The position numbers were made by a program, and so were the translations under genes. The notes under the pieces were generated by a model. The model was not told the DNA's origin. It was given only the letters and a program-made list of their open reading frames with translations, and did not search any database. From a virus, in IMG/VR virus record IMGVR_UViG_3300045131_001276, positions 1 to 64,000 of that record: DNA of 64,000 nt. One strand, written 5' to 3'. Positions 1-64,000 of the stretch are shown here, in pieces (the first letter of the stretch is position 1; each line of letters begins with the position of its first letter).

Positions 1-1151
1 ACCATGCAGTGAGTTTTGATAATGCGGTGACTTATAAGGTGTTCAAGACTACTTGGCTCACAGTAGCCTACAACAACTCTGGCACATGGCAATACAACAA
101 CGCAGGCACGTTAACCAACGCATCCACGAATAGCTTGGCTGGCGCATTATCCCAATCAACTGCACAATCAGCTTACCAATGGACTAAGACTAACATCGAG
201 GCTATGACAGATGCGAACTGGAATGAGACAGGTGGTTATACAACCAGTGTCACTACGACATTAGATTGGGCGAAGGTGTTGGTGAGTGGGTATGACTACA
301 CTGGTGACGCTAATGGTGCAAACAATACAAGTGTAGCATACGCTACTCCAGTTATGACTGGCTTCACTTCGCCAAGTGGTGTAGTCGCTACAAGTGGAGA
401 CTACACCACTTGGTATGCCTGGAAAGTATTTGACCAAAATACAACTACAGATTGGTATGGCACTCACTCTGGCACTATTTGGCCCGCATGGATAAGTTAT
501 GATTTTGGGGTAGGAAAGCAGATTAACAAATTTAGATATTTTGGGGCTAATTTGTACAGTCCCATGGACTTTACGTTTGCAGGCTCAAATAATAACACGG
601 ATTGGACAACATTATATACTGGAACAAATGTAGCAGACCCAGGGAATGCTTGGACAAGTTACTTTACTTTCAGTAATTCAACAAGTTATAGATATTACCG
701 ATTCCACATTACGGCAAAATGGCAGAGTGCCTATGTTTCTATATATGAATTACACATGGTTGAACGTATAAAAACTGAGGCAGCCCCAACCTTCACCAAA
801 GCCACTATTAATTACGATACTGATGTAATTGCCCTAGACCTTCGTTCAAACTCATGGGAAGCCAGCGTAAACGACCCCACAGCAGCATATTGTGTGTTGG
901 CTGTTGAACCTGTTGATGCTATTACACCCAACACTGATCTGCTTGCATACGCATCAATAGACAATGGAGCGCATTACGAACAGATTACGCTAGAATCAAC
1001 ACCTTTCAGAGAGATAGGGGCACATGACTATATCAGGGGTGATTTGACGGGTATTACGGCTCGGACGGATAAGACTATACGAATTAAAGTTACTACAGCA
1101 AACAGCAAAGCCCTCAAACTACACGCATGGGCAATCGGGGTGAAATACTAA
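1..1151 (+). CDS. Tail fibre protein with discoidin (F5/8 type C)-like domain, 5' end missing
   Basis: The frame is open to the left edge, so this is the C-terminal part of a longer protein; a GTG at 9 is only the first internal start codon. Roughly residues 115-255 (counted from that GTG) look like a discoidin/F5-8C jelly-roll, a fold used in secreted and phage proteins to bind sugars: DYTTWYAWKVFDQNTTTDWY, then SYDFGVGKQINKFRYFG and YRYYRFHITAKW. The last ~120 residues form another beta-rich domain. The position before small virion and lysis genes, and the fact that the window's right edge ends inside a fibre gene on the same strand, fit a receptor-binding fibre tip. Fold assignment is by motif reading only. 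Confidence 0.7.
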   Translation, partial: HAVSFDNAVTYKVFKTTWLTVAYNNSGTWQYNNAGTLTNASTNSLAGALSQSTAQSAYQWTKTNIEAMTDANWNETGGYTTSVTTTLDWAKVLVSGYDYTGDANGANNTSVAYATPVMTGFTSPSGVVATSGDYTTWYAWKVFDQNTTTDWYGTHSGTIWPAWISYDFGVGKQINKFRYFGANLYSPMDFTFAGSNNNTDWTTLYTGTNVADPGNAWTSYFTFSNSTSYRYYRFHITAKWQSAYVSIYELHMVERIKTEAAPTFTKATINYDTDVIALDLRSNSWEASVNDPTAAYCVLAVEPVDAITPNTDLLAYASIDNGAHYEQITLESTPFREIGAHDYIRGDLTGITARTDKTIRIKVTTANSKALKLHAWAIGVKY

Positions 1152-1152
1152 C

Positions 1153-1302
1153 ATGGCGATAAAACTAACATTGGATAAAAATGATAAGATTAAAGCTAAA
1201 GATGCTAACAAGATAGACAAAGATGATAAGCTAACCATAAAAGATAGACTAGATGATATCGAGAAACGATTAGATAAATTAGAGAAAAAGGCCGCCAAGT
1301 AA
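1153..1302 (+). CDS. Small lysine-rich coiled-coil protein
   Basis: This is a 49-residue ORF whose ATG lies just after the stop of the fibre gene. The first half is rich in Lys and Asp; the second half (about residues 30-48, IEKRLDKLEKK) has the heptad spacing of a coiled coil. It resembles in style the 60-residue coiled-coil protein at 60260, also sited next to a fibre gene, so it may be a small structural or fibre-associated protein. I do not recognise a family. Confidence 0.6.
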   Translation: MAIKLTLDKNDKIKAKDANKIDKDDKLTIKDRLDDIEKRLDKLEKKAAK

Positions 1303-1389
1303 TTGATACCGCAAGTCCTTTTACTGGTAGGGGCAGGGCTGGTTTATCAATTAGCCTTAACGCTATGGGTGTTCCGTAAATGTTGGTGA
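1303..1389 (+). CDS. Possible tiny membrane peptide
   Basis: A 28-codon TTG-started ORF directly follows the previous stop. Its translation is one hydrophobic helix (VLLLVGAGLVYQLALTLWV) ending in FRKCW. No ribosome binding site is convincing apart from coupling to the upstream stop. It may be a real holin-like peptide or chance. Confidence 0.22.
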   Translation: MIPQVLLLVGAGLVYQLALTLWVFRKCW

Positions 1390-1482
1390 GCTGCTGGCGG
1401 GCGGCAATTGGAATAATGGGACGAATTGCGGCTCGCGTTCGCGGAATGCGAATAACTATCGCTGGAATACTGTTTTAACTTG
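1385..1482 (+). repeat. DGR template/variable-repeat-like fragment
   Basis: Read in the frame of the GAG at 1388, this stretch gives GGNWNNGTNCGSRSRNANN followed by YRWNT and a stop. That Asn-rich, AAT/AAC-codon pattern is the hallmark of template and variable repeats of diversity-generating retroelements, whose targets have a C-type-lectin/FGE-like C-terminus. The frame has a stop at 1358 and no start codon, so it is not a gene by itself. No reverse transcriptase is present in the window, and the copy stops where related sequences usually continue. It is best read as a remnant, or as a template repeat whose partner genes lie elsewhere. Confidence 0.5.
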
Positions 1483-1498
1483 AATAACAAGGCATGAA

Positions 1499-2218
1499 AT
1501 GATATTGTCACGACAACAGCACGAAAGCGAGGTTACAGTGATAATATCTAAGCTTGTTATGTATAGAGGCAAAGAGATTCCGGTTGAAAAATTGAAGCCA
1601 TCATCCTGTGTCAAGGTTGTTGTTGAGTGTCCTAGATGTAGACAGACAAGGCGTGTTCACTATCGCAGCCTAGTAAAAGCGGGACACCATATATGCCAGG
1701 CGTGCAAGATGAAGGAATTCACTAAGCCTGTTCCGGCGGGCACGAAGTTTGGTTTGCTAGAAGTAAGGTCTATTGGCAAGAAATCCGGGCATTCTCTGTG
1801 TTTGTGTGTTTGTGGCAACACAAAGGAAATTGCCAACCAAAACCTTTATGCAGGACAACAGAGCTGTGGATGTTTACGAACACACAACTTTGACAACGTA
1901 GACAGACCAAAAGGCGAGCAACACGGAATGTGGAAAGGCGGCGTATCTAGCGAACGAGAGCGAATAGCATCAACAAAAAAGTATAAAGATTGGAAACAGG
2001 CGATATTTGAGAGAGATGCTTTTGTTTGTGCCAAATGTGGTGACTCTGAGTCAAAACTTAACACACATCACATAGAAGACTTCAGGTCGAACACCACTAA
2101 ACGCATTGATCCCAACAACGGCATAACGCTATGCCAATCATGCCATTTAGCTTTTCATCGCAAATATGGCAGACAAAATACAACCAACGAACAACTTATG
2201 GAATTTCTTTTACAATAA
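1499..2218 (+). CDS. HNH homing endonuclease with zinc-binding modules
   Basis: A 239-residue protein in three parts. The N-terminal part holds a CPRC...CQAC zinc-ribbon-like motif (about residues 44-68). The middle is a recognition module common in phage homing endonucleases (GTKFGLLEVRSIG...CVCGN...SCGCL, about 80-128). The C-terminal HNH nuclease has CAKCG, THHIEDF, the Asn of DPNNGITLC and CQSCHLAFH. The gene sits alone between the DGR-like fragment and small virion genes, as expected of a mobile free-standing endonuclease. The ATG at 1499 gives the longest frame; a later Met at codon 21 is possible. Confidence 0.85.
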   Translation: MILSRQQHESEVTVIISKLVMYRGKEIPVEKLKPSSCVKVVVECPRCRQTRRVHYRSLVKAGHHICQACKMKEFTKPVPAGTKFGLLEVRSIGKKSGHSLCLCVCGNTKEIANQNLYAGQQSCGCLRTHNFDNVDRPKGEQHGMWKGGVSSERERIASTKKYKDWKQAIFERDAFVCAKCGDSESKLNTHHIEDFRSNTTKRIDPNNGITLCQSCHLAFHRKYGRQNTTNEQLMEFLLQ

Positions 2219-2249
2219 AACAACAAGTCTTTTGAAAGGAGATAACACA

Positions 2250-2473
2250 ATGCAGGGCGAACCCAAATGGTTTAATACCAGAGGACTGAGTTACGGGAAT
2301 ATAATGTTGATGGGTATTTGGCCTTTGTGGGTGTGGGAACGTGGAATAACGAAACATTTCACATCAATGATTACCGTGGCGTTAAACATGATATTCCAGC
2401 CGGAGCAGTAATCCTCGAAGGACCAATATCGCTAGAGTCCTTTACTAGAGCGCAGAAGCGGATTATCCCATAA
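2250..2473 (+). CDS. Small protein interrupted by an apparent -1 frameshift
   Basis: A strong AAAGGAG site precedes the ATG at 2250. That frame runs to a stop at 2411, but its second half translates to implausible Trp/Met-rich sequence. From about 2276 the -1 frame is open and reads like a globular protein (VDGYLAFVGVGTWNNETF ... ILEGPISLESFTRAQ), stopping at 2473 in a TAATG junction with the next gene. The likely product therefore starts in one frame and ends in the other. I see no canonical slippery heptamer, so a sequencing error or a true mutation is as likely as programmed frameshifting. No family recognised. Confidence 0.5.
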
Positions 2474-2760
2474 TGAATAGGTTATTGTTGGCAGTCATTT
2501 TGGTAATTCAATTAATCTCTTTGTTTGGAATTTACACAAGTTTAGAAGTTAACAAAGAAATTAACAAAGGATTAGCAGAGATTCCCAGTAAGATTGATAT
2601 GTTAGTTTCTGCTAGTGACAAAGAAATAAACATAGACATTCCTGAATGTCCGGGTTGCCCACCATGCAAGGACTATACGCCGGATTTCGATAAGTTACGC
2701 AAACAGCTTAAGTCTAATAATGCCCCAACAGGTTATTATTACTATGGGGGATGCCGATGA
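2473..2760 (+). CDS. Small membrane-anchored or secreted cysteine-rich protein
   Basis: 95 residues. An N-terminal hydrophobic helix (LLLAVILVIQLISLFGIY, residues 4-21) acts as signal anchor or signal peptide. A charged stretch follows, then a compact CPGCPPCKDY cysteine cluster around residue 58, a Tyr-rich YYYYGG tail and a final Cys. The start overlaps the upstream stop (TAATG). Its position between virion and lysis genes suggests an envelope-located accessory protein; a spanin role is possible but unsupported. Confidence 0.6.
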   Translation: MNRLLLAVILVIQLISLFGIYTSLEVNKEINKGLAEIPSKIDMLVSASDKEINIDIPECPGCPPCKDYTPDFDKLRKQLKSNNAPTGYYYYGGCR

Positions 2761-2951
2761 TACACAGTATTCATAGTTTTTTAGAGACATATTTATCCAG
2801 ACCCACCGTAGTCGCTATGGATTTGTTTATTTTGTCATTAGGTATAGCTGTGTTGATTGGGGTAGTGTTGTTGAAACGGCGTGTTAACGACCTAGCCATG
2901 TCTATTAAGATACTGGGGGATAGAATAATGAAGGGAAAAGACAATTCCTAA
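2757..2951 (+). CDS. Single-pass membrane protein
   Basis: About 64 residues with one strong transmembrane helix (FILSLGIAVLIGVVLLK, near the middle) followed by a basic, amphipathic tail. The ATG at 2757 is preceded by GGGGG at a good distance; an ATG two codons earlier (2751) is possible. It overlaps the preceding gene by a few bases. Part of the run of small membrane proteins 2473-3504. Confidence 0.5.
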   Translation: MIHSIHSFLETYLSRPTVVAMDLFILSLGIAVLIGVVLLKRRVNDLAMSIKILGDRIMKGKDNS

Positions 2952-3006
2952 TATCATAGAGACTACGGCTCTTGCAGGGTCTATTGGGTGGCCATTAACC
3001 GTCCTT

Positions 3007-3504
3007 GTGTTAATGGGGCTTGTTTTGGCAGGGATGTTGGTTAAATACATTTATTCGCTAGCACAAGATATACACGAAATGGCAGCGCAGGTTGCTAAGA
3101 TGGAAGCATCAGTATTACATGAGCGAGGAAATCCCATTGTACACCATCAAATGCTACATGAGATAGGTGAAGAACTAAGGGAACTACGCCAGGACGCAGA
3201 AGCCCATGCAACTAATGCAAGTAAACACTATGAGGATGTTATTAGGCTTAACTCACAGGAAACCTATGCTCACTGCAACATTGATAAGTGTCCTCATTTA
3301 ATCACTGTAATAGGTAATATTCGTAATGTAGGCGCATTGTTTGAACAGTTTAGTGTCAAGGCTGAGGAGTCACGTAACTCTACGGGTGCATCACTAAAAG
3401 ATATACAATCTCAAATGCAAGTGTTGGCCGCAGAAGTCTCAGCACAATCCAAACAAGTAGTCCAACTGTTAGGTGACGTATTGGTGGGGCGTAAACCCAA
3501 ATGA
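3007..3504 (+). CDS. Membrane-anchored coiled-coil protein
   Basis: 165 residues from the GTG at 3007. The N-terminus is a transmembrane helix (LMGLVLAGMLVKYIYSL); the rest is mostly helical with heptad-like spacing and a CNIDKCPHL motif near residue 95. The same frame is open back to 2932 and translates to SIGWPLTVLVLMGLVLAG, which completes the helix better. The true start may therefore be a rare ATT near 2944 with AAGGG upstream. The end overlaps the next gene by four bases. Function unknown. Confidence 0.55.
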   Translation: MLMGLVLAGMLVKYIYSLAQDIHEMAAQVAKMEASVLHERGNPIVHHQMLHEIGEELRELRQDAEAHATNASKHYEDVIRLNSQETYAHCNIDKCPHLITVIGNIRNVGALFEQFSVKAEESRNSTGASLKDIQSQMQVLAAEVSAQSKQVVQLLGDVLVGRKPK

Positions 3505-4331
3505 GCCTGTGTGAAACACTAAAATCTAGCGTTACTGACAGGCATGTTAACCTGTTTCAGGATATGCCATTAGGTTGCCTTGTAATAGATTTAGCTGGTG
3601 AGATAGTTGACGTTAACCCGAAAGCACTAGAAATACTAGGCAGTCCTTCGGCTGAGATAACCAAACAAATAAACATGCTCTCATTTCAGCCATTAGTAGA
3701 CCAAGGGGTAGCCGACATTGCCAGAAGGTCACTAGGTGGTGAACCCAAGATAATAGACGATATTCTATACACTTCAACATGGGGTAAGACTACAGCAATA
3801 AGGTTTACAGCAACACCAATATACGATGAACAGGGTTGTGTATGCCTATCTATGGTCATGATGGAAGATTTAACTGATTACAACACCTTAAAGTCTGAGT
3901 TAGAGCGCACAAATAAATTATTAAAAACAGTTATAGATTCAGTCCCGTCATTAATCTGGATGAAGGATGTTGATGGCAAGTATCTACACTGCAACAAGCC
4001 ATACGAGGATTTTTGTTCATTTGCCGGAAGTATTATAGGGAAAACAGACCAGGAAATATGGGGCGATGACACACAACAATATATAGATGCTGATAGACAA
4101 GCAATGGAGTGTGAATATCCAATAACAATAACAGAGCAGGTTCCGCATCCCATACTAGGCAATCGATGGTATCACACGACAAAGGTTGGGTTTTGTGATG
4201 ACTCTAAAAACGTAATAGGTTCAGTCGGTATTAGTTGTGACATTACCAGAAAACATGAACAAGACCAAATACTAGCCGAAGCTATTGAGACTCTCACCGC
4301 AAGCCTCAACGGGAACACCTATGTCAAATGA
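3501..4331 (+). CDS. Double PAS-domain sensor-like protein
   Basis: 276 residues. Two PAS units can be read: residues ~15-135 (FQDMPLGCLVIDLAGEIVDV and, later, CLSMVMMEDLTD, a PAC-like end) and ~140-255 (VIDSVPSLIWMKDVDGKYLH ... GSVGISCDITRKHEQ). No kinase, GGDEF, HTH or other output domain follows; the protein ends in a short helix and the tail NGNTYVK. PAS domains bind small ligands or haem/flavin, or mediate dimerisation; which applies here is not visible. It is translationally coupled to a second PAS protein with a similar tail. Confidence 0.8.
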   Translation: MSLCETLKSSVTDRHVNLFQDMPLGCLVIDLAGEIVDVNPKALEILGSPSAEITKQINMLSFQPLVDQGVADIARRSLGGEPKIIDDILYTSTWGKTTAIRFTATPIYDEQGCVCLSMVMMEDLTDYNTLKSELERTNKLLKTVIDSVPSLIWMKDVDGKYLHCNKPYEDFCSFAGSIIGKTDQEIWGDDTQQYIDADRQAMECEYPITITEQVPHPILGNRWYHTTKVGFCDDSKNVIGSVGISCDITRKHEQDQILAEAIETLTASLNGNTYVK

Positions 4332-5118
4332 TTTCATAAACTTTTTTAATTCATTAGAATTGCTGTTGTTTGTACTTTCTCCAGAGGGCGAAATAATCTA
4401 TTGCAACGATACAGCTTGTAACAGGTTGGGTTATAGTCGTGACGAACTCATAGGTATGCCTGTGACAGACATCCACCCGCCTGAACAAAGAATGTTCGCA
4501 GGTATGCTAATTAAAGATATGTTGGCTGGAACAATAGAAGTATGCCCTATCCCAGTTCAAACAAAAGAGGGTAAATTGATTCAGGTTGAGACTAGGGTAT
4601 CACTAGGGCAATGGAAGGGTAAGAAAGCCCTGTTTGGTGTTACTAAAGATGTTACTGAATTGGCACTAAGCAACGATAAATTTACCACCATTTTCCGATT
4701 TAATCCAATAGCACTGGCTATAACTCAAGTAGAAGATGGGAAAATTATAGAAGTGAATGATGCTTGGTGTGAACTTACTGGATACACAATAGAGGAAGCT
4801 ATTGGGAACACTGTTTATAATCTACACCTATATAGGTCTGACGAAGAAAGAGAGTTATTGATACATGAACTGGAGACAACAGGTGTTTTAGATAGTTATC
4901 ACATAATTATGGAAATGAAGGGTGGCAGACAGGTTGTAGGCCAGTTTAGCGCAGCTTCTATTATAATTAACAATACCGATTGTTGGATAACTGCGATGGT
5001 AGACGTTACAGACCAGATACGACTAGAGGAAGCTATAACAGCTTTTCGTGACACCGTAATCAGAGAGGCTAGAGACGGGATTGTTAAATCTTTAAGGGAA
5101 GGCACCTTTGTCAAGTGA
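4321..5118 (+). CDS. Second double PAS-domain protein
   Basis: 265 residues from the ATG at 4321, which overlaps the upstream stop. PAS 1 covers ~8-120 (LLLFVLSPEGEIIYCNDTAC, GYSRDELIG, VTKDVTELAL). PAS 2 covers ~125-235 (FRFNPIALAITQVEDGKIIE, WCELTGYTIEEAIGNTV, MVDVTDQIRLEE). It ends in a helix and the tail REGTFVK, matching NGNTYVK of its neighbour, which suggests duplication of the pair. Again no output domain. The two could form a heterodimeric sensor or act on a host PAS partner; that is inference. Confidence 0.8.
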   Translation: MSNDFINFFNSLELLLFVLSPEGEIIYCNDTACNRLGYSRDELIGMPVTDIHPPEQRMFAGMLIKDMLAGTIEVCPIPVQTKEGKLIQVETRVSLGQWKGKKALFGVTKDVTELALSNDKFTTIFRFNPIALAITQVEDGKIIEVNDAWCELTGYTIEEAIGNTVYNLHLYRSDEERELLIHELETTGVLDSYHIIMEMKGGRQVVGQFSAASIIINNTDCWITAMVDVTDQIRLEEAITAFRDTVIREARDGIVKSLREGTFVK

Positions 5119-5351
5119 CTACTGACAGGGCAGACCTTATATCGTTCTTTGAGAATATGGCTGACCACAATCTTCACGAATTATTCGAGATAATTCACGA
5201 GATTAAAAATGCTATTGAGTTTGAAACACCTAGTGAAAGGTTGACCTTTGAATGTTTCGCAGGAGTGTTATGGAGATATACCGCAGGGGCTACAATGGTT
5301 CGAGAAGGTAAGAACAGAGTGTTTTTAGAAGATATTGAAGATGAAGATTAA
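5115..5351 (+). CDS. Small protein coupled to the PAS genes
   Basis: 78 residues starting at a GTG inside the upstream stop (GTGA overlap). It is acidic, largely helical and ends in DIEDED. Translational coupling to the two PAS proteins suggests it works with them, but it has no domain I recognise. Confidence 0.55.
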   Translation: MTTDRADLISFFENMADHNLHELFEIIHEIKNAIEFETPSERLTFECFAGVLWRYTAGATMVREGKNRVFLEDIEDED

Positions 5352-5361
5352 CGAGGTAAAC

Positions 5362-5691
5362 ATGGAAGAAAAATGTAACTGCGAGAGCGTAGAAAAACAT
5401 CAGGAATATCATTTGATATGGGTGTGGGCGATAGTCACTGCTATTGTTGTGGGGATAAACTTTCTCAGTCAATGGATATTCCCAGACGAGGGGCCGGTCT
5501 TGTCCAGGGCATTAGTTCTAAACGTAGCTCCAGACATTGTGGCATCAACGATATTAATGACAGCCCTGGTTCTGTATGACAAAATTACACCAGGAAACAC
5601 TATCGCCTGTGCCGGACGTGAACCTCTCTCAGCATCAATACTGTTGGGATCTTTCGTTGTGGGCCTAGCAATAGTCATGGCATCAGTCTAA
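5362..5691 (+). CDS. Multi-pass membrane protein, holin candidate
   Basis: 109 residues from the ATG at 5362, chosen because CGAGG precedes it; an upstream ATG at 5335 lacks this. A Cys/His-containing N-terminus (KCNCESVEKHQEYH) is followed by three hydrophobic stretches: VWAIVTAIVVGINFLSQWIF, APDIVASTILMTALVLY and ILLGSFVVGLAIVMASV. It lies immediately upstream of a predicted cell-wall hydrolase with a TAATG overlap, the usual place for a holin. Holin function is inferred from context. Confidence 0.55.
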   Translation: MEEKCNCESVEKHQEYHLIWVWAIVTAIVVGINFLSQWIFPDEGPVLSRALVLNVAPDIVASTILMTALVLYDKITPGNTIACAGREPLSASILLGSFVVGLAIVMASV

Positions 5692-6236
5692 TGCGTAGGT
5701 TAGGCGTTACAGCCATAATCCTTGTGCTGTTCCCTGCGGTGTCGTTAGCATTGTCTCCAGAGTATACACTGTCGCTGAAGAGGGAGTTTAATTATCTGAT
5801 ATGGAAACATCCCAAGATTGTTTATACCTGGGGCGACACTCGTCCATACGAGGGCAAGGCTGATTGTTCAGGCTACATTTTTGGGGTCTATAAGAGAATT
5901 GGAATCCCCATATCACGAACAACTGCCCTTGAAATGAGACACGGGAAAGCTGGATGGCACGGGAACGACATTGAACTAGATGAAGCCGGAGAGATGGATT
6001 TCGTCTGGTGGACATGGAAAGACAAGCCGCAGCGTCCACACGGGCATATTGGCGTCTTAATCCTATCTCCAAAGTCCAAACTGTTAGAGGTAACTCATGC
6101 TTCATCCAGACAGAAACGTGTTGTGATTGAGCCATTGGACGGTGTTTTACTTAGAGACTTGTCCGCTACCCGCAGAATAACTATTGGAGACAAAAAGGAG
6201 CTAAAGCTTGGTCCCGGCGTGGTGAAGACGAAATGA
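5691..6236 (+). CDS. NlpC/P60-like peptidoglycan hydrolase (endolysin candidate)
   Basis: 181 residues. An N-terminal hydrophobic signal (VTAIILVLFPAVSLALS) suggests export or a signal-arrest-release form. The catalytic Cys of the NlpC/P60 family is visible in KADCSGYIFGVYKRIGIPIS (Cys59), and a His candidate lies in HGHIGVLILS (His119), with a further His at 136. Family members cleave peptide cross-links in peptidoglycan. Its position between two membrane proteins makes it the best lysis enzyme in the window. Divergent from textbook members, so confidence is moderate. Confidence 0.7.
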   Translation: MRRLGVTAIILVLFPAVSLALSPEYTLSLKREFNYLIWKHPKIVYTWGDTRPYEGKADCSGYIFGVYKRIGIPISRTTALEMRHGKAGWHGNDIELDEAGEMDFVWWTWKDKPQRPHGHIGVLILSPKSKLLEVTHASSRQKRVVIEPLDGVLLRDLSATRRITIGDKKELKLGPGVVKTK

Positions 6237-6475
6237 ACGGAATAAAATGCCCGCATTGTGGTGAAACAAACAAGGTGTATAAAAAATTGTCATGGTGTAG
6301 GACCGGGGACGACCTGATTGGAAACGGAGATTCGGGCATACAACGCAAACAGTTCATTAGCCGAAACACGAAATACATTTGTGACAAGTGTTTTCATTCG
6401 TTCATTAAAGTTACGAAACTGTATCCCAGAAACGAAAATATTGAAGGAGAGAATAATGTGGAGTATTCTGGTTAA
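6233..6475 (+). CDS. Small zinc-ribbon protein
   Basis: 80 residues; CPHCG near the N-terminus and CDKCF near residue 50 form a probable zinc ribbon. It starts within the hydrolase stop codon (ATGA overlap) and its end overlaps the next gene. Function unknown. Confidence 0.55.
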   Translation: MNGIKCPHCGETNKVYKKLSWCRTGDDLIGNGDSGIQRKQFISRNTKYICDKCFHSFIKVTKLYPRNENIEGENNVEYSG

Positions 6476-6767
6476 TCTATCTATACGGATATTGGCGTCA
6501 TATACCGGCAGCCCTTATGCCCAACAAATAGTGAGACAGGTTGTCGTAGACCTTGCTACAGAAGGAGCCAAAGCCGTCCCCGTAATCATAGATGCAGTAA
6601 AAGAAGCGGCGCAGGACGACAAACTCACAGGTAGAGGGAAGTTTGACTATGTTGCGAATAAGGTGGCCACAGAAACACAGGATGTCGGGAGGAGTGTAGC
6701 AAATTCTATGATAGACATGGTTTATCGGGCACTTAAGGCAGACCCTGCGGTTCCGGGTGTTCAGTAG
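6456..6767 (+). CDS. Small protein resembling LL-H-type holins
   Basis: 103 residues from the ATG at 6456, chosen for the GAAGGAGAG just upstream rather than longer starts inside the previous gene. A short hydrophobic N-terminus precedes a helical body (GRGKFDYVANKVATETQDV). The pattern 'helix, then Lys-x-x-Tyr-Val' recalls the LL-H holin family, but similarity is weak. Its end overlaps the convergent gene 6733-6918, so the two operons meet here. Confidence 0.5.
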   Translation: MWSILVNLSIRILASYTGSPYAQQIVRQVVVDLATEGAKAVPVIIDAVKEAAQDDKLTGRGKFDYVANKVATETQDVGRSVANSMIDMVYRALKADPAVPGVQ

Positions 6768-6918
6768 AATGGAGCGATTGTGAAACAATGCGGTTGGCCT
6801 CGTGTTTCTTGATTGCTTTATCCGCAATTATTTCGTCTAGTAGTGGGTAAGGTATCCCATACATTGTTAGTGTGTAGCTAATGTCTTTTAGTAGGTCTAA
6901 GTCAACTAATATTTTCAT
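6733..6918 (-). CDS. Small protein, last gene of the leftward operon
   Basis: 61 residues, coupled to the upstream gene by an ATGA overlap at 6915-6918. No family recognised. Its 3' end overlaps the convergent + strand gene by 35 bases; no terminator hairpin is obvious at this convergence. Confidence 0.45.
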   Translation of the reverse strand: MKILVDLDLLKDISYTLTMYGIPYPLLDEIIADKAIKKHEANRIVSQSLHSTEHPEPQGLP

Positions 6919-7133
6919 TTACTTCTCCCCACCCCATGTTTATCCATTACATCAATCCACCTGTTAGTTCGTTTTATAACATCCATGCACTTTGCTTCTG
7001 CCCGCCTTAAGCCATCTCTGACAAGTTCTACGTCTCCGTGTTTATCAATGTGTGGGTCAAGGAAATCAGCACCTGAACCATAGCACACATAATGCCCGTA
7101 AATATTGTTATTTACACTATCCTCTATTTTCAT
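6915..7133 (-). CDS. Small hypothetical protein
   Basis: 72 residues, mixed charge, with several His/Asp residues (GSGADFLDPHIDKHGDVEL). It overlaps both neighbours by a few bases, so it is clearly part of the leftward operon. No recognised domain. Confidence 0.5.
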   Translation of the reverse strand: MKIEDSVNNNIYGHYVCYGSGADFLDPHIDKHGDVELVRDGLRRAEAKCMDVIKRTNRWIDVMDKHGVGRSK

Positions 7134-7350
7134 TTTTCACCGCTCCCACTGTTTCTAGGTTCTCAATCAGTTCAGCTAATGTGTTTGCCTCAAACCCGTA
7201 GCCGCATAGGTCGCAAGTTCCTAGCCAATCAGCTTTTAAACGATAGGCATCGTGAAGGTAAGCTACATCGTCCCACTCACTAATCGTTAGTTCCCTGACG
7301 TTAGTAAGGTTCATTGTGTCGTTTTTGCATTTAGGGCAACTAAATATCAT
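7117..7350 (-). CDS. Zinc-ribbon protein, paralogue of the next two
   Basis: 77 residues from the ATG at 7350 (MIFSCPKCKND), preferred over the longer frame because it overlaps the upstream stop as its neighbours do. CPKC and CDLCGYGF form a zinc ribbon, followed by a helix (LAELIENLETVGAV). The layout matches the proteins at 7347 and 7586, so this is a tandem family of three. Confidence 0.6.
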   Translation of the reverse strand: MIFSCPKCKNDTMNLTNVRELTISEWDDVAYLHDAYRLKADWLGTCDLCGYGFEANTLAELIENLETVGAVKNENRG

Positions 7351-7589
7351 ACCAATACTCCGGCCTCTATCATAACTTTCTGGAGCATATCCAAGGAATC
7401 GTAGGCTGACCAATAAACACCACAATTAGCACAGGTAGCTACAAGAGAGATGCTACCACTATTATAAGTAAACATATTGAAATTAATCGCTTTGGGCAGG
7501 GTCTTCCTTTTGTTAGTTCCATGAAACCCTTTCTCATACATAGTCAATTCAAACTTATCTGAATCACAATGATTACACTTGAACTTCAT
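7347..7589 (-). CDS. Zinc-ribbon protein, tandem paralogue
   Basis: 80 residues beginning MKFKCNHCDSDKFELT, with a second Cys pair CANCG and a C-terminal helix ending VMIEAGVLV. The N- and C-terminal patterns match the upstream paralogue (MKFKCKCGGNEYKLT ... VMIKVGVLT). Such ribbons in phages usually contact host proteins or nucleic acid; the target is unknown. Confidence 0.6.
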   Translation of the reverse strand: MKFKCNHCDSDKFELTMYEKGFHGTNKRKTLPKAINFNMFTYNSGSISLVATCANCGVYWSAYDSLDMLQKVMIEAGVLV

Positions 7590-7807
7590 GTTAACACCCC
7601 TACCTTTATCATTACTTCCTGCAAGTGACTTCCGTGTTTATGTGACACCCAAAAGTCGTTACAGGACAAGCACTCGGCATATCCACAATACACTTCAGGT
7701 ATATCAATATTCCAATTACATTGTTCAGGCTCTACAGATACAGGCGCATACGATGCTGTTTCTGTTAATTTGTATTCATTGCCACCACATTTACACTTAA
7801 ATTTCAT
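7586..7807 (-). CDS. Zinc-ribbon protein, tandem paralogue
   Basis: 73 residues from the ATG at 7807 (MKFKCKCGGNEY), which overlaps the end of the upstream gene. A second Cys pair lies in CLSCNDFW and the tail is VMIKVGVLT. Third member of the tandem set 7117-7807. Confidence 0.6.
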   Translation of the reverse strand: MKFKCKCGGNEYKLTETASYAPVSVEPEQCNWNIDIPEVYCGYAECLSCNDFWVSHKHGSHLQEVMIKVGVLT

Positions 7808-7970
7808 GTCTCTCCACCACCAAGTCAACGATTACGCGACTCAGGGAAAACAACACGTCCCGTATCTCTATAGCCACCTTATCGTCGTTAATCAGCCTGT
7901 GAGCATCAGCCAGGGCCTGTGTGATGGCTATCTTCTTAGCGTCAGTGCAGATATGGGTGTTAAGGTTCAT
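7797..7970 (-). CDS. Small helical protein
   Basis: 57 residues starting MNLNTHICTDAKKIAITQ and ending VVERHEI. Mostly helical, without recognised motifs. Its end overlaps the start of the zinc-ribbon gene, and it directly follows the outer-membrane-like gene. Confidence 0.5.
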   Translation of the reverse strand: MNLNTHICTDAKKIAITQALADAHRLINDDKVAIEIRDVLFSLSRVIVDLVVERHEI

Positions 7971-7972
7971 CT

Positions 7973-8692
7973 TTAAAACATAATCTTTAATTCAGCCATG
8001 GGTCCATATATTCGGGCGTTGAATCGGTCGCCACTATAACTCCACCAGCTATACCCTCCGCCCATAGACATATTGTTGGTGTAAAACAGGCACTTAGCCG
8101 TAAAGAGTGATGTGTTGGCTGTTGCCAGATATTTAAAATTCAGGGTTGTATTCCCGGATATGTTTTTTGTGACCTCGACACCACCGCCAGCGAGTGTTGT
8201 TTTGGAATCATGGTTAAAAGAATAGTCCTTCCCGGTTATGGTAACGCTTGGCGTTATGGTTTGGTATAGGAATATCGGCTCGATCAGAAAAAGGCGGTTT
8301 ATTCTAATGGGGACGGCCAGTTCGATTCTGTTAGAGTTTAATGTGAACGTGCTATTTACGGCCAGCGGTTTGTCTTTTGAGGCGTCTTTAGCGTCTGTGG
8401 CTATTCCTGACGGCAAAAGTCCCTCGCCCGTCAGACCTTTAGGGAACAAATAATAGGCCCGGACAGAAACCTGCCTAGTGTAGAGGCTCAAGAATCCTTC
8501 GAACAGCATAGCGTTTTTGGTTATACCCAAATCCTCATTATGTCTTATCTCTGTGTTTTTGATGGTTGAGCAAACAGATACGGATCCGAACACTGGGGTA
8601 ATCCCGGCATTGAATGTTGCGCTATAGGTGTCAACGCCAACACAACACAAGGCCAACGCTAAAACTAATGATATTGTTTTTGTCTTCATCAT
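7973..8692 (-). CDS. Outer-membrane beta-barrel-like protein with signal peptide
   Basis: 239 residues with a clean Sec signal peptide (MMKTKTISLVLALALCCVGV ... YSA). The mature part is rich in alternating hydrophobic/polar strands (TLNFKYLATANTSLFTAKC, ISGNTTLNFKYLA) and ends in KIMF, a C-terminal Phe as required for BamA-dependent barrel insertion. AGAGGA precedes the ATG pair at 8692/8689. Phage-encoded surface proteins can block superinfection or alter receptors (lysogenic conversion); that role is inferred. It is encoded between small cytoplasmic genes in the early operon. Confidence 0.65.
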   Translation of the reverse strand: MMKTKTISLVLALALCCVGVDTYSATFNAGITPVFGSVSVCSTIKNTEIRHNEDLGITKNAMLFEGFLSLYTRQVSVRAYYLFPKGLTGEGLLPSGIATDAKDASKDKPLAVNSTFTLNSNRIELAVPIRINRLFLIEPIFLYQTITPSVTITGKDYSFNHDSKTTLAGGGVEVTKNISGNTTLNFKYLATANTSLFTAKCLFYTNNMSMGGGYSWWSYSGDRFNARIYGPMAELKIMF

Positions 8693-8934
8693 TTCGGTCC
8701 TCTAAGATGGCCCAACGGCCAGGAGGTTATTTGTTCGTTGTGGTTGTTTTGTGGAAACTGGACGACATTACCCATTCTTTTTTGGAGGTTATAGTTTTCC
8801 ATCTCGAGCTTCATGTTGTTTCGGATTAGCCGTCTGTTGGACTCTTTTTCTTCGTGGTATTTCAGGTATGAATATGCGGCCACTATTCCCAAGACCGCCA
8901 CAACCATAACAAATTCCAGCGTGTCAATATCCAT
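8689..8934 (-). CDS. Single-pass membrane protein with coiled coil
   Basis: 81 residues. An N-terminal transmembrane helix (LEFVMVVAVLGIVAAYSYLK) is followed by a heptad-rich charged stretch (SNRRLIRNNMKLEMENYNLQ). AGAGAGG precedes the ATG at 8934; a GTG one codon earlier is possible. Rz-like i-spanins have this layout, but there is no nested lipoprotein, so the role stays open. Confidence 0.5.
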   Translation of the reverse strand: MDIDTLEFVMVVAVLGIVAAYSYLKYHEEKESNRRLIRNNMKLEMENYNLQKRMGNVVQFPQNNHNEQITSWPLGHLRGPK

Positions 8935-9533
8935 CACGAACCTCTCTCTACCTTACCCTGTGTTGATACCTTGTCCCCTGCCCATATTCCCGAATAAATC
9001 TCGTTTGCCACAAGCGAATTGACAAGGGTGAATTCAGCGCCCTCGGCTGGACTGACGCTTTGTAGCGTGCCAACGACATTGAACACCAGGCTCATCACTT
9101 TTGCGCCCTGTTCCAACACCAAGATGTAATTGGCCGGGATTGCCAGCCTAACCAAAACATTGCCTGAGAAACCCGGATCCACTATTGACCCTGACAATAA
9201 ACAACCAGCCCTGAATATAGTTGTTCTAGAAACGACAAACGCCGACAACCACGGGGGCATGGTCACTATTTCCGAACTCTGCAGGAAATAGACACCTTCA
9301 GTTAAACGCCACACTCCCTCTTCGTCGGGCTCGAATACAATCATTTCCTGTATTCGCCTCAGAGTAATCCCGACCTCGGAGATTGCGGGCAGCTTGCTGC
9401 TTTCGAATATCTTTCCGACAGTCAGGTCGTATTTGCTGGCCTCTATCCGTTCGCCCTTCCTGGCGTCGGCGATATTCTGAATCAGTTGCTGTTTGTCAAT
9501 TAATTCCTGGATGTTCACGCTTGATATTTGCAT
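8934..9533 (-). CDS. dCTP deaminase/dUTPase-superfamily protein
   Basis: 199 residues. Motifs of the trimeric dUTPase/Dcd superfamily are visible: KYDLTVGKIF near residue 40, the Ser-Arg segment VVSRTTIFRAGCLLSG, DPGFSGNVLVRLAIP with the conserved Asp-x-Gly-Phe, and a C-terminal Gly-containing tail. Members deaminate dCTP and/or hydrolyse dUTP and keep uracil out of DNA. Whether it acts as deaminase, dUTPase or both cannot be decided by eye. It is coupled to the downstream gene. Confidence 0.75.
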   Translation of the reverse strand: MQISSVNIQELIDKQQLIQNIADARKGERIEASKYDLTVGKIFESSKLPAISEVGITLRRIQEMIVFEPDEEGVWRLTEGVYFLQSSEIVTMPPWLSAFVVSRTTIFRAGCLLSGSIVDPGFSGNVLVRLAIPANYILVLEQGAKVMSLVFNVVGTLQSVSPAEGAEFTLVNSLVANEIYSGIWAGDKVSTQGKVERGS

Positions 9534-9538
9534 GGTGA

Positions 9539-9859
9539 TTATTTACACCTCACGGTTTCAGACAGACCGAGCAACAGCACGCCGCCAATTCTGCACATGA
9601 TTATACGGTTGTTGTCCGGGACAGTAACGGCTTCATCGAGATTGGTTCCTGGTTCCATCACAACGGCCAATCCAGCGCTCACATCCTGCAGCATCATTTG
9701 CGTGCATTGTTCCTGGTTCACGGCGCATATCTGGGCGACCCTATAGAATCTTGGGGCGTCTAAATACATTATAGTTCGGGACACAACGACACATCCGGCG
9801 TTGGCTATTCCGGCAAATATCAGGCACACCAAAAGAGCCATGATTGTTTTTTTAACCAT
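9539..9859 (-). CDS. Secreted small protein
   Basis: 106 residues with a signal peptide (MVKKTIMALLVCLIFAGIANA, cleavage expected after ANA) and four Cys in the mature part, which could form disulfides in the periplasm. GAGGAGACTGTA precedes the ATG. No family recognised. Confidence 0.6.
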   Translation of the reverse strand: MVKKTIMALLVCLIFAGIANAGCVVVSRTIMYLDAPRFYRVAQICAVNQEQCTQMMLQDVSAGLAVVMEPGTNLDEAVTVPDNNRIIMCRIGGVLLLGLSETVRCK

Positions 9860-10190
9860 TACAGTCTCCTCTGTCCGCTTTGATAGTGAATTCGGCTGTC
9901 TTGTCGGTTACGAATATTGACCCGACCGGAATCCTGAAGTTATGTAATTTATTGAAATCCAGCCCGTCACATCCCAACGTTGCGCTTTTTAATGCGCCCA
10001 TAATTGTTGAACATTCTTCTTTGGTCAGCCATGGCGGGATATTTCCATCTTCCGTTTGTTTCTCTTCCTCTTTGCCAATAAAACTCGACATAACGGTGAG
10101 TAGATTAGACATCAGCCCTTGTTTAAGGTTGTTAATGCAATTTTCGCACACGATGTCTTCCACTGCTTTGTATGTTTTCATAGATGACAT
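9852..10190 (-). CDS. Hypothetical cytoplasmic protein
   Basis: 112 residues with several Cys (CENCINNLKQG, CSTIMG, CDGLD) but no clear ribbon. GAGGG lies at a good distance before the ATG at 10190. It overlaps both neighbours, so it is part of the early operon. No family recognised. Confidence 0.55.
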   Translation of the reverse strand: MSSMKTYKAVEDIVCENCINNLKQGLMSNLLTVMSSFIGKEEEKQTEDGNIPPWLTKEECSTIMGALKSATLGCDGLDFNKLHNFRIPVGSIFVTDKTAEFTIKADRGDCNG

Positions 10191-10417
10191 TTATCGCCCT
10201 CACATTTTTCGCTTCCGTTGTCATAGGACCACGTATTGCCGCCACGGTCTTCAGGGGGTATGGTCGCCAATATTTCCGACGCTTCATTCAGCGCCATGTC
10301 AATTTCCGCCGTGTTTTCTTCTATGAACACGAACGGGTCGTCGCTACAAAACGCCTGGTCGAGCATCTTCGCTGTCTCAACCAATGCGTCGTTCATTAGT
10401 TTTATCTTTGTGTTCAC
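10178..10417 (-). CDS. Hypothetical helical protein
   Basis: 79 residues from a GTG at 10417 with GAAAGGAA upstream, which is better supported than a longer in-frame ATG at 10465. Mostly helical (ALVETAKMLDQAF, IDMALNEASEILATI) with two C-terminal Cys. No recognised family. Confidence 0.5.
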   Translation of the reverse strand: MNTKIKLMNDALVETAKMLDQAFCSDDPFVFIEENTAEIDMALNEASEILATIPPEDRGGNTWSYDNGSEKCEGDKCHL

Positions 10418-10484
10418 GTCTATTCCTTTCGTATTTTTCCATATCTTCCCTGAATAAATAGCCACCCAAACAACCGGCCATATC

Positions 10485-10709
10485 TCACCCGTTTTCTTGC
10501 CACAGAGTTAAGTCGAAGCCCTTGAATTTGTCTCTCAGGCATTCAGCGCTCAAACCGAATTCGCCACACCAGTCATCCCCAACAACAACTGGCCACCGTT
10601 TATATTCCGTTGGCGGATATCGCTTGCAACACAATCTGTCGTCCTCGTTCGACACATATCTGCAATTACAACACCGCATACTGCTAATATCTTTCGTGTC
10701 TTCGTTCAT
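10485..10709 (-). CDS. Small cysteine-rich protein
   Basis: 74 residues with five Cys in the first half (CCNCRY, CCKRYPP), a WCGEFG motif and a Trp-containing C-terminus: a probable zinc-binding fold. AGAAGGAAAG precedes the ATG at 10709. The 28-bp palindrome sits just upstream of this gene. Confidence 0.6.
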   Translation of the reverse strand: MNEDTKDISSMRCCNCRYVSNEDDRLCCKRYPPTEYKRWPVVVGDDWCGEFGLSAECLRDKFKGFDLTLWQENG

Positions 10710-10728
10710 GCGCTTTCCTTCTGTGTTT

Positions 10729-10756
10729 TATATAGTATTAATATTAATACTATATA
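10729..10756. promoter_or_regulatory. Perfect 28-bp AT-only-core palindrome
   Basis: A perfect palindrome with half-site TATATAGTATTAAT fills the gap between the stop of the upstream gene (10758) and the ribosome binding site of 10485-10709. It has no T-run on either side, so it is a poor intrinsic terminator; an operator or a cruciform-forming site is more likely. Confidence 0.5.
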
Positions 10757-10757
10757 A

Positions 10758-10919
10758 CTATAGATGGCGGTCGTCATTGTTGTCGCCAGAAGGCGGATCA
10801 AACACCAACGCCCAAACAAACATCGCTAGAATCGCAAAGATTATCACAAGCAAACCAACCACGGTCTGCCCAACCGCAGCCTTTATCCCAATGTCTATGC
10901 ACTCGAAAATGTATTCCAT
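10758..10919 (-). CDS. Single-pass membrane peptide
   Basis: 53 residues starting MEYIFECIDIGIKAAVG, with one long transmembrane helix (VGLLVIIFAILAMFVWALVF) and a charged tail. The ATG at 10919 follows GAGGTGATG, which includes the stop codon of the methyltransferase, so the two are coupled. Function unknown. Confidence 0.55.
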   Translation of the reverse strand: MEYIFECIDIGIKAAVGQTVVGLLVIIFAILAMFVWALVFDPPSGDNNDDRHL

Positions 10920-10925
10920 CCCGCA

Positions 10926-11909
10926 TCACCTCGCTTCCGTATTGTTGTTGTGTTGTATGATTAGTTCGCCGAGATATTCGGCAATTTGTGGAACTACGGC
11001 GTTTCCGAGGCATCTAAGCTGGTCCAGTTGACCGGGAAACCCATCAACCAAGCGACCCACTGCGGGTTCAACTTGCCATCCGTAACTTGTTCGCTCTTCA
11101 CAATCGCCGTCAATTGACTGGTGGCTCTCGAGCCTTTTTCTAAACTGTTCAGCACTGTCTCTCTTGAACAATTCTGGAACCACACGTCGAACACGGTCGG
11201 GGTCGGATAGATCCGACCCCTTGATGTTGAGTCCTGTTGGATTTCGTTCACAATTGTTTGGCGTAGCGTTGGTTTGCCATAGCTTAGTCCGGTTTGTCTC
11301 GAACTGATTGGCGTCGGGTAGACCCGACGCCTTTTGGAAACAGTGTTCATCTTCACGGCCTCGCAGAGATATGGTCCCAAACTCTGCGAGGCCGGAGATT
11401 GTTGGGCGATAGGGGTAGGCCACAATGAATACACGTCTTCGCAGATGCCACGCTCCAAACTGGGCCGTAGATAACACCTGCCATTCCGCATCATACCCGA
11501 TTTCGGCCAGGTCTCCCAATACTCGGCCAAATCCGAGAGAAAGCAGTCCTGGGACGTTTTCCAACAACACATATTGCGGTCGTAATATGCGAATGATACG
11601 AGCGAACTCAATCCACAATCCTGTTCGTGTTCCATCCCTCAACCCTTCCCGTTTCCCGGCAAAAGAAACATCCTGGCATGGGAAACCACCGCACAACACA
11701 TCAACCTTCGGCGCTGTCTCGTCTATCAACCTCACATCATCATACACCGGAACATCAGGCCAATTCTTGTGCAGCACATTCCTGGCGTATGCGTTATTCT
11801 CGCACATCCAAACTACACTCATTCCTGCACGTTCCAAGCCCAAATCAATCCCACCAATACCGCTGAACAAACTCCCAACCGTCAACTGTCTTGTGCTATG
11901 TGTTTCCAT
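10926..11909 (-). CDS. DNA (cytosine-5) methyltransferase
   Basis: 327 residues from the ATG at 11909 (METHSTRQLTVGS). The C5-MTase motifs occur in order: motif I FSGIGGIDLGLERAG (15-29), motif IV with catalytic Cys in GGFPCQDVS (Cys78), motif VI LLENVPG (Glu117), motif VIII RRRVF (~157-161), a short variable target-recognition region, and motif X GNAVVPQIAEYLG. The enzyme transfers a methyl group from SAM to cytosine C5, probably for protection from host restriction. A promoter-like TTGACA/TATTGT lies directly upstream and would give an almost leaderless message. A second frame inside the gene also looks protein-coding. Confidence 0.93.
   Translation of the reverse strand: METHSTRQLTVGSLFSGIGGIDLGLERAGMSVVWMCENNAYARNVLHKNWPDVPVYDDVRLIDETAPKVDVLCGGFPCQDVSFAGKREGLRDGTRTGLWIEFARIIRILRPQYVLLENVPGLLSLGFGRVLGDLAEIGYDAEWQVLSTAQFGAWHLRRRVFIVAYPYRPTISGLAEFGTISLRGREDEHCFQKASGLPDANQFETNRTKLWQTNATPNNCERNPTGLNIKGSDLSDPDRVRRVVPELFKRDSAEQFRKRLESHQSIDGDCEERTSYGWQVEPAVGRLVDGFPGQLDQLRCLGNAVVPQIAEYLGELIIQHNNNTEAR
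10994..11635 (-). CDS. Second protein encoded in another frame of the methyltransferase gene
   Basis: 213 residues, same strand, different frame, wholly inside the C5-MTase gene. The translation matches, by memory of family patterns, a widespread phage family found beside C5-MTases: YWETWPKSGMMRNGRCYLRP, repeated SLWPTP / VYPTP / IYPTP units and the terminal block LNPQWVAWLMGFPVNWTSL. The units line up with MTase codons: the bases for FIVAYP read SLWPTP in this frame. The ATG at 11635 has GAGGG close upstream. Both frames appear maintained, which suggests overprinting. Function unknown; a chance open frame is the alternative. Confidence 0.5.
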   Translation of the reverse strand: MEHEQDCGLSSLVSFAYYDRNMCCWKTSQDCFLSDLAEYWETWPKSGMMRNGRCYLRPSLERGICEDVYSLWPTPIAQQSPASQSLGPYLCEAVKMNTVSKRRRVYPTPISSRQTGLSYGKPTLRQTIVNEIQQDSTSRGRIYPTPTVFDVWFQNCSRETVLNSLEKGSRATSQLTAIVKSEQVTDGKLNPQWVAWLMGFPVNWTSLDASETP

Positions 11910-11916
11910 ACCCAAC

Positions 11917-11949
11917 ACAATACACCAACACCATGACACTACATGTCAA
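11917..11949 (-). promoter_or_regulatory. Promoter-like site of the methyltransferase gene
   Basis: Reading leftward: TTGACA, 21 bases, TATTGT, then the ATG at 11909. The -35 is embedded in TTTTTTGACATGTAGTGTCA, where TGACA and TGTCA form an inverted repeat. The same block and spacing recur at 26464-26496. Confidence 0.45.
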
Positions 11950-11995
11950 AAAATATTCACCCACCCAAAGAAATATCAAAATAATTCGACTTCGC

Positions 11996-12235
11996 TTAAA
12001 ATGCTTCTAAAATTGATACCACAAGAATAAACAGCCCAACCCTTAACTTTGTTCGTCTAATCAAATAAAATGCAACCACGTAAACAACAGCCGCCAAATT
12101 CGTCGTGTCTTGTCTTTGTTTTGGTTGCGGTTCGTACACACAACACTCGAATCCATTCCTATCGTCAACCTCAACGCCCAACAACACACCCAACCATGCT
12201 GACCACACCCTAAACACAGCCAAGCGCCACATCAA
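11996..12235 (-). CDS. Possible small membrane protein
   Basis: A 79-codon ORF with two hydrophobic stretches (AVFRVWSAWLGVLLGV and AAVVYVVAFYLIRRTKLRVG). No ribosome binding site is visible and it lies at the edge of a non-coding region, so it may not be translated. Confidence 0.25.
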   Translation of the reverse strand: MMWRLAVFRVWSAWLGVLLGVEVDDRNGFECCVYEPQPKQRQDTTNLAAVVYVVAFYLIRRTKLRVGLFILVVSILEAF

Positions 12236-12862
12236 CCAGAGACGGCGAATCGAGCGGGCTCACAACCCAAGGCCGGATACTTCTCTCTATGTATTCAAGA
12301 GTTCTTTGTACTTATTCTTAACTCTTAAGAGGGTTATAGTATATAATAGCTATTATATATAAGTGGCTCTTAACTCTTGGCCTCTTGACTCTTAATGTCT
12401 TGATATTGTTTTAAATTACTTCATATTTGCGGCGTACGCGTACACACCAAAACAACACACATCGAACTCACTCTCGAAATCTTCAACGTCCTCGCTTTGT
12501 AGTCTTAATGTTGGTCAACCCGATAGGTAGGCCATAGACTTAGTGTGTATCAAATGTGATACAGGTTTATAAACTCTTAATCGTAGGTGCGAAAAAAATG
12601 CACACCTCAAGTGGGCGAACCTTGCAAAATGCAATACTTTTCACATTTCCAGCAAAAGTGTGCAGGTTCCGACATGTAGGGTAGCAGAAACGCTACTGTA
12701 TGGTTTTGTGTCCCAAAATAATAATTAGTGGACACATCCGGCGTTTTCGACCTGTTAAAATGCAGGGCAAAACAGCGCAAAGCCAGGCCCATACCCCCTA
12801 TCCGGTTTTTGGGGACCCAGGGGGGTCGGCCTCTGGGGGCTGCCCTTTGACAAATCAGATTT
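12236..12862. other. Non-coding regulatory region with palindromes and short repeats
   Basis: No credible gene in about 600 bases. It holds a perfect 20-bp palindrome at 12340-12359 (TATATAATAGCTATTATATA), CTCTTAAGAG at 12322-12331, and CTCTTRA copies at 12322, 12367, 12382, 12389 and 12574. It also has an inverted repeat GTATCA-AATG-TGATAC at 12547-12562, the palindrome GTACGCGTAC at 12434-12443, and a GTAGC/GCTAC hairpin near 12690. It separates the replication genes from the methyltransferase part of the leftward operon, so it is a good candidate for internal promoters, operators or a replication element. Confidence 0.5.
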
Positions 12863-13231
12863 TTAGATTTTGGATTTTTTGGATTTTCGAGGTTTGACGG
12901 CGGGATTTATTGTGAGTCTGAAGATTGGGATGAAACCATTTGCTGTTGGGAGTTTGCGAATATATTTCTGTTTAGTGAGTCGTTTCATGGCTGATTTGAT
13001 GGCCAAGAAGTGAATTCCTAGTGTTTTCCTGATGTGGTTCCGTGAGATTTGGACATCGAGGGAGGGTGTAGCGTAGCAGAGCATGAGGATGAGGATACAT
13101 TTATCGTGGGATTTGAGGTTGGGGTCGACGATCCAGTCTGTTGGGATTTCTACGGTGTGTTTAGGTGGGAGGGAGGCGTTTGGGTGGATCTGGTCATCGC
13201 CGAAGACGTTATTGTTTGCGTATTTCATCAC
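12863..13231 (-). CDS. Winged-helix DNA-binding protein
   Basis: 122 residues. The middle (about 30-95) reads as a winged helix-turn-helix: TDWIVDPNLKSHDKCILILM, then DVQISRNHIRKTLGI (recognition helix region), then AIKSAMKRLTKQKYIRKLP. The C-terminal tail is basic (KPRKSKKSKI). It follows the helicase-loader-like gene with a four-base overlap, so a role in replication or its control is likely. Confidence 0.6.
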   Translation of the reverse strand: MMKYANNNVFGDDQIHPNASLPPKHTVEIPTDWIVDPNLKSHDKCILILMLCYATPSLDVQISRNHIRKTLGIHFLAIKSAMKRLTKQKYIRKLPTANGFIPIFRLTINPAVKPRKSKKSKI

Positions 13232-13827
13232 ATCACTTCGAGTAGTGGGGTTGGCGGGGTGTTTCGGATAATTGTGGTGGTTATTTGGTGGGGCTGGTTA
13301 AATGGGACGGGTGTGAAGGGTTTTTGTGGTTGGGCTGGCTGAGCCTGGGCGTATATTTGGGATGTTTCGTATGGGAACTGGGCTTTGAAGGCCATGATAC
13401 AGAAGCCTTGGAATGCCCGGCGTTTCATTTCGGGCGTATACCAATCTGGGGCGTTATCTCTGAGTTGTTTATTGGCGATATTGACGATGTATTCTTGTTT
13501 TTCGGGTGGCAGTTGTTGGATTGCGGCGGTAATGGTTTCACATATTGCGAGTCGGCGATTGAAGTGGGCTTCGTCATTGGCGAAGGAAGATTCGGCGGTT
13601 CCGTCCTGGGGCTGTAGGTTATGGGTGATTTCTTTGAGTTCGGCGATGGATGGGAAGCGTTTGGAGTTTGCAGTGGCGTATTCTATGGCTTTATACATGG
13701 TTTCGTAGTCTATATGGGACAGTTTTTCGTGATAGATGGCGCATTTACCGCTGGCGTTTTTGGAATATTCGCCGAAGACGGTAACGAGTTTCGAGTATAG
13801 GAGAGAGAAGTCTTCTAGTGAGGTCAT
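13228..13827 (-). CDS. Helicase-loader/inhibitor-like replication protein
   Basis: 199 residues. The N-terminal half resembles phage replicative-helicase loaders of the G39P type: LYSKLVTVFGEYSKNASGK, YHEKLSHIDYETMYKAIEYA, RFPSIAELKEITH. The C-terminus is Pro/Gln rich and flexible. It is encoded right after a winged-helix initiator, the position of lambda P-type loaders, and would bring host DnaB to the phage origin. Assignment rests on pattern and synteny. Confidence 0.6.
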   Translation of the reverse strand: MTSLEDFSLLYSKLVTVFGEYSKNASGKCAIYHEKLSHIDYETMYKAIEYATANSKRFPSIAELKEITHNLQPQDGTAESSFANDEAHFNRRLAICETITAAIQQLPPEKQEYIVNIANKQLRDNAPDWYTPEMKRRAFQGFCIMAFKAQFPYETSQIYAQAQPAQPQKPFTPVPFNQPHQITTTIIRNTPPTPLLEVM

Positions 13828-14684
13828 TTTGTGAACCTTTCGTTGATTTGTTTTAGTTTTGCAGCTTCTTTTTTAACTTGGTCTAGGAATGAGTCGGATT
13901 CGGTATTGTTGTTATAACTTAGAGAGTTTGAGGCTTTTTCATTGGCGATTCTTAGCCAGTTAGCCAGGAATGTGCTGAAGCTTTTAATTTCTCGGCCAGT
14001 ATCTTCCGCCCAGAGGAGGGATAATTCGATTTCGGCATAAAAATCTTTAATGAGGGGATATTTTACTTTGTAGTGTGTATCTAGTCTTTTTTGGATATCT
14101 TCTCGTCTTTTTTCGATTTGTTTTTCTAGTGATAATGGCAGCTTACGTGGTTTGCGGGCGGTCTTCTTCTCTTCTTCTTTCTTTTGTTTCTCTTGTTTCT
14201 CTTGTTTAGGGCTTGTATCTATTTGCGATGATTCAACAAAGAGGGGCGTCGTGCTATCGTTTGGATATGGGATTGCTATAGGATTGCTATGGGTCGTGCT
14301 ATTAATAATTTTTTGACGCTTCTGATATGCTTCGTAATTAACGATTTTAACAACATATGGGATGCTACGGGGATTGCTATCGTTTGGATATGGGATTGCT
14401 ATAGGATTGCTATCGTTAAAGTCAAAATATATTAATCGCTTTTCGGATACTAATTTATCTAGGAATTTTTTGACCTTGTTTGTGTTTTTTCTGTGTTTAG
14501 GTCCATAAAACCAACCCCAAGATCCGGCAAGGTCGCTTAGTGTTGTAATTAGTTCGCCCGTGTTTTCTTTGTCGTAACCTGCGGCGCCAATTAACCATAG
14601 CCAAGCGGCCAGTTCGCAGTATTCGCAATTAAATCGGCGAAAGGCTCGACGATAAAACAAAAAGAAGCCGCCGTCTTCCATCAT
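13824..14684 (-). CDS. Replication initiator, lambda-O-like winged-helix protein
   Basis: 286 residues. The N-terminal winged helix is typical of phage replisome organisers: ELAAWLWLIGAAGYDKENTG, ELITTLSDLAGSWGW, KVKKFLDKLVSEKRLIYF. A central repeated segment (SNPIAIPYPNDS twice, residues ~92-145) is encoded by direct DNA repeats that look like origin iterons. The highly charged linker (KQEKQEKQKKEEEKK) leads to a C-terminal helical domain that could bind the loader. Layout and the internal origin mirror lambda O. It overlaps the loader gene by four bases. Confidence 0.75.
   Translation of the reverse strand: MMEDGGFFLFYRRAFRRFNCEYCELAAWLWLIGAAGYDKENTGELITTLSDLAGSWGWFYGPKHRKNTNKVKKFLDKLVSEKRLIYFDFNDSNPIAIPYPNDSNPRSIPYVVKIVNYEAYQKRQKIINSTTHSNPIAIPYPNDSTTPLFVESSQIDTSPKQEKQEKQKKEEEKKTARKPRKLPLSLEKQIEKRREDIQKRLDTHYKVKYPLIKDFYAEIELSLLWAEDTGREIKSFSTFLANWLRIANEKASNSLSYNNNTESDSFLDQVKKEAAKLKQINERFTK
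14253..14413. repeat. Iteron cluster inside the initiator gene, probable replication origin
   Basis: Five perfect copies of GGATTGCTAT lie at 14270, 14281, 14371, 14393 and 14404; adjacent pairs are 11 bases apart, one helical turn. Two 38-bp direct repeats (14253-14290 and 14376-14413) contain four of them. AT-rich stretches flank the cluster (around 14300 and 14415). Lambda and relatives carry the origin as iterons within gene O, so this is the best origin candidate. Confidence 0.7.
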
Positions 14685-15334
14685 TCGGCCTCGCCAGCGT
14701 GGGTGAAATCCCAGACCCTAGCTTTGTGAAGCGCTGCTACAATTGTTGGAGTTATTTCTGCACAAAAAGGGCCGTTATCTGTATCCCAACAGTGCTGACA
14801 GAAAGGATACCCGCCATGTCCGGGGTCAAAGGCAACCTGATATCCACATTTTCCAGATTCACAGTCGCCCCAATATGCGGGATACCATGCACCTTTTTTG
14901 TTGTTGGACAAGCAGACCATAGAATTCTCGTTATCAACCTTGCGGTCGTGCTGAAGCGCCAACCCATTAACCACGGAAAGATCAAGGGTTTCTTTAACTT
15001 CAATTCCAACATAAAAAGAAGGAATGGGTCCATAAAAAAGACAAACGCTGGTTGGTTGATACCTAGTTGTTGCGATAGATTCGAGTTTTCTTAACTCTGT
15101 TAGCGTTGGTGGTCCACCTTTAATCTCAACCCACAAATCAAGATCATGGATATAAAAGTCTGGGACATACCCCCCGAGTTCCTTCCCCAAATCGAACCCC
15201 TCTTTTTCGTATTCCCACTGGACACCAATCTCGTCATAAAACAGCGCCCATCGAGCCTCAATTCTGGACCTAAACTTTATTCCGCTATAAAAGGTGGGAA
15301 TGGCCTTTATTTGAAGTTGTTTTTTTCTTTGCAC
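14681..15334 (-). CDS. PD-(D/E)XK-type nuclease with C-terminal zinc motif
   Basis: 217 residues from a GTG at 15334 preceded by GAGGAGGG. The nuclease core is visible in FRSRIEARWALFYDEIG, VPDFYIHDLDLWVEIKGG (Asp and the Glu-x-Lys of the active site) and the following helix LTELRKLESIATTRY. The C-terminal third has paired Cys/His (GDCESGKCGY, CQHCWD), probably structural zinc. Similar single-domain nucleases occur beside phage replication genes; the substrate is unknown. Confidence 0.65.
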   Translation of the reverse strand: MQRKKQLQIKAIPTFYSGIKFRSRIEARWALFYDEIGVQWEYEKEGFDLGKELGGYVPDFYIHDLDLWVEIKGGPPTLTELRKLESIATTRYQPTSVCLFYGPIPSFYVGIEVKETLDLSVVNGLALQHDRKVDNENSMVCLSNNKKGAWYPAYWGDCESGKCGYQVAFDPGHGGYPFCQHCWDTDNGPFCAEITPTIVAALHKARVWDFTHAGEAE

Positions 15335-15337
15335 GAC

Positions 15338-15505
15338 TTATCCCTCCTCGATTTCTCGCAAGTCTCTCGTTAGTTCGTCGTCCCTGTGTTTATCGAAGGC
15401 GTCGGGATCGCCCCAGACCATACGGTCATAATGTTGCCAGCGCAGTCGGTCTTGCTCGTCTCGGTCTTCCGGTGACATGAATGATCTTTCAAGTTGTCGG
15501 GGCAT
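15338..15505 (-). CDS. Small charged protein
   Basis: 55 residues from the ATG at 15505 (MPRQLERSFMSPEDRDEQDR), chosen because GAAGGAAGG precedes it; the longer frame overlaps the neighbour heavily. Very rich in Arg and Asp. It overlaps the upstream gene slightly. No family recognised. Confidence 0.5.
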   Translation of the reverse strand: MPRQLERSFMSPEDRDEQDRLRWQHYDRMVWGDPDAFDKHRDDELTRDLREIEEG

Positions 15506-15740
15506 TTTTGCCTTCCTTCTTCTCGATGAGTTCCTGTAGCACCATTGTGTCGAGTTGGGCGCATAGGTCGTCGTCGTGCACACGTTGCGCCGCATAATAG
15601 GCGAGCATGTATTTGTCACTGGTTCGTAGGCACATGAAGTCTTTCATTAGCTTGGCGTCATTGCCTTTATAGAGGCTCAACGCCGTATTTCTGGCTGTTA
15701 CAAACCGGAAATAACGCTGGATACTGACCTTGTTAGCCAT
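15489..15740 (-). CDS. Hypothetical helical protein
   Basis: 83 residues, mostly helical (VSIQRYFRFVTARNTALSLY, QLDTMVLQELIEKKEG). It overlaps both neighbours by 8-17 bases in the early operon. No recognised domain. Confidence 0.5.
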   Translation of the reverse strand: MANKVSIQRYFRFVTARNTALSLYKGNDAKLMKDFMCLRTSDKYMLAYYAAQRVHDDDLCAQLDTMVLQELIEKKEGKNAPTT

Positions 15741-15921
15741 TTTCGCTCTCCTGAAACTTCCGCCACATGGCTCGAGCTTCGTCGATGTCGATTACTTGTA
15801 GCTGTTCCCCGCAGAAGGGGCATAATTGAAAGACTTCGTAGTCTTTGGTTAGGATGTAACGATAACCCTTTACCCAACCGTGGGTTTCGCACAAATACAG
15901 CTCGATAGCTTCAGTCGCCAT
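15733..15921 (-). CDS. Small zinc-finger protein
   Basis: 62 residues; a Cys-Glu-Thr-His pair near the start and CPFCGEQLQ in the middle suggest one zinc site, followed by a helix. Overlaps the downstream start. Function unknown. Confidence 0.5.
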   Translation of the reverse strand: MATEAIELYLCETHGWVKGYRYILTKDYEVFQLCPFCGEQLQVIDIDEARAMWRKFQESENG

Positions 15922-16081
15922 TGTTTTTGTCTCGCACCATCACATATCTGTGAATTGGCAGGCCGCACTGAGGGCATATCCACGTGAATTTGCCGCCGAA
16001 GGACGCCTTAAACTCGGCGTAATCGAAATCCTCCCGACACTCAGTGCAAAAGTAGACGTGTTGTATTTTTGGTTCTTCCAT
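15911..16081 (-). CDS. Small zinc-ribbon protein
   Basis: 56 residues from the ATG at 16081 (MEEPKIQHVYFCTECRED); the upstream extension lies inside the resolvase gene. CTEC and CPQCGLP form a zinc ribbon. Closely spaced behind the resolvase and overlapping the next gene. Confidence 0.55.
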   Translation of the reverse strand: MEEPKIQHVYFCTECREDFDYAEFKASFGGKFTWICPQCGLPIHRYVMVRDKNNGD

Positions 16082-16082
16082 T

Positions 16083-16532
16083 TTAACACCTGTCGCAATA
16101 CCCGGCCAAAACACCGAGGTGAACTGCGTCTCTGGCGTGTTCCGAACCATTAGCGTTTTCGCCTAAGCTACCGACAATCATGGCGGCTTCGGCTTTCGAC
16201 GCTTTTCCCTTGCTGAGATATTTAACCGACTCACTGAACTCGTAAGAGATGGCCATGATTATTCCCCTGGCCTCGGCGCATGTCACCATAGTTTGGAACC
16301 TGTTCGTGGGCGAATGCGTTTCCCATGCCTCAACCGTTATGCTGTCCGGCTTGGCGCAATGTGTGTTGTATAGTGTCAAGAAAAGACCACGCAATTTAAT
16401 TGACAAGTCTTTCAACCGGTCTACCTTGAATTCACCTTTCGGCCAGATTGTTCCTGTCTGTTCGACCTTCCCGTCAGCGAAGACGGCCCATCCGGTCGCC
16501 GTTAAACCTGGGTCAATCGCTATTTGATACAT
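16083..16532 (-). CDS. RuvC-like Holliday-junction resolvase
   Basis: 149 residues with the RNase-H-fold active site of the RuvC family: Asp7 in AIDPGLTATGWAVF, Glu68 in ITVEAWET, and the C-terminal EHARDAVHLGVLAG with Asp135. Length is close to bacterial RuvC. Phage members resolve recombination and replication intermediates before packaging. Its operon partners RecT and a Cas4-like exonuclease fit this role. Confidence 0.75.
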   Translation of the reverse strand: MYQIAIDPGLTATGWAVFADGKVEQTGTIWPKGEFKVDRLKDLSIKLRGLFLTLYNTHCAKPDSITVEAWETHSPTNRFQTMVTCAEARGIIMAISYEFSESVKYLSKGKASKAEAAMIVGSLGENANGSEHARDAVHLGVLAGYCDRC

Positions 16533-16705
16533 TGGATGTCCCTCTCAACGTCGAGTTCGGTGGATAGCCTCTCAAGAAACATCACGAGGCGTCGCTGGTC
16601 CATTGGGTTGGGCGATTTGGCCTTCATCATGCGGGACAACACCTTGCGGCTCATATTAACGAGGCTCGGTCCAGAAAGTGCGACTATATTCTTAGGCTTT
16701 TGCAT
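16520..16705 (-). CDS. Small helical protein
   Basis: 61 residues from the ATG at 16705 (MQKPKNIVALSGPSLVNM), chosen for the strong GGAGGATTAGAT just upstream. Basic and helical. Overlaps the resolvase start by 13 bases. Function unknown. Confidence 0.5.
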   Translation of the reverse strand: MQKPKNIVALSGPSLVNMSRKVLSRMMKAKSPNPMDQRRLVMFLERLSTELDVERDIQCIK

Positions 16706-16795
16706 ATCTAATCCTCCAATGTGATAAAGGAGGGATGAACCAACGGGACACAAGGGGAAGTCGGGGCCCCGTGCCGGTCGGTCCATCCCAAACTG

Positions 16796-17908
16796 TTAAC
16801 CTTTAATCCTGCCGAATCGACGCTTCGTTCCGTCAGTCTGCGATATCGCCAAGTCAAGAATCGACTGACGCAGATCCGGGTAGCGCCTCTTGGAAATCCG
16901 CTCTATTGCGGTCTTGGATAAGTTGACTATCTTCGCTATCTCGTCTATCGGCATGTCCGACGAGAGCATCGCCTGTAGTGCGAAGGTTTTATCGACATCG
17001 TAGTCAGAAACGGGATTCCACCCGAACTTGTCCTCGCCTATTTCGATAGGGCCATTCTCGTCGCTCCAATTCTTTAGTGTTTCTTCAACAATCTTGGCTG
17101 CGGCCTGAACCTGTTGGACGCCCTGTAACGCAAAAGACGCTATACTTGGGGGAATGACCTCCAACTCGCCTCGGTAAATAGCCATAAACGCCAGACCAAT
17201 CGCCGCCATCTCAACAGGAAGCGTTGCGTCTATGAGGGCCGGAACATCGGCGGATAACGGACATTCCTGGCCGTGGAAGGCGCATGGCTGGCCATACCAG
17301 CTCAAACAGTGGGCGCCAGGGTTGGGATCCGGGCTCGCTTCGGCTATTTCCGTAATGGCCTGGGCGATGCGTTCCCGTGCTGTGTCGATATCTTCCCTGT
17401 TATAGATGTGTTCGTAGTGTTGGCCCGACCGACAGTAAAAATAGACGAACATCAGGTCTTCGGTTTCCGGTGTGGCGTCATTGTCCCACACGAGGACCGA
17501 ATAGATGTCCCGTTCCATCGGGTCGTCCAGTTCCCAACGGCCAGTCTTAAGGTCTTCAACGAACAGGCGGGAATTATTTAAACGGCCCGACCTATCTATG
17601 TAGCCATGAACCAGTTCATTTTGGTAATGTTGCTCGAGTTTCTGATCCAACACATCCGAGTAAACGGACTTAGCAATTGTCTGTGCGAGCAGGCCCGATA
17701 CTTCGGGGTCAGAAATCTCGGCGAGTGTCGATTCATAGTCGGTTGCGCCCGATAGAATCTTCGCTCGCCAATCGTGAACTTGCCTGCCTGCGGAAGCCGC
17801 AGCGCTGTCACCGTCTTTGAGGCCAAGAATCTTCGTGGCGTATAAGTGCCAGGGACACTTCTGAAATACGCCGTAAGATGTTTTGCTTAGTGGAAACAAT
17901 CCTTCCAT
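16796..17908 (-). CDS. Cas4/RecB-like PD-(D/E)XK exonuclease with Fe-S cysteines
   Basis: 370 residues. The nuclease motifs are spaced as in Cas4/AddB-type enzymes: His45 in RQVHDWRAK, Asp105 in HGYIDRSGR, and Glu118/Lys121 in LFVEDLKTG. Cys18 (QKCPW) plus Cys201, Cys209 and Cys216 (HCLSWYGQPCAFHGQECP) are placed to bind a 4Fe-4S cluster. The C-terminal ~120 residues look helical, with a possible helix-turn-helix near the end. It would resect DNA ends for the RecT-family annealase encoded two genes upstream. The start overlaps the previous stop. Confidence 0.75.
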   Translation of the reverse strand: MEGLFPLSKTSYGVFQKCPWHLYATKILGLKDGDSAAASAGRQVHDWRAKILSGATDYESTLAEISDPEVSGLLAQTIAKSVYSDVLDQKLEQHYQNELVHGYIDRSGRLNNSRLFVEDLKTGRWELDDPMERDIYSVLVWDNDATPETEDLMFVYFYCRSGQHYEHIYNREDIDTARERIAQAITEIAEASPDPNPGAHCLSWYGQPCAFHGQECPLSADVPALIDATLPVEMAAIGLAFMAIYRGELEVIPPSIASFALQGVQQVQAAAKIVEETLKNWSDENGPIEIGEDKFGWNPVSDYDVDKTFALQAMLSSDMPIDEIAKIVNLSKTAIERISKRRYPDLRQSILDLAISQTDGTKRRFGRIKG

Positions 17909-18117
17909 TAGATTCGCTCCATCAACCTATACCGGCCAGGGCCGGGGCTGTCTTTTACAATCGGAAAGTGGCAGGCTAATCCCTCGATGTAGCGGTATGC
18001 GGTCCTAACCGTGACATTGAGTTCCTTGCCTATCTGCTCGGGTGTGAATCCCATCTTGTTGCGTTGGAATAGGCTCACAATTTGGAATGCCCGATGTATT
18101 GTGTTGCCCGTTCTCAT
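17908..18117 (-). CDS. Helix-turn-helix regulator, DeoR-type
   Basis: 69 residues, essentially one HTH: FTPEQIGKELNVTVRTAYRY as turn and recognition helix, then a short wing (DSPGPGRYRLMERI). It sits between recT and the exonuclease, overlapping both stops and starts, so it may tune this recombination cassette. Confidence 0.6.
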   Translation of the reverse strand: MRTGNTIHRAFQIVSLFQRNKMGFTPEQIGKELNVTVRTAYRYIEGLACHFPIVKDSPGPGRYRLMERI

Positions 18118-19109
18118 TATTTCATCCTCGTGGACGGCAGGAAGGCTTCCTCTTGAAGGGCCTTTAATAATTCGCCGGATCCGAACTTGCGAAGGGCCTC
18201 GACATCTGTGATTTGGGTTACATCCTCAACGCCGAAGTGTTTGAGAATTAACGCAGTCGCATAATTCCATCCTGTTTCCGGGTCGGACATCTGTTGGCTG
18301 TAGAATTTCTCAATTTCCCGGTATTTCTTGCCGACCGGCGTTTCATCCCATGCGTTATCGCTGTCTTCTGATGTAGCGGTTTCCGTTGGTGTATCTTCCT
18401 GGCGGGGCGCAGCCTTCGTCGCCCTGGTTCGCTTGGCTGGTTCCGGTTTCGGCGCTTCTAACGCAGGGAATATCGGCTTCGCTGTCTCTACAACTTCCGG
18501 GGAATCGTAATATTCCTGAACTTCGCCCTCAACATAGACAGCCGCCGCTCCATCTGGGAATAACGCCGCACGGCGATGCGCCGCAGCTTCAGCGCACTTC
18601 AGAATCATCACATCCGGCATTATCTGCCAATTCTCTGTTAAACGGCCCTGAACCTTTTTGGCGTATGACTTGAATACCGCCGTCGCCATTACCGGCTCGG
18701 GATATCCCATTACACGTATGCCCATTGTGCCGCTGATTATCTCGGTGTGTGTGTCGGGGTCGTATTCGGAATGCTTAACTGTTACTGTCTGGCCCTGTTC
18801 CGTCCGACACAGCATCGTTCCTTCCGTCAGGCCGAGGTAACGACCCGATCTGGCCGACATTTTGCGATAACCACCAATACTGGTTATCAGCGTCATTGGA
18901 TGTGTGCCGTATTTAAGGGCGTAGATTTCCCGGCTGAATGGATCCAGGTTCAAATGACTAGCCGTGGCGACATAGACCTTGAACTCTATTGGATCCAGCG
19001 ACTTCCCGTAAGACGCACGCAGGATAGCGACTTCCTGCTCGTCAAACTTCCTCTTTTGCTGAACAACAGGCTGAAACCTGTGATCGGCAAGGGTTAACTC
19101 TTGCGACAT
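18117..19109 (-). CDS. RecT/Bet-family single-strand annealing protein
   Basis: 330 residues. The Bet-family signature is clear: HLNLDPFSREIYALKYGTHP, then TLITSIGGYRKMSARSGRYL, and LKCAEAAAHRRAALFPDG. The C-terminal third is a charged linker (KPEPAKRTRATKAA) and a small helical end that could bind SSB or the exonuclease. Such proteins anneal homologous single strands in phage recombination. AGGAGGATCAGGAAA precedes the ATG at 19109. Confidence 0.85.
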   Translation of the reverse strand: MSQELTLADHRFQPVVQQKRKFDEQEVAILRASYGKSLDPIEFKVYVATASHLNLDPFSREIYALKYGTHPMTLITSIGGYRKMSARSGRYLGLTEGTMLCRTEQGQTVTVKHSEYDPDTHTEIISGTMGIRVMGYPEPVMATAVFKSYAKKVQGRLTENWQIMPDVMILKCAEAAAHRRAALFPDGAAAVYVEGEVQEYYDSPEVVETAKPIFPALEAPKPEPAKRTRATKAAPRQEDTPTETATSEDSDNAWDETPVGKKYREIEKFYSQQMSDPETGWNYATALILKHFGVEDVTQITDVEALRKFGSGELLKALQEEAFLPSTRMK

Positions 19110-19363
19110 TTTCCTGATCCTCCTTTTTTCCGCTTATCAATCACTGTGATACCCGCCCAAAACCATGAATTAGATGATTTAAGGGCTTTCCTTCCTTCAA
19201 CGTATTGTTCATCTGTCAGCCAGTGTTCACATGTGCGACATGAGATAAAGTGGGCGTCTACCGTGCCCGAAGTGTCGAATCGACGCATCTTTATCTGTCT
19301 GCGTTCACACTGAACCAGCGTTATCTTGGCCGCTAGTCGGCAGTTGATGAATTCGTCTTCCAT
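19094..19363 (-). CDS. Small cysteine-rich protein
   Basis: 89 residues with Cys at regular intervals (FINCRLAAKITLVQCERRQI, FISCRTCEHW), probably zinc-binding, and a basic tail. Overlaps recT by 16 bases. No family recognised. Confidence 0.5.
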   Translation of the reverse strand: MEDEFINCRLAAKITLVQCERRQIKMRRFDTSGTVDAHFISCRTCEHWLTDEQYVEGRKALKSSNSWFWAGITVIDKRKKGGSGKCRKS

Positions 19364-19365
19364 TG

Positions 19366-19620
19366 CTAAACCAACACCGATCTTGGGCGACCAAGTTGCT
19401 TCTTGGGTCGTTCTGGGGTTGTGGATGGCTCGTAGGGTTTAATGATGGCTTCCAAGGCATCCAGATAAACCAGATAGGTGTTGCGGCCAGATTCGCCGAT
19501 GGATAACCGGGCGTGCCGAATCCTATTCTCTTGACACATCCGGCGTAACGTGGCGGAACTCAGGCCAGAAAGCCTGGAAGCGTCCCGCAGATTGAGTGTT
19601 GTTGGTTTTTCTGTGTCCAT
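19366..19620 (-). CDS. MerR/excisionase-type DNA-binding protein
   Basis: 84 residues. The first 60 form a winged HTH like AlpA/Xis proteins: LNLRDASRLSGLSSATLRRM, CQENRIRHARLSIGES, YLVYLDALEAII. The tail is basic with an RPKKQLGRPR AT-hook-like run. It could be an excisionase or an operon regulator; its distance from attP makes a regulator at least as likely. Confidence 0.6.
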   Translation of the reverse strand: MDTEKPTTLNLRDASRLSGLSSATLRRMCQENRIRHARLSIGESGRNTYLVYLDALEAIIKPYEPSTTPERPKKQLGRPRSVLV

Positions 19621-22600
19621 TAGCTTGCCGCTATCGTGTCGAATATAGAAGATTGTGGAACAACAAGCTCTGCGGCCTTCAGGTTACGAACAGCCACATC
19701 GAAATAGGATTTCTTCAGTTCACACCCGATGAATTTCCGCTCAAGCTGGATGGCCTTGTAACCTTCTGAACCAATACCCATGAAAGGTGAGAAGACGGTT
19801 TCCTTTGGGGCTGACCACAACTTCACACATCGCTCAATGACACCAAGTTGAAGTGGACACAGGTGGCGCTCGTCCTCGTTTTCTCTGGCGATGGTTACAT
19901 TTAAAACGTCTGTCTCTTGTATCCCCCCAGGGTAGAATTCAGACTTGCGATACCAGACCGGGGCGGCCCACTCTATCCATTCTTCGTTGGTTATCCAGCC
20001 CTCATTGGCTTTCTTGCGATAGCGACCCATGCCCGCAGGAATAGGCGCAGCATTGTCTCCAGGTTTCTTAAAGTGCAGGACATAATCCGGTAACGCCATC
20101 CGCATGTGCGACGAGTCTATTGATAGCGTCTTGAATAATAGGCCCCTGTCTTTTGTCCTGATGGCTTTTACCTGTGGGTCTTTGTCAATGACTATCTCGC
20201 CATAATAAATCCAGCCAGCGTCGATGTGGGCCTGAATAACGGCGCCACGGAAATCCTTTATGCCTGCGTAACCCTCGACGCCCTTGAATGTGATTCCTTG
20301 TGTCAAATGAACCAGGCACGACCGGCCCGGCTGAAGAATCCGCAGCATTTTGTCCGGCGCTATGAGGTATTTGTAATGCTCAATCATCTCGTCTTGACTT
20401 GACACATTACCCATATCCCTCGGTGTGTTGGTGTAGACATACATCCCAGGAAACGGCGGGGAATATACAATCAGGCCCACGCTATCTGTGGCGACATTAT
20501 CAACAGTGTCCACACTGTCACCCAGATACGCCGTCCACTTCATGCCGTGTTCAACGGTCGTAACATAATCCGCCGTTTCCCTTTTGGACTTAAATACGCT
20601 CTGTTGACCGGCGTTTGAGATTAGTTCGTCATACATTTTGGTTGATTCATCCTCCTTTCTTTGAATATTGGCTATGATTCCGCCGTCCGTGTCCGCAACC
20701 ACCAAATGCACATTGACCGGGTGTTCCTGGCCGAACCGCCAACACCGGCGAACAGCCTGATAGTATTTCTCGAACGAATGAGACAGACCCAGGAATATGA
20801 CGTTGTGACAGCACTGCCAGTTGATGCCGAATCCGGCGATTGACGGCTTCGTAACCAGCACACGAATCGTTCCGTCCGAGAATCCGAGGATTGACTTCTC
20901 TTTGTATTCAGGGGAATGTGAGCCCCGGATTTCAACTGCGCCCGGTATCATCTTTGTGACCATTTCGCTTTCGATATTCAGGTCACACCAGATTAGCCAT
21001 TGAGATTCATCCGTCTGGACCAGTTCGGCGCACTTTGTCACCCTGTCAACCAACGTGTCCCTTCTGGTTTGTCGCTGTTCATCTAATGATTTTGTTTCGA
21101 CAGGGAACAATGTTCCAGATTCAAAACAGTTGGTGTCTATCGTGTGTTGATTGAGAGACAGAGGGGGCAGAACGAATCCGTTATTATCGAAGCCGAGGTC
21201 AGCGGGCATACGCAATGCAACGGCCCACGAAGCCAACCATACCCAGAAGTGTTTGGCCGCATGACCCTTTAAACGCCACCGATGCGCCTCGCTTGAGAAA
21301 TCCTGCGTGAAAAACAGGGCCAAGACTTCCTTGACTGACATGATGCCCAGGAAATCCGAATGATTTACTATTTCCATTGTGTCGTTCGGGGCTGGTGTAG
21401 CTGTGCAGGCCAAACGGTAGGGAATTGATGACGCAAACTCCGAGACAGCGACCCGGAACTTCCCGCCATACATGTTTTTGAGGGCGCTGGAATTGTGAAC
21501 AAGAATACCGGCTACACTGAAAGATGGATGCCGAGTTGCGCCAATGTCGTAAAAATATATCCGTCCTTCGGCGTCCTTGAGTCTCTCCAGTTCAGGATTT
21601 CCTTGTTCGAGAACCTCAAGACCCTCCACCCTAAAGACTCCAGTTTCTGTGTTTTCTTCTGGTCCTGTTCCTTCCGGCTGTAGTGGCAGGCGCCATCCAC
21701 CTCGATGCAAATTTTCTTCTCTGGATTGGCTAAGTCTATCTTGTAGCACGTTGGATAGCCGGCTGTTCGTTTTCCCAGTGACAAGGCAAACTCCGCTATC
21801 CATCCTTCTGGCAATCTCTCCATCAAGAACGCCTGCGGCACTGTCATTCCCGTCCCGTTTCCGCCACGAACGGAAGGTCTGTGGTTCATGGCTTTCAATA
21901 TACGGGAAACCTTGGCCCGAATGTTTGGGTCCAACATCGGGTTGAGCCGAGCCAACCTCAACCGTTGTGCTATAGCCCCGGGATTGTCCGACCGTAACCA
22001 TTCCGATGTTTTTCTGCCCCGTTTCGCCCTGACAGCAGGGGAATGCACAATCGCCAATATCTCCGGCTGATTCATCCGCCATTTCGCTGAGCAGGATGTC
22101 CCGCAGAACCGCCGAGGTTTCGGCGAGTAAGCCTTTGGAACAAACATCCTCCCACACCACAGACAATGCCTTTCCTGTCTCCACGACATAATCACCTGGG
22201 CGCAAATCTTGTGCTCCAATCCATCCTCGCTGCGTGAAGAAGGGATGATTTGGGCTGGCAATAAGTGTGTCTTTTTTGATGAAAACTTTGGCGGCATGTT
22301 TGACCTCTCTTCTGTGAATGTCTGAAACGCAATCAACGCCGGCTGCGTTCAGAATGAAATCCCCATTCCGTATGTCTTCTATTGGTCTCTGTGTTGGCTT
22401 GTCGTTAATTAGACAATCAACTAATGTTCCCTTCGCAAAACACTCATCCAACACCAGTCCACTGAACTGATTCGGGTCGAAATTCTTTAGCATCTCATAG
22501 TTGGTGATATTGATTCCCGGCTGGATATCTTCCTGCGTCCGGCAAATGTTCACGGGGATTCCGAACTTGTCACCCTCTCTCTTGGTCTGATGTGACACAG

Positions 22601-22847
22601 CCAATGGAGCCAGAATCAACACATCCCCGAACGTGTGCGCCCGAACGTGTCTCGCCCACTCAAGTTGTATTCCGGTCTTCCCGAGCCCACAGTCGGCGAA
22701 AATGGCGGCCCGCCCACGCTGAACCGCCCACTTCACAATGGCTTTCTGAAAAGGAAATAGCTTTGAGTTGATAGCCGCCTCGTCAATCTCGAAGCCGCTC
22801 TCAACATCGAATATCTCTTTTGATTTTATGAAGGATGTGTAATCCAT
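19620..22847 (-). CDS. SNF2-type helicase-DNA methyltransferase fusion containing an intein
   Basis: About 1075 residues from the ATG at 22847 (MDYTSFIKSKEIFD); upstream ATGs at 22856 and 22895 are possible. Numbering here is from 22895. The helicase part has Walker A CGLGKT (Gly70-Thr74), motif II DESS split by the intein (Glu151 and Ser469), motif III CTATPAPND, and motif VI QAVRRCWRFGQ (~713-723). A C-terminal SAM methyltransferase follows, with motif IV SPPF (812-815) and motif I FSPFMGIGSEG near residue 1050, the circularly permuted beta-class order of N4-cytosine/N6-adenine enzymes. Phage helicase-MTase fusions are thought to methylate or remodel phage DNA against restriction. Confidence 0.88.
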   Translation of the reverse strand: MDYTSFIKSKEIFDVESGFEIDEAAINSKLFPFQKAIVKWAVQRGRAAIFADCGLGKTGIQLEWARHVRAHTFGDVLILAPLAVSHQTKREGDKFGIPVNICRTQEDIQPGINITNYEMLKNFDPNQFSGLVLDECFAKGTLVDCLINDKPTQRPIEDIRNGDFILNAAGVDCVSDIHRREVKHAAKVFIKKDTLIASPNHPFFTQRGWIGAQDLRPGDYVVETGKALSVVWEDVCSKGLLAETSAVLRDILLSEMADESAGDIGDCAFPCCQGETGQKNIGMVTVGQSRGYSTTVEVGSAQPDVGPKHSGQGFPYIESHEPQTFRSWRKRDGNDSAAGVLDGEIARRMDSGVCLVTGKTNSRLSNVLQDRLSQSREENLHRGGWRLPLQPEGTGPEENTETGVFRVEGLEVLEQGNPELERLKDAEGRIYFYDIGATRHPSFSVAGILVHNSSALKNMYGGKFRVAVSEFASSIPYRLACTATPAPNDTMEIVNHSDFLGIMSVKEVLALFFTQDFSSEAHRWRLKGHAAKHFWVWLASWAVALRMPADLGFDNNGFVLPPLSLNQHTIDTNCFESGTLFPVETKSLDEQRQTRRDTLVDRVTKCAELVQTDESQWLIWCDLNIESEMVTKMIPGAVEIRGSHSPEYKEKSILGFSDGTIRVLVTKPSIAGFGINWQCCHNVIFLGLSHSFEKYYQAVRRCWRFGQEHPVNVHLVVADTDGGIIANIQRKEDESTKMYDELISNAGQQSVFKSKRETADYVTTVEHGMKWTAYLGDSVDTVDNVATDSVGLIVYSPPFPGMYVYTNTPRDMGNVSSQDEMIEHYKYLIAPDKMLRILQPGRSCLVHLTQGITFKGVEGYAGIKDFRGAVIQAHIDAGWIYYGEIVIDKDPQVKAIRTKDRGLLFKTLSIDSSHMRMALPDYVLHFKKPGDNAAPIPAGMGRYRKKANEGWITNEEWIEWAAPVWYRKSEFYPGGIQETDVLNVTIARENEDERHLCPLQLGVIERCVKLWSAPKETVFSPFMGIGSEGYKAIQLERKFIGCELKKSYFDVAVRNLKAAELVVPQSSIFDTIAAS
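21492..22442 (-). mobile_element. Intein in helicase motif II, hosting a nested endonuclease gene
   Basis: A 317-residue insertion from Cys152 to Asn468 of the host protein. Block A is CFAKGTLVDCLINDK with GDFILN after it; block B is TLIASPNHPFFTQRGW; the C-terminal blocks are IYFYDIGATRHPSFSV and GILVHN with Ser as the +1 extein residue. All splicing residues (Cys1, block-B His, His-Asn, Ser+1) are present, so splicing should restore DESS of motif II. The central part is hydrophilic and non-repetitive, with no LAGLIDADG in frame. Instead, a separate endonuclease gene lies there in another frame. Confidence 0.85.
21512..22297 (-). CDS. Vsr-like homing endonuclease nested out of frame in the intein
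   Basis: About 261 residues from the ATG at 22297 (MPPKFSSKKTHLLP), which has its own AGAGAGGT site; a TTG at 22336 is possible. A Cys-rich zinc motif (CLWCGRMFV ... RFCGTSCSAKWRMN) and a basic helical linker lead to a Vsr/DUF559-like nuclease: IDLANPEKKICIEVDGACHY, then KTQKLESLGWRVLRFSN and KEIL. Asp of the EVDG segment and the His are catalytic candidates. The whole gene lies within the intein but in a different frame, and the intein frame stays open through it. Mobility of the intein by this nuclease is inferred. Confidence 0.75.
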   Translation of the reverse strand: MPPKFSSKKTHLLPAQIIPSSRSEDGLEHKICAQVIMSWRQERHCLWCGRMFVPKAYSPKPRRFCGTSCSAKWRMNQPEILAIVHSPAVRAKRGRKTSEWLRSDNPGAIAQRLRLARLNPMLDPNIRAKVSRILKAMNHRPSVRGGNGTGMTVPQAFLMERLPEGWIAEFALSLGKRTAGYPTCYKIDLANPEKKICIEVDGACHYSRKEQDQKKTQKLESLGWRVLRFSNKEILNWRDSRTPKDGYIFTTLAQLGIHLSV

Positions 22848-22914
22848 AATTCCCATAACCCCGTTGTGTTGTTTGGTGTGGGTTTTGAGGCCCACACCCT
22901 ATGTTATATTCTGT

Positions 22915-24096
22915 CTAGTCTTTGAGGTAGGAGACAGATCTTCTATGTCTTAGAAGAGCCATAGGTAGATATAATCTTCCGATATGTCTTGGGTTTTGTT
23001 CTTGTATATGTTTGTCTGTTTCTGGCTTGTTTATAGATAGCAAGTCTTCATATTCGGAACGCTCAGTTTCCATACAGTATGTTGATGTCGTCCCTTTTTT
23101 CGGTAGTAGCAAGGGAACATGGGTCGCAGGCTTTCTCTCTCCATCTGAGCCTCGAGATGGAGAGATATTTAGGAGATGTTTCTCAAGTTGTATCTCTAAA
23201 CGAAGTCTTTTATTCATTAGGCGGTGAGCCATAAACTCGTTCCAACAAAAAACTATTGTGTTTCCCACTCTTGGTGAATATTGATTTATCTTAGGATAAT
23301 CTTGGATCAAGAAGTTTCTTAAATGAAAGGCGGGGCTGTCTGATGTGAGTCCATCACCTTTATATACTAAATCTACAAACTCTGACGCTCTACCCGCATC
23401 CCCAAAGTAGTGAGTAAAATAAAAATGCAAAGCGCTTATAGCACTGCGTGGTCCGGATATTTTATTCGAACCATGGTAGTTGTGTATTAACTTAACTGAA
23501 CCGGAAACTTCCGGGTGGTTAATAAAATACTCCAGACGTTCATTCTCTAAAGATTGGTTGGCTATCAGACGCATATTAGTACGGTACGAAGCAATCTCCC
23601 TTTTGTTATATACAAAATCCCAAAGCAATCTCACTGCTGCATCATCTTCACCCCTCATCATCAGACCTAACATGCGGGCAGAATCAGAGAGTGTTCTTTT
23701 TCTGTGTTTATCTATAGTCATAATACATCTTTCGTTAAGATTAAAAGCACAGAAAACTAACTGTGTTATACCCGTGGTTCTTATACTTTCAAGCCGATGT
23801 TGCCCGTCAAAAAATGAACAAATACCGTTCTGTCTGGTGAACAATAACGGAACAAAATTCATCTCCCACAGTCCCTGTTCCATAAATTTGCTATACTGAG
23901 AGACTACAGATTGGACAATTTTTCGGTTAGGCACTCGGTCCTCCGAGTTCAAAAGCATAAGAGCATCGTCTGGTGTGATTTTACATACGACCCCAAAACT
24001 GTCATCTGGGCATGTATCAGCAAAAGACAACCACTCGGCAATACTTGTGCCCGAATCTCTTCCCTCAATCCTGTCAGTGTAACGATCCTTCATCAT
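22915..24096 (-). CDS. ParB/DGQHR-like phage protein
   Basis: 393 residues. The N-terminal third contains the ParB/Srx-type signature: ITPDDALMLLNSED (helix), WEMNFVPLLFTRQNGICSFF followed by DGQHRLESIRTTG, then the beta strand ITQLVFCAFN. The rest is helical and resembles a common but uncharacterised phage family with this domain. GGAGGAGGAAAAAG precedes the ATG at 24096. It is the first structural gene of the early leftward operon after the switch gene. Confidence 0.6.
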   Translation of the reverse strand: MMKDRYTDRIEGRDSGTSIAEWLSFADTCPDDSFGVVCKITPDDALMLLNSEDRVPNRKIVQSVVSQYSKFMEQGLWEMNFVPLLFTRQNGICSFFDGQHRLESIRTTGITQLVFCAFNLNERCIMTIDKHRKRTLSDSARMLGLMMRGEDDAAVRLLWDFVYNKREIASYRTNMRLIANQSLENERLEYFINHPEVSGSVKLIHNYHGSNKISGPRSAISALHFYFTHYFGDAGRASEFVDLVYKGDGLTSDSPAFHLRNFLIQDYPKINQYSPRVGNTIVFCWNEFMAHRLMNKRLRLEIQLEKHLLNISPSRGSDGERKPATHVPLLLPKKGTTSTYCMETERSEYEDLLSINKPETDKHIQEQNPRHIGRLYLPMALLRHRRSVSYLKD

Positions 24097-24161
24097 CTTT
24101 TTCCTCCTCCTTTTCTAAGGTATCCGATCTAGCTTCTTACAAAAAACTCTTCCCAATAAAG

Positions 24162-24221
24162 TGAGGCGCTAACATCTTCAATATTGCTGGTGGTTTGTTT
24201 AGGTGGGTCATTAGCGCCTCA
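24162..24221. repeat. 11-bp inverted repeat upstream of the ParB-like gene
   Basis: TGAGGCGCTAA at 24162-24172 and its exact complement TTAGCGCCTCA at 24211-24221 enclose 38 bases, in the gap between the switch gene and the ParB-like gene. Could be an operator pair or a leader RNA stem. Confidence 0.5.
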
Positions 24222-24226
24222 AACCG

Positions 24227-24475
24227 TTATATCTCTTGTGAACCGTCAAATATCTTTTGACAGTTCAAGCCTTTGCCGAAGCAACAGATGCCACACCAGA
24301 ATTCCCGCTCTGAAATCCCCAACACTCGCAATATGTGTGTCATCTTTGATTGGTTTGGCCGGGACCGGCCAGCCTTCCATTGTTCGAGAAGTTGTCGACT
24401 GACTTTGAGCCTTCTCGAAAACGCTGAATCTGTCTCGCCGTCAATGCGAAACGTATTTAATCTTGTATAAAACAA
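24227..24475 (-). CDS. Cro/C1-type helix-turn-helix regulator
   Basis: 82 residues from a TTG at 24475 with GGAGG upstream. The HTH reads DSAFSRRLKVSRQLLEQWKA followed by GRSRPNQSKMTHILRVLG, a Cro/CI-like pattern; the C-terminus has CGICCFGKG. It is divergent from the regulator at 24619 and flanked by two 19-bp inverted repeats, one upstream and one at its 3' end. It probably is one side of the lysis-lysogeny switch and first gene of the early operon. Confidence 0.65.
   Translation of the reverse strand: MFYTRLNTFRIDGETDSAFSRRLKVSRQLLEQWKAGRSRPNQSKMTHILRVLGISEREFWCGICCFGKGLNCQKIFDGSQEI
24244..24262. promoter_or_regulatory. 19-bp operator-like inverted repeat, site 1
   Basis: CGTCAAATATCTTTTGACA lies inside the 3' end of the switch gene. 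It shares length, spacing and half-sites (GTCAAA / TTGAC) with sites 2 and 3. Confidence 0.5.
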
Positions 24476-24493
24476 ACCTCACCCTCCGAACTG

Positions 24494-24512
24494 TGTCAAA
24501 TTTTTCTTGACA
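24494..24512. promoter_or_regulatory. 19-bp operator-like inverted repeat, site 2, in the divergent promoter
   Basis: TGTCAAATTTTTCTTGACA lies between the divergent regulator genes. Its right half supplies a TTGACA that is 17 bases from TTACAC, a plausible rightward promoter for 24619-25251, so a bound protein would block it. Confidence 0.6.
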
Positions 24513-24618
24513 CTTTCAACCCCGTATGCTTACACTAAACAAAAGTTTTCTTTCGTTACCGTGCTTCTTTTTCATTATATTAAAATGTAAAAACGAATGT
24601 GCAATAAAGTGTGATATT

Positions 24619-25251
24619 ATGTCAAGTAGAAAAAGTGCAAATGTAAAAAATAAGTGCAATGAGTTTTGGTCAATATTCAAACCGTTAATCACCAAAAGGC
24701 TTAAACAGAAGGCTACGGACGGCGCTATCCGTGATTTTATGGGGTGGACGACTACTCAAAAAGTGCTGAGGTATCGGGACGGCACAAATACGCCGAGTCC
24801 AACCACGCTTGACCAGATAAAAGATAGGTTAAACCTAACCGGCGCAATGATTACAGCGCTCGCCAGGGCGTGTGACCGAGACATTGAAACAAAGAAACAG
24901 CTCAGGGCTGAAATTAAGCAAACAGACACACAAGTAATTGAAAACAAAGGAAGAAAATTAAGTACGCGTAAGCAACAGCCAGATATAATTGATACAGCTT
25001 CTGACGTTGAAGGTCAGATTATTTCAATTGATGAGGAGGAAGATGACGGTATGTGTGGACATGAAGACTCGGACGAAATCCGACAAAACATGAAGTTGGC
25101 GCTGGATGTGCTGGAACTCGGCGGCGATATTGTTGGCGACGAGGCGACGAGGGTTGCCAGGGAATTGCTGGCGAAGTCCATAACCCGGTTGTCAGGGATG
25201 GCGGCGCATTCGGATATATTGGGAAAGAAGCGGGTTAATTCGTCAAAATAA
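24619..25251 (+). CDS. Putative phage repressor-like DNA-binding protein
   Basis: 210 residues from the ATG at 24619 (MSSRKSANVKNKCNEF). An N-terminal HTH-like segment covers ~25-75 (ATDGAIRDFMGWTTTQKVLR, TPSPTTLDQIKDRLN). A long charged linker with an acidic patch (SIDEEEDDGM) follows, then a helical C-terminus (MKLALDVLELGGDIVGDEA) that may dimerise. No LexA-type protease domain is seen. Divergent orientation to the Cro-like gene and linkage to the integrase suggest it is the lysogeny repressor. Confidence 0.6.
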   Translation: MSSRKSANVKNKCNEFWSIFKPLITKRLKQKATDGAIRDFMGWTTTQKVLRYRDGTNTPSPTTLDQIKDRLNLTGAMITALARACDRDIETKKQLRAEIKQTDTQVIENKGRKLSTRKQQPDIIDTASDVEGQIISIDEEEDDGMCGHEDSDEIRQNMKLALDVLELGGDIVGDEATRVARELLAKSITRLSGMAAHSDILGKKRVNSSK

Positions 25252-25372
25252 CAACGGGGGGACCAAATTGTCTTTGTTTGGTTAAGGGAGGGAAGAAAAA
25301 GACAGAATCGTCAAAACGTAACAGAGAATCCAAACATCATTCTAATTCACCTAACATCTATTTAATCACACC

Positions 25373-26440
25373 ATGATAAAACAACGATGCCCACAGTGCC
25401 GCAGATTTCAAGGATATGATGAGTCGACTTGCGCTTGTGGGTCTTCACTGCCCCGGTCGCAGAAGGATGTTTGGTGCTACACCAAGCGGAACGGCCAGCG
25501 ACACTTTAAACGGCTGGGGCGAATCACAAAGGTTGAAGCGGAAGCGGCTCACGCCCGGTGGTTGACCGAACTGCTTCAACCGCAATCCTACACTGCGGAC
25601 CAAGTTGTCCTTGACAGCGCATGTCAGATGTATGTCGACAAACTCAGGGACGCCGACAAGCCGTATTATCGTGAGGCCCGATTATTCCTTGACAGGCTTA
25701 TGACCGTGGTTGGCCAGGGGATAGCGCTTCCCGACATTACGACCGAACTCGCTAGAGAATACCAGCGCCGGGTCGTCAAGGGCGGGGCTTCGCTGGCCTA
25801 CGCCGACAGGCATGTGGCAATCGCCAAGGCCATGTTCGGATATGTGGCGCCGCATCTTCCAAATCCGTTCAAACTCGTTAAGATGTTTCGGCCCGACAAT
25901 ACACTGGTTAGGATGCTGACCAACGAACAGGAAGCCGAACTATTGAGGAATGCTCGGGAGTTGAAGACGAAGAATATGCCGTGGCTACCAGGAATAATAC
26001 TCGTTGCGCTTCGAACCGGCCTCCGGCGTAACAACATCCTCTCGCTTAAATGGGAACAGGTGAACTTTGACACCAGGTCAATCGCCGTGATTCAGAAGGG
26101 GAAGCGTAGGCTGTCCGTGCCGATCGCCACGGATTTAATTGAAGCGCTTCAAGAATTACAGACACTTAGCAACAGCGAATATGTTTTTCCGAACATCAAC
26201 ACAGGGAAGCCCTACGGCCATTTCGACAAGTCATGGAAGAAACTCAAGTTGGCTTCGGGCATACCCTTACACTTCCGATTTCACGACCTCCGCCACCACG
26301 TAGCGACCAAGCTCGCCCGCAACACACGGAATCCGCTGATTGTGCAAACCATCCTCGGCCATTCGGCGCTTGCAACCACACAGAAATATATGCACGTCTT
26401 TAATACCGACCTGACAGACGCCGTAGACAGCCTGAAGTAA
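25373..26440 (+). CDS. Tyrosine integrase with N-terminal zinc ribbon
   Basis: 355 residues. The N-terminus has CPQC and CACG, a zinc ribbon, and a basic stretch that could bind arm sites. The SAM-like core-binding domain spans ~75-170. The catalytic domain has Arg218 (RTGLRRNN), His304-x-x-Arg307 (FHDLRHHV), His330 (LGHSA) and the nucleophile Tyr339 (QKYMH). It catalyses site-specific integration and excision. It follows the repressor-like gene; the attP-like region lies 5.3 kb downstream. Confidence 0.9.
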   Translation: MIKQRCPQCRRFQGYDESTCACGSSLPRSQKDVWCYTKRNGQRHFKRLGRITKVEAEAAHARWLTELLQPQSYTADQVVLDSACQMYVDKLRDADKPYYREARLFLDRLMTVVGQGIALPDITTELAREYQRRVVKGGASLAYADRHVAIAKAMFGYVAPHLPNPFKLVKMFRPDNTLVRMLTNEQEAELLRNARELKTKNMPWLPGIILVALRTGLRRNNILSLKWEQVNFDTRSIAVIQKGKRRLSVPIATDLIEALQELQTLSNSEYVFPNINTGKPYGHFDKSWKKLKLASGIPLHFRFHDLRHHVATKLARNTRNPLIVQTILGHSALATTQKYMHVFNTDLTDAVDSLK

Positions 26441-26463
26441 AAAAACACAGCACAATATTTTTT

Positions 26464-26496
26464 TTGACATGTAATGACACACCTGTGTTGTATAGT
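26464..26496 (+). promoter_or_regulatory. Promoter-like site upstream of the clamp gene cluster
   Basis: TTGACA (26464-26469), 21 bases, TATAGT (26491-26496), preceded by a T-run. It repeats the block TTTTTTGACATGTARTG found upstream of the methyltransferase, with the same unusual spacing. Confidence 0.45.
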
Positions 26497-26528
26497 GTTT
26501 TTAAAACTACTATTTCATGGGGTGCAAC

Positions 26529-26732
26529 ATGAATATTACGTGTCGGGAATACAAGGAGCTTGACTTAACGCTACGCATGAGCCAGGCCGAAACGGACGCA
26601 TTAATCACAGTGCTATATCAGGCCACAAGCGACCTTGTGCTGGATAACGAACAGATAAAAGTAGCCAACAGTTTGCTAGGGGCGTTACGGGGGGATAAAC
26701 GTGGTTCGCTTTACCGTGTCGACCCGGCTTAA
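26529..26732 (+). CDS. Small helical protein
   Basis: 67 residues from the ATG at 26529, with GGGGTG upstream. The sequence (ELDLTLRMSQAETDALITVL, IKVANSLLGALRG) suggests two helices. It heads the cluster that includes the clamp gene. No family recognised. Confidence 0.5.
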   Translation: MNITCREYKELDLTLRMSQAETDALITVLYQATSDLVLDNEQIKVANSLLGALRGDKRGSLYRVDPA

Positions 26733-26913
26733 CGGCAACAAGCCCCGGATATGGAAGGCGGACAAAGACAGCGTGGCAAAGTTCAAGGTCAATCAGGTTC
26801 GAGTCGGTCACGACAATGCGGGAAAATATTACATGGTGGATGTTGTCGCTCCAATGGCGGCAATCGCAGGCAGGGAAGGAACTACGATAATAGAGGAGAG
26901 GTTCAAGCAATGA
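26701..26913 (+). CDS. Small basic protein
   Basis: 70 residues from a GTG at 26701 preceded by GGGGGGATAAAC; overlaps the genes on both sides. Beta-rich and basic (VRFTVSTRLNGNKPRIWKAD). Unknown function. Confidence 0.5.
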   Translation: MVRFTVSTRLNGNKPRIWKADKDSVAKFKVNQVRVGHDNAGKYYMVDVVAPMAAIAGREGTTIIEERFKQ

Positions 26914-27299
26914 TTAGAGTCTATGTTGCGGGCGCATACAGTTCGGACAATGTGATTGGTGTCTTAGGTAACATGCGGCGGGGGATCAATCAATCACTAG
27001 ATATACTTGAAGCGGGCTTTGCGATTCTGTGTCCTTGGCTGGATTTCCAATTTGGATTAAATCGACCACTGACACTGGGGCAATATCAAGCGAACAGTAT
27101 AGCGTGGCTCGAAGTGTCCGATGCAATGTTCCTGGTCCCCGGCTGGGAACACTCGAAGGGGACACAGGCCGAGATAGAAGTGGCAAACGACCTCGGCATT
27201 CCAATCTACACTGATATTGATTCGCTGCTTCGATATCGTGATGTGTTGGAAGCTATGAAGGCCCAACAACAGAAGGAACTCAACTCATGCGCCGGTTAG
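26910..27299 (+). CDS. Nucleoside deoxyribosyltransferase-like protein (DUF4406 type)
   Basis: 129 residues from the ATG at 26910 with GAGGAGAGG upstream. The Rossmann-like fold of the deoxyribosyltransferase group is visible in RVYVAGAYSSDN, the helix after it, AILCPWLDFQF, and SDAMFLVPGWEHSKGTQAE followed by IEVANDLGIPIY. Members hydrolyse or transfer the base of nucleotides; in phages they may salvage or alter nucleotide pools. Substrate unknown. Confidence 0.7.
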   Translation: MIRVYVAGAYSSDNVIGVLGNMRRGINQSLDILEAGFAILCPWLDFQFGLNRPLTLGQYQANSIAWLEVSDAMFLVPGWEHSKGTQAEIEVANDLGIPIYTDIDSLLRYRDVLEAMKAQQQKELNSCAG

Positions 27300-27370
27300 T
27301 CTCATGGGTATGGTTACAATACCGGCTGTGGCTTTTGAAGAGGAGGCATTATGGATAGGAGGAAGTGGCT

Positions 27371-28486
27371 ATGGAAGTAACGCTCAACAGGGACATTCTG
27401 GTCAAGGCAATGGCCGACCTAACGCCAATAGCGGACAAGTCGACGGTCCTTCCAATATTGACCCATGTTTTTATTCGGGTCGAGCCAGGCGCAATATCTC
27501 TCGTGGCGACCGACCTCGAACTTGGTTTGAAGATTGACAACGTAGACGAATCAATCTCGGTTACAACAATGGGAACGGTGGCGCTACCGGCCCGCAAACT
27601 GTTTGAAATCGCAAAGGCGATGGATAATCCGTCAATTTCTATTTCAGTGAACGACAAATTCAGGGCCAAGATTACATCGGGCTCGTCACGGTTCGAGTTG
27701 CCGGGGCTATCACCAGAGGATTTCCCTACGTGGGAATTCCCCGACGATTCGGCTGAGTGGTCGTCTACCAATGCCGGTTCGTTTCTGGATTTAATGAAGC
27801 TGGTCATCTTCGCCGGGTCGAATGACGATTCAAGGTATAACCTAAACTCAATTCTGTTTGAGGTAGCTGACGGTAAGTTGCGACTGGTGGCGACCGACGG
27901 GCATAGGCTATCTCAACTGGACACGGGGATAGAAGTTAAGTCTGAGGATAAAAAGTATATCGTTCCCAAGAAATCAGCGATGGCGATTATGAACTTCCTG
28001 AAAGGGAAAGAGGGGAACATTCTGATACTGTTAACACCGAAGAATATCTATCTTGACACGCCCAACGCAACTATTCGGTCCAGATTGGTAGAGGGTGAAT
28101 ATCCAGACTACACGAAGGTTGTTCCGCTCGGTTCGTTCGAGCCTATCCTGGTAGTTTTGGACGACCTTAAAAGCAGCGCAGGAATCTGCAATCTAATGAC
28201 CTCAGATAGAAACAGAGGCGTGAACATAGTTGTCGGGGCTGGAAGTCTGGATATGTCCGCTACACATCCAGATTGGGGGACCGCTCAGAATACTATTGAC
28301 GTGGAATATATCGGCGAACGGGTAGAGTGCATTTTAAACGGGGCATATCTCACTGACGCATTATCCGCATTCGCCGTAGACAAGATTCTACTGGAATACC
28401 GAAACAAGGATGCGCCGGTTATCTTCCGGTCTATCCAGCCAACGCCGACCAACTACTTCAGCTTGATTATGCCGATGAGGAGGTAG
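27371..28486 (+). CDS. dnaN: DNA polymerase III sliding clamp (beta subunit)
   Basis: 371 residues from the ATG at 27371, with AGGAGG upstream; the size equals bacterial DnaN. Clamp features include MEVTLNRDILVKAMADLTPI, KSTVLPILTHVFIRVEPG, the mid-protein DGHRLSQLDTGIEV, and the C-terminal YFSLIMPMRR that closes the hydrophobic pocket for polymerase peptides. The clamp tethers the replicative polymerase to DNA. No phage polymerase is seen, so it may recruit the host polymerase to phage forks or compete with the host clamp. Confidence 0.9.
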   Translation: MEVTLNRDILVKAMADLTPIADKSTVLPILTHVFIRVEPGAISLVATDLELGLKIDNVDESISVTTMGTVALPARKLFEIAKAMDNPSISISVNDKFRAKITSGSSRFELPGLSPEDFPTWEFPDDSAEWSSTNAGSFLDLMKLVIFAGSNDDSRYNLNSILFEVADGKLRLVATDGHRLSQLDTGIEVKSEDKKYIVPKKSAMAIMNFLKGKEGNILILLTPKNIYLDTPNATIRSRLVEGEYPDYTKVVPLGSFEPILVVLDDLKSSAGICNLMTSDRNRGVNIVVGAGSLDMSATHPDWGTAQNTIDVEYIGERVECILNGAYLTDALSAFAVDKILLEYRNKDAPVIFRSIQPTPTNYFSLIMPMRR

Positions 28487-28535
28487 CCAAAAACAGACAT
28501 TGACTTTAGTTCAGCGAGATGTGAATATATTAACA

Positions 28536-28606
28536 CCTAGTCCTTGCGGGCCGAACCGCCGCCGGATGGCGTGCTTGTCTGAGAAATCAGACTAGGCCGT
28601 GAGGAC
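28536..28606 (+). ncRNA. Possible structured RNA downstream of dnaN
   Basis: A GC-rich segment amid AT-rich flanks can form GTCTGA-GAAA-TCAGAC (28577-28592, GNRA tetraloop) and CGCC/GGCG (28557-28560 with 28568-28571). Two alternative long-range stems are also possible: CCTAGTC/GACTAGG (28536-28542 with 28590-28596) or GTCCT/AGGAC (28540-28544 with 28602-28606). The long CCTAGTC stem and the tetraloop hairpin share bases, so they exclude each other. A C/T-rich run follows at 28621. No known class recognised. Confidence 0.4.
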
Positions 28607-28614
28607 GACATCAT

Positions 28615-28776
28615 TCAATTCCCGCCTTTTTCTTTTATATCTTTTTTAATCAAGGCCCGGACGTATGCGCTAAAATTTAGACCCATTTCCTCTGCGAGTA
28701 CGCGTACGCGTACGTAATCGGGTTCGTCTAAGAATATCCAGTGCTTAACTTTTCCAGCCTTTGCTTTTGTTATCAT
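28615..28776 (-). CDS. Ribbon-helix-helix DNA-binding protein
   Basis: 53 residues, antisense to its neighbours. KHWIFLDEPDYVRVRVLAEE is the ribbon strand and first helix, MGLNFSAYVRALIKKDIKEK the turn and second helix, matching the Arc/CopG fold. AGAGGAT precedes the ATG. RHH dimers bind short inverted repeats; the repeat at 28793-28807, just upstream, is a likely autoregulatory site. Confidence 0.65.
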   Translation of the reverse strand: MITKAKAGKVKHWIFLDEPDYVRVRVLAEEMGLNFSAYVRALIKKDIKEKGGN

Positions 28777-28792
28777 TTCATCCTCTTTTGAG

Positions 28793-28807
28793 TATCATTT
28801 AATGATA
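28793..28807. promoter_or_regulatory. Inverted repeat upstream of the RHH gene
   Basis: TATCATTTAATGATA, a perfect repeat around a single central base, lies between the RHH start and the rightward promoter. Probably its operator. A related repeat GTATCA-AATG-TGATAC occurs at 12547-12562. Confidence 0.45.
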
Positions 28808-28851
28808 ATAAAGTGGATATATCAAAAAAAAGTGAAAGTAAAGTCTTTTTC

Positions 28852-28893
28852 TGTCAAATATTTCTTGACATGATAATTAGGTGGATATAAAGT
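28852..28893 (+). promoter_or_regulatory. Operator site 3 overlapping a rightward promoter
   Basis: TGTCAAATATTTCTTGACA (28852-28870) is almost identical to site 2. Its right half is the TTGACA of a promoter with TATAAA/TAAAGT at 28886-28893, driving the small gene at 28928 and the second recombinase. GTGGATA occurs three times around it (28814, 28881, 28892). Confidence 0.55.
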
Positions 28894-28927
28894 GGATACA
28901 TAAAGAGAACAACAAAGGAGATAGAAG

Positions 28928-29062
28928 ATGAGCAAAATGGAAGAAATCGAAAGATACTTGATGGAACTGGCGACAAAGACACGCAAACCGAACATCGCTT
29001 ACGCTAACATGATGAACGTAATCTACGGCCCACAGTTTAAAATGATTCACCTGGGTGACTAA
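28928..29062 (+). CDS. Small protein upstream of the second recombinase
   Basis: 44 residues from an ATG with AAAGGAGATAG upstream, beginning MSKMEEIERYLMELATKTRK. Helical and basic. Directly follows the operator-controlled promoter; could be a recombination directionality or regulatory peptide, but no family is recognised. Confidence 0.55.
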   Translation: MSKMEEIERYLMELATKTRKPNIAYANMMNVIYGPQFKMIHLGD

Positions 29063-29113
29063 CAATAAAGCGACCCGAGCAAGTCGAAAAAAGGCTCACA
29101 AAAGGAGAATCCG

Positions 29114-30019
29114 ATGCAGACAGCACTTCAAATAAGCAACCCGAACATGGAAGTATTGGACGCCCTGATGACCGCAGGGGCATCGCCAAAGACCGGCAAG
29201 GAATACTTCAGCGACCTGCAACAATTGGGACGCATCGCCGGAAAGAGCCTGCACGGAATACTTGAGTCTTTGTTGTCTACCCGTGAGCAGGCTTTCGTGA
29301 TGGTCGGGAAACTTCGCCAACAAATGATAACGGCGGGCCTCGCTCCCAACACAATCAACCGACGCTTGGCTACGATCCGTGGACTTCTCCGGGTCGCAAG
29401 GGACATGGGAATAATTGGCTGGACAATGGATATCAAGAACCTGAGAACAGTCAACGTCAGGAACACGCAGGGGCCCGGAGTAGAAAAGGTCAGAGAAATG
29501 CTGGCCGAAGTGAAAGACACGGCCCAGGGCGCAAGAGACAGGGCAATCCTGGCGCTTCTGTCTACAATGGGGCTGAGAAGGACAGAAGTTACGGCCCTGA
29601 ACATCGAAGACCTGCAAGGCTCGAAGATTCGGGTCCAACGCAAAGGCTCGCTCGGCTATGTGACAATGACCGTTCCCGAGGCTACGTTGGCGGCAATAAA
29701 CACATGGCTGCGATTCAGAGGCGAAGGGTCGGGGCCTCTGTTCACGTCTTTTGATAGGGCAGGGAAGGGTGACGGAAGATTGACCGGGCGCTCAGTGGCC
29801 CGCATAACCAATCAGAAGGGAGGATGTTCACCGCACGCGTTGAGACACACAGCGATAACCACCGCCATTGAAATGGCTGACTCTATTGGTGTAGAGTTCA
29901 CAGAATGCCGCCAATTCAGTGGACACAAACAGATTGAAACCCTGTTGATATACAGGGATCAGATTCGCAACACTCAGGGCCGCCTGGCTGAAGCGGTGGC
30001 CGGAAGGATGATGGGGTGA
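29114..30019 (+). CDS. Second tyrosine recombinase (XerC-like)
   Basis: 301 residues with AAAAGGAG before the ATG. The N-terminal SAM-like domain spans ~25-105 (SPKTGKEYFSDLQQLGRIAG, APNTINRRLATIRGLLRVA). The catalytic residues are Arg155 (GLRRTEV), His241-x-x-Arg244 (PHALRHT), His271 (SGHKQIE) and Tyr280 (LLIYRD). It is closer to XerC/D than to the first integrase and is nearer to attP. Either it or the first enzyme could be the phage integrase; the other may resolve dimers or drive another inversion. Confidence 0.85.
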   Translation: MQTALQISNPNMEVLDALMTAGASPKTGKEYFSDLQQLGRIAGKSLHGILESLLSTREQAFVMVGKLRQQMITAGLAPNTINRRLATIRGLLRVARDMGIIGWTMDIKNLRTVNVRNTQGPGVEKVREMLAEVKDTAQGARDRAILALLSTMGLRRTEVTALNIEDLQGSKIRVQRKGSLGYVTMTVPEATLAAINTWLRFRGEGSGPLFTSFDRAGKGDGRLTGRSVARITNQKGGCSPHALRHTAITTAIEMADSIGVEFTECRQFSGHKQIETLLIYRDQIRNTQGRLAEAVAGRMMG

Positions 30020-30264
30020 TGGATTTAGGAACAAAAGCAGTATGGCAGCTAGAGTTTTTTGAAGAAAAGCTACCAGGGATATCAGAAATAGAGATATGGA
30101 TTATAAAATACAACAAACCGTACCCTTATCCCAGCACCTTCAATAATTATAAAGACGCAATAGCATTTATAGAGAATCATGCAGTAAAAGAAGATAGCGT
30201 TGAAGAGGTTGGAATAGGGCTTTTTAACAGAATCAGGCACGAGAAGACTGCGGAGGAGGTGTAA
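30019..30264 (+). CDS. Hypothetical small protein
   Basis: 81 residues from the ATG at 30019, overlapping the recombinase stop. Aromatic-rich N-terminal half (WQLEFFEEKLPG, IEIWIIKYNKPYPYP) and helical C-terminus. Unknown; AT-richer than the recombinase gene. Confidence 0.5.
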   Translation: MDLGTKAVWQLEFFEEKLPGISEIEIWIIKYNKPYPYPSTFNNYKDAIAFIENHAVKEDSVEEVGIGLFNRIRHEKTAEEV

Positions 30265-30266
30265 AC

Positions 30267-30542
30267 ATGCTCGTGAATAATCTTGTAACCACAACCTGTT
30301 CCAATGGCCACAGTGTCTCTTTGATACAACCAACACTCCGCTTTCCCCCGTTAGACAACGCCAACTGTGGAGATGTGGTGTATCCAGAAATATGGTGCGA
30401 AGAGTGTCAGGATTGGATTCCCAGCAATCTTGCGTTTAAGTTGAGCTATGAGGATTTAAAACACATGAAGCCCGTTCCGTTCGGGGTAAAACGAGGAAAT
30501 GTGAGCATAATGGATGGATTGGGAATGGGAGGTGAGGAGTGA
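30267..30542 (+). CDS. Small zinc-binding protein
   Basis: 91 residues with TCSNGHS and WCEECQDW, together a possible zinc site. Overlaps the next gene by four bases. Unknown function. Confidence 0.5.
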   Translation: MLVNNLVTTTCSNGHSVSLIQPTLRFPPLDNANCGDVVYPEIWCEECQDWIPSNLAFKLSYEDLKHMKPVPFGVKRGNVSIMDGLGMGGEE

Positions 30543-30880
30543 AGATATCGGTTGACAGGATAGATATCGTCAGGGCATGGGAGGCGATGTGTCGAGTAAG
30601 CACTCTTGCTGTGACTAGCCCCAGAGAGGCGTGTGAACTGCACGAGGCTACCGGCATATTAAGTGAAATATTAAGAGCAAATCCCGAACAACCAGACTTG
30701 CCATATATAGCGCCTGAGTTGGCTATAAAACATATTGAACAGGAATGGGAAAATAGAGAAGCCATAATAGAGATACTAGATATGCTTGCTGAGTTTGCTT
30801 ACAGTAAATGCTTACACTCGAAAGTAACTTTAGGAGATAGAGCAGCAGACCTAGCCTCAAAACTGGGGAGGGAGAAATGA
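30539..30880 (+). CDS. Helical accessory protein, paralogue of the next
   Basis: 113 residues. It shares a layout with the following protein: MKISVDRIDIVRAWEAMC at the start, a central KHIEQEWENREAIIEILDML and a final helix ending GREK. All-helical, no known family. Tandem duplication is likely. Confidence 0.55.
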   Translation: MKISVDRIDIVRAWEAMCRVSTLAVTSPREACELHEATGILSEILRANPEQPDLPYIAPELAIKHIEQEWENREAIIEILDMLAEFAYSKCLHSKVTLGDRAADLASKLGREK

Positions 30881-31200
30881 AAATGTTGGTTGATAGGGAA
30901 GAGATAACGGCAGTATTAGATGCTGTATGTCAAGCACATATAATGAGCTATGAAGATATGGTCTATCAAGCCAGAGGGTTGTTGGTAGATATTCTTAATA
31001 AGGCTGACGAGGATAGGAAGTGGGCGGATAAAGAAATAGAGAAACATATAGAGACCACTAACAGGGAGGCTGTCGTTGAACTACTAGAGATACTATGCCA
31101 AAACGAGAAGCGGAAAAATGTAGGGCTAGGAGCCAATATAACAACACTATTGCAAGGTGAATTAGATGAACTAAGGACTAAACTGGAGGGTGAGAAATGA
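30877..31200 (+). CDS. Helical accessory protein, paralogue of the previous
   Basis: 107 residues: MKMLVDREEITAVLDAVC, then KHIETTNREAVVELLEILC and a coiled C-terminus ending EGEK, matching the upstream protein segment by segment. Overlaps both neighbours by four bases. Confidence 0.55.
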   Translation: MKMLVDREEITAVLDAVCQAHIMSYEDMVYQARGLLVDILNKADEDRKWADKEIEKHIETTNREAVVELLEILCQNEKRKNVGLGANITTLLQGELDELRTKLEGEK

Positions 31201-31454
31201 AACGGGCAGTTATACTTGTATTGCTTTGTATTACATTTGCAACATTCGCCGTGGCTGAACAGGGAACCTATAGGGACCGCTACGGCAACACGAGCGGCAC
31301 GTGGTCAGATAATGGCAACCAACGCACATACAGGGATAGCTACGGCAACACATCTGGCTCTAGTTCCATGGATGGCGACCGCAGGGACTATCGGGACAGT
31401 TCAGGCAATTATACCGGATCGAGGGACAGGGACCGCGACAGGGACGATGATTAA
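31197..31454 (+). CDS. Secreted repeat protein
   Basis: 85 residues. A signal peptide (AVILVLLCITFATFAVA) precedes a low-complexity mature part made of three-plus repeats of the type YRDSYGNTSGS, ending in an alternating Arg-Asp run. Such Tyr-Arg-Asp-Gly repeats occur in small periplasmic proteins of bacteria. A lysogen-expressed envelope protein is likely; mechanism unknown. Confidence 0.6.
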   Translation: MKRAVILVLLCITFATFAVAEQGTYRDRYGNTSGTWSDNGNQRTYRDSYGNTSGSSSMDGDRRDYRDSSGNYTGSRDRDRDRDDD

Positions 31455-31466
31455 CAGGAGGGTGAA

Positions 31467-31754
31467 ATGAAAAGGATAGGTTTGGCGCTGTGTTTGATTA
31501 GCATAATGTCTTTAGGGAATCTGTGTTGGGCCTTAAACACAGACAGCAACGGGTATGATTGGAATTCCTCAGACATTTCGGAAAGGGCAGCGTTTTGTAA
31601 AATAATCGCAAAGAAAGTCGGAAGAGACTATTTATGGTGGATGCGTTTTTATCAGAGCTTATATGATACTACAAATCCAACGGTTTTAAACTTGTCCCTT
31701 AGTTTTGCTGGCGCATCAGGCGCAGTAATCGGCGACGCAATGGATTCGAAATGA
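31467..31754 (+). CDS. Secreted small protein
   Basis: 95 residues with GGAGGGTGAA before the ATG and a signal peptide (IGLALCLISIMSLGNLCWA). The mature part has Trp/Tyr motifs (DYLWWMRFYQSLYD) and a hydrophobic C-terminal stretch. Last gene before attP, a usual place for cargo (moron) genes. Confidence 0.6.
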   Translation: MKRIGLALCLISIMSLGNLCWALNTDSNGYDWNSSDISERAAFCKIIAKKVGRDYLWWMRFYQSLYDTTNPTVLNLSLSFAGASGAVIGDAMDSK

Positions 31755-31791
31755 CACAAAGGACAACCACAAGGACAACCAACATGACCTA

Positions 31792-31867
31792 ACGCCTTGA
31801 TATTATAGCCTAGTGATTAAGACTTCGAATCCGTAGGTCGCAGGTTCGAGTCCTGCCGGGCGTGCCA
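31792..31867 (+). tRNA. Degenerate tRNA-Arg(UCG)-like sequence, intact 3' half
   Basis: The anticodon loop CTTCGAA (31823-31829), variable loop, T-arm GCAGG-TTCGAGT-CCTGC, acceptor strand CGGGCGT and GCCA are intact. The D-stem and the 5' side of the anticodon stem do not pair. It is therefore probably not a working tRNA but the 3' half of a host tRNA-Arg gene carried to restore it on integration. Confidence 0.5.
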
Positions 31868-31880
31868 AAAATAAATCAAC

Positions 31881-31911
31881 AAGGTCGCTAACTTAGCGGC
31901 CTTTTTCTTTT
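31881..31911 (+). terminator. Intrinsic terminator
   Basis: AAGGTCGCT and AGCGGCCTT pair around a five-base loop (one G-T pair) and are followed by TTTTCTTTT. It lies just right of the attP core and would end rightward transcription from the lysogeny region. Confidence 0.75.
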
Positions 31912-32383
31912 GGAAAGACCACCATGGTTGTCCTTTTTAGATGAAATCAGGGTCTAATAATATCACTTATTTATCACATGGAAGTTTTTGCGCGGGACAA
32001 CCACAGGGACAACCAAAAGTAATGTTCAGATTTCAGATACAGAAACCATGTTGGTTGTCCCTATGGTTGTCCCTGGTGTGTAGACAAATTAATACACTTT
32101 TGTATTGACATTGATATCATTATGCTTTATTAGAGCGAGCAGAATATGCTGGAAAGGTTCAAAACCTTAATTTCACGGCGTATTCAAGGCAACTGACTAC
32201 TGCTCCTTTCTGTTTGAAGGCGTATGTCGTTAATATTGCGGATTCCTCCCCGCTCTCTATCCCTGCCCCCATTTCTTTGAACCCCTTTTCTCATACCCTG
32301 AAGAGTGAACCTTCTCCTTCTTTTCGATTGTCCTTTGTGCGGGGCGGGGCGGCATACGTCTTCAATTTTTTACAGGAGCGCAC
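31912..32383. other. Non-coding region between attP and the late operon
   Basis: No convincing gene. It contains the right arm sites of attP, a consensus-like promoter (32105-32133) and a pyrimidine-rich leader (around 32230-32335) before the small terminase. ORFs on the - strand here have no ribosome binding site. Confidence 0.5.
32105..32133 (+). promoter_or_regulatory. Probable promoter of the late operon
   Basis: TTGACA (32105-32110), 17 bases, TATTAG (32128-32133). It is the only consensus-like promoter in the gap before the packaging genes. It leaves a ~250-base leader. Confidence 0.5.
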
Positions 32384-32839
32384 TTGCCTATAAAGCCGCT
32401 CAGAAATAATGAACTGAGAATAATGCCCCAGAGGAAACCTGGGAATATTGAGCGCAACATCTATAACGAAACACAAGGCCCGCTCCTCAACGCATTTAAT
32501 ATGATTCAGTCAATGATGAACCGCCACAGGGACCGGGTCTTGGCAGACGTTAGGCCAGAAAATATCGGGGACATAACCAAGCTAGCCAACGCAATGTCTG
32601 CGTTAATTAAAAGCTCTATTGAGGTTGAGAAGTGGGAATACGTGAAGTCGCATCAACTGCAGGAAGCAATGAACGCAATCATGTGCGACGCTCGAATACG
32701 ATTACGTGACCATCCAGAATTGGCCGACAAACTGGCCGAGATATACAAAGAATCTATGGCGGAATGTGAGTTCACATTAAACGCCCAGATAGACCCAACG
32801 GCAATGCTAGAGGCGGGGCTAACAGACAATGCGGATTAA
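32384..32839 (+). CDS. Probable small terminase subunit
   Basis: 151 residues from a TTG at 32384 with CAGGAGCG upstream. Helical throughout (LLNAFNMIQSMMNRHRDRVL, DITKLANAMSALIKSSIEVE). It directly precedes and overlaps the large terminase gene, which is the main evidence for its role in DNA recognition during packaging. Confidence 0.6.
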   Translation: MPIKPLRNNELRIMPQRKPGNIERNIYNETQGPLLNAFNMIQSMMNRHRDRVLADVRPENIGDITKLANAMSALIKSSIEVEKWEYVKSHQLQEAMNAIMCDARIRLRDHPELADKLAEIYKESMAECEFTLNAQIDPTAMLEAGLTDNAD

Positions 32840-34502
32840 CTCTCTAGCGTTATCTATCCCCGAAGATCATCCAGTCTTTAGACCTGTAAGGAAAGTTCGT
32901 TCGCTGGTTCAGTGGGCCAGACAAGTCAACTACACGATAGATGGCAACGTCTTCAATCTCAATAAAGTCCCATATTCCAAAGCTATCTACGCCGACGACA
33001 AGGCGACTACCTATGTGTTTCGCAAGGGAAGCCAGGTCGCAATAACGTCATGGGCGCTAGCCAAGGCAATGCACGGCGCTGATGAACTTGGAATGCGGTG
33101 GATTTATTTCCTTCCGACCGACACGGAGATGGACGACTTCGTTGCCGACCGAGTTGGTGGCGTCATTGAGAATTCAAAATATCTCAGAAGCCGGGTTGGT
33201 TCGACAGACAACTCTGGCCTGAAAAAGATTGGCGACCAGGGCGGGCTTTTATATTTCCGTGGCCTTTGGACACGCAGGCACGCAAAATCGGTTCCCGCCG
33301 ACGGATTGATATTTGACGAAGTTGACGAAATTAATCCTGAATTAATAGCGTTCGGCGAGGATAGAGTCCTTGCTTCCGCCTGGCAGACCAAGGTTTATTT
33401 GTCTGTCCCAAGTTTTTCGGATATCGGAATTGATAAACTCTTTAAAGACTCTGACCAGAGATTCTATCTAATCAAATGCAAACAATGCAACACTTATGCT
33501 TCGATAGACGAAGACTTCCCAAAGAATTTTATACCCGTTCCCGAATCGACAAAGAAATTATTTCCCAGCGGCGCTAAATATTATCACGGCTGCATCAATT
33601 GCGGGGCGGAACTTGTTGTCAAGGATGGCGAATGGGTCGCAAAACATCCGGGCGCTCCCCGACGAGGATATCATGTCTCTCGTCTAATTCAGGAAAAACA
33701 CCCGCCAGACTTTGCTAACTCAGCTACATATTTAATGGACGAATTCAAGCGAGCGCACGGTTCGCAAATCCGAATGAGCCGTTTCACTATAGCCTTCCAG
33801 GGGATGCCGTTTGATGGCGAGGGCGCCAGACTAACAGAAGAACTATTAGATTCGCTCGAAATACAGGACGAGGGATGGCGATATAGCGGAAGCGGGATGT
33901 TCCTTGGATGCGACCAGGGCGATATGCTTGACATCGGTATTTTTTGCCGTGTTGGGGAAAAGTTACAGCTAATCTATTGTGAAAATACCCAGGAATGGGA
34001 CCGGCTGGACATGCTGATGGAGAGATATGGCATCGTCATGGCCGGGGTTGATGGTAATCCCAACCGACATAATGCGAAGAAGTTCGCCGCAAAATGGAAG
34101 AAAAGAGCGTTCATTCAAGATTTCACTGGGGACAAGATACAAGATAAAGTCACAATGCACGAGGGGAAGACAGAGGTTCGTTGGGTAACAACGGAACGAA
34201 CACAGAGTCTGGACGCAACAGTGGATTTCGTTGAGTCTGGTAGGCTGATGCTTCCCGACAGAAGGATACTAACCGGACGGGATCTCACAATGTATGAGAG
34301 GTTCCGCCTTCATGTTCGTAACTTAAAATCCAAACTTGAAACACCATTGACGGGGGCGGCTCCACGCAGAGTCTATTTGCGTAATGTTCCCAATCATCAG
34401 GGCATGGCGTTAAACACCGCCAGAATCGCAGCGTTTGAGTTGGGCATCCGTAGGCCAGTTACAGGCACAGCTCCACAGTTTATCAAGTGGGGGCACGCAT
34501 GA
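32829..34502 (+). CDS. Terminase large subunit (GpA type)
   Basis: 557 residues. The ATPase resembles lambda GpA-type terminases: FRKGSQVAITSWALAKAM in the Walker A position, IYFLPTDTEMDDFVADRVG, then SVPADGLIFDEVDEINPEL as Walker B. A Cys4 zinc motif follows (CKQC ... CINCG, ~216-265) with RGYHVSRL. The C-terminal nuclease has FLGCDQGDMLDIGIF and GVDGNPNRHNAKKF. It cuts and pumps DNA into the prohead. Overlaps the portal gene by four bases. Confidence 0.88.
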   Translation: MRINSLALSIPEDHPVFRPVRKVRSLVQWARQVNYTIDGNVFNLNKVPYSKAIYADDKATTYVFRKGSQVAITSWALAKAMHGADELGMRWIYFLPTDTEMDDFVADRVGGVIENSKYLRSRVGSTDNSGLKKIGDQGGLLYFRGLWTRRHAKSVPADGLIFDEVDEINPELIAFGEDRVLASAWQTKVYLSVPSFSDIGIDKLFKDSDQRFYLIKCKQCNTYASIDEDFPKNFIPVPESTKKLFPSGAKYYHGCINCGAELVVKDGEWVAKHPGAPRRGYHVSRLIQEKHPPDFANSATYLMDEFKRAHGSQIRMSRFTIAFQGMPFDGEGARLTEELLDSLEIQDEGWRYSGSGMFLGCDQGDMLDIGIFCRVGEKLQLIYCENTQEWDRLDMLMERYGIVMAGVDGNPNRHNAKKFAAKWKKRAFIQDFTGDKIQDKVTMHEGKTEVRWVTTERTQSLDATVDFVESGRLMLPDRRILTGRDLTMYERFRLHVRNLKSKLETPLTGAAPRRVYLRNVPNHQGMALNTARIAAFELGIRRPVTGTAPQFIKWGHA

Positions 34503-36808
34503 GTTGGCTTTCCAGTATATGGAACGCTAAACCGAAAAAAGGCCCTGCGCCCAACATGATAGCGCGCATATCCACGGATGACACCGAGTCTTGGACAAGT
34601 TCGTTTCAGAGCTATTCATCCGGCATGGGATGGATGGCGGCTAAGTATCCATTTGAGTGGCTACCTTTAATTGATACGCTATACAAATTCGAGCCCAACT
34701 GCCGAAAACACATGCTGTCGACGATAGCGCTCGGAAACCCCGGACACAACCTCGAAATAGACACGCCAAATGAATCCAGGGCAAGAGAGGCACTGATCCT
34801 TTGTAATGATTTGGCTGCACGATGTTTCCCTCGCTCTAGTGGCGCTGACGGCCTGATAAACGGGATGCTGAGTCAATCGGCCCGGTCGGGTGGAATGTGC
34901 TGTGAGTGGGCTCCAGACGCAAAGATCACACGAGTTGAGAGAGCATATCTGCCTCCTGTCCGCACAATCAGATTCAGACGCAAGGCCGATGGATCGGTTG
35001 AGTTGGGACAACTACAGAACAGTTTATTTGTAGCGCTCAATCCACTTCAGACATCGTTTCACGCAGTCTACTTTGAAGACGAGAATCCATATCCTATTCC
35101 GCCCGTCCTGGCGGCGCTTCAGCGACTTGGAAACCACAAGAAAGTCATGGAACACATTGAGGCGTGGTTCAACAAACTGTCCGCAATGGGATTCCTTTCG
35201 TTGGTGGCTGAACGACCAGAAAACATGGGACAGCCTGAAGACGAATACAAGGCCAAGTGCGCCGAGCAATTAACGGCGATGAGCGAGGTCGTAAAAGAGA
35301 ATCTGAGTTCAGGAATTATCCTGAGTTATGACGACATGACCGCAACGTTCAACAACACCAATGCTGGCGCTGGCGGGGCCAAACAAATAGCGCAATTGAT
35401 AGACGAGGACATGTTCGCTGGCCTGGGCCGTGACCCGGTTATGTTTGGACGTTCATTCTCTCGTTCAGAAACGTGGTCCAAAGTCGCCTACGAAGAATTG
35501 ACCGTTGAGATAAAGAATATTCAACAGGGCGTAAAGAGGTCACTGGAACACGGGCATAGATTGAATCTGGACCTTCAGGGCTTTGGTGACTGTGGCGTCA
35601 AGGTATCTTTTAAACCTATGCGTTCACTAGACGGATTCCGGGACGCAGAAGCGGAAAAGATGCTCTCGGATAAAATATTCGCCGCATGGGATAGACAGTT
35701 AATTGATGACGAAAAAGCCAGAAGATTACTTGGATACGAAGATACATCCGCAAACGCCGGGAAGTTTATAGCGTCATTCAACGATGGCTCATATAAACTA
35801 AAGGAATTCGAACGGACGACATATCCCGTCAGTCACAGGAAAGCCAAGACCGATACTTATACGGACGTTGATTTCAATCTGAGCGATTTACCCGCACTTA
35901 TGTGGCCGATAGGCGAAGGGTCGCCGAGCGACGCTAGAGAAGCAGCCAGAGAATATCTGTCAGAGATTCAGGACATATTATCTGTCGCCGGTTCAATTGG
36001 TGTTGACGCTGTTTATGAATGGGCGATGCAACACGAAATCCCGTTTGTAGAACAGTTTGTTGAGGAATGTTTCGCTCTTTATAGGGACAAAGTTGAGGCT
36101 GCGATAAGCCGTGCTACTGTCACCAGAATAGCAAAAGACCACCTTGAAATTATATGGAAAGCCGGGAAGTCTGACCCAACTATCTATGGACCATCACAAC
36201 GCATAGGTATTGGCGAGAGTTTCGACCTGCCAGACCGCAGGGCCATAGAATACATGAGTCGAGTTGACAGAATGTATATCAGTCGGTTCGTGTCAGATTC
36301 GCCTGCCCGTTCCAAACAAATACAAAACTGGATCCAGAATCAATACCTCGAACAGGGCCTGGGCATTGGTCGTAACCAAGACCAGCTAGACAAGTTTTAT
36401 AATATGTTCGGGAGTTTCTCCGAGAGGCTTACCAACCACACGTCAAGGGTCATAATTGATACCGCTACCCAGCGAGCCAGGAATAACGGTGGCATTTATG
36501 GATTATCCGAAGAGGGCTTTAGAGAATTCAGAATCACCGGACCATTAGACAAAATTACCTGTAAATATTGCAAGAGCATGATTGGTCGGACATTCCAGGT
36601 TGCAATAGAAAAACAGCGAATTGAAAACATAATCGACACTGGAGATGAAAATATCTCAAGGTTCGACCCGTTTATACACAAAAGATACCCAGGCAAAGAC
36701 GGGTTGGAAGAATTGAACAAATCCACCGATGAAGAAGTGCAGAAAAGCGGGATGGTGACTCCACCGTTTCACTGTTTGTGCAGGCATCGCTTAGTTGCGG
36801 TGGTGTGA
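34499..36808 (+). CDS. Portal protein fused to a Mu-F-like minor head domain
   Basis: 769 residues from the ATG at 34499. The N-terminal ~480 residues resemble Mu gp29-type portals (DUF935): FEWLPLIDTLYKFEPNCRKH, VMEHIEAWFNKLSAMGFLSL, DEDMFAGLGRDPVMFGRSFS. The C-terminal ~250 carry the Mu F/SPP1 gp7 signature: SRVIIDTATQRARNNGG, CKYCKSMIGRTF, and PPFHCLCRHRLVAV. In Mu these are separate genes; here they form one polypeptide. The portal is the DNA gate, the F-like part a minor capsid protein possibly ejected with the DNA. Confidence 0.85.
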   Translation: MSWLSSIWNAKPKKGPAPNMIARISTDDTESWTSSFQSYSSGMGWMAAKYPFEWLPLIDTLYKFEPNCRKHMLSTIALGNPGHNLEIDTPNESRAREALILCNDLAARCFPRSSGADGLINGMLSQSARSGGMCCEWAPDAKITRVERAYLPPVRTIRFRRKADGSVELGQLQNSLFVALNPLQTSFHAVYFEDENPYPIPPVLAALQRLGNHKKVMEHIEAWFNKLSAMGFLSLVAERPENMGQPEDEYKAKCAEQLTAMSEVVKENLSSGIILSYDDMTATFNNTNAGAGGAKQIAQLIDEDMFAGLGRDPVMFGRSFSRSETWSKVAYEELTVEIKNIQQGVKRSLEHGHRLNLDLQGFGDCGVKVSFKPMRSLDGFRDAEAEKMLSDKIFAAWDRQLIDDEKARRLLGYEDTSANAGKFIASFNDGSYKLKEFERTTYPVSHRKAKTDTYTDVDFNLSDLPALMWPIGEGSPSDAREAAREYLSEIQDILSVAGSIGVDAVYEWAMQHEIPFVEQFVEECFALYRDKVEAAISRATVTRIAKDHLEIIWKAGKSDPTIYGPSQRIGIGESFDLPDRRAIEYMSRVDRMYISRFVSDSPARSKQIQNWIQNQYLEQGLGIGRNQDQLDKFYNMFGSFSERLTNHTSRVIIDTATQRARNNGGIYGLSEEGFREFRITGPLDKITCKYCKSMIGRTFQVAIEKQRIENIIDTGDENISRFDPFIHKRYPGKDGLEELNKSTDEEVQKSGMVTPPFHCLCRHRLVAVV

Positions 36809-36815
36809 GGGATAG

Positions 36816-38162
36816 ATGCAAGAACCAAAATACCGGATAGAAAATGGCCGGAAGATTTACACGATGGAAAGTCGGATTGACTGCGTTAGACGACCATCAG
36901 CGCCAAAAACTAAACCACCAAAAGTGATGACATTTAACGGCGACCCCAGAGAACTAGGGCCCGCCGACCCGGTCGATACATCTGAAGATCCTGACGTGGT
37001 CAGCGTCCACATGAGATTGATTACAGCGGCTAACGCTTTTCCCTCTGTTGGTTGGTTAGGCCCGCAGCTTGTTAAATACGGCCACAACGATGGCCAGGCA
37101 GTGAAAGAAATAGTCCAAATTATGAGCGAAGCGTCGAGGCCAGTTCCTTTGATGTGGAATCATTCTTATGACGCTCACGACATCGCAGGCAGAGTTGACG
37201 GCGCATATTGGGAACACAGTTCAGACATCCTTCCCGGCGTCAACGCATTTGCAAAAGTAAACAGAAAGTTTGACGCAAAAGCGGCCATGGGCCTTGAGAC
37301 TGGAGAAATAAACGCAACGTCAATCGGGGTGGTAATGGAAAAGGAACGAAGTCACCCGGATATGGATTTCGACACGTTTGTATCTCTTGCTTCTGAGGGC
37401 GCAGAAGTCGATGGCCAGCAGGTTGGGTGGCTCCCCGTTAAGACAATAGAAGTAATTCATCACGCATTAGTTTGGTCGGGCGCTGATCCCAACAGTGGAC
37501 CTAGACCTATAGCAAACACAGTTTTCAGAAACGCCGAAGAGTCGGCGCACAATCCTACCCTAAGAGGAGGGATCGAATTGGAAATAAACGCCATAGAGAT
37601 CCTAAACTCGCTATGCAAGGATCTCGGATTTGATGTGGTCCTCTCTGAGGGCACTGAGATACCCGACGACTTGCAGGCCAGATTTAGACACAGAGTAGAC
37701 GCAGGGACAGAAGCCCTAACCAGATGCTTCGAGATTGATTCCAGGTTGTCGAGAATCAAGAAAGATGTCCTGCCAGATAAACCAAATGCTTCCACAATGG
37801 AAACAATCAACGCACTGGTGGACAAACTGCCAGCCGCCAAACACGGTGAGGCTTACATTGCCGACCTGCGTATTCAGGCGCTTGCCGCCTTCGATGGCGC
37901 AAAGACTGACCCGGACAATAAGCCAGAAATGTCTATGTCCGAGAAGACCGTCCGTGGCGTAATCGAATCAACTTCGGATATCGACGCCCTCAAAGCGTGG
38001 ATCACAGAATACTCGAAAGTAAAAGAAGACAAATTCCCGAAGCCGGACCTTCATACATCCGCTGACGAGGGATTGCCGCCTCATGTGGGCGTGGCGGATA
38101 TCACCGCCGAACAAAAACGAATAGCCGCCAGCTTTAAGAGATGGCAGGGAGGTAAGAAATAA
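36816..38162 (+). CDS. Prohead protease/scaffold-like protein
   Basis: 448 residues. The middle (about 105-230) resembles phage prohead proteases: RPVPLMWNHSYDAHDIAGRV with a His candidate, then ETGEINATSIGVVMEKERSH with a Ser candidate. The C-terminal ~180 residues are helical and acidic like scaffolding (MSEKTVRGVIESTSDIDALK). Its position just before the decoration and major capsid genes agrees. Confidence 0.65.
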   Translation: MQEPKYRIENGRKIYTMESRIDCVRRPSAPKTKPPKVMTFNGDPRELGPADPVDTSEDPDVVSVHMRLITAANAFPSVGWLGPQLVKYGHNDGQAVKEIVQIMSEASRPVPLMWNHSYDAHDIAGRVDGAYWEHSSDILPGVNAFAKVNRKFDAKAAMGLETGEINATSIGVVMEKERSHPDMDFDTFVSLASEGAEVDGQQVGWLPVKTIEVIHHALVWSGADPNSGPRPIANTVFRNAEESAHNPTLRGGIELEINAIEILNSLCKDLGFDVVLSEGTEIPDDLQARFRHRVDAGTEALTRCFEIDSRLSRIKKDVLPDKPNASTMETINALVDKLPAAKHGEAYIADLRIQALAAFDGAKTDPDNKPEMSMSEKTVRGVIESTSDIDALKAWITEYSKVKEDKFPKPDLHTSADEGLPPHVGVADITAEQKRIAASFKRWQGGKK

Positions 38163-38857
38163 TGGCTACAGCCGCAAATCGGAGAATTCCCGAAACGCTC
38201 AATGTGGCATTTGATTATGACACCGAACCCGCAGTCGGGGATTTGGTTGAAATAACCGGAAGCCGCCACGTCCAAGAATTGACCCTTGCTGGCCGACACA
38301 AATGCGTTGGTGAGGTTATTGGATTGAGGACTGACCTTACTGAAGCGACGGTCGCTACTCCATATAGACGTAACCGTATAGACAGAATCGCAGGAGAGAC
38401 TGTTGTCGCTGGTCCGTTTGTGTTCGGCGTAGACAATAAGGTCTATCAATATACTCCTGGAGCGGTAGCAACCGTCACGGGGTCTACAACTGGAGTCAAG
38501 ACATACGTCAATGATACCAGCGATAAGGTAAAAATCAACTACAACAATGAAGGATCGCAGACCTTCGATATTACCGCGGGTGTTGGCGTGGCAATGGCTA
38601 CAGTGGTGGCGCAGATAAATGCCGCTGCGGTTGGCTTTACCTGTTCCGTTGATGCAGATGGCCACTTTGTCATTACAGGTGACGAGATAGGCAAGCCCAT
38701 AGAAATAGAGGCTGTCAGTAACGATGCTTATACCCTGTTGGGACTTTCCGCCGCAGTCACTCGATGCGCTGGTCCCTCTCACGACGCTAGTCTAATCGCC
38801 GGGATGGTCGTTGTTGGTGGCGCAGCCGCCGCAGCGGTCGAAACCCTCGAATATTAA
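38162..38857 (+). CDS. Head decoration-like protein with an inserted repeat domain
   Basis: 231 residues. The first ~105 and the last ~30 match small capsid proteins of the DUF2190 kind (VGDLVEITGSRHVQELTLAG, then HDASLIAGMVVVGGAAAA). Residues ~110-200 (TYVNDTSDKVKINYNNEGSQ ... AYTLLGLSAAV) are an inserted beta-rich domain that recurs in the sheath (43370-43640) and in the 1544-residue tail protein (56759-57055). It starts in the TAATG of the protease gene. Confidence 0.65.
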   Translation: MATAANRRIPETLNVAFDYDTEPAVGDLVEITGSRHVQELTLAGRHKCVGEVIGLRTDLTEATVATPYRRNRIDRIAGETVVAGPFVFGVDNKVYQYTPGAVATVTGSTTGVKTYVNDTSDKVKINYNNEGSQTFDITAGVGVAMATVVAQINAAAVGFTCSVDADGHFVITGDEIGKPIEIEAVSNDAYTLLGLSAAVTRCAGPSHDASLIAGMVVVGGAAAAAVETLEY

Positions 38858-38871
38858 GAGGAGATACAGAA

Positions 38872-40002
38872 ATGTCAGAAGCATTGGGGCTGAAGAACAG
38901 CCTTAGAGAAAAACTAATAAAGCCCTTCTGGAATTATACCAGACCGGAACACGGGCCCGGCGTTCAAACAACCTTCGAAGAGTTTATGAAGACCCGTCCA
39001 GATGGCGGGGAAATACTCAAAAACAACGCAGGGGAAGCCATAGGGCTTAAAGATATCTTCCAGGACATGGGGCAAGACCCTTATGGCCTGCATATCAACA
39101 ACCTTGCTACCAGAGATGACGACTTCAGATATCTCTTTGGACCAATAATCGAAGATATCGTAGTTCGTGGCTACATGGAGCGCCGAGATGGTCTTCCCGC
39201 TATGTGGACAAGGCTTGTCTTCGCCGCCGGTGTAACAGCCTCACAGGAAGCGATTCGTCGAACATGGTTCAAATTCAATGGTGTGCCTGTTCCAACCGCT
39301 GAAGGTGAAACCTTCCCGGAAGCTACAATCAGCCAGGGCGAAGAAACCATAGCGTGGAAAAAGAAAGGTCTTACCCTTCGTCTTTCCGAGGAATATCTCA
39401 GGGCGAATCCGCTACCGGTTATCAGTAACTGGCTCGCAGAGGTTGGCCGAATATTCCAGCACATGGAGAATGTTGGCGCCGTAGCGACTTTGGTTGCTGG
39501 CGATTTATCGACCGGCGCTAATGCCGCTCCAATAATCGGTGTGGCCAGCACGAGTAACGGCATTGACTATGTGGATTTCACAACCTGTTGGAACCGAGGA
39601 AACCTTATTGGCGAAGATTGGTTTGTGATGGTTTCAGGTGAAGCGATGGGTAACAAAATCAGCGCCATCGACGAGTTCAAGGAGCGCCAGGTCGGTTCGC
39701 CGCAGATCACAATAGTTAATCGACCGGAACCAGCCACGATGGAACGTTACGTGTCATCTGAAATCCCCGCTAATCAGGTAATGCTTGTTGATACCAGCCA
39801 TGCGCTACGTCAGCGGGTTTTTATTCCAATGACAGTTAAAGAGTCGGCTCGTCCCGAAGATTGGACTAAGGGCGTTACAATCGGCTATTCGACTGCGTTC
39901 GAGCGAATTGGCGACAAGTCCGTGGTTGTTATGGACGACACTAAGCTTTATTCGGGATACGGATTCCCGAGTTACTTTGTCGTTGGCGGATATAGGTCTT
40001 AA
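38872..40002 (+). CDS. Major capsid protein
   Basis: 376 residues with AGAGGAGATACAGAA before the ATG. HK97-fold features include the N-terminal helical arm, LATRDDDFRYLFGPIIEDIV, WKKKGLTLRLSEEYLRANPL for the spine and E-loop region, and the C-terminal MTVKESARPEDWTKGVTIGY ... VVGGYRS. Its place after the decoration protein and before neck genes supports it. Confidence 0.85.
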   Translation: MSEALGLKNSLREKLIKPFWNYTRPEHGPGVQTTFEEFMKTRPDGGEILKNNAGEAIGLKDIFQDMGQDPYGLHINNLATRDDDFRYLFGPIIEDIVVRGYMERRDGLPAMWTRLVFAAGVTASQEAIRRTWFKFNGVPVPTAEGETFPEATISQGEETIAWKKKGLTLRLSEEYLRANPLPVISNWLAEVGRIFQHMENVGAVATLVAGDLSTGANAAPIIGVASTSNGIDYVDFTTCWNRGNLIGEDWFVMVSGEAMGNKISAIDEFKERQVGSPQITIVNRPEPATMERYVSSEIPANQVMLVDTSHALRQRVFIPMTVKESARPEDWTKGVTIGYSTAFERIGDKSVVVMDDTKLYSGYGFPSYFVVGGYRS

Positions 40003-40015
40003 CGGAGGCTGAAGT

Positions 40016-40375
40016 ATGACCACTTGGGTCAAACTAAAAAATCAACAGGGCCAGTTGTGGGATAGCCGTGTCGGATGGGGAATCAAACTTGACGAAATTA
40101 AAGAACTCCCCGACAACATCCCCGCTGGCTCTATAACCGCAGAACGTCTTCGTATGGGCGGATTAATTGAATGTGGCCCTCCTTCAGAGAAGGACCAGAA
40201 TATGTTCACATCTATCGCTCCGAAGACTGTTCAGGTTCCGGTGGATCAAGACGCTGACCCACTGACTAGCGAAAAATTAGCGACTAATCAGCCCAACAAT
40301 CCACCGGAATCGCCACCAATAACAATAAAAAAGAAGGCTTTTAAAAAACCCACAACCCGCAGGGGTAAGAAATAG
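40016..40375 (+). CDS. Hypothetical head-neck protein
   Basis: 119 residues with GGAGGCTGAAGT before the ATG. The N-terminus is globular (WVKLKNQQGQLWDSRVGWGI); the C-terminal half is Pro/Lys rich (KKKAFKKPTTRRGKK) and probably disordered and DNA- or capsid-binding. No family recognised. Confidence 0.55.
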   Translation: MTTWVKLKNQQGQLWDSRVGWGIKLDEIKELPDNIPAGSITAERLRMGGLIECGPPSEKDQNMFTSIAPKTVQVPVDQDADPLTSEKLATNQPNNPPESPPITIKKKAFKKPTTRRGKK

Positions 40376-40771
40376 ATGGCCATTAGCGCAATACAGCTTG
40401 TCACGGACCAACTAGAGCCGGTGCTTTCGTTGGACCCGACTATCGAAGCCGCCATCTCGCGGCAGGTGGATGCTCAGATAGCGTTACAGGGCTGGGCGGT
40501 ATCAGACGTTACAGACCAGCGCTCAGTTCGTATCGCTATCTTATCCACCAAAGCGCTGATACCGAGACTGTTACTGAAGTTTGCACAGGAAGTTCAACAG
40601 GCCGAGGCGGGACCAGCCAAGGCTGTATTCCAGGACGCATGTAAGTTTCTGGAAGCGTTAATGAAGGAATTAGAAGCGCAGGCGCAGGTCGCCGCACGGG
40701 AAGAATCACCAGAAGACGCAATAGAAATTGATAAACGCAGGCCAACTGGCGCAGGATTCAGGAGCATTTAA
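40376..40771 (+). CDS. Putative head-tail adaptor
   Basis: 131 residues, helical (SVRIAILSTKALIPRLLLKF, AQEVQQAEAGPAKAVFQDAC). Size, helical content and position match head completion proteins that bind the portal ring. Starts immediately after the preceding stop. Confidence 0.5.
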   Translation: MAISAIQLVTDQLEPVLSLDPTIEAAISRQVDAQIALQGWAVSDVTDQRSVRIAILSTKALIPRLLLKFAQEVQQAEAGPAKAVFQDACKFLEALMKELEAQAQVAAREESPEDAIEIDKRRPTGAGFRSI

Positions 40772-40774
40772 TCA

Positions 40775-41554
40775 GTGTTGTCGGATAGCCAAAAGACTAG
40801 AGTTGAAGCCGCAATAGGTAAAGTTTGGAACCTTATGGCTGGTGACGCTGTTGTTGCGGTGATGAAGCCGACAGAATTAATTACTAACGGAAGTTTTGAG
40901 ACAGGAACAACCGGGTGGACAGCTATAGACTGGACATATTCTTCGGGTAGCAAGAAGGTTACACACAATGTCGCTACACCGAACAATACGTCTGCGCTAG
41001 AGCAGGAAATTACTGTTGTGGCCGGTGGGATTTATGAATTGAAGTTCACGGTATCTGACCGAAGCGCCGGATCTGTGACACCAAAGATTGGCGATACATC
41101 GGGAACCACGATATCTGTGTCGTCAACAAACACACAACAGATAATAGCGACCAACAACGAGGGATTGTCGTTTGTTCCAACCGGCACATTTGATGGCGCC
41201 ATTGATTCTGTGTCCTGTGTCCTGGTTTCAAAAGCCCTTGTAACCGTAGCCTATGATTATCCGACAGGCAACAAGTTCGCCGAAGGACTCCAGATAGATA
41301 ATTCCGGGGCAACATTACAAGAGGCCAGGGAATTAACATTCTTGTCTTCGTATCTGGACGCACAGCTAATTGATATTCACGAGATTGATTACTGGCTGAT
41401 TAATGGTCAGCGATGGGATTTCTTAAAAGACGCCCCGATTCAGACAGCGCTGGTTCCAATAGCGGGCATTCACAACATTGTGGTTGTTTCTATTCGCAAT
41501 GCGGCTGAACTGATTCAGTCAGAGACAGTTACGGGCGATTTCGCTTTCGTTTAG
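40775..41554 (+). CDS. Neck protein with inserted carbohydrate-binding-module-like domain
   Basis: 259 residues from a GTG at 40775 with AGGAGC upstream. Residues ~1-30 and ~150-259 read as one neck domain (LVTVAYDYPTGNKFAEGLQI, HEIDYWLINGQRWDFLKDAP). Between them lies a domain of ~120 residues with the CBM4/9-like opening NGSFETGTTGWTAIDW, then LEQEITVVAGGIYELKFTVS and TFDGAIDSVSCVLVSK. Such jelly rolls bind sugars or decorate virions. The insertion sits between Pro-Thr and Ala-Leu of the host fold. Confidence 0.6.
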   Translation: MLSDSQKTRVEAAIGKVWNLMAGDAVVAVMKPTELITNGSFETGTTGWTAIDWTYSSGSKKVTHNVATPNNTSALEQEITVVAGGIYELKFTVSDRSAGSVTPKIGDTSGTTISVSSTNTQQIIATNNEGLSFVPTGTFDGAIDSVSCVLVSKALVTVAYDYPTGNKFAEGLQIDNSGATLQEARELTFLSSYLDAQLIDIHEIDYWLINGQRWDFLKDAPIQTALVPIAGIHNIVVVSIRNAAELIQSETVTGDFAFV

Positions 41555-41562
41555 GAGTTAAC

Positions 41563-42027
41563 GTGGCCGACATAGAAAAAACTGGAGATTGGGACGGATT
41601 CGCAGCGATTCTAGCGAAAGCGTCTAGCCAGTTCAAATCTAATATTAAAAAAGCCACAGACACCTGCGGTCGGTTACTTGAAGGGAAGATTGTTGACAGA
41701 ATCTCAGCCGGACAGGTTCAGCCTCCCACGATAGACCCGTTCAAGTCATGGAAAGAGAGACACGGATATTCAGGGACAACGCTCATTATGACCAGCGACT
41801 TACTAAACGCCATTAACTACGAGAATAAGGATTGGTCACATGGGTTTGTTGGTGTGAAACGAAGCAAGGTCAAGAAGGACGGGACTAGCCTGGCGAACAT
41901 TGCTGCGGCTCACGAGTTTGGCATTACTGTCCCTAAACGGCCATTTATTTCGCCGGTAGTTGAATCTGAGGGACCGAAGATAGCCAACATCTATCAGAAA
42001 GCCATAGACGAGACATTCAAGAAATGA
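41563..42027 (+). CDS. Neck/tail completion protein (HK97 gp10 or Mu G-like)
   Basis: 154 residues from a GTG with AGGAG upstream. The pattern HEFGITVPKRPFISPVVESE near the C-terminus is typical of phage virion-morphogenesis proteins, where 'E-F/Y-G ... P-x-R-P-F' is conserved. Overlaps the next gene by four bases. Confidence 0.65.
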   Translation: MADIEKTGDWDGFAAILAKASSQFKSNIKKATDTCGRLLEGKIVDRISAGQVQPPTIDPFKSWKERHGYSGTTLIMTSDLLNAINYENKDWSHGFVGVKRSKVKKDGTSLANIAAAHEFGITVPKRPFISPVVESEGPKIANIYQKAIDETFKK

Positions 42028-42650
42028 CGATGATAATTAGCACTATTAATTCACATATAATTGACAGACTCAAGCGTATTAAACGTGCGGCTGACACATC
42101 TATTAATGTTTATGGGCCAGGCGCTGCAAGACCAAAGGGCGACATGGAACCGCCCTGTTTCGTGGTTAGCCATTACCTTGACACTATCGAAGACACACGA
42201 ATGGCCCGTAGGTTTTTAGATGACTATGAAGGATCTGACACTGAAGCTACATTTATCTGGCCGTATGGAGAAAACGATTCTAATGAGCCACTAGAAATCA
42301 CAGGTCCAGAATCTTGGACACATCGAAAGTGGCCTCTCCCCATAGTCCTTTATTATCAAATTGACATCAAGACAGTCGACGAAGACCATGCCGGGCAATT
42401 AAGCCTGATGCTGCTTCGATTGTTTCCCAAAGGCTACAACATATTATTGGATGACAACTGGATTAAATTTCAGCCAGAAGGTCATCCGGTTAATTTAGAC
42501 GAGGTTGACAAGCCACTATTCTGGCGAGCCCACAGGTTTGTTGTGACCGGAGCATGGGTTAATGCGCTTGAGAGTGACGAAGTGGTAAGCCTATCAGAAT
42601 ACAATTGGCAAGTTGGCTTTATGCCAGAAACACTAGAGGAGGCCCTATAA
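42024..42650 (+). CDS. Putative tail terminator
   Basis: 208 residues. Beta strands and helices with WPLPIVLYYQIDIKTVDEDH, QLSLMLLRLFPKGYNILLDD and RAHRFVVTGAWVNAL, like proteins that cap the tail tube and join the head. Position between a gp10-like protein and the sheath supports the role. Confidence 0.55.
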   Translation: MTMIISTINSHIIDRLKRIKRAADTSINVYGPGAARPKGDMEPPCFVVSHYLDTIEDTRMARRFLDDYEGSDTEATFIWPYGENDSNEPLEITGPESWTHRKWPLPIVLYYQIDIKTVDEDHAGQLSLMLLRLFPKGYNILLDDNWIKFQPEGHPVNLDEVDKPLFWRAHRFVVTGAWVNALESDEVVSLSEYNWQVGFMPETLEEAL

Positions 42651-42934
42651 TGGCCAGAAAACAGTATAGCGAGGAACCGGAGATTTTGGCCGAGTCCCAA
42701 TCTCAGACTATTGGGGGGCCGACCGATTACCGGCGGATAATAAATCTGACTCCCAAACAAATGAAGGGACTGCCGCTCGGGGATGGAACAACCATCTCAA
42801 TGGCCGCTGGTCCATATAGCAGTGGCGACACTCATATCAGCCGCCCCGTGCTGAACAAATATATCGGCAAATATCTGCGACGCCTTGAGAAAGAGGGAAA
42901 AATCAAGATTGAGCCGGTAAGAGGAGACGCATAA
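42650..42934 (+). CDS. Small structural protein
   Basis: 94 residues from the ATG at 42650 (TAATG overlap) with AGAGGAGG upstream. Contains ISMAAGPYSSGDTHISRPVL and a basic helix. Many myophages have such a small gene before the sheath. Function unknown. Confidence 0.5.
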   Translation: MARKQYSEEPEILAESQSQTIGGPTDYRRIINLTPKQMKGLPLGDGTTISMAAGPYSSGDTHISRPVLNKYIGKYLRRLEKEGKIKIEPVRGDA

Positions 42935-42935
42935 C

Positions 42936-45230
42936 ATGGCAGCGCCATTCGGAAGAAAACGAGCAATATTTGAAACCTATGACTTGTCAGGGCGAGCCGA
43001 AGAGACTCAAACTGGATACGTTGTGGCCCTGGCACAGACACTCCGGGGCGAGGTCGGTAAACCTTATTATTTCGCTAAATATGACACATCGAACTTCATT
43101 GAGACTATGGGCGACACAACTGACCTGTTCACAGGCCCAGCGGAATGTCTCAACGCAATAGAGAATGGTTGTAACCTGATAGTCATTCGGGTAGCGCACT
43201 TTACCGATATATCAGACGCTACGACATGCACAGCTACTGTTGCATCATGCAACATTCCTGACCGAGGAGGGGTGGCAACCGCCGGAGCTTCCGAGAGTGA
43301 AGCGGGACCATTTCTGTTTACGCTGCCTGTGGCCGGATCGCTGACAAGCGCAGAGATAGGGCCATACACGTTTGTGCTGGATACTAATGACAAATTCAAG
43401 ATTCGGATACGACACGCTACGGTCTGGGGTTCACCTCAAACCGTGCAGTTTGCCGCAGCCGCGACTACGGCGCAGGTTACGTGCGACCAGATAAACGCTC
43501 AGACAACCGGAGTAAACGCCACTGTGTCCGCAGGCAAGGTTCACATAGCGACCACGGACGCCAATGACGATATTGAGATTCTAACTGTCACATACGACTG
43601 TTATTCTACACTGGGAATACAGGAAGCGGTATCTAATCATGTGGCTGGAACTGTTGGGTTGAGTGTTTCCATAGATGGCGACGCTGACCAAGATTTCGAG
43701 TTTGCACCACTTGCGGGTGAGACAACCACTTTCTATTTAACGTCGGCGCAGGTTGCTACACAGATGACGGCGCTGACCGACGCCACGGTTTCAAGCGCAC
43801 AAGGCAAGGTAACTATAACCTCAAGCACTACGGGCGAGGCGTCAACGGTTCAGGTTAAATCAACCAGCACATCACTTGCTGTGTTCGGATTCGACTCAGA
43901 CGAACATACAGGCGCTTCAGGTGAGGTTGTAGAGGCATGGAAATATGAGTTTGTCGGCCCTGGCGACTACGGAAATGACGCCAAGATATATTTCTATGAT
44001 TCCCCGCTAAATCCTGGTGAGCGATGTAATTTCAGGCGCACGGTTCCCGGCGGAAAAGAAGTCTATTTTAAGGAACTGTCTCGTGATCCTGATGATCCTC
44101 TCTTCTGGAAAAACTATATCAATGTCCACGACCCACTTGGACGAATAGTGGATCTCGATACGCCAAACGCCAATCCGTATGATTGGCCTGCGTTAAACAG
44201 CCAGGGAATTACGTTCACCGGTGGCGCAGACGGAACCACGGTCCTTCAGGACAATGACTGGATAGGACATCCAACAAGCAGAGTTGGACTGTATGCGATA
44301 GACAAGATCAAGGTTCCGATAATCCACTTCTTCTGTTTTGGAACAGCCAGCAATGTTGTTCATTCTGAGGCGGTTCAGTGGGCGGATTCCAGGGTGTCAA
44401 AATTCTACCATGCCGCATGTCCAACGGATATGACAGCGGATGAGATCATAGATTGGCGTATGGGAAATCCGCCGGATTATTCTCATGCCGCATTCAATTC
44501 ACCAAGTCTGTCGCTGGTTCAGGGATATCCCGAGATATACGACGCCAGAAATAATGGTCGGGTATCCATATCGGGTCTGAGTTTCCTGGCCGCTGCCATT
44601 ACCAGGACAGAGGAAGTTTATGGCCCCGGAATAGCGCCATTTGGAATCAAGCGAGGCCAATGTCCCGCCGTATTAGATATTGACATGAACGTGGACGAGG
44701 ATTCGGCGTCTTGGGATTTGTTGGCCGTTTATGGCATCAACTCGGTAACAATACTGAGAACGGCTGACCGCAATTGGGGCAATGAAGGCGCATACCTCTG
44801 GGGTGGTTACACATCACAGCGCAACCCTTCAAAACTTCAGGATTGGGCTGTTTGTTGGCTCATTAAAGCGTATCAACTGCGAATGTTGCCATTGATGCAG
44901 CGATACATTTCAGACCCAAACAAGCCCGCAGTCTGGGGCGAATTAAGGCGAGAGATGGAACCACTATTCCGTGGCGACTTACAGCGAGACAAAATAGCGG
45001 GATACTTCATCAACTGCGATGACGGCGCTTACTTCGCTGGCGGGGAACTCAAGGGCGCAACAATCAATACCGCCGATTCAATAGACCGTGGCGAGTATGT
45101 GTTCAGGATTCTAATCAAACCATATTCACAGATTGGCTGGCCGATAGGTCAAATGGGCATCATGCGAACAGGCGACCCGTGGGCGACTTACGCCTATCAA
45201 CTGACTCTGCCAAATTACGTGCGGATATAA
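42936..45230 (+). CDS. Tail sheath protein with inserted domains
   Basis: 764 residues, large for a sheath. The C-terminal ~430 residues are sheath-like: SFLAAAITRTEEVYGPGIAP, NSVTILRTADRNWGNEGAYL, and the end domain YVFRILIKPYSQIGWPIGQM. Two beta-rich insert domains (about 125-225 and 226-330) interrupt the N-terminal part; the first belongs to the family shared with the decoration protein. The sheath contracts to drive the tube through the cell envelope, which defines a myovirus. Confidence 0.85.
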   Translation: MAAPFGRKRAIFETYDLSGRAEETQTGYVVALAQTLRGEVGKPYYFAKYDTSNFIETMGDTTDLFTGPAECLNAIENGCNLIVIRVAHFTDISDATTCTATVASCNIPDRGGVATAGASESEAGPFLFTLPVAGSLTSAEIGPYTFVLDTNDKFKIRIRHATVWGSPQTVQFAAAATTAQVTCDQINAQTTGVNATVSAGKVHIATTDANDDIEILTVTYDCYSTLGIQEAVSNHVAGTVGLSVSIDGDADQDFEFAPLAGETTTFYLTSAQVATQMTALTDATVSSAQGKVTITSSTTGEASTVQVKSTSTSLAVFGFDSDEHTGASGEVVEAWKYEFVGPGDYGNDAKIYFYDSPLNPGERCNFRRTVPGGKEVYFKELSRDPDDPLFWKNYINVHDPLGRIVDLDTPNANPYDWPALNSQGITFTGGADGTTVLQDNDWIGHPTSRVGLYAIDKIKVPIIHFFCFGTASNVVHSEAVQWADSRVSKFYHAACPTDMTADEIIDWRMGNPPDYSHAAFNSPSLSLVQGYPEIYDARNNGRVSISGLSFLAAAITRTEEVYGPGIAPFGIKRGQCPAVLDIDMNVDEDSASWDLLAVYGINSVTILRTADRNWGNEGAYLWGGYTSQRNPSKLQDWAVCWLIKAYQLRMLPLMQRYISDPNKPAVWGELRREMEPLFRGDLQRDKIAGYFINCDDGAYFAGGELKGATINTADSIDRGEYVFRILIKPYSQIGWPIGQMGIMRTGDPWATYAYQLTLPNYVRI

Positions 45231-45242
45231 GGAGGTAAGTAA

Positions 45243-45713
45243 ATGGCCATATCGGGCGCACGACAAATTAAGAATGTAGCGACAGCCGATAGCTGGATGC
45301 TGGAAGTAACAGGATTTAATCCTTTCTTGGTTCACAAGGTAAAGTTGCCAAAGAAAGAATTCGAGATAATAGAGAGAAAGGGCGGAGGCCAGACTATTCC
45401 CGTTCAACAGAGCGGCCCAATTAAAGCTCTGAAGTGGTCGTTTGAGGCTTGGATTCCAACTGTCGGGGAAGAGAGGGCGTTTCTTTGGAATTGGAATGAG
45501 GAATGCAAGACTCGGGACACAACCAAAACATACAAGGATGTCACTATTACGCTCATCGGCCCTAATGATGATCCGATAATGCGTTGGCGTATTGAAGACG
45601 CAATGCTGCCTGTCCTGGAATACGAGGAATTCGAGTCTAGCGCAGACAACAAGAAGCTCCTGAATATCAAGTGCGAATGCACATGTAACGATGTTTTACA
45701 GGAATCCGTATGA
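45243..45713 (+). CDS. Tail tube protein
   Basis: 156 residues with GGAGGTAAGTAA before the ATG. Size and features (FNPFLVHKVKLPKKEFEIIE, GPIKALKWSFEAWIPTVGEE, TITLIGPNDDPIMRWRIEDA) match gp19-like tube proteins, always encoded after the sheath. Confidence 0.8.
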   Translation: MAISGARQIKNVATADSWMLEVTGFNPFLVHKVKLPKKEFEIIERKGGGQTIPVQQSGPIKALKWSFEAWIPTVGEERAFLWNWNEECKTRDTTKTYKDVTITLIGPNDDPIMRWRIEDAMLPVLEYEEFESSADNKKLLNIKCECTCNDVLQESV

Positions 45714-45729
45714 AACTAAGGGGTGATAA

Positions 45730-46446
45730 ATGTCAGGCTATGTAGAGCGGGAATTTAAACTCTTAGTTGCAGGGCTTGACTGTATTGTGAGAGAGCAGGA
45801 CGGCGAGGCCGAGCAATATTTATACGACAACGCCAAGCAGATGGCCAAAGCCCTTCCTAAATATTGGGCGAGGCTGACGCTTATGCTTGGCGATAAAGAC
45901 AAGATTCGGGCTGAAGACCTGCTTAAACTGAAGAATCACGACCTGGATCAGATAGCGATAGAGATATTTAGGGCCGGTTCAATAGATGATTCATTGATTC
46001 TAAGGGGCCGCTGTCCAGAATGTAAGAAGTCAGTTAACTATGCCAAAGACTTCGATTCGCTTGACTTTGTGCCTATCCCTGACGGCAAGACTGGCCCGGA
46101 CCCTACATGGACGTTTGTTACCCCTAGATTTAAAAATGAGGTCGTGTGGGGATATCTAACCGGCGAACAAGAAGCTGAACAACTAGATATCCCCGGATTC
46201 AATCCTGGCAGACAAGTATGGAAGGCAATCCGGTCTATCAATGGGAAGACTGATTTTACTCTTAAAGATGTCCTAGCATGGCCCATAGCCGATCATCTGG
46301 CGCTTAGAGAAGAAATCCAGGCTAAACGGTGTGGATATGATACCCGTATCCGCCTCGAACATTCATGTGGAAACGAGGTGGTAATGAATCTGCTCACGGA
46401 CCCTTCTTTTATGATGCCGGGTATTCCGTCTATGGCGAGGGAATAG
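45730..46446 (+). CDS. Tail assembly chaperone with zinc motif
   Basis: 238 residues. Similar in layout to the T4 gp26/gp51-type chaperone and hub proteins: an acidic N-terminal domain, then CPECKKSVNYAKDFDSLDFV and HSCGNEVVMNLL, whose paired Cys/His probably bind zinc. Encoded between tube and tape measure, the usual place of chaperones. The overlapping frame at 46365 is its likely extension or partner. Confidence 0.65.
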   Translation: MSGYVEREFKLLVAGLDCIVREQDGEAEQYLYDNAKQMAKALPKYWARLTLMLGDKDKIRAEDLLKLKNHDLDQIAIEIFRAGSIDDSLILRGRCPECKKSVNYAKDFDSLDFVPIPDGKTGPDPTWTFVTPRFKNEVVWGYLTGEQEAEQLDIPGFNPGRQVWKAIRSINGKTDFTLKDVLAWPIADHLALREEIQAKRCGYDTRIRLEHSCGNEVVMNLLTDPSFMMPGIPSMARE

Positions 46447-46649
46447 ATAATCTTGGTTTCCAGTTAGGGCGTAAGTCCTGGCGGTTGTTTTTTAATGGAA
46501 ACGATATTCGACAAGAGGTTTTTAATATTGTTTACCATCTTAAACAGGACATTACAGCAACTTGGCGGCTTTCGACCAGAAGACGCAGAGAAATGTGGAA
46601 AAAGACCGAGAGCCAATACGCATTTGAAGAGAAACATCGGCCCAAGTAA
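46365..46649 (+). CDS. Second tail chaperone ORF in the -1 frame
   Basis: 94 codons overlapping the previous gene by 82 bases in the -1 frame, without a ribosome binding site. The part beyond the overlap (LGRKSWRLFFNGNDIRQEVF, LSTRRRREMWKKTESQYAFE) is a credible small helical domain. G/G-T-type tail chaperones are made by -1 frameshifting at exactly this place; I see a T-rich stretch (CTTCTTTTATG, near 46409) but no canonical X-XXY-YYZ site. Confidence 0.55.
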   Translation: MWKRGGNESAHGPFFYDAGYSVYGEGIDNLGFQLGRKSWRLFFNGNDIRQEVFNIVYHLKQDITATWRLSTRRRREMWKKTESQYAFEEKHRPK

Positions 46650-46660
46650 CAGGTAGGAAT

Positions 46661-48748
46661 ATGTCGGCAATCACAGACGTTGGCGTAAATTTTAAATTCG
46701 ATGGCGCAAGTGATTTCGAGAATCGCCTCAAATCACTAGAGGGCCAGTGGAAAAGCTTCGCCAGCGCCATGGACAAAACGCCAGACGCAGGAAAACATCT
46801 TAAAAAGATGGCCGAGGCCACCGAACATACCAGGGATCGTGTTTCTTCTGCAATGTTTGCGACCAAGGCTGTTATTGCTGGAGTGTTAACCGCCAAGGTT
46901 GGATCCGGTCTGTTCGATTGGGCGATTGGCAACAAGGCTGTTGCGGAAGCCAAATCATTCACATCGCAGTTCGTAAACGCTAACGACATGAAGGCATACG
47001 AAGACAGCATGACCCGGATCCGAAACATCCACGAATTCACTAAAGACGATTTATATAAGGGCGCTTATCAAATTGATTCGGCAATGGCGGGCAAGGGACT
47101 AGAAGACAAGATTCGTGTGTTCGAGGATATAGCGTATTACGCAAAGTTGACAGGCAAGTCTTTTGAGGATGCCAGTAAACTTTATAAACAATTCCTGGCC
47201 AGCTTCGGGAACACGTTGCCGCTAGAAAAACAAAAAACATTTGCCGCCGACACGCTGGGAATGTTGTTCAAGATCGGCCAGATATCTTCGAGCGATCCGC
47301 AGCAAGTGGCCGACGCCGTTGGTCAGGCCGCCCAGACTTATTCGCAGTTTGGAATGAGCCAGGCCAGAATGTTCGCAGAAATTTCCGCTATAACCCCGAT
47401 GCTTGGCGGAAAGCCAGAGATGGCGGCCACGGGGTTGAGGTCATTGTATCCCGAGTCTGGCGCTGCGGCGGGCAAATTGGCGGCTGCAGCATACGAACAG
47501 GCATTCGCTAAGGGGCAAGTATCTGACGAGAGAGGTATTAGTTCGAGGAATTGGGGCTCGTTGGAACGACTTAAAGACGCCGCTGCGGAAAAAAACAAAG
47601 ACGCTATCGAAGACCTGGCTGAGATGAAGCGCAATTCAGAGCGCTTTGGTTCCAAGACCAGTATGGAGATTGAGAAGCTCCTCAAAGGTGGGGATGTTGA
47701 TGGGTTATGGAAGCGCATGGGGGAATTAGTAAAACAGAATGAGAACAACCCCGAGCGTGCAAAGGTATTAAAAGACGCATTCGGACTGGAACGAATGAAC
47801 ATAGCCCTTGGTTTAATTGGCATGTATCAGCGAGGAGAAATCCAGAAATTACAAAAGGAATACGAGAAGGCTACAGGCCAAGAGGCAAAAGACGCTCGAA
47901 CTAAAGCAGACGAGGGCAGTCTGCCTCACAAAATGGAACTCCTATCACAGAAGGCAGAAGACCTGTCCAACAGTATCCGTGGAATATTCTACGAGCCAAT
48001 GAAAGCCCTCTTGGAAGAGTGGAAGGGTGTATTCGAGAAACTCGAGAAGGACTTTACCGGTACCAGCGGGATGAAACGGATTCAATCTTTCGGTGGCGAA
48101 TTAGTTACTGGTTTCCGTGAAGGCCGGGCGCAGGGATCGCCAATTCCAGAGGATAACCGGTCGGTCGGTCAGATGTTCCAAGATTATGTGGCTACACTCA
48201 GCCCGGACGATTTCAGGCAAGCGGGCAAGATGATAGGGAAGGCAGCGACGGATTTTGTGACGATAGCATCGCAGTTGAAAGATATTGTGGGCGCAGCACA
48301 CAGCGCAATGTCGTGGCTAGGTTTATTGAAACCGGCTGCGATAGCCTCGATCACACCCGGACCGTTACCCGTCAAGGCGGCTGTTGGGGCTGGGGTGATG
48401 GGATATGACGCTTTAACAAAAATGGGTATGCCGGAAGGCGGCCCCTTGGATGAGCGAGGATTATTCTATCCGACACCTATGGAAAAGCCAGGAATAAACG
48501 CAGTACAACCTCGTGTCCATGCTGGCGAAAACTATTTGAGGCCAGGATTGCAGGCCCCACAGGGCGGATGGGGATTACCTTCGGTCAACATTACAAGCCA
48601 GCCGCAAGTAATAGTCAACGTGGACGACAGGGCAATCAAGGATGCGGTCAAGGTTGAAGTGAAAGACGAAATCAAAGAAGAATTGATGAAAGACGCAGAC
48701 CGTAACCGAGGGAACGCAAACGATAAGCCACTAATGGGTAGCAACTAA
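46661..48748 (+). CDS. Tape measure protein
   Basis: 695 residues. The N-terminal helical part (DFENRLKSLEGQWKSFASAM), central tape-measure core (LEDKIRVFEDIAYYAKLTGK, IGQISSSDPQQVADAVGQAA, ITPMLGGKPEMAATGLRSLY) and hydrophobic stretch near 575-605 (PAAIASITPGPLPVKAAVGA) fit the family. It sets tail length; a core of about 700 residues predicts a tail on the order of 100 nm by the usual rule. Confidence 0.8.
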   Translation: MSAITDVGVNFKFDGASDFENRLKSLEGQWKSFASAMDKTPDAGKHLKKMAEATEHTRDRVSSAMFATKAVIAGVLTAKVGSGLFDWAIGNKAVAEAKSFTSQFVNANDMKAYEDSMTRIRNIHEFTKDDLYKGAYQIDSAMAGKGLEDKIRVFEDIAYYAKLTGKSFEDASKLYKQFLASFGNTLPLEKQKTFAADTLGMLFKIGQISSSDPQQVADAVGQAAQTYSQFGMSQARMFAEISAITPMLGGKPEMAATGLRSLYPESGAAAGKLAAAAYEQAFAKGQVSDERGISSRNWGSLERLKDAAAEKNKDAIEDLAEMKRNSERFGSKTSMEIEKLLKGGDVDGLWKRMGELVKQNENNPERAKVLKDAFGLERMNIALGLIGMYQRGEIQKLQKEYEKATGQEAKDARTKADEGSLPHKMELLSQKAEDLSNSIRGIFYEPMKALLEEWKGVFEKLEKDFTGTSGMKRIQSFGGELVTGFREGRAQGSPIPEDNRSVGQMFQDYVATLSPDDFRQAGKMIGKAATDFVTIASQLKDIVGAAHSAMSWLGLLKPAAIASITPGPLPVKAAVGAGVMGYDALTKMGMPEGGPLDERGLFYPTPMEKPGINAVQPRVHAGENYLRPGLQAPQGGWGLPSVNITSQPQVIVNVDDRAIKDAVKVEVKDEIKEELMKDADRNRGNANDKPLMGSN

Positions 48749-49203
48749 TGAGCGCCTCTTTTATAAGAGGAATGATACTGCCGATTGATGGCGGGCTACC
48801 CGTTCAGTTTCAGTGGAATCCGCATGACATCAATGGCCCAGGCGCACAGGCTACGTGGTCGCCAATTGCCGTAGCTGGCAGAGAATTCCCTTATCTTCAG
48901 TATGCCTCTGGCCAACAGTCCAATATTCAGTTCGATCTGTGGTGGTCTACCGAGAGCGACCACGGCGCATCGGTGACTGCGGCTTTCTGGGCATTAAACT
49001 CACTTACAACACCAATACCGAGAGGCATGAGTTATAGCCGACCCCCGATTGTGATGTTGATACTTGGCTCGTTTCTTAGAGAGTTATCTGTTGTGTGCGA
49101 AGTTCGACCCAATTTCATTATTGGGACCGGGATGAATTTCGCCAACACGCTGCTTCCCGCCGAAGCCAAGATTAGCGTGAACCTGTGGAGGTGGAGAGGA
49201 TGA
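48748..49203 (+). CDS. Baseplate protein before the hub gene
   Basis: 151 residues starting in the TAATG of the tape-measure stop. Beta-rich (GLPVQFQWNPHDINGPGAQA, RPPIVMLILGSFLRELSVVC). Proteins of this size here are often gp53-like or LysM-linked wedge/hub proteins; family uncertain. Confidence 0.55.
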   Translation: MSASFIRGMILPIDGGLPVQFQWNPHDINGPGAQATWSPIAVAGREFPYLQYASGQQSNIQFDLWWSTESDHGASVTAAFWALNSLTTPIPRGMSYSRPPIVMLILGSFLRELSVVCEVRPNFIIGTGMNFANTLLPAEAKISVNLWRWRG

Positions 49204-50393
49204 GCCTAGATTTTATGGGCGCTATCGCCGCCAACATGGGTATGAAGGGCGACCCGGACTGGATCATCAATATCGGCGGAACGGTTATTAGTGAATCCAT
49301 GGAGTGGGAATTCACTGACGACGAGAAGGACCAGAGCGAGATTCGGGTCTTGTTGCCGAACCCAGAAAATATCCTCGACGGTAAATTCAAGTATGGACAG
49401 GACATGACTATCCGATTTGGATATGCCGGGGAGATGAGCCCGGAAGCCTATTTGCCAGTTGCCGAGCTTGACTATGATTACCCGAGTGACAAGGGAATGA
49501 CACTTGAGATTATTGGTCGAGATGAATCTAGCAAGATGTCTGGTGGAAATAACAAGGGCAATCAAGGCAAGGGCGACGACAAGACGCAACTCAAGCAGAA
49601 CATGAAGTCTAGCGGTCTGAATATGTCCGGCGACACGAAGGGCGCTGACTCTGGCTGTAAGGGCGCTTGTTACAATGAATCTGACAAGGCGTTGGCATAT
49701 CGTTGGGCGAATTCAATGTCCGCTGCGGGCCAAATGGAAGCCGCTGGAAGTGGTGGGCCGACCTCGCCTCTTGCGGGTGAACAGTCCAGCGACATGGAAG
49801 GTTCGGGCGTCAATCGACACGACGGCCACACCACATCTAATCCTGGTGACTGGACTGGAGATGGTAAGGGCGGGAAAGACCGGGCGAAGAATAGGCAAGG
49901 GAACAAAGGCGGGCAAGACTCGCAAGCGCCAATTACCGCTACGTTAAAACTAAGAGGATTCCCAACGCTTCGTGCCAAATCTAATGTCACCATCGTTGGA
50001 ATTGGCGGCGAAAATAGCGGAACATACTACGTCAAGAAAGTTAAGCACGAATGGAAGGGCAAAGGATTTATTAGCACAGCGGAACTAACTCGTGGAGGCA
50101 CGGGGAAGGGTGGCGTTGGTGGATCTTCGCCAATCGTTATGTATGCCAACATCTGGAAACGTGGAGAGATGTATTGTGGCCCACGAAAAACATCCGGCGA
50201 AGCGCAGGCTACATTCACGTATGGGATGGACGAACACTGGATGGGATTGAAGGTTAAAATTAAACCACAGAAAGCCAGAGGCGGCGGCGAGCCCAAAAAA
50301 GGGAAGAGCGAAGGATTACTATTGAAACAACGCATGAAACCAACATCAACCGCAGATGATAGCGGCGGCGCAAGTTCAGGAACAGGACAGTAG
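49200..50393 (+). CDS. Baseplate hub protein (gpD/gp27-like)
   Basis: 397 residues from the ATG at 49200, inside the previous stop. Residues ~1-115 show the start of a late-control-D fold (DGKFKYGQDMTIRFGYAGEM). A Gly/Ser/Lys-rich, probably flexible stretch spans ~120-245. The strands TATLKLRGFPTLRAKSNVTI and SGTYYVKKVKHEWKGKGFIS complete the hub. The hub connects tube and spike. Confidence 0.7.
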   Translation: MSLDFMGAIAANMGMKGDPDWIINIGGTVISESMEWEFTDDEKDQSEIRVLLPNPENILDGKFKYGQDMTIRFGYAGEMSPEAYLPVAELDYDYPSDKGMTLEIIGRDESSKMSGGNNKGNQGKGDDKTQLKQNMKSSGLNMSGDTKGADSGCKGACYNESDKALAYRWANSMSAAGQMEAAGSGGPTSPLAGEQSSDMEGSGVNRHDGHTTSNPGDWTGDGKGGKDRAKNRQGNKGGQDSQAPITATLKLRGFPTLRAKSNVTIVGIGGENSGTYYVKKVKHEWKGKGFISTAELTRGGTGKGGVGGSSPIVMYANIWKRGEMYCGPRKTSGEAQATFTYGMDEHWMGLKVKIKPQKARGGGEPKKGKSEGLLLKQRMKPTSTADDSGGASSGTGQ

Positions 50394-50396
50394 ATA

Positions 50397-51344
50397 ATGC
50401 TTGAAGGCCCAGCACTACCGTATTACCCATCAGCGTTTCTGATTAACCAGTTTTGCACAGCGCATGTAGGCGTAGTGAAGAACCTGGCTGACCCGGAAGG
50501 CAGGGGTCGTGTGTTTGTTGAATGTCCGGGTTTACTCGGCACTGGCCAGAAAAACTGGACATGCTGGGTAGAGAATACCGGGAACGCCTGTGGGTCATCA
50601 ATAGGTGAAGGCGACGAGGGCGACTGGTGGCCGTTACAGGTTGGGCAGTGCGTATTGGTTCAGTTCGTGTGCGGTGAACCTGATGCGCTCTGGGCGATCC
50701 CAGGCCCGCCACCGGCTGACGGAGCTGAACAGCTTATGCCAGCGGAGCCTAAGAGCTACAACGATGGCCGAAAGATAACGAGATGCCGTATCCGCAAATC
50801 CGAAGCGGGCCACACGTTACTCATGGACGATAACGGTAAATCAGAGTTATTCGCCATGCTGAACTGGACCGGATCGGGCATGGCCTTCTATGGACCAGGA
50901 AAAGAGGAAGACGAAAAAGAGTCCCCGGATGAGGAATCCAAGCCACGCAAAGGCAAGCGGCGCGGGACCAAGAACGTATTCGCAGGAACAGCCCCGAAAC
51001 CCAGCGAGATAGTAGACGGCGGCATCGAATATGGCGGCTTAGTCGATTTATGGAGACAGGGAATACTAACCATCGCCAGCGACGAGAATGGCGGTGTTGT
51101 AATGATAGCGAGCAGAAAGAAAGACGGGAGCCTCGGCCCGAGCCTAGTGTTGGACGCCGTGAACGACGCAGCCTATCTATCATCCTCCAAGAAGACAGCG
51201 ACACAGCTTCAGGTGTTAGGCAAAGCGAACAGCGTCTACACAACCACGCAAATGATATGGGAAGCCCCTTACGAAAAGGTAGACGGCATCTTTTCCGGCA
51301 TCCTGGACCACCTCGGAAAGCCTTTCAAGAAATACGACGAATAG
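50397..51344 (+). CDS. Baseplate spike protein (gpV/gp5-like OB fold)
   Basis: 315 residues. The N-terminal OB fold is visible: CTAHVGVVKNLADPEGRGRV, then WWPLQVGQCVLVQFVCGEPD and ALWAIPGPPP. The C-terminal part after a charged linker has strand repeats (GILTIASDENGGVVMIASRK). The spike is the membrane-piercing tip; no lysozyme domain is present. Confidence 0.75.
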   Translation: MLEGPALPYYPSAFLINQFCTAHVGVVKNLADPEGRGRVFVECPGLLGTGQKNWTCWVENTGNACGSSIGEGDEGDWWPLQVGQCVLVQFVCGEPDALWAIPGPPPADGAEQLMPAEPKSYNDGRKITRCRIRKSEAGHTLLMDDNGKSELFAMLNWTGSGMAFYGPGKEEDEKESPDEESKPRKGKRRGTKNVFAGTAPKPSEIVDGGIEYGGLVDLWRQGILTIASDENGGVVMIASRKKDGSLGPSLVLDAVNDAAYLSSSKKTATQLQVLGKANSVYTTTQMIWEAPYEKVDGIFSGILDHLGKPFKKYDE

Positions 51345-51353
51345 GAGAATCGA

Positions 51354-51926
51354 ATGGCATACGCAAAAACACTGATCGGAAACGTAACCAAGGGAGCTAA
51401 CCACAAACGGGGCGACAAACGACTACAACAGATCGTGGACACGGTTGATGCGAACCTGACGAATATCGAGGCCGCAATCACAGACATAGCTGTCGAGGCT
51501 ACTGCGGATCTGGTTGGGGCCATGGTCACAGGCAACACCGAAACAGGTATAACTGTTACCTATCAGGATGCTGACAACACGCTGGACTTTGAGGTGAGTG
51601 CAGAATATATCGCCGACACGGTTGGGGCGATGGTAACAGGAAATACCGAAACGGGTATCGCCGTAACGTACGATGACGCTGACAACACGCTGGATTTCGT
51701 TTTAGGCGCACATGCTCATACGGCTAGCGCAGGAGATGGCGCAGTATTGACAGGCTATCAGGCCACCCCGTTCGCCAGCACGCTTACGTTAACGCAGATG
51801 GGGATTGTCCCTCCTGTTGCCCCTAGCGCATGGGCTGGCACAGCAATGGCCGCACTGACAGGCGCAAGCACGTTCCAGCAACTGTTGGACGCTATCAGCA
51901 CAGACATAGCGACAGCGGGAACATAA
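51354..51926 (+). CDS. Fibre-like protein with phage tail repeats
   Basis: 190 residues with AGGAGAATCGA before the ATG. Two copies of VGAMVTGNTETGI followed by T/A-VTY-x-DADNTLDF (around residues 53-78 and 88-113) are the repeat known from phage side-fibre proteins. It sits between spike and wedge genes, so it may be a short baseplate fibre. Confidence 0.65.
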   Translation: MAYAKTLIGNVTKGANHKRGDKRLQQIVDTVDANLTNIEAAITDIAVEATADLVGAMVTGNTETGITVTYQDADNTLDFEVSAEYIADTVGAMVTGNTETGIAVTYDDADNTLDFVLGAHAHTASAGDGAVLTGYQATPFASTLTLTQMGIVPPVAPSAWAGTAMAALTGASTFQQLLDAISTDIATAGT

Positions 51927-51948
51927 TCTGTGGATGATAGGTAGATAG

Positions 51949-52818
51949 ATGACAGTAATTAACCGCACTGGTCCGTTCCTCGGGAAGGGATACGCATGGC
52001 CGATCAGGATTAATCCTGCGACCGGCGGTATCCAGATGAGTGAGGGCAATTTCGATGATGTGCCCGTGGCGCTGGCGTTTACCCCGGACCAGGGGACTAT
52101 ATCCGAAGATGTGTTCGGCAGGCAAAACAAGCTGAGAGAAGCGCTGGCGCACATCCTTAGCACGACCGTAGGCGAATATGATTTTCTGCCGGAGTTCGGC
52201 AGCCGACCGTCGGCGATCATCCACGACCCGAACAGCCAATACGCCAAGATGGAATACGAGACATGGGCTGAACTGGCCGTGGCCCGCTGGGAAAAGCGGG
52301 TCAAAATGAAAGCCCCGGACAACTTCCGGTGGAGCGACAACGAGGATGAGATTGACCAGGGCATAGCCACTTGCAATATCAACCCGGAGATCATCCCGAC
52401 GCAGGTTCCAGGCAATCTTGTGACGCCGTTCGTTACCGCCAGGGATTGCCGCAACCAGGAATTCCCGTTGGGCGAGGTTGACAGCGAAGGCCACGATTGG
52501 GCGAGCCGTTACCACGGACAGACAGCCTATCAGGTTGGCAGCGAAAGATATCTGCGTGCCAGGAAAGTCATGCCGATGGAACATGCCCCGGATGACGGAT
52601 TCTACACGGTTGTGCATGGGGACACGTGGTTTGCGATTTCAGGCAAGGTCTATAACGGCGACGTGCGGTTTGGTTGGCCGCTTCAGGATTTTTACACCAA
52701 TGACGTGCTTGAGGCCGGAGGGAGCAGGCGATGCCTGAAGGTGACCGAAGAACTGGAACCGGGAACATTGCTGCGCTACCCGAGCAAGGCGCGAATATTA
52801 ACGCAGATGGCGTCGTAA
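51949..52818 (+). CDS. Baseplate wedge protein, gp25-like with LysM-like C-terminus
   Basis: 289 residues. The N-terminal ~125 are gp25/gpW-like: QNKLREALAHILSTTVGEYD, FLPEFGSRPSAIIHD. The C-terminus YTVVHGDTWFAISGKVYNGD with WPLQDFYTND looks like LysM, often fused to tail proteins. gp25 couples baseplate opening to sheath contraction. Confidence 0.75.
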   Translation: MTVINRTGPFLGKGYAWPIRINPATGGIQMSEGNFDDVPVALAFTPDQGTISEDVFGRQNKLREALAHILSTTVGEYDFLPEFGSRPSAIIHDPNSQYAKMEYETWAELAVARWEKRVKMKAPDNFRWSDNEDEIDQGIATCNINPEIIPTQVPGNLVTPFVTARDCRNQEFPLGEVDSEGHDWASRYHGQTAYQVGSERYLRARKVMPMEHAPDDGFYTVVHGDTWFAISGKVYNGDVRFGWPLQDFYTNDVLEAGGSRRCLKVTEELEPGTLLRYPSKARILTQMAS

Positions 52819-52827
52819 AGGAATATT

Positions 52828-54240
52828 ATGGCGACAACACCAACGCCGATAAGTTTTTCAGGCGGCGATTACACGTCAGAGGTTGAGCGGCTACGAGCCA
52901 GAGCGATCCAATTACTCACCGAATGGACGGACCACAACTATTCCGACCCCGGTGAAGTAATCCTTGCGCTACAAGCGACCACTACCGAATTAATCCGCTC
53001 CACTCTCGATTATTTTGCACAGGAAAACTTCCTGGACGCTAGAGCCCGACAATCGCTGATCGACCAGGGCAAGAAGATAGGATATTTGCCGACTCTGGCT
53101 TCCGGCGCCACAACCAGATTACAGTTTACCAGGAAAGACGGCGTTACAGGGGCGATTACAATACCGCAATGGTCGGCGTTTAGCCGATCCGACGGGCTCG
53201 AATATGTGACCGTATCATCGGTTCAGATGGCTGCGGAAGCGGACACAATAGAAGTCAACGCGATCCAGGGAACACGGGTCAGCTACACGCTGAACGCCGC
53301 AGACTTTGCTATTAACGATTGGACAAAACGGCCCAAGTATAGCCTCGGCGCAAACGTGGCCGCAGGCACAGTGACCATGACCCACGGGGATGGGGCCTTT
53401 GTCTGGTCGAACATTGATACATGGTGGCGAGTAGCAGCGACCGATTTGGCGTTCCTGCTCGAACTGAACGGTGACGACGACACAGTATGGCTTACGGTCG
53501 GCAATGGCGTTAGAGGCCAGGGACCAGCGGCTACACCGATGACCGTGACATTTATCCGCACAGCCGCAGCTGCCGGTAATTGTGGGACCGGCGTTATCAC
53601 AATAGCGCCCGAAGCGCTTGCCGCTTCAATAACATGTAGCAACATCGAGATGGCGGTTGGTGGGGCGGCTTCCGAGACAAGAGAATCCCTGCGGGAATCA
53701 CTGCCAGATCGGACATCTATCCAGCGGCGGGGCGTTACCAAGACTGATTACAATGGGCTTATTAGTGTTTTGCCCGGTGTCCTGCACTGTAAAACGCTTG
53801 ACCGGAACGACAACACATATTGGCCACACAATTACAAGAAGATCTATGTAGTGCCTAACGGCGGCGGCCCGATGTCTTCGCTGTTACGCAGCCAGATATT
53901 GGCGGAATGCGCTGCGAAAGGTGGCGAGGGATCATGGGCGGAAGGGCGGTATGTCCTTCTTGACGTGACAGAGAAGCCTATAACCTTTGCGATAAGGGCG
54001 GGGCTTGTAGCGGGATATGATTCAGCCGCCGTAACAGCCGCAATACAGACGGCGCTTGAGGCGTTCATGGCGCCAACAGCGCAGGAGATCGGCGGGACAA
54101 ACACATTCAACGACATCCATGCGCTTGTCATGGCGATACCGGGCCTATCCTGGGCCGAGTTTGACGCCCCGACAACCGATGTAACGTGCGAGGTCAACGA
54201 GTTCCCCACATTTGGCGGGCTGACAGTGGTGTATTCCTAA
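52828..54240 (+). CDS. Baseplate J-like protein
   Basis: 470 residues. GpJ/gp6 features include YSDPGEVILALQATTTELIR, FLDARARQSLIDQGKKIGYL, GVRGQGPAATPMTVTFIRTA and RESLPDRTSIQRRGVTKTDY. This is the wedge component that forms the baseplate iris. Overlaps the next gene at TAATG. Confidence 0.82.
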   Translation: MATTPTPISFSGGDYTSEVERLRARAIQLLTEWTDHNYSDPGEVILALQATTTELIRSTLDYFAQENFLDARARQSLIDQGKKIGYLPTLASGATTRLQFTRKDGVTGAITIPQWSAFSRSDGLEYVTVSSVQMAAEADTIEVNAIQGTRVSYTLNAADFAINDWTKRPKYSLGANVAAGTVTMTHGDGAFVWSNIDTWWRVAATDLAFLLELNGDDDTVWLTVGNGVRGQGPAATPMTVTFIRTAAAAGNCGTGVITIAPEALAASITCSNIEMAVGGAASETRESLRESLPDRTSIQRRGVTKTDYNGLISVLPGVLHCKTLDRNDNTYWPHNYKKIYVVPNGGGPMSSLLRSQILAECAAKGGEGSWAEGRYVLLDVTEKPITFAIRAGLVAGYDSAAVTAAIQTALEAFMAPTAQEIGGTNTFNDIHALVMAIPGLSWAEFDAPTTDVTCEVNEFPTFGGLTVVYS

Positions 54241-55067
54241 TGGCCAGAAAGCCACTATTCAAGCGGGTATCAGCGGAAGAGCGACGAGCGGATTCACAAC
54301 AAGTTTTAGAGCGTCTGCTACAGATACTCGATGAGTCTTTTGACCGGGCCGAGTCTGCGGCTGACATCCTGCTGACACTCAACTCCCCGACGGACATAGC
54401 GGACCGGTATCTGCAACTATTTGGAAACACACTCAAACACACCTGGCGAACAGACAGGACTTACGACTGGAACAGAACCCGTGCTGAAGAGGCCATTGAG
54501 AGGGCATCCTACAAAAGCACAACCCTTTCCATAGAAGACCTCCTGCGGGACTACGGCGCTGAATGGTGGCGAATCACAGATCAGGCGAGCCGACTGGATA
54601 TCTGGAACCGGCAAGGTGGCTGGAATTCCCCTAATGGCGTGGTTATGGACGGGAACTTCTGGCATGACGGCGCATATCTGTTGGAAGTGGACCACAACCT
54701 TGATTTCGACGGTTTTATTGAAGAATTCGAGACGATCCTCAGAACCGGAACAGTATGGTTCTTCAGAATAAACACCGAACCTATCACTGGCGCAATAGGC
54801 ATGAGAGCGTCTTTCCAGACTTCAGTCGAGATGGATTCCTGCGCCAAGCCGTTGAGCGGCCTATATTGGAATTGGCAGACACATACCCTTTGGGGCAGAG
54901 AATCGAGTTTGGACTATAGCGGTGTTATGGGCCGGTATCTATACGCCAACAGCGCTGTGCCGGTTAATGCGCCGGGGCTGACTGTCGGCATGGGGACTTA
55001 CGATAATCCATTGGTTGAACCGTGGAGCTTGATGCAAGCCCCCGTGTTTATAACAGAGGAGACATAA
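54240..55067 (+). CDS. Tail protein I-like baseplate protein
   Basis: 275 residues from the ATG at 54240. LGNTL-type segment YLQLFGNTLKHTWRTDRTYD, ERASYKSTTLSIEDLLRDYG, and the fold end FRINTEPITGAIGMRAS match gpI/gp7-like wedge proteins that follow J. The C-terminal ~90 residues probably hold the fibre attachment. Confidence 0.7.
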   Translation: MARKPLFKRVSAEERRADSQQVLERLLQILDESFDRAESAADILLTLNSPTDIADRYLQLFGNTLKHTWRTDRTYDWNRTRAEEAIERASYKSTTLSIEDLLRDYGAEWWRITDQASRLDIWNRQGGWNSPNGVVMDGNFWHDGAYLLEVDHNLDFDGFIEEFETILRTGTVWFFRINTEPITGAIGMRASFQTSVEMDSCAKPLSGLYWNWQTHTLWGRESSLDYSGVMGRYLYANSAVPVNAPGLTVGMGTYDNPLVEPWSLMQAPVFITEET

Positions 55068-55612
55068 TGAGCGATTACGGCGTAACCGAATATGAGGGCC
55101 GCATTGAGCGAATACTGGAACTGAAAAACAAGGATCTGTGGGTCGAGTTTGGAAGACCAACAACAGCATGGGACAACGAGAATATACCACCAAGCCCTGT
55201 GCCAGGCGCAGTTGATGTTGACACACCCTATTTGTATGTGGAGGCCACACATAAAGCCGTATGCCGCCCTGCCGTAGACAATGACGAATATGAGGCCGCA
55301 GGAGCTAATGCTGTAACGGTCGGAACCACGCAATATATCTTCGTGGCTGACGAGGACGCTTACGATGAGTCTGCAAGATGGTTGTATGTGAAGGCTACAA
55401 TTGATGTCGCCGGAGGCTATCCATCAGGGACTTACCGGCAGGTGAGGCTATTCAGCGGCCTGACAGCGGTGCTGGGACACGAAAACGATCCCTGGCTATT
55501 GCCAGCGAATGTCACAGATCCAGGAATACGCCAGTGGACCGACACATGCCCACCGGAAATCAACACTACAGCAGCTAAGAAGGCCGTTAACATTATAATC
55601 GAATCAACATAA
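55067..55612 (+). CDS. Baseplate wedge/fibre-connector protein
   Basis: 181 residues from the ATG at 55067 (TAATG with the previous stop) and AGAGGAGAC upstream. YRQVRLFSGLTAVLGHENDP recalls gp8-like wedge proteins, but the match is weak. Position between I-like and the giant tail protein fits a connector. Confidence 0.5.
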   Translation: MSDYGVTEYEGRIERILELKNKDLWVEFGRPTTAWDNENIPPSPVPGAVDVDTPYLYVEATHKAVCRPAVDNDEYEAAGANAVTVGTTQYIFVADEDAYDESARWLYVKATIDVAGGYPSGTYRQVRLFSGLTAVLGHENDPWLLPANVTDPGIRQWTDTCPPEINTTAAKKAVNIIIEST

Positions 55613-55622
55613 GGATCACGAT

Positions 55623-58600
55623 ATGGCAAACGCACTACTAGACGCTTTTCACGCATATAACCTGCGGTCGTTTCCGCATATTGATCCCCCCATCCTGATG
55701 ACGCCGGTTGTCGATGGTGTCACAGGGTCCACTACATATAGCTATGGGGCAAGTTTTGAGACACTTTGCGGACAGACGCCAATCAGTGATATTGCAACCG
55801 TAACCAACGGGAACGCTACACTCAGCTCAGGGAATCGGGTCAAACTACAGATTAACAGCTATCCGACTGCGGCCAGGATGGTCAGGTTCTTTAAGAATGA
55901 CGGGGGAACATACAAGCTGCTTGGCGAAGTGGCCCCTGCCGTGGGGTATATCTTTGATACGGGACAGGCGCTAACTAACGAGAACCCTGTTACCACGAAC
56001 ACATCCGGCAGGCCGCAATATCAGGCGTTAGGTTATCATCCCGGTGAGTGGCGACAGCGACAGGAAGGCATTGACGATCAGGCCATAAAGATCATGGCTG
56101 ACCAAAATAACTGGGACACAATATTCAAGGATGGCGACATCATTGAAGGAATGAGTGAAGTCCTGAGATCCGGCACTACCTGGGACTTTGCGCCCGGCAA
56201 GATATACATGGGGGGCCGCATCCATATCGTTGACGCGCCCGAAGATGGCGTGACGCTCGTTGGAACAGGAGAAGAATCGGTTGGGCTTATACCGGTTATT
56301 TCGTGGGTAACACCTACTGTAGACCCTGTATTAAAAGCCTCGGCGGATGAGGGCCAACCGAGTGAACATTCCCAGGATGGCGCGGACAGGCTGGTAATAA
56401 CATTTACGTGGGGCGTGGACGTTCCTGGGCAGATAGTAGTCAAGGAATTCGTAGATAACTCCCCAAAGGTTAAGACACTCCCGATTGAAAGAACAATACT
56501 GGACCAGAAGATCGCGCAGGGCATTTACGACGTATCCGGCCATTTCGTGCTGGATAAGTTCGGGATGCAGATTGAGGATCATGCTACGGACGCAACGAAA
56601 CTCAACCTGAAGCTGACCAAAGGGATAGCGTATCCTAGTGGCTACAAAGTCGCATTTGACGGTGATCGCAAGCTGCCATTCGCCAAGGCAAGAGACACTT
56701 TAGCTGTTAATAACAGCGGCCTTGACCCGTTTTCTATTCCTGGCGGCTATGTAATCACTACCAACACAGAAAATTTCAATGTAGACGGAAAAGAGATTAA
56801 GCTTCGAGTAGGATTAGGAAACTATCACACAGTTACTTTATCTGGAAGTTCCAAGCCAGCGGCTGATCTTGAGACACAGATTGAGTCGGCGATTAACGCA
56901 TATCCTACAAGCGGCTATCTGGTAAGTTGCACGGCATCTGGCGGGAAACTACAGATTCAGGCGTTAAACGGTAAAAGCCTGGAACTGGCGACCGTAGCCA
57001 ACGACGCTTACACTGTTCTCGGCCTGACGGTTGGGGTTTACCAACCAATCGGGACCAGGATATATCCCGTAAACAATACCTTCGTTAAAACGGTCACAGA
57101 CCTTAACTACAAGACCGATATTGAAACGGAGGCCGTAACATTCGACGGGAATTTACATAAAAACCTGTTGTCGCACGAAAACGTATTGGCGATCATTGGG
57201 GCTTCGGATACCGCAGCGGATTGCGCTGACGGCAAGTTCGATTATCTGCCATCAATTGATTTTGTGAAGACAGGCAATTACATCGACTTTAGCACGCTTG
57301 GCGGGAGTCAACCTGTAGGCGGCGCAACCTTCCATGTTAAGTATCAGGCAAACCATAACGGGGTCAAAGGCACGCGCCAGAAGGTATTAGTGGTTGACGC
57401 TCAGGTTGTGAAGGGCGCTGAAGATGGCGTTGACAGCCTGACATTCACAGGGGCGACTTCAAAGACCAGAGTTTATAATGACGCCTCGGTCACAATGACT
57501 GGCACGCCGAGCGATGTAATTGAGATATTACGAGTGAACAACACCGCTGGTCAATCGCAGACACAGTATTCACTGCCTACACTGGTTAAGAATTCCGACG
57601 GTTTGACACACGACACATCACAGATCAGTTGGGCCGACGCTGGAGCGCAAGGCGGCGGGGAACTTGGACAGCCTAGCACAGGGGCCACCTACTATGTGTC
57701 CTACTATATATGGAAGCACGAACTCGAGGGCGATTATCTCGCCGCTGACAGCTACGACCTTTATCCTGAGATTGAGACTTATGTTAGCTACAATTTACGG
57801 GATTATGTCGACTTCAGGACATCGGGCGGAGTGCGGCCCACGCATAACGAGAACCCCGCGCTTGATTATGAGTTTTACCTGTCACGGGTAGACAAGCTGG
57901 TCGTGGACAGTTTCGGTGATTTTATGCTGGTCACGGGGACTGCGGCGCTTATCCCGCCAACACCACCGGATCAGGCGAATGTGTTGAGTCTGGCTGTATT
58001 GCGGATCAATCCTTACACCTATTCGAAATCGGATGTGACAATTGTTTCAGTAGAACCACTGCGAATATCGCAGATCGGTTTGCAACGCATGGCTGACAGC
58101 CTGGACCAGTTGCGATATGAAACAGCTAAACTCAACCATGCAAACGAGATAGCGCAGCAATCGGTAGAGGGAACTGTTTCCGGCTTCTTTGTGGATTCGT
58201 TGATCGGATACGCCCACATGGATCTGCAATTCAACAAGAACGGGATACGACATACCGTTGCGTTGGACCGCCACAAACAGCGAATCCTTTTGCCCGCGTC
58301 ACAGGACCAGAAAGTCATCACTGTTGACATGGAAGAGTCTAGCAAGGTTCGATTGGCGGGAAACAGCCTGATTCTGGACTATCAGCCTGTTGTGTTCCAG
58401 TCGCAGCCGTATGCTTCGATAACGGTCAACGGCGCAAGTGATTACGCCTACACAAACTATTATGGTCACATGCGGCTTACACCGGAAGTGGATACGTTCA
58501 TTGACCAAACACAAGCGCCATTACTTAACATTGATGACGCCAACAATGAACTGGCTCCTCTTATCGAGGCAGTTACTGAACTCGGGTTCGGCGATATCCA

Positions 58601-60257
58601 GTGGGGTGATTGGAATACGCTTTGGACTTCCAGAAATCGCCACGATTTTACAGCGGGGCAGACGCGGTCTGGACTGCAAGAGACACTTATCCCCGGTACG
58701 GTGACAAGAGATTTAGGCAACAGAGTCGTAGACATGTCCCTACAGGGCATGATGCGGACATTAAACTCAGATGGCGACCCATTTGAGATCCAGGTAAACA
58801 TTGACGGCCTTCTGCCCAATGTGGATCACGCCTGCACGATCAACGGAATCGCTGTTGATCTCACGTATGACAGCACACCGGCTAACGCCGCAGGATCAGC
58901 GGGCACGCATACTTACAGCGGGAAGACAACCGTTGCCACAGCAAATAACGGATGCCTGACAGGTAAGTTTGTTATGCCTGCGGGCGTCCCGATAGGATCA
59001 GCGACAATCCAGGTATTTTATTATACCGACCCAACAATATCAATTGCGGTTGCGTCGTTTTACTCAGCCGGATTCATGCAGACAAACCAGCAAACAACGC
59101 TTGGTATGCCGACAGTAGAAAAGGTATCTACCGAGGTCACAGAATCACGCACAACAGGATGGCGAGACAACGGTTGGCAACCAGATGATCCGGTATGCCA
59201 ATCCTTCCCTGTAACCGACAGGATCAGGTATATTTCGGGTGTAAATATGTGGTTTTCCACCAAGGACGCAACCAGGGGCTTTACTGTTCAACTTAGGAAC
59301 ATGTCTAACGGGTTTCCTGGGTCCAATATCTTCTCCAGCACTACGCTAATGCCTGCGGACATAAATACATCGGCTGATGGTTCAGTTAAGACAGAGTTTG
59401 TGTTCAATCATGTCCTGGGTTTCTTGCCAGGGCAGAATTATTGTTTCATTGGATTACCCGGTGGCAACAACACAAATTACAATGTATGGGCCGCTGAAGT
59501 CGGTGGCGTTGATCTGCTTACCGGGGCAAGGATAAACACACAGGTTGCGCCGGGAGTAGCGTTTCACAGTCCTAACGCTGACACCTGGGAGCCGTGGACA
59601 ACCAAGGATCTCAAATACGAACTGGTAGAAAGCAACTTTGAGAACGACTGCCAGATCGTTTTCGATAACCTGACGGGCATCCAGGCTTCTTTGCTGGTCC
59701 TGCAGGTTCAGGAATTCATAGCGCCCGGAACCAACGTAACGTGGGCCTACAGCACTGACAACAAGGCGACATGGGTTCCGTTCAGTCCCTACATTGACGT
59801 TGATCTCCAGGCAATCATCACGCAGGTGTGTCTACGTGCGGACGTAACAAGCACAGGGGGAAGTTATCAGATAATCAAGGAATATGCCGGAATAATCCTG
59901 CTCTACCATGAGGGAGAGGGCCACTACATCGGGACCAACGAGACATTCACTGATCCTCTAGCATACCCGAACAGAGTAACAGTGACGATAGACCTGCTAA
60001 CCGACGGGACCAACGGGAACGGGGTGCGTTCTGTGACCCCAATGTTCAGCCCTGACGATGGCGTGACATGGGTAGAGATACCGGCCAAGGTTGGATATTC
60101 GCCTGTTATCACTGAGGAGCCGTATTGGAGATACCTCTTTGATACCGGCACTATAAGTGAATTTGCACAGATGAGGCCACGAGTAGATTTTGAGACAAGC
60201 AATAGGGCCGTGACACCCGAAGCGAGAAAGATTAGCTTCATACATTCGAGGGTATAA
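55623..60257 (+). CDS. Giant tail/baseplate fibre protein (DUF4815-like)
   Basis: 1544 residues. The N-terminus has a ligand-binding-like beta domain (VDGVTGSTTYSYGASFETLC). The region ~135-360 resembles DUF4815 (WRQRQEGIDDQAIKIMADQN, WDFAPGKIYMGGRIHIVDAP). The recurring insert domain is at ~379-477 (DGKEIKLRVGLGNYHTVTLS ... AYTVLGLTVGV). Residues ~800-900 carry a coiled segment (LQRMADSLDQLRYETAKLNH), and several beta modules end the protein. It likely forms the long baseplate-attached fibre shaft. Confidence 0.7.
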   Translation: MANALLDAFHAYNLRSFPHIDPPILMTPVVDGVTGSTTYSYGASFETLCGQTPISDIATVTNGNATLSSGNRVKLQINSYPTAARMVRFFKNDGGTYKLLGEVAPAVGYIFDTGQALTNENPVTTNTSGRPQYQALGYHPGEWRQRQEGIDDQAIKIMADQNNWDTIFKDGDIIEGMSEVLRSGTTWDFAPGKIYMGGRIHIVDAPEDGVTLVGTGEESVGLIPVISWVTPTVDPVLKASADEGQPSEHSQDGADRLVITFTWGVDVPGQIVVKEFVDNSPKVKTLPIERTILDQKIAQGIYDVSGHFVLDKFGMQIEDHATDATKLNLKLTKGIAYPSGYKVAFDGDRKLPFAKARDTLAVNNSGLDPFSIPGGYVITTNTENFNVDGKEIKLRVGLGNYHTVTLSGSSKPAADLETQIESAINAYPTSGYLVSCTASGGKLQIQALNGKSLELATVANDAYTVLGLTVGVYQPIGTRIYPVNNTFVKTVTDLNYKTDIETEAVTFDGNLHKNLLSHENVLAIIGASDTAADCADGKFDYLPSIDFVKTGNYIDFSTLGGSQPVGGATFHVKYQANHNGVKGTRQKVLVVDAQVVKGAEDGVDSLTFTGATSKTRVYNDASVTMTGTPSDVIEILRVNNTAGQSQTQYSLPTLVKNSDGLTHDTSQISWADAGAQGGGELGQPSTGATYYVSYYIWKHELEGDYLAADSYDLYPEIETYVSYNLRDYVDFRTSGGVRPTHNENPALDYEFYLSRVDKLVVDSFGDFMLVTGTAALIPPTPPDQANVLSLAVLRINPYTYSKSDVTIVSVEPLRISQIGLQRMADSLDQLRYETAKLNHANEIAQQSVEGTVSGFFVDSLIGYAHMDLQFNKNGIRHTVALDRHKQRILLPASQDQKVITVDMEESSKVRLAGNSLILDYQPVVFQSQPYASITVNGASDYAYTNYYGHMRLTPEVDTFIDQTQAPLLNIDDANNELAPLIEAVTELGFGDIQWGDWNTLWTSRNRHDFTAGQTRSGLQETLIPGTVTRDLGNRVVDMSLQGMMRTLNSDGDPFEIQVNIDGLLPNVDHACTINGIAVDLTYDSTPANAAGSAGTHTYSGKTTVATANNGCLTGKFVMPAGVPIGSATIQVFYYTDPTISIAVASFYSAGFMQTNQQTTLGMPTVEKVSTEVTESRTTGWRDNGWQPDDPVCQSFPVTDRIRYISGVNMWFSTKDATRGFTVQLRNMSNGFPGSNIFSSTTLMPADINTSADGSVKTEFVFNHVLGFLPGQNYCFIGLPGGNNTNYNVWAAEVGGVDLLTGARINTQVAPGVAFHSPNADTWEPWTTKDLKYELVESNFENDCQIVFDNLTGIQASLLVLQVQEFIAPGTNVTWAYSTDNKATWVPFSPYIDVDLQAIITQVCLRADVTSTGGSYQIIKEYAGIILLYHEGEGHYIGTNETFTDPLAYPNRVTVTIDLLTDGTNGNGVRSVTPMFSPDDGVTWVEIPAKVGYSPVITEEPYWRYLFDTGTISEFAQMRPRVDFETSNRAVTPEARKISFIHSRV

Positions 60258-60259
60258 AC

Positions 60260-60442
60260 ATGTTTACACAATCACCGTATGGGTTTGTCAAAGGCAGCGC
60301 CCGTGGGCATCACATAGCGGCTAAGACGCCACAGAGCAGCGCCGTCGCCAGCATCAAGAAAGAGAATGAGGAATTGAAAGCGCAACTGGCCGAACTCGCC
60401 GCAAAGGTTGATCAGTTGGCGGCGAAGAAGGGGAAGAAGTAA
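60260..60442 (+). CDS. Small coiled-coil protein
   Basis: 60 residues. After a short polar N-terminus, ENEELKAQLAELAAKVDQLA is a near-perfect leucine-type coiled coil; the tail is Lys-rich. Probably an oligomerisation or fibre-assembly protein. Compare the similar small protein at 1153. Confidence 0.55.
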   Translation: MFTQSPYGFVKGSARGHHIAAKTPQSSAVASIKKENEELKAQLAELAAKVDQLAAKKGKK

Positions 60443-60727
60443 GTGGGCGACGGCACACATCCAGCGTTAGGTCAGAGTCCTAGTTTATGCAAGGCTTTGG
60501 CTAGTATAGGAATGGGCGCATCTTCTTATGATGCTTTTGGATCTGCATGTTGGTCTGTTTATGGGCTGGCTATACAGATAAACCCTATAATGAACTCAAT
60601 TAAACAGGGGGCCATGATTACTAATATTAACTTCCATACTAGAGCAAACCCTCCCGCTGTCCCTAAAACAAACAATTTACCTGGACCTTCGTCAATAGGG
60701 GCGCAAATATCAGGGTTGGGCGTATAA
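60443..60727 (+). CDS. Hypothetical protein before the terminal fibre
   Basis: 94 residues from a GTG at 60443 directly after the preceding stop. Ala/Gly/Ser rich (LASIGMGASSYDAFGSACWS) and ending in a Pro-rich stretch. No family recognised. Confidence 0.45.
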   Translation: MGDGTHPALGQSPSLCKALASIGMGASSYDAFGSACWSVYGLAIQINPIMNSIKQGAMITNINFHTRANPPAVPKTNNLPGPSSIGAQISGLGV

Positions 60728-63700
60728 ATGCTCAATAGCTTACTTATGATAAACTTTTATTCCTTTTTCCAAAGATACTGGAATGAGAAATATTCACTTA
60801 CAGCATCTAATGCCACCATAGGCATAGCGCAAACAAGTCTTGTGTATATATCTGGGCGTATTGAATCTGATGATACGACGGCTAACCAAACACTAATTAG
60901 TAACGAAGCTACCGCACAGACGGCATATATTGAAGCATTTAGGGGCAACAGAGCAGGGATATTATCTGATGAGCAGCTTGCAGCTTTTTTGCTATCTTTT
61001 GAGTCGGCCAAAGCAGCAAGACGCACTATACTACCCAATGTTGAGCCTTATATCAATTCACTAAAGTCTACAACACAGTCTGCAATGAGTGTAGAGCAAA
61101 AACAACTAGAGGATTGGGAAATATCGCTTAATACATATAGGAGGAGAGCGACTGAGAAGATACCAATCGCCGAGGCAGGAATAGCAGAGGCAAAGGCAAA
61201 TATTTTAGCCATACAAGAGGCCATAGATGTAATAGATGAGTTTGAGACAAACATTAATGTTTTTGTTGACGCTATGGAGAGTGATTTAGATTTAATAGAA
61301 ACCACGGGGGTGCCCCCTGTATCATATCAAGACATTATAGATGCGTCCCAATACACCTATGACGGCACGTATTCAGATGAGGTTAATCACATCTCACCTG
61401 AAGGTAATCTATACGGGCAAACAACAACAGTTCGGGAAGTAGAACATTTATATTGGTGGGCTGGAGAAGAATGGAATCGAATCCCTGACGAGGTGGATCA
61501 GGCGGCAAGCGTGGCGTTATTACCAACAGATCGGCCATTCGGCGAGATATTCCGTGTCCCAAGCACAAGATATAACGCCACTACCAGTTCATACGAATGG
61601 GATTATTATTTATCCACCGGCGACGGTTGGGAGTTGATGAATGAGTATTGGGAGATTGATGGCGTGAACAATCTCCCTGCGCTTGGATACAAGGTTGGTG
61701 ATTACCACAAAGTTATAGAAAGACTGGTTACTGTCAAATGGGACGGTTATGAGTGGAATAGACTGAGCCTTAGTTCATTCGATGACGACATTGGATTAAC
61801 AACAGGCATCGCTGATATTGTCGCAACAGCTTCCGACCTCCGTGGCGACCACAACGAGTTGGTTGAATCCTTTCTTGGTGAGCAGATATCCACAGCAAAC
61901 AACTTCAACGATATAGTCAAGTTTGCGACCATTACGGACAAACAACTAACCACTAACATTGCTAAACTGATTACGGATGTCAACGCATTTACCGTGGACA
62001 CAGCTATCACGCAGACCGAAGCGGACAATCTTGAATTAGACCTTAACCTGATTGAATCCGAATCCACAAAGGTTATTAATGTTGCCACAGAATTAGGTGT
62101 TGTAGCTGAAAAAGCCACATATCTTTCGGCGCTAGCGAATCTGCAATCTGAATTGGAACATTGGATTGATTTACCGTCCTACCCATTTACGTGGGCGGCA
62201 CAGGATAAATCTGACATTTTGTTTGCAGCCAATGAACTTGAGGATCGCCGAGTTGATTTACACGCTGCGCTTGCGGAAGAATTTGACGGTAGCATCGTTG
62301 ATTACACAGTTGAGCAAATAGTAGATGTAAATCAGGCTATTGGCAATGTTGAGGAAGATATATCAGAGTTTAGCGACGACGGCTTTATTACCTTTGTTGA
62401 GGCAAAAGCCCTCAAAATATCGTTTATTCAGTTAGAGGCCGAATCGACTGACATCGTGGCGATTGCTACGGCGCTGGAGGTTGAATCAGGAGTTACGTGG
62501 CCGGAGAAAACAGCTTATACTAACGCGTTAACAGCATTAGAAACTGAACTAGGCGATTGGATCGACCAGCCAGAAGCGAGTTATCCTATCCATGTGGTTA
62601 GTAACGACAGGACTCAGATTAACGATGCGCTGGCATTGGTTAAATCTACCAGGGACACATTAGCCAAGAAGATCAGAGATAACGACAGGGAATATGTTGT
62701 TGACCAGATTGGCGATGTCACAGAGGCATTGGGTGATTTACAGGACGATGTGCTTGAGTTTAGCGATGACGGTTTTTTAACTTATACCGAATCTGTTGAA
62801 TTGCAGCGGTCGCTGGCTGAACTTAACAAGGAATCGCTTGATTTAATAGCTATTGCAACGAGTCTTGGAATAACGATTGAGAAAGCAAACTATGAAGCGG
62901 CCCTGTCCAATCTCACTAATTCGATAAATACGTGGATAGGATTAGCGTCATATCCTGCGGTGATTACAACAAACCAGCGGACAGATTTAATCACACGGCT
63001 GGAAACAACACAGAATACTAAATCGTTACTTGCTAACGAGATTGGCAGGAAACGACAGGAAGATGTCGCAAAATATGTCAACAATCAGATAGCAGACGCA
63101 AACTCAAGCCAGACTGCGCTTTATAATGATTGGAACGATAGAGTTAGTGATGATTCGGTTACGTCTGCGGAAGCGGCAAATCTTCGTTTATTAATAGCAC
63201 AGTATCTTTATGAAGTTGACGCATTAAAAGCTATTGCTGACGGTGTTAGTTTAACTGCGCTTGCATTGACCTATCAAAACGCTGGCATTGCGCTTGCCGC
63301 TGGAATTAACTCCATAATAAACACAACCTATGTCTATCCGTTGGCAGTGACCAGTAATCAGAAAGCCGCAATCGAAGCGTTATTTGTAACAGCCAAATCT
63401 ACAAAAAAAGCATTGATAGACGCACTGACAGCTACATCTACCTACGGTGTTGGTGGTTCAGGTTTTGATGTAAGCCAGTTCAGGAAAGTCTATGATGGCT
63501 TTATTCGTGGATTTACACCTGAACTGAGATTGGTTTACATCTCGCAGAATGAGTTGTCGTTACAGCCAAATTACGGGGATTTCGATTACCTGAAGGTGAA
63601 TGACCAGAATATTGAGGCCAGCAAACGAACCAGTGTTTTTACGTTCACGCCAGTGTTGGGCTGGAACGAAAACGCACAGGCGCTCTATACATCTACATTA

Positions 63701-64000
63701 CAGGCTGATACCGAATATTGGGTTTATTTGGCGAACCGTGACTCCCGATTTAAGGATGACATTCCCGGCGGTGTCTACGATTACAGGGGCAGGTTGTTTT
63801 GTAGTGGAACATCGCCGTCCAACAATTATCTTGGCGAGGCTGGTTTAGGTTTACACGCCATTTTAATTGGCAAGGCTGAGACAGATAACAATACCAAATT
63901 CCGGCACGAACTGGATGTGTCTTTAGTGTCTAGGCAATCGGACCTTAAAGAGACGTTCCGTGAGTTTTCTGATTTCGATTTAACCTATACCGACGAGGAC
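60728..64000 (+). CDS. Long tail fibre with repeated helical modules, 3' end outside the window
   Basis: The frame is open from the ATG at 60728 to the right edge (1091 codons). After a mixed N-terminal part (~1-400, with a coiled coil around 110-190), at least four modules of ~128 residues follow. They start near 61978, 62365, 62756 and 63138, each reading like FSDDGFIT..E......ES.DI..IA..LG, Y..AL..L...L..WI, YP, R..I..AL. Such modules occur in long phage fibres as spacers. A beta-rich part starts after ~63430. The fibre tip probably continues at the window's left edge. Confidence 0.75.
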   Translation, partial: MLNSLLMINFYSFFQRYWNEKYSLTASNATIGIAQTSLVYISGRIESDDTTANQTLISNEATAQTAYIEAFRGNRAGILSDEQLAAFLLSFESAKAARRTILPNVEPYINSLKSTTQSAMSVEQKQLEDWEISLNTYRRRATEKIPIAEAGIAEAKANILAIQEAIDVIDEFETNINVFVDAMESDLDLIETTGVPPVSYQDIIDASQYTYDGTYSDEVNHISPEGNLYGQTTTVREVEHLYWWAGEEWNRIPDEVDQAASVALLPTDRPFGEIFRVPSTRYNATTSSYEWDYYLSTGDGWELMNEYWEIDGVNNLPALGYKVGDYHKVIERLVTVKWDGYEWNRLSLSSFDDDIGLTTGIADIVATASDLRGDHNELVESFLGEQISTANNFNDIVKFATITDKQLTTNIAKLITDVNAFTVDTAITQTEADNLELDLNLIESESTKVINVATELGVVAEKATYLSALANLQSELEHWIDLPSYPFTWAAQDKSDILFAANELEDRRVDLHAALAEEFDGSIVDYTVEQIVDVNQAIGNVEEDISEFSDDGFITFVEAKALKISFIQLEAESTDIVAIATALEVESGVTWPEKTAYTNALTALETELGDWIDQPEASYPIHVVSNDRTQINDALALVKSTRDTLAKKIRDNDREYVVDQIGDVTEALGDLQDDVLEFSDDGFLTYTESVELQRSLAELNKESLDLIAIATSLGITIEKANYEAALSNLTNSINTWIGLASYPAVITTNQRTDLITRLETTQNTKSLLANEIGRKRQEDVAKYVNNQIADANSSQTALYNDWNDRVSDDSVTSAEAANLRLLIAQYLYEVDALKAIADGVSLTALALTYQNAGIALAAGINSIINTTYVYPLAVTSNQKAAIEALFVTAKSTKKALIDALTATSTYGVGGSGFDVSQFRKVYDGFIRGFTPELRLVYISQNELSLQPNYGDFDYLKVNDQNIEASKRTSVFTFTPVLGWNENAQALYTSTLQADTEYWVYLANRDSRFKDDIPGGVYDYRGRLFCSGTSPSNNYLGEAGLGLHAILIGKAETDNNTKFRHELDVSLVSRQSDLKETFREFSDFDLTYTDED

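Follow-up and report, generated by a model that had tools for sequence, protein, structure and literature searches.

The helicase-methyltransferase gene of the tailed phage analysed here very probably contains a mobile cis-splicing intein with a homing endonuclease that is overprinted on it rather than fused to it. The window, i.e. the whole stretch of DNA that was analysed, comprises 64 kb out of a virus record of 70,181 bases, and the phage is recognized as tailed by its genes for contractile tail sheath, baseplate, terminase, portal and integrase. Mechanistically, the host mRNA would be read in frame 0 straight through the intein, the Hint domain would be assembled from the two ends of the intein, and self-excision would leave an intact helicase-methyltransferase, while the DNA between the Hint halves would serve as a whole nuclease gene in the +1 frame. 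A separate translation of the nuclease would begin at an internal start whose Shine-Dalgarno-like site lies within intein codons, and the enzyme would bind alleles that lack the intein and cut them at the conserved DE(C/S) codons of Walker B, with the repair copying the intein in. In the overlap, the nuclease frame would be under protein-level selection, and the intein frame would need only to stay open there, which would result in a disordered linker. The computed anatomy of the locus is as follows:

19620..22895, minus strand: host gene, a fusion of an SNF2-like helicase and an N4/N6 DNA methyltransferase, 1091 aa, a single open reading frame spanning the intein, putative start
21492..22442, minus strand: intein, 317 aa, from Cys1 to His-Asn, at the site DE^SS (Walker B / motif II)
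22158..22442, minus strand: N-terminal Hint half, intein residues 1-95, predicted with pLDDT of about 94-97
21648..22157, minus strand: intein-frame linker, mostly disordered, pLDDT <50 over most of it; the nuclease gene read out of frame
21492..21647, minus strand: C-terminal Hint half with blocks F and G, intein residues 266-317, overlapping the C-terminus of the nuclease to 21512
21512..22297, minus strand: nested homing-endonuclease reading frame, 261 aa, in the +1 frame relative to the host, with the ATG at 22297 and the stop codon ending at 21512
22303..22310, minus strand: Shine-Dalgarno-like site AGAGAGGT for the ATG at 22297, duplex -8.6, in the intein codons for HRREV (AGA AGA GAG GTC)
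22091..22165, minus strand: zinc finger of the nuclease, Cys 45, 48, 65 and 69
21524..21859, minus strand: Vsr/DUF559-type nuclease domain with D188, E199, D201, H205 and D212

The host gene gives profile matches to Helicase_C (4.6e-8), N6_N4_Mtase (1.5e-14) and the DNA helicase family phrog_16 (3.5e-64), and the intein is inserted after the DE pair in GLVLDE^SSALK. The C1 codon starts at 22442 and the final Asn codon finishes at 21492, and the initial annotation, which had described an intein with a Cys start, a His-Asn end and a +1 Ser in the DESS motif of a helicase, is therefore exact in its coordinates. The splicing residues, i.e. Cys1, SPNH in block B, the terminal HN and Ser+1, are those of class 1 inteins. 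The intein frame matches the Intein_splicing profile with E=4e-7, which is below Pfam's own cut-off, and an AlphaFold model predicts both Hint halves (model residues 1-92 and 267-318) with confidence (pLDDT about 94-97) and a low-confidence middle with few predicted elements. A Foldseek comparison of this model with known structures yielded 22 matches at E<=0.001, among them the gp41-1, Mtu RecA and Npu DnaB inteins. As only the Hint halves are confidently modelled, the splicing domain needs nothing from the middle to be complete, and this middle represents the wrong-frame reading of the nuclease gene. Judged by its residues and the predicted Hint fold, the insertion likely is a class 1 cis-splicing intein.

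The nested frame had been read as a zinc finger followed by a Vsr/DUF559-like nuclease, and this assignment is borne out by a DUF559 profile match (E=3e-13), by the four-Cys finger and by the predicted fold. In an alignment with 48 sequences, D188, E199, D201, H205 and D212 are invariant, as are the zinc-finger residues Cys 45, 48 and 65, with Cys 69 being nearly so. The AlphaFold model, for which an alignment of 48 relatives was used, reaches a pLDDT >=90 from residue 41 onwards, except for a short loop near 143 and for positions ~201-210, whereas residues 1-40 are predicted to be disordered, and a second candidate start, Met37 (ATG at 22189), is located in this region. The nuclease domain gives structural matches to NGO0050 (3hrl; VIA Z 10.4, 2.4 A over 85 residues), to I-Bth0305I (3r3p; VIA Z 9.6, 3.0 A over 90 residues), which also ranks first by E-value in Foldseek, and to Vsr (1cw0; VIA Z 8.7, 3.1 A over 99 residues). 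The model thus predicts a Vsr-type restriction-endonuclease fold, and the putative substrate would be the uninterrupted allele.

This arrangement is not one oddity but a widespread family with >90 distinct relatives in phage and bacterial DNA. A tblastn search of phage genomes with the nuclease gave matches in 40 records (Vibrio, Pseudomonas and Corynebacterium phages), essentially all within genes annotated as helicase, coil-containing or hypothetical protein, and in 8/8 loci fetched from this set the annotated CDS and the nuclease lie in different frames, the nuclease always in +1. Profile scans of viral and bacterial contigs were added to obtain the locus set, for which a nuclease score of >=90 bits was required. 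The nuclease-only search comprised 111 loci, and in 107 of these the host frame is open across the entire nuclease match, again with the nuclease always in +1. As the query was the nuclease only, this openness was not selected for. The four exceptions are three nucleases adjoining uninterrupted genes and one decayed copy. A reverse search with the N-terminal Hint region alone detected 65 distinct inteins, of which 63 contain the nuclease, all in +1, and two do not; an in-frame endonuclease was present in none of the 63 nuclease-bearing distinct inteins found this way. In homologous inteins, the second frame is accordingly not absent where the nuclease has been kept. Split inteins had been considered for L067, L082 and L077, which are actually free-standing nucleases adjoining uninterrupted genes, and for L028 and L110, which are decaying copies.

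The splicing motifs and the insertion site are conserved as well. In 104/107 loci, the intein terminates with HN before a Cys, Ser or Thr; in the remaining three (L084, L104, L111), the junction is SN-Cys, with the penultimate His replaced by Ser. In 90 distinct loci, the +1 residue is Cys (67) or Ser (23), and Cys1 and the block-B His are invariant across 45 aligned inteins. All 81 distinct inteins that were delimited by script sit directly after the DE pair, and a few other inteins are inserted some residues beyond DE, e.g. at DEAHHA^C. The checked hosts comprise helicases of the SNF2 and ResIII types, two clamp loaders of the DnaX type (DNA_pol3_delta2) and a probable terminase with a weak match to the Pfam family Terminase_6C; the terminase and the DnaX-like clamp loaders that harbour this intein type are those of L032, L068 and L114. 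The nucleases from five clamp-loader-like hosts are mostly mutual nearest relatives, as if they were target-adapted. At L081, a further HN^C at host residues of about 405-420 (GMVIHN^CGKGKT) suggests another intein in the Walker A motif of the same helicase, and second HN[CST] matches also occur at L025, L037, L038, L040, L056 and L078. The distances of nuclease, Hint and extein correlate moderately (0.28-0.46) and do not separate a single from a multiple origin.

The conservation of both frames is most evident from the stop codons, which were counted in 93 distinct loci with 19,565 nuclease codons. As these loci were chosen for their open host frame, the unconditional figure for openness is the above-mentioned 107/111. 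A within-gene synonymous shuffle predicts 771 host-frame stops in the 93 loci, but 0 are observed, whereas the third frame of the same loci has 1,388 stops with 1,256 expected; shuffles and third-frame control together rule out that the nested frame is a chance ORF. For the window nuclease alone, 0 host-frame stops are observed against 8.0 expected in the same kind of shuffle, in agreement with the initial description of an intein frame that stays open throughout. Nuclease codons ending with T do not occur before AA, AG or GA (0/5,265), as compared to 24% elsewhere. In free-standing relatives beside uninterrupted genes, which served as control, the avoidance is absent or much weaker (L067 29/79, L082 23/68, L077 7/60). 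Moreover, the +1 frame of two Vibrio mini-inteins that lack the nuclease is full of stops, and the second ORF is therefore no by-product of the Hint coding.

Why is it always the +1 frame? A frame conflict in +1 arises only where a nuclease codon ends with T before AA, AG or GA, and the exchange of T by C at the third position is always silent. As every conflict can be removed by a silent change, any nuclease can be carried in this frame, and a search over all synonymous encodings indeed gave unavoidable stops in 0/93 nucleases. In the +2 frame, the same search gave at least one unavoidable stop in 86/93 nucleases, caused by a Met that is followed by a codon obliged to begin with A. These forced stops in +2 and the silent solutions in +1 may be the cause of the fixed frame. 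Common descent would likewise keep the frame, because a frameshifting indel destroys the host, and coding constraint and common descent are not separable as causes.

Which of the two frames is selected was addressed by substitution profiles by codon position in independent close pairs. In the extein (0.53) and in the N-terminal Hint half (0.37), host position 3 is the one that changes most often, but in the overlap the maximum shifts to host position 1, equivalent to nuclease position 3 (0.34 vs. 0.175 and 0.176), and over block F/G the values are low at all positions (0.18, 0.11, 0.22). The divergence at nuclease four-fold sites amounts to 0.36 in the linker, as compared to 0.41 at host four-fold sites in the N-terminal Hint half, and the residues of the intein-frame linker are therefore nearly free, whereas it is reduced to 0.21 over block F/G (p=0.007 vs. 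linker). The selected product across the overlap is the nuclease, and the main demand on the intein-frame linker is the absence of stops. Only the ends are truly dual-coding, i.e. block F/G everywhere and block B in the group of the window, in which the nuclease ORF also overlaps block B with its residues 1-40 that are predicted to be disordered and with the alternative start Met37. The initial annotation had assumed that one stretch of DNA encodes two proteins, with reduced synonymous variation as the mark of it. Both frames are real and the reduction is found over block F/G, but most of the overlap consists of a selected nuclease and a disordered linker with nearly free sites.

The mobility of the element can be followed in Vibrio phages, where one site occurs with three alleles. 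It is empty in a 544-aa helicase (e.g. of Vibrio phages PS17B.1 and 1.251.O), it contains a 150-aa mini-intein without nuclease at DE^CHH in Vibrio phages K457 (L253:2001-4082) and K389 (L254:2001-4085), and it contains a full 356-aa intein with nuclease in Vibrio phages 1.194.O, K391 and 1.088.O. In terms of the homing-cycle model (PMC3229294), the empty, mini-intein and full alleles are the states X, Y and Z. The K457 and K389 mini-inteins share only ~53% nucleotide identity with the full intein where aligned, with an identical final stretch, and they are thus not a simple recent deletion of it. L214 and L231, in contrast, are 142- and 146-aa mini-inteins that retain the nuclease C-terminus out of frame, which indicates loss by in-frame deletion; in total, the nuclease has been lost in L214, L231, L221, L244, L253 and L254. 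Phages 1.194.O and 1.088.O (L007/L009) differ at third positions by ~0.3-0.6 in most of the extein but only by 0.00-0.07 over codons 150-480, inside the intein at 142-498 (Fisher 5e-18), and such a near-identical intein within diverged exteins must have been transferred recently. Free-standing relatives of the nuclease are located directly upstream of intein-less helicases at L067:3355-5623 and L082:1513-3370, the site in L067 reading IIDEAHR, which suggests them as a state from which the nested gene may have arisen or into which it may have escaped. As already supposed initially, the nuclease probably mobilises the intein by cleavage of the empty site, which is supported by the allele series and the recent transfer.

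How would the nuclease be produced? In 92/93 distinct loci, a start codon is found ahead of the zinc finger, and the Shine-Dalgarno pairing there is better than that of internal in-frame starts (p=0.002) and of nearby starts in other frames (p=2e-8). A duplex of -6 or lower is present in 55% of the loci, compared to 37% and 22% in these controls, and it is weak in many loci. The window nuclease does possess the own Shine-Dalgarno-like site that had been ascribed to it, AGAGAGGT at 22310-22303, and in several other loci such a site lies within the codons GAC/GAT-GAG-GTT of a DEV motif; a selection on the site inside HRREV by use of GAG over GAA was not significant (p=0.34). Broken-nuclease relics as a general pattern, considered because of L031 and L040-L042, were rejected, as the path from a plausible start to the nuclease is interrupted by a stop, located in the zinc finger, in L040 and L041 alone. 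The start codons and the sites above controls support a separate translation from an internal start, as initially proposed. Alternatively, a +1 ribosomal frameshift within the N-terminal Hint half might produce a fusion of N-extein, partial Hint domain and nuclease, and the frame relation that is always +1 as well as the few loci with poor Shine-Dalgarno sites would fit to this. We consider such a fusion unlikely, as the genetic code may account for the fixed frame, and as nearly all loci have a usable start before the zinc finger with the statistics just given.

That the second frame is accidental, be it a chance ORF in a long linker or the relic of a nuclease that is no longer made, has next to no probability. 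Long spurious ORFs do occur in G+C-rich DNA, and some inteins have no nuclease (the six listed above), but chance would explain neither the third-position bias of the nuclease frame nor the catalytic residues that are invariant in 48 sequences nor the confident fold, and nuclease-less mini-inteins have a stop-filled +1 frame. The insertion could also be a tolerated loop around a nuclease gene that does not splice, as has been proposed for the ShiLan element; the ShiLan and Pacc40 insertions indeed hold hidden HNH-type ORFs without splicing motifs (PMC11855218). For the present family, this is very improbable: Cys1 and the block-B His are invariant in the 45 inteins, HN and C/S/T form the ends in 104/107 loci, the Hint halves are predicted with high confidence, and mini-inteins retain Hint but not the linker. 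An unspliced host protein would be dead, because the insert splits the catalytic DE(C/S) motif. The cis-splicing intein with an overprinted, separately translated endonuclease hence is the preferred explanation.

There are several systems to which this arrangement can be compared. In classical bifunctional inteins such as PI-SceI and Mtu RecA, the endonuclease also lies between the Hint halves and the life cycle is that of homing, but there the endonuclease is an in-frame domain that is released with the intein, whereas the nuclease described here is always in +1. I-Bth0305I / EDxHD enzymes resemble the nested nuclease in the fold of the catalytic domain and in having DNA-binding modules ahead of the nuclease, but I-Bth0305I sits in a group I intron and shares 26% identity, whereas the nested enzyme has a zinc finger at its N-terminus and is carried by an intein. 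Dassa et al. reportedly described in 2009 split inteins in fractured genes, with a separate gene of a Vsr-like homing endonuclease between the halves. Both systems thus have intein halves around a separately encoded Vsr-like endonuclease, but in split inteins the host is broken into two ORFs and splicing occurs in trans, whereas here the host ORF is continuous (107/111 loci) and the genes overlap base for base. A literature search for a prior description gave as only near case the ShiLan-type insertions in actinophage methylases, in which an HNH endonuclease is encoded out of frame while the host frame is open (Arsenault, Gosselin and Gogarten 2025, PMC11855218). Common to both are the out-of-frame nuclease, the open host frame, the patchy phage distribution and the probable homing, but the ShiLan-type insertions have no splicing domain, occur in few phages and have a GTG start for which no ribosome site was found (PMC11855218), whereas the present family has a complete Hint domain and a Vsr/DUF559 nuclease, at least 93 distinct loci and a frame that is fixed at +1.

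On balance, we regard it as fairly probable that the inteins of this family form a previously unrecognised, widespread class: the linker is overprinted with a complete homing-endonuclease gene, the frame of this gene is invariably +1 and can accommodate any nuclease through silent changes alone, and mobility and splicing thereby evolve as separate proteins encoded by the same DNA. The main uncertainty over this novelty is a 2025 preprint by Gosselin et al. on actinophage inteins with a non-canonical architecture, whose title and citation suggest overlapping frames in phage inteins and which may treat related cases. The family would represent a third way to couple a self-splicing element with its mobility enzyme, beside the in-frame fusion in inteins and the separate gene in group I introns, and in evolutionary terms it offers a bridge from the endonucleases that are free-standing in phages, via split inteins with their separate Vsr-like endonucleases, to ordinary inteins. 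Its many long overlaps of genes on the same strand constitute a large natural data set, which allows a clear test of where selection acts and of what favours the use of a single frame, and dozens of its nucleases are candidates for site-specific enzymes directed at Walker-B codons. As these nucleases are nested inside helicase genes, annotation pipelines miss them; in the fetched records the helicase CDS alone is annotated, often as hypothetical or coil-containing protein. In the window, the upstream neighbour of the host gene is a phrog_5931 gene (22915-24096; 3e-30), and the same phage also encodes an HNH endonuclease (1499-2218; phrog_119, 6e-15) and two proteins of the integrase family (25373-26440 and 29114-30019).
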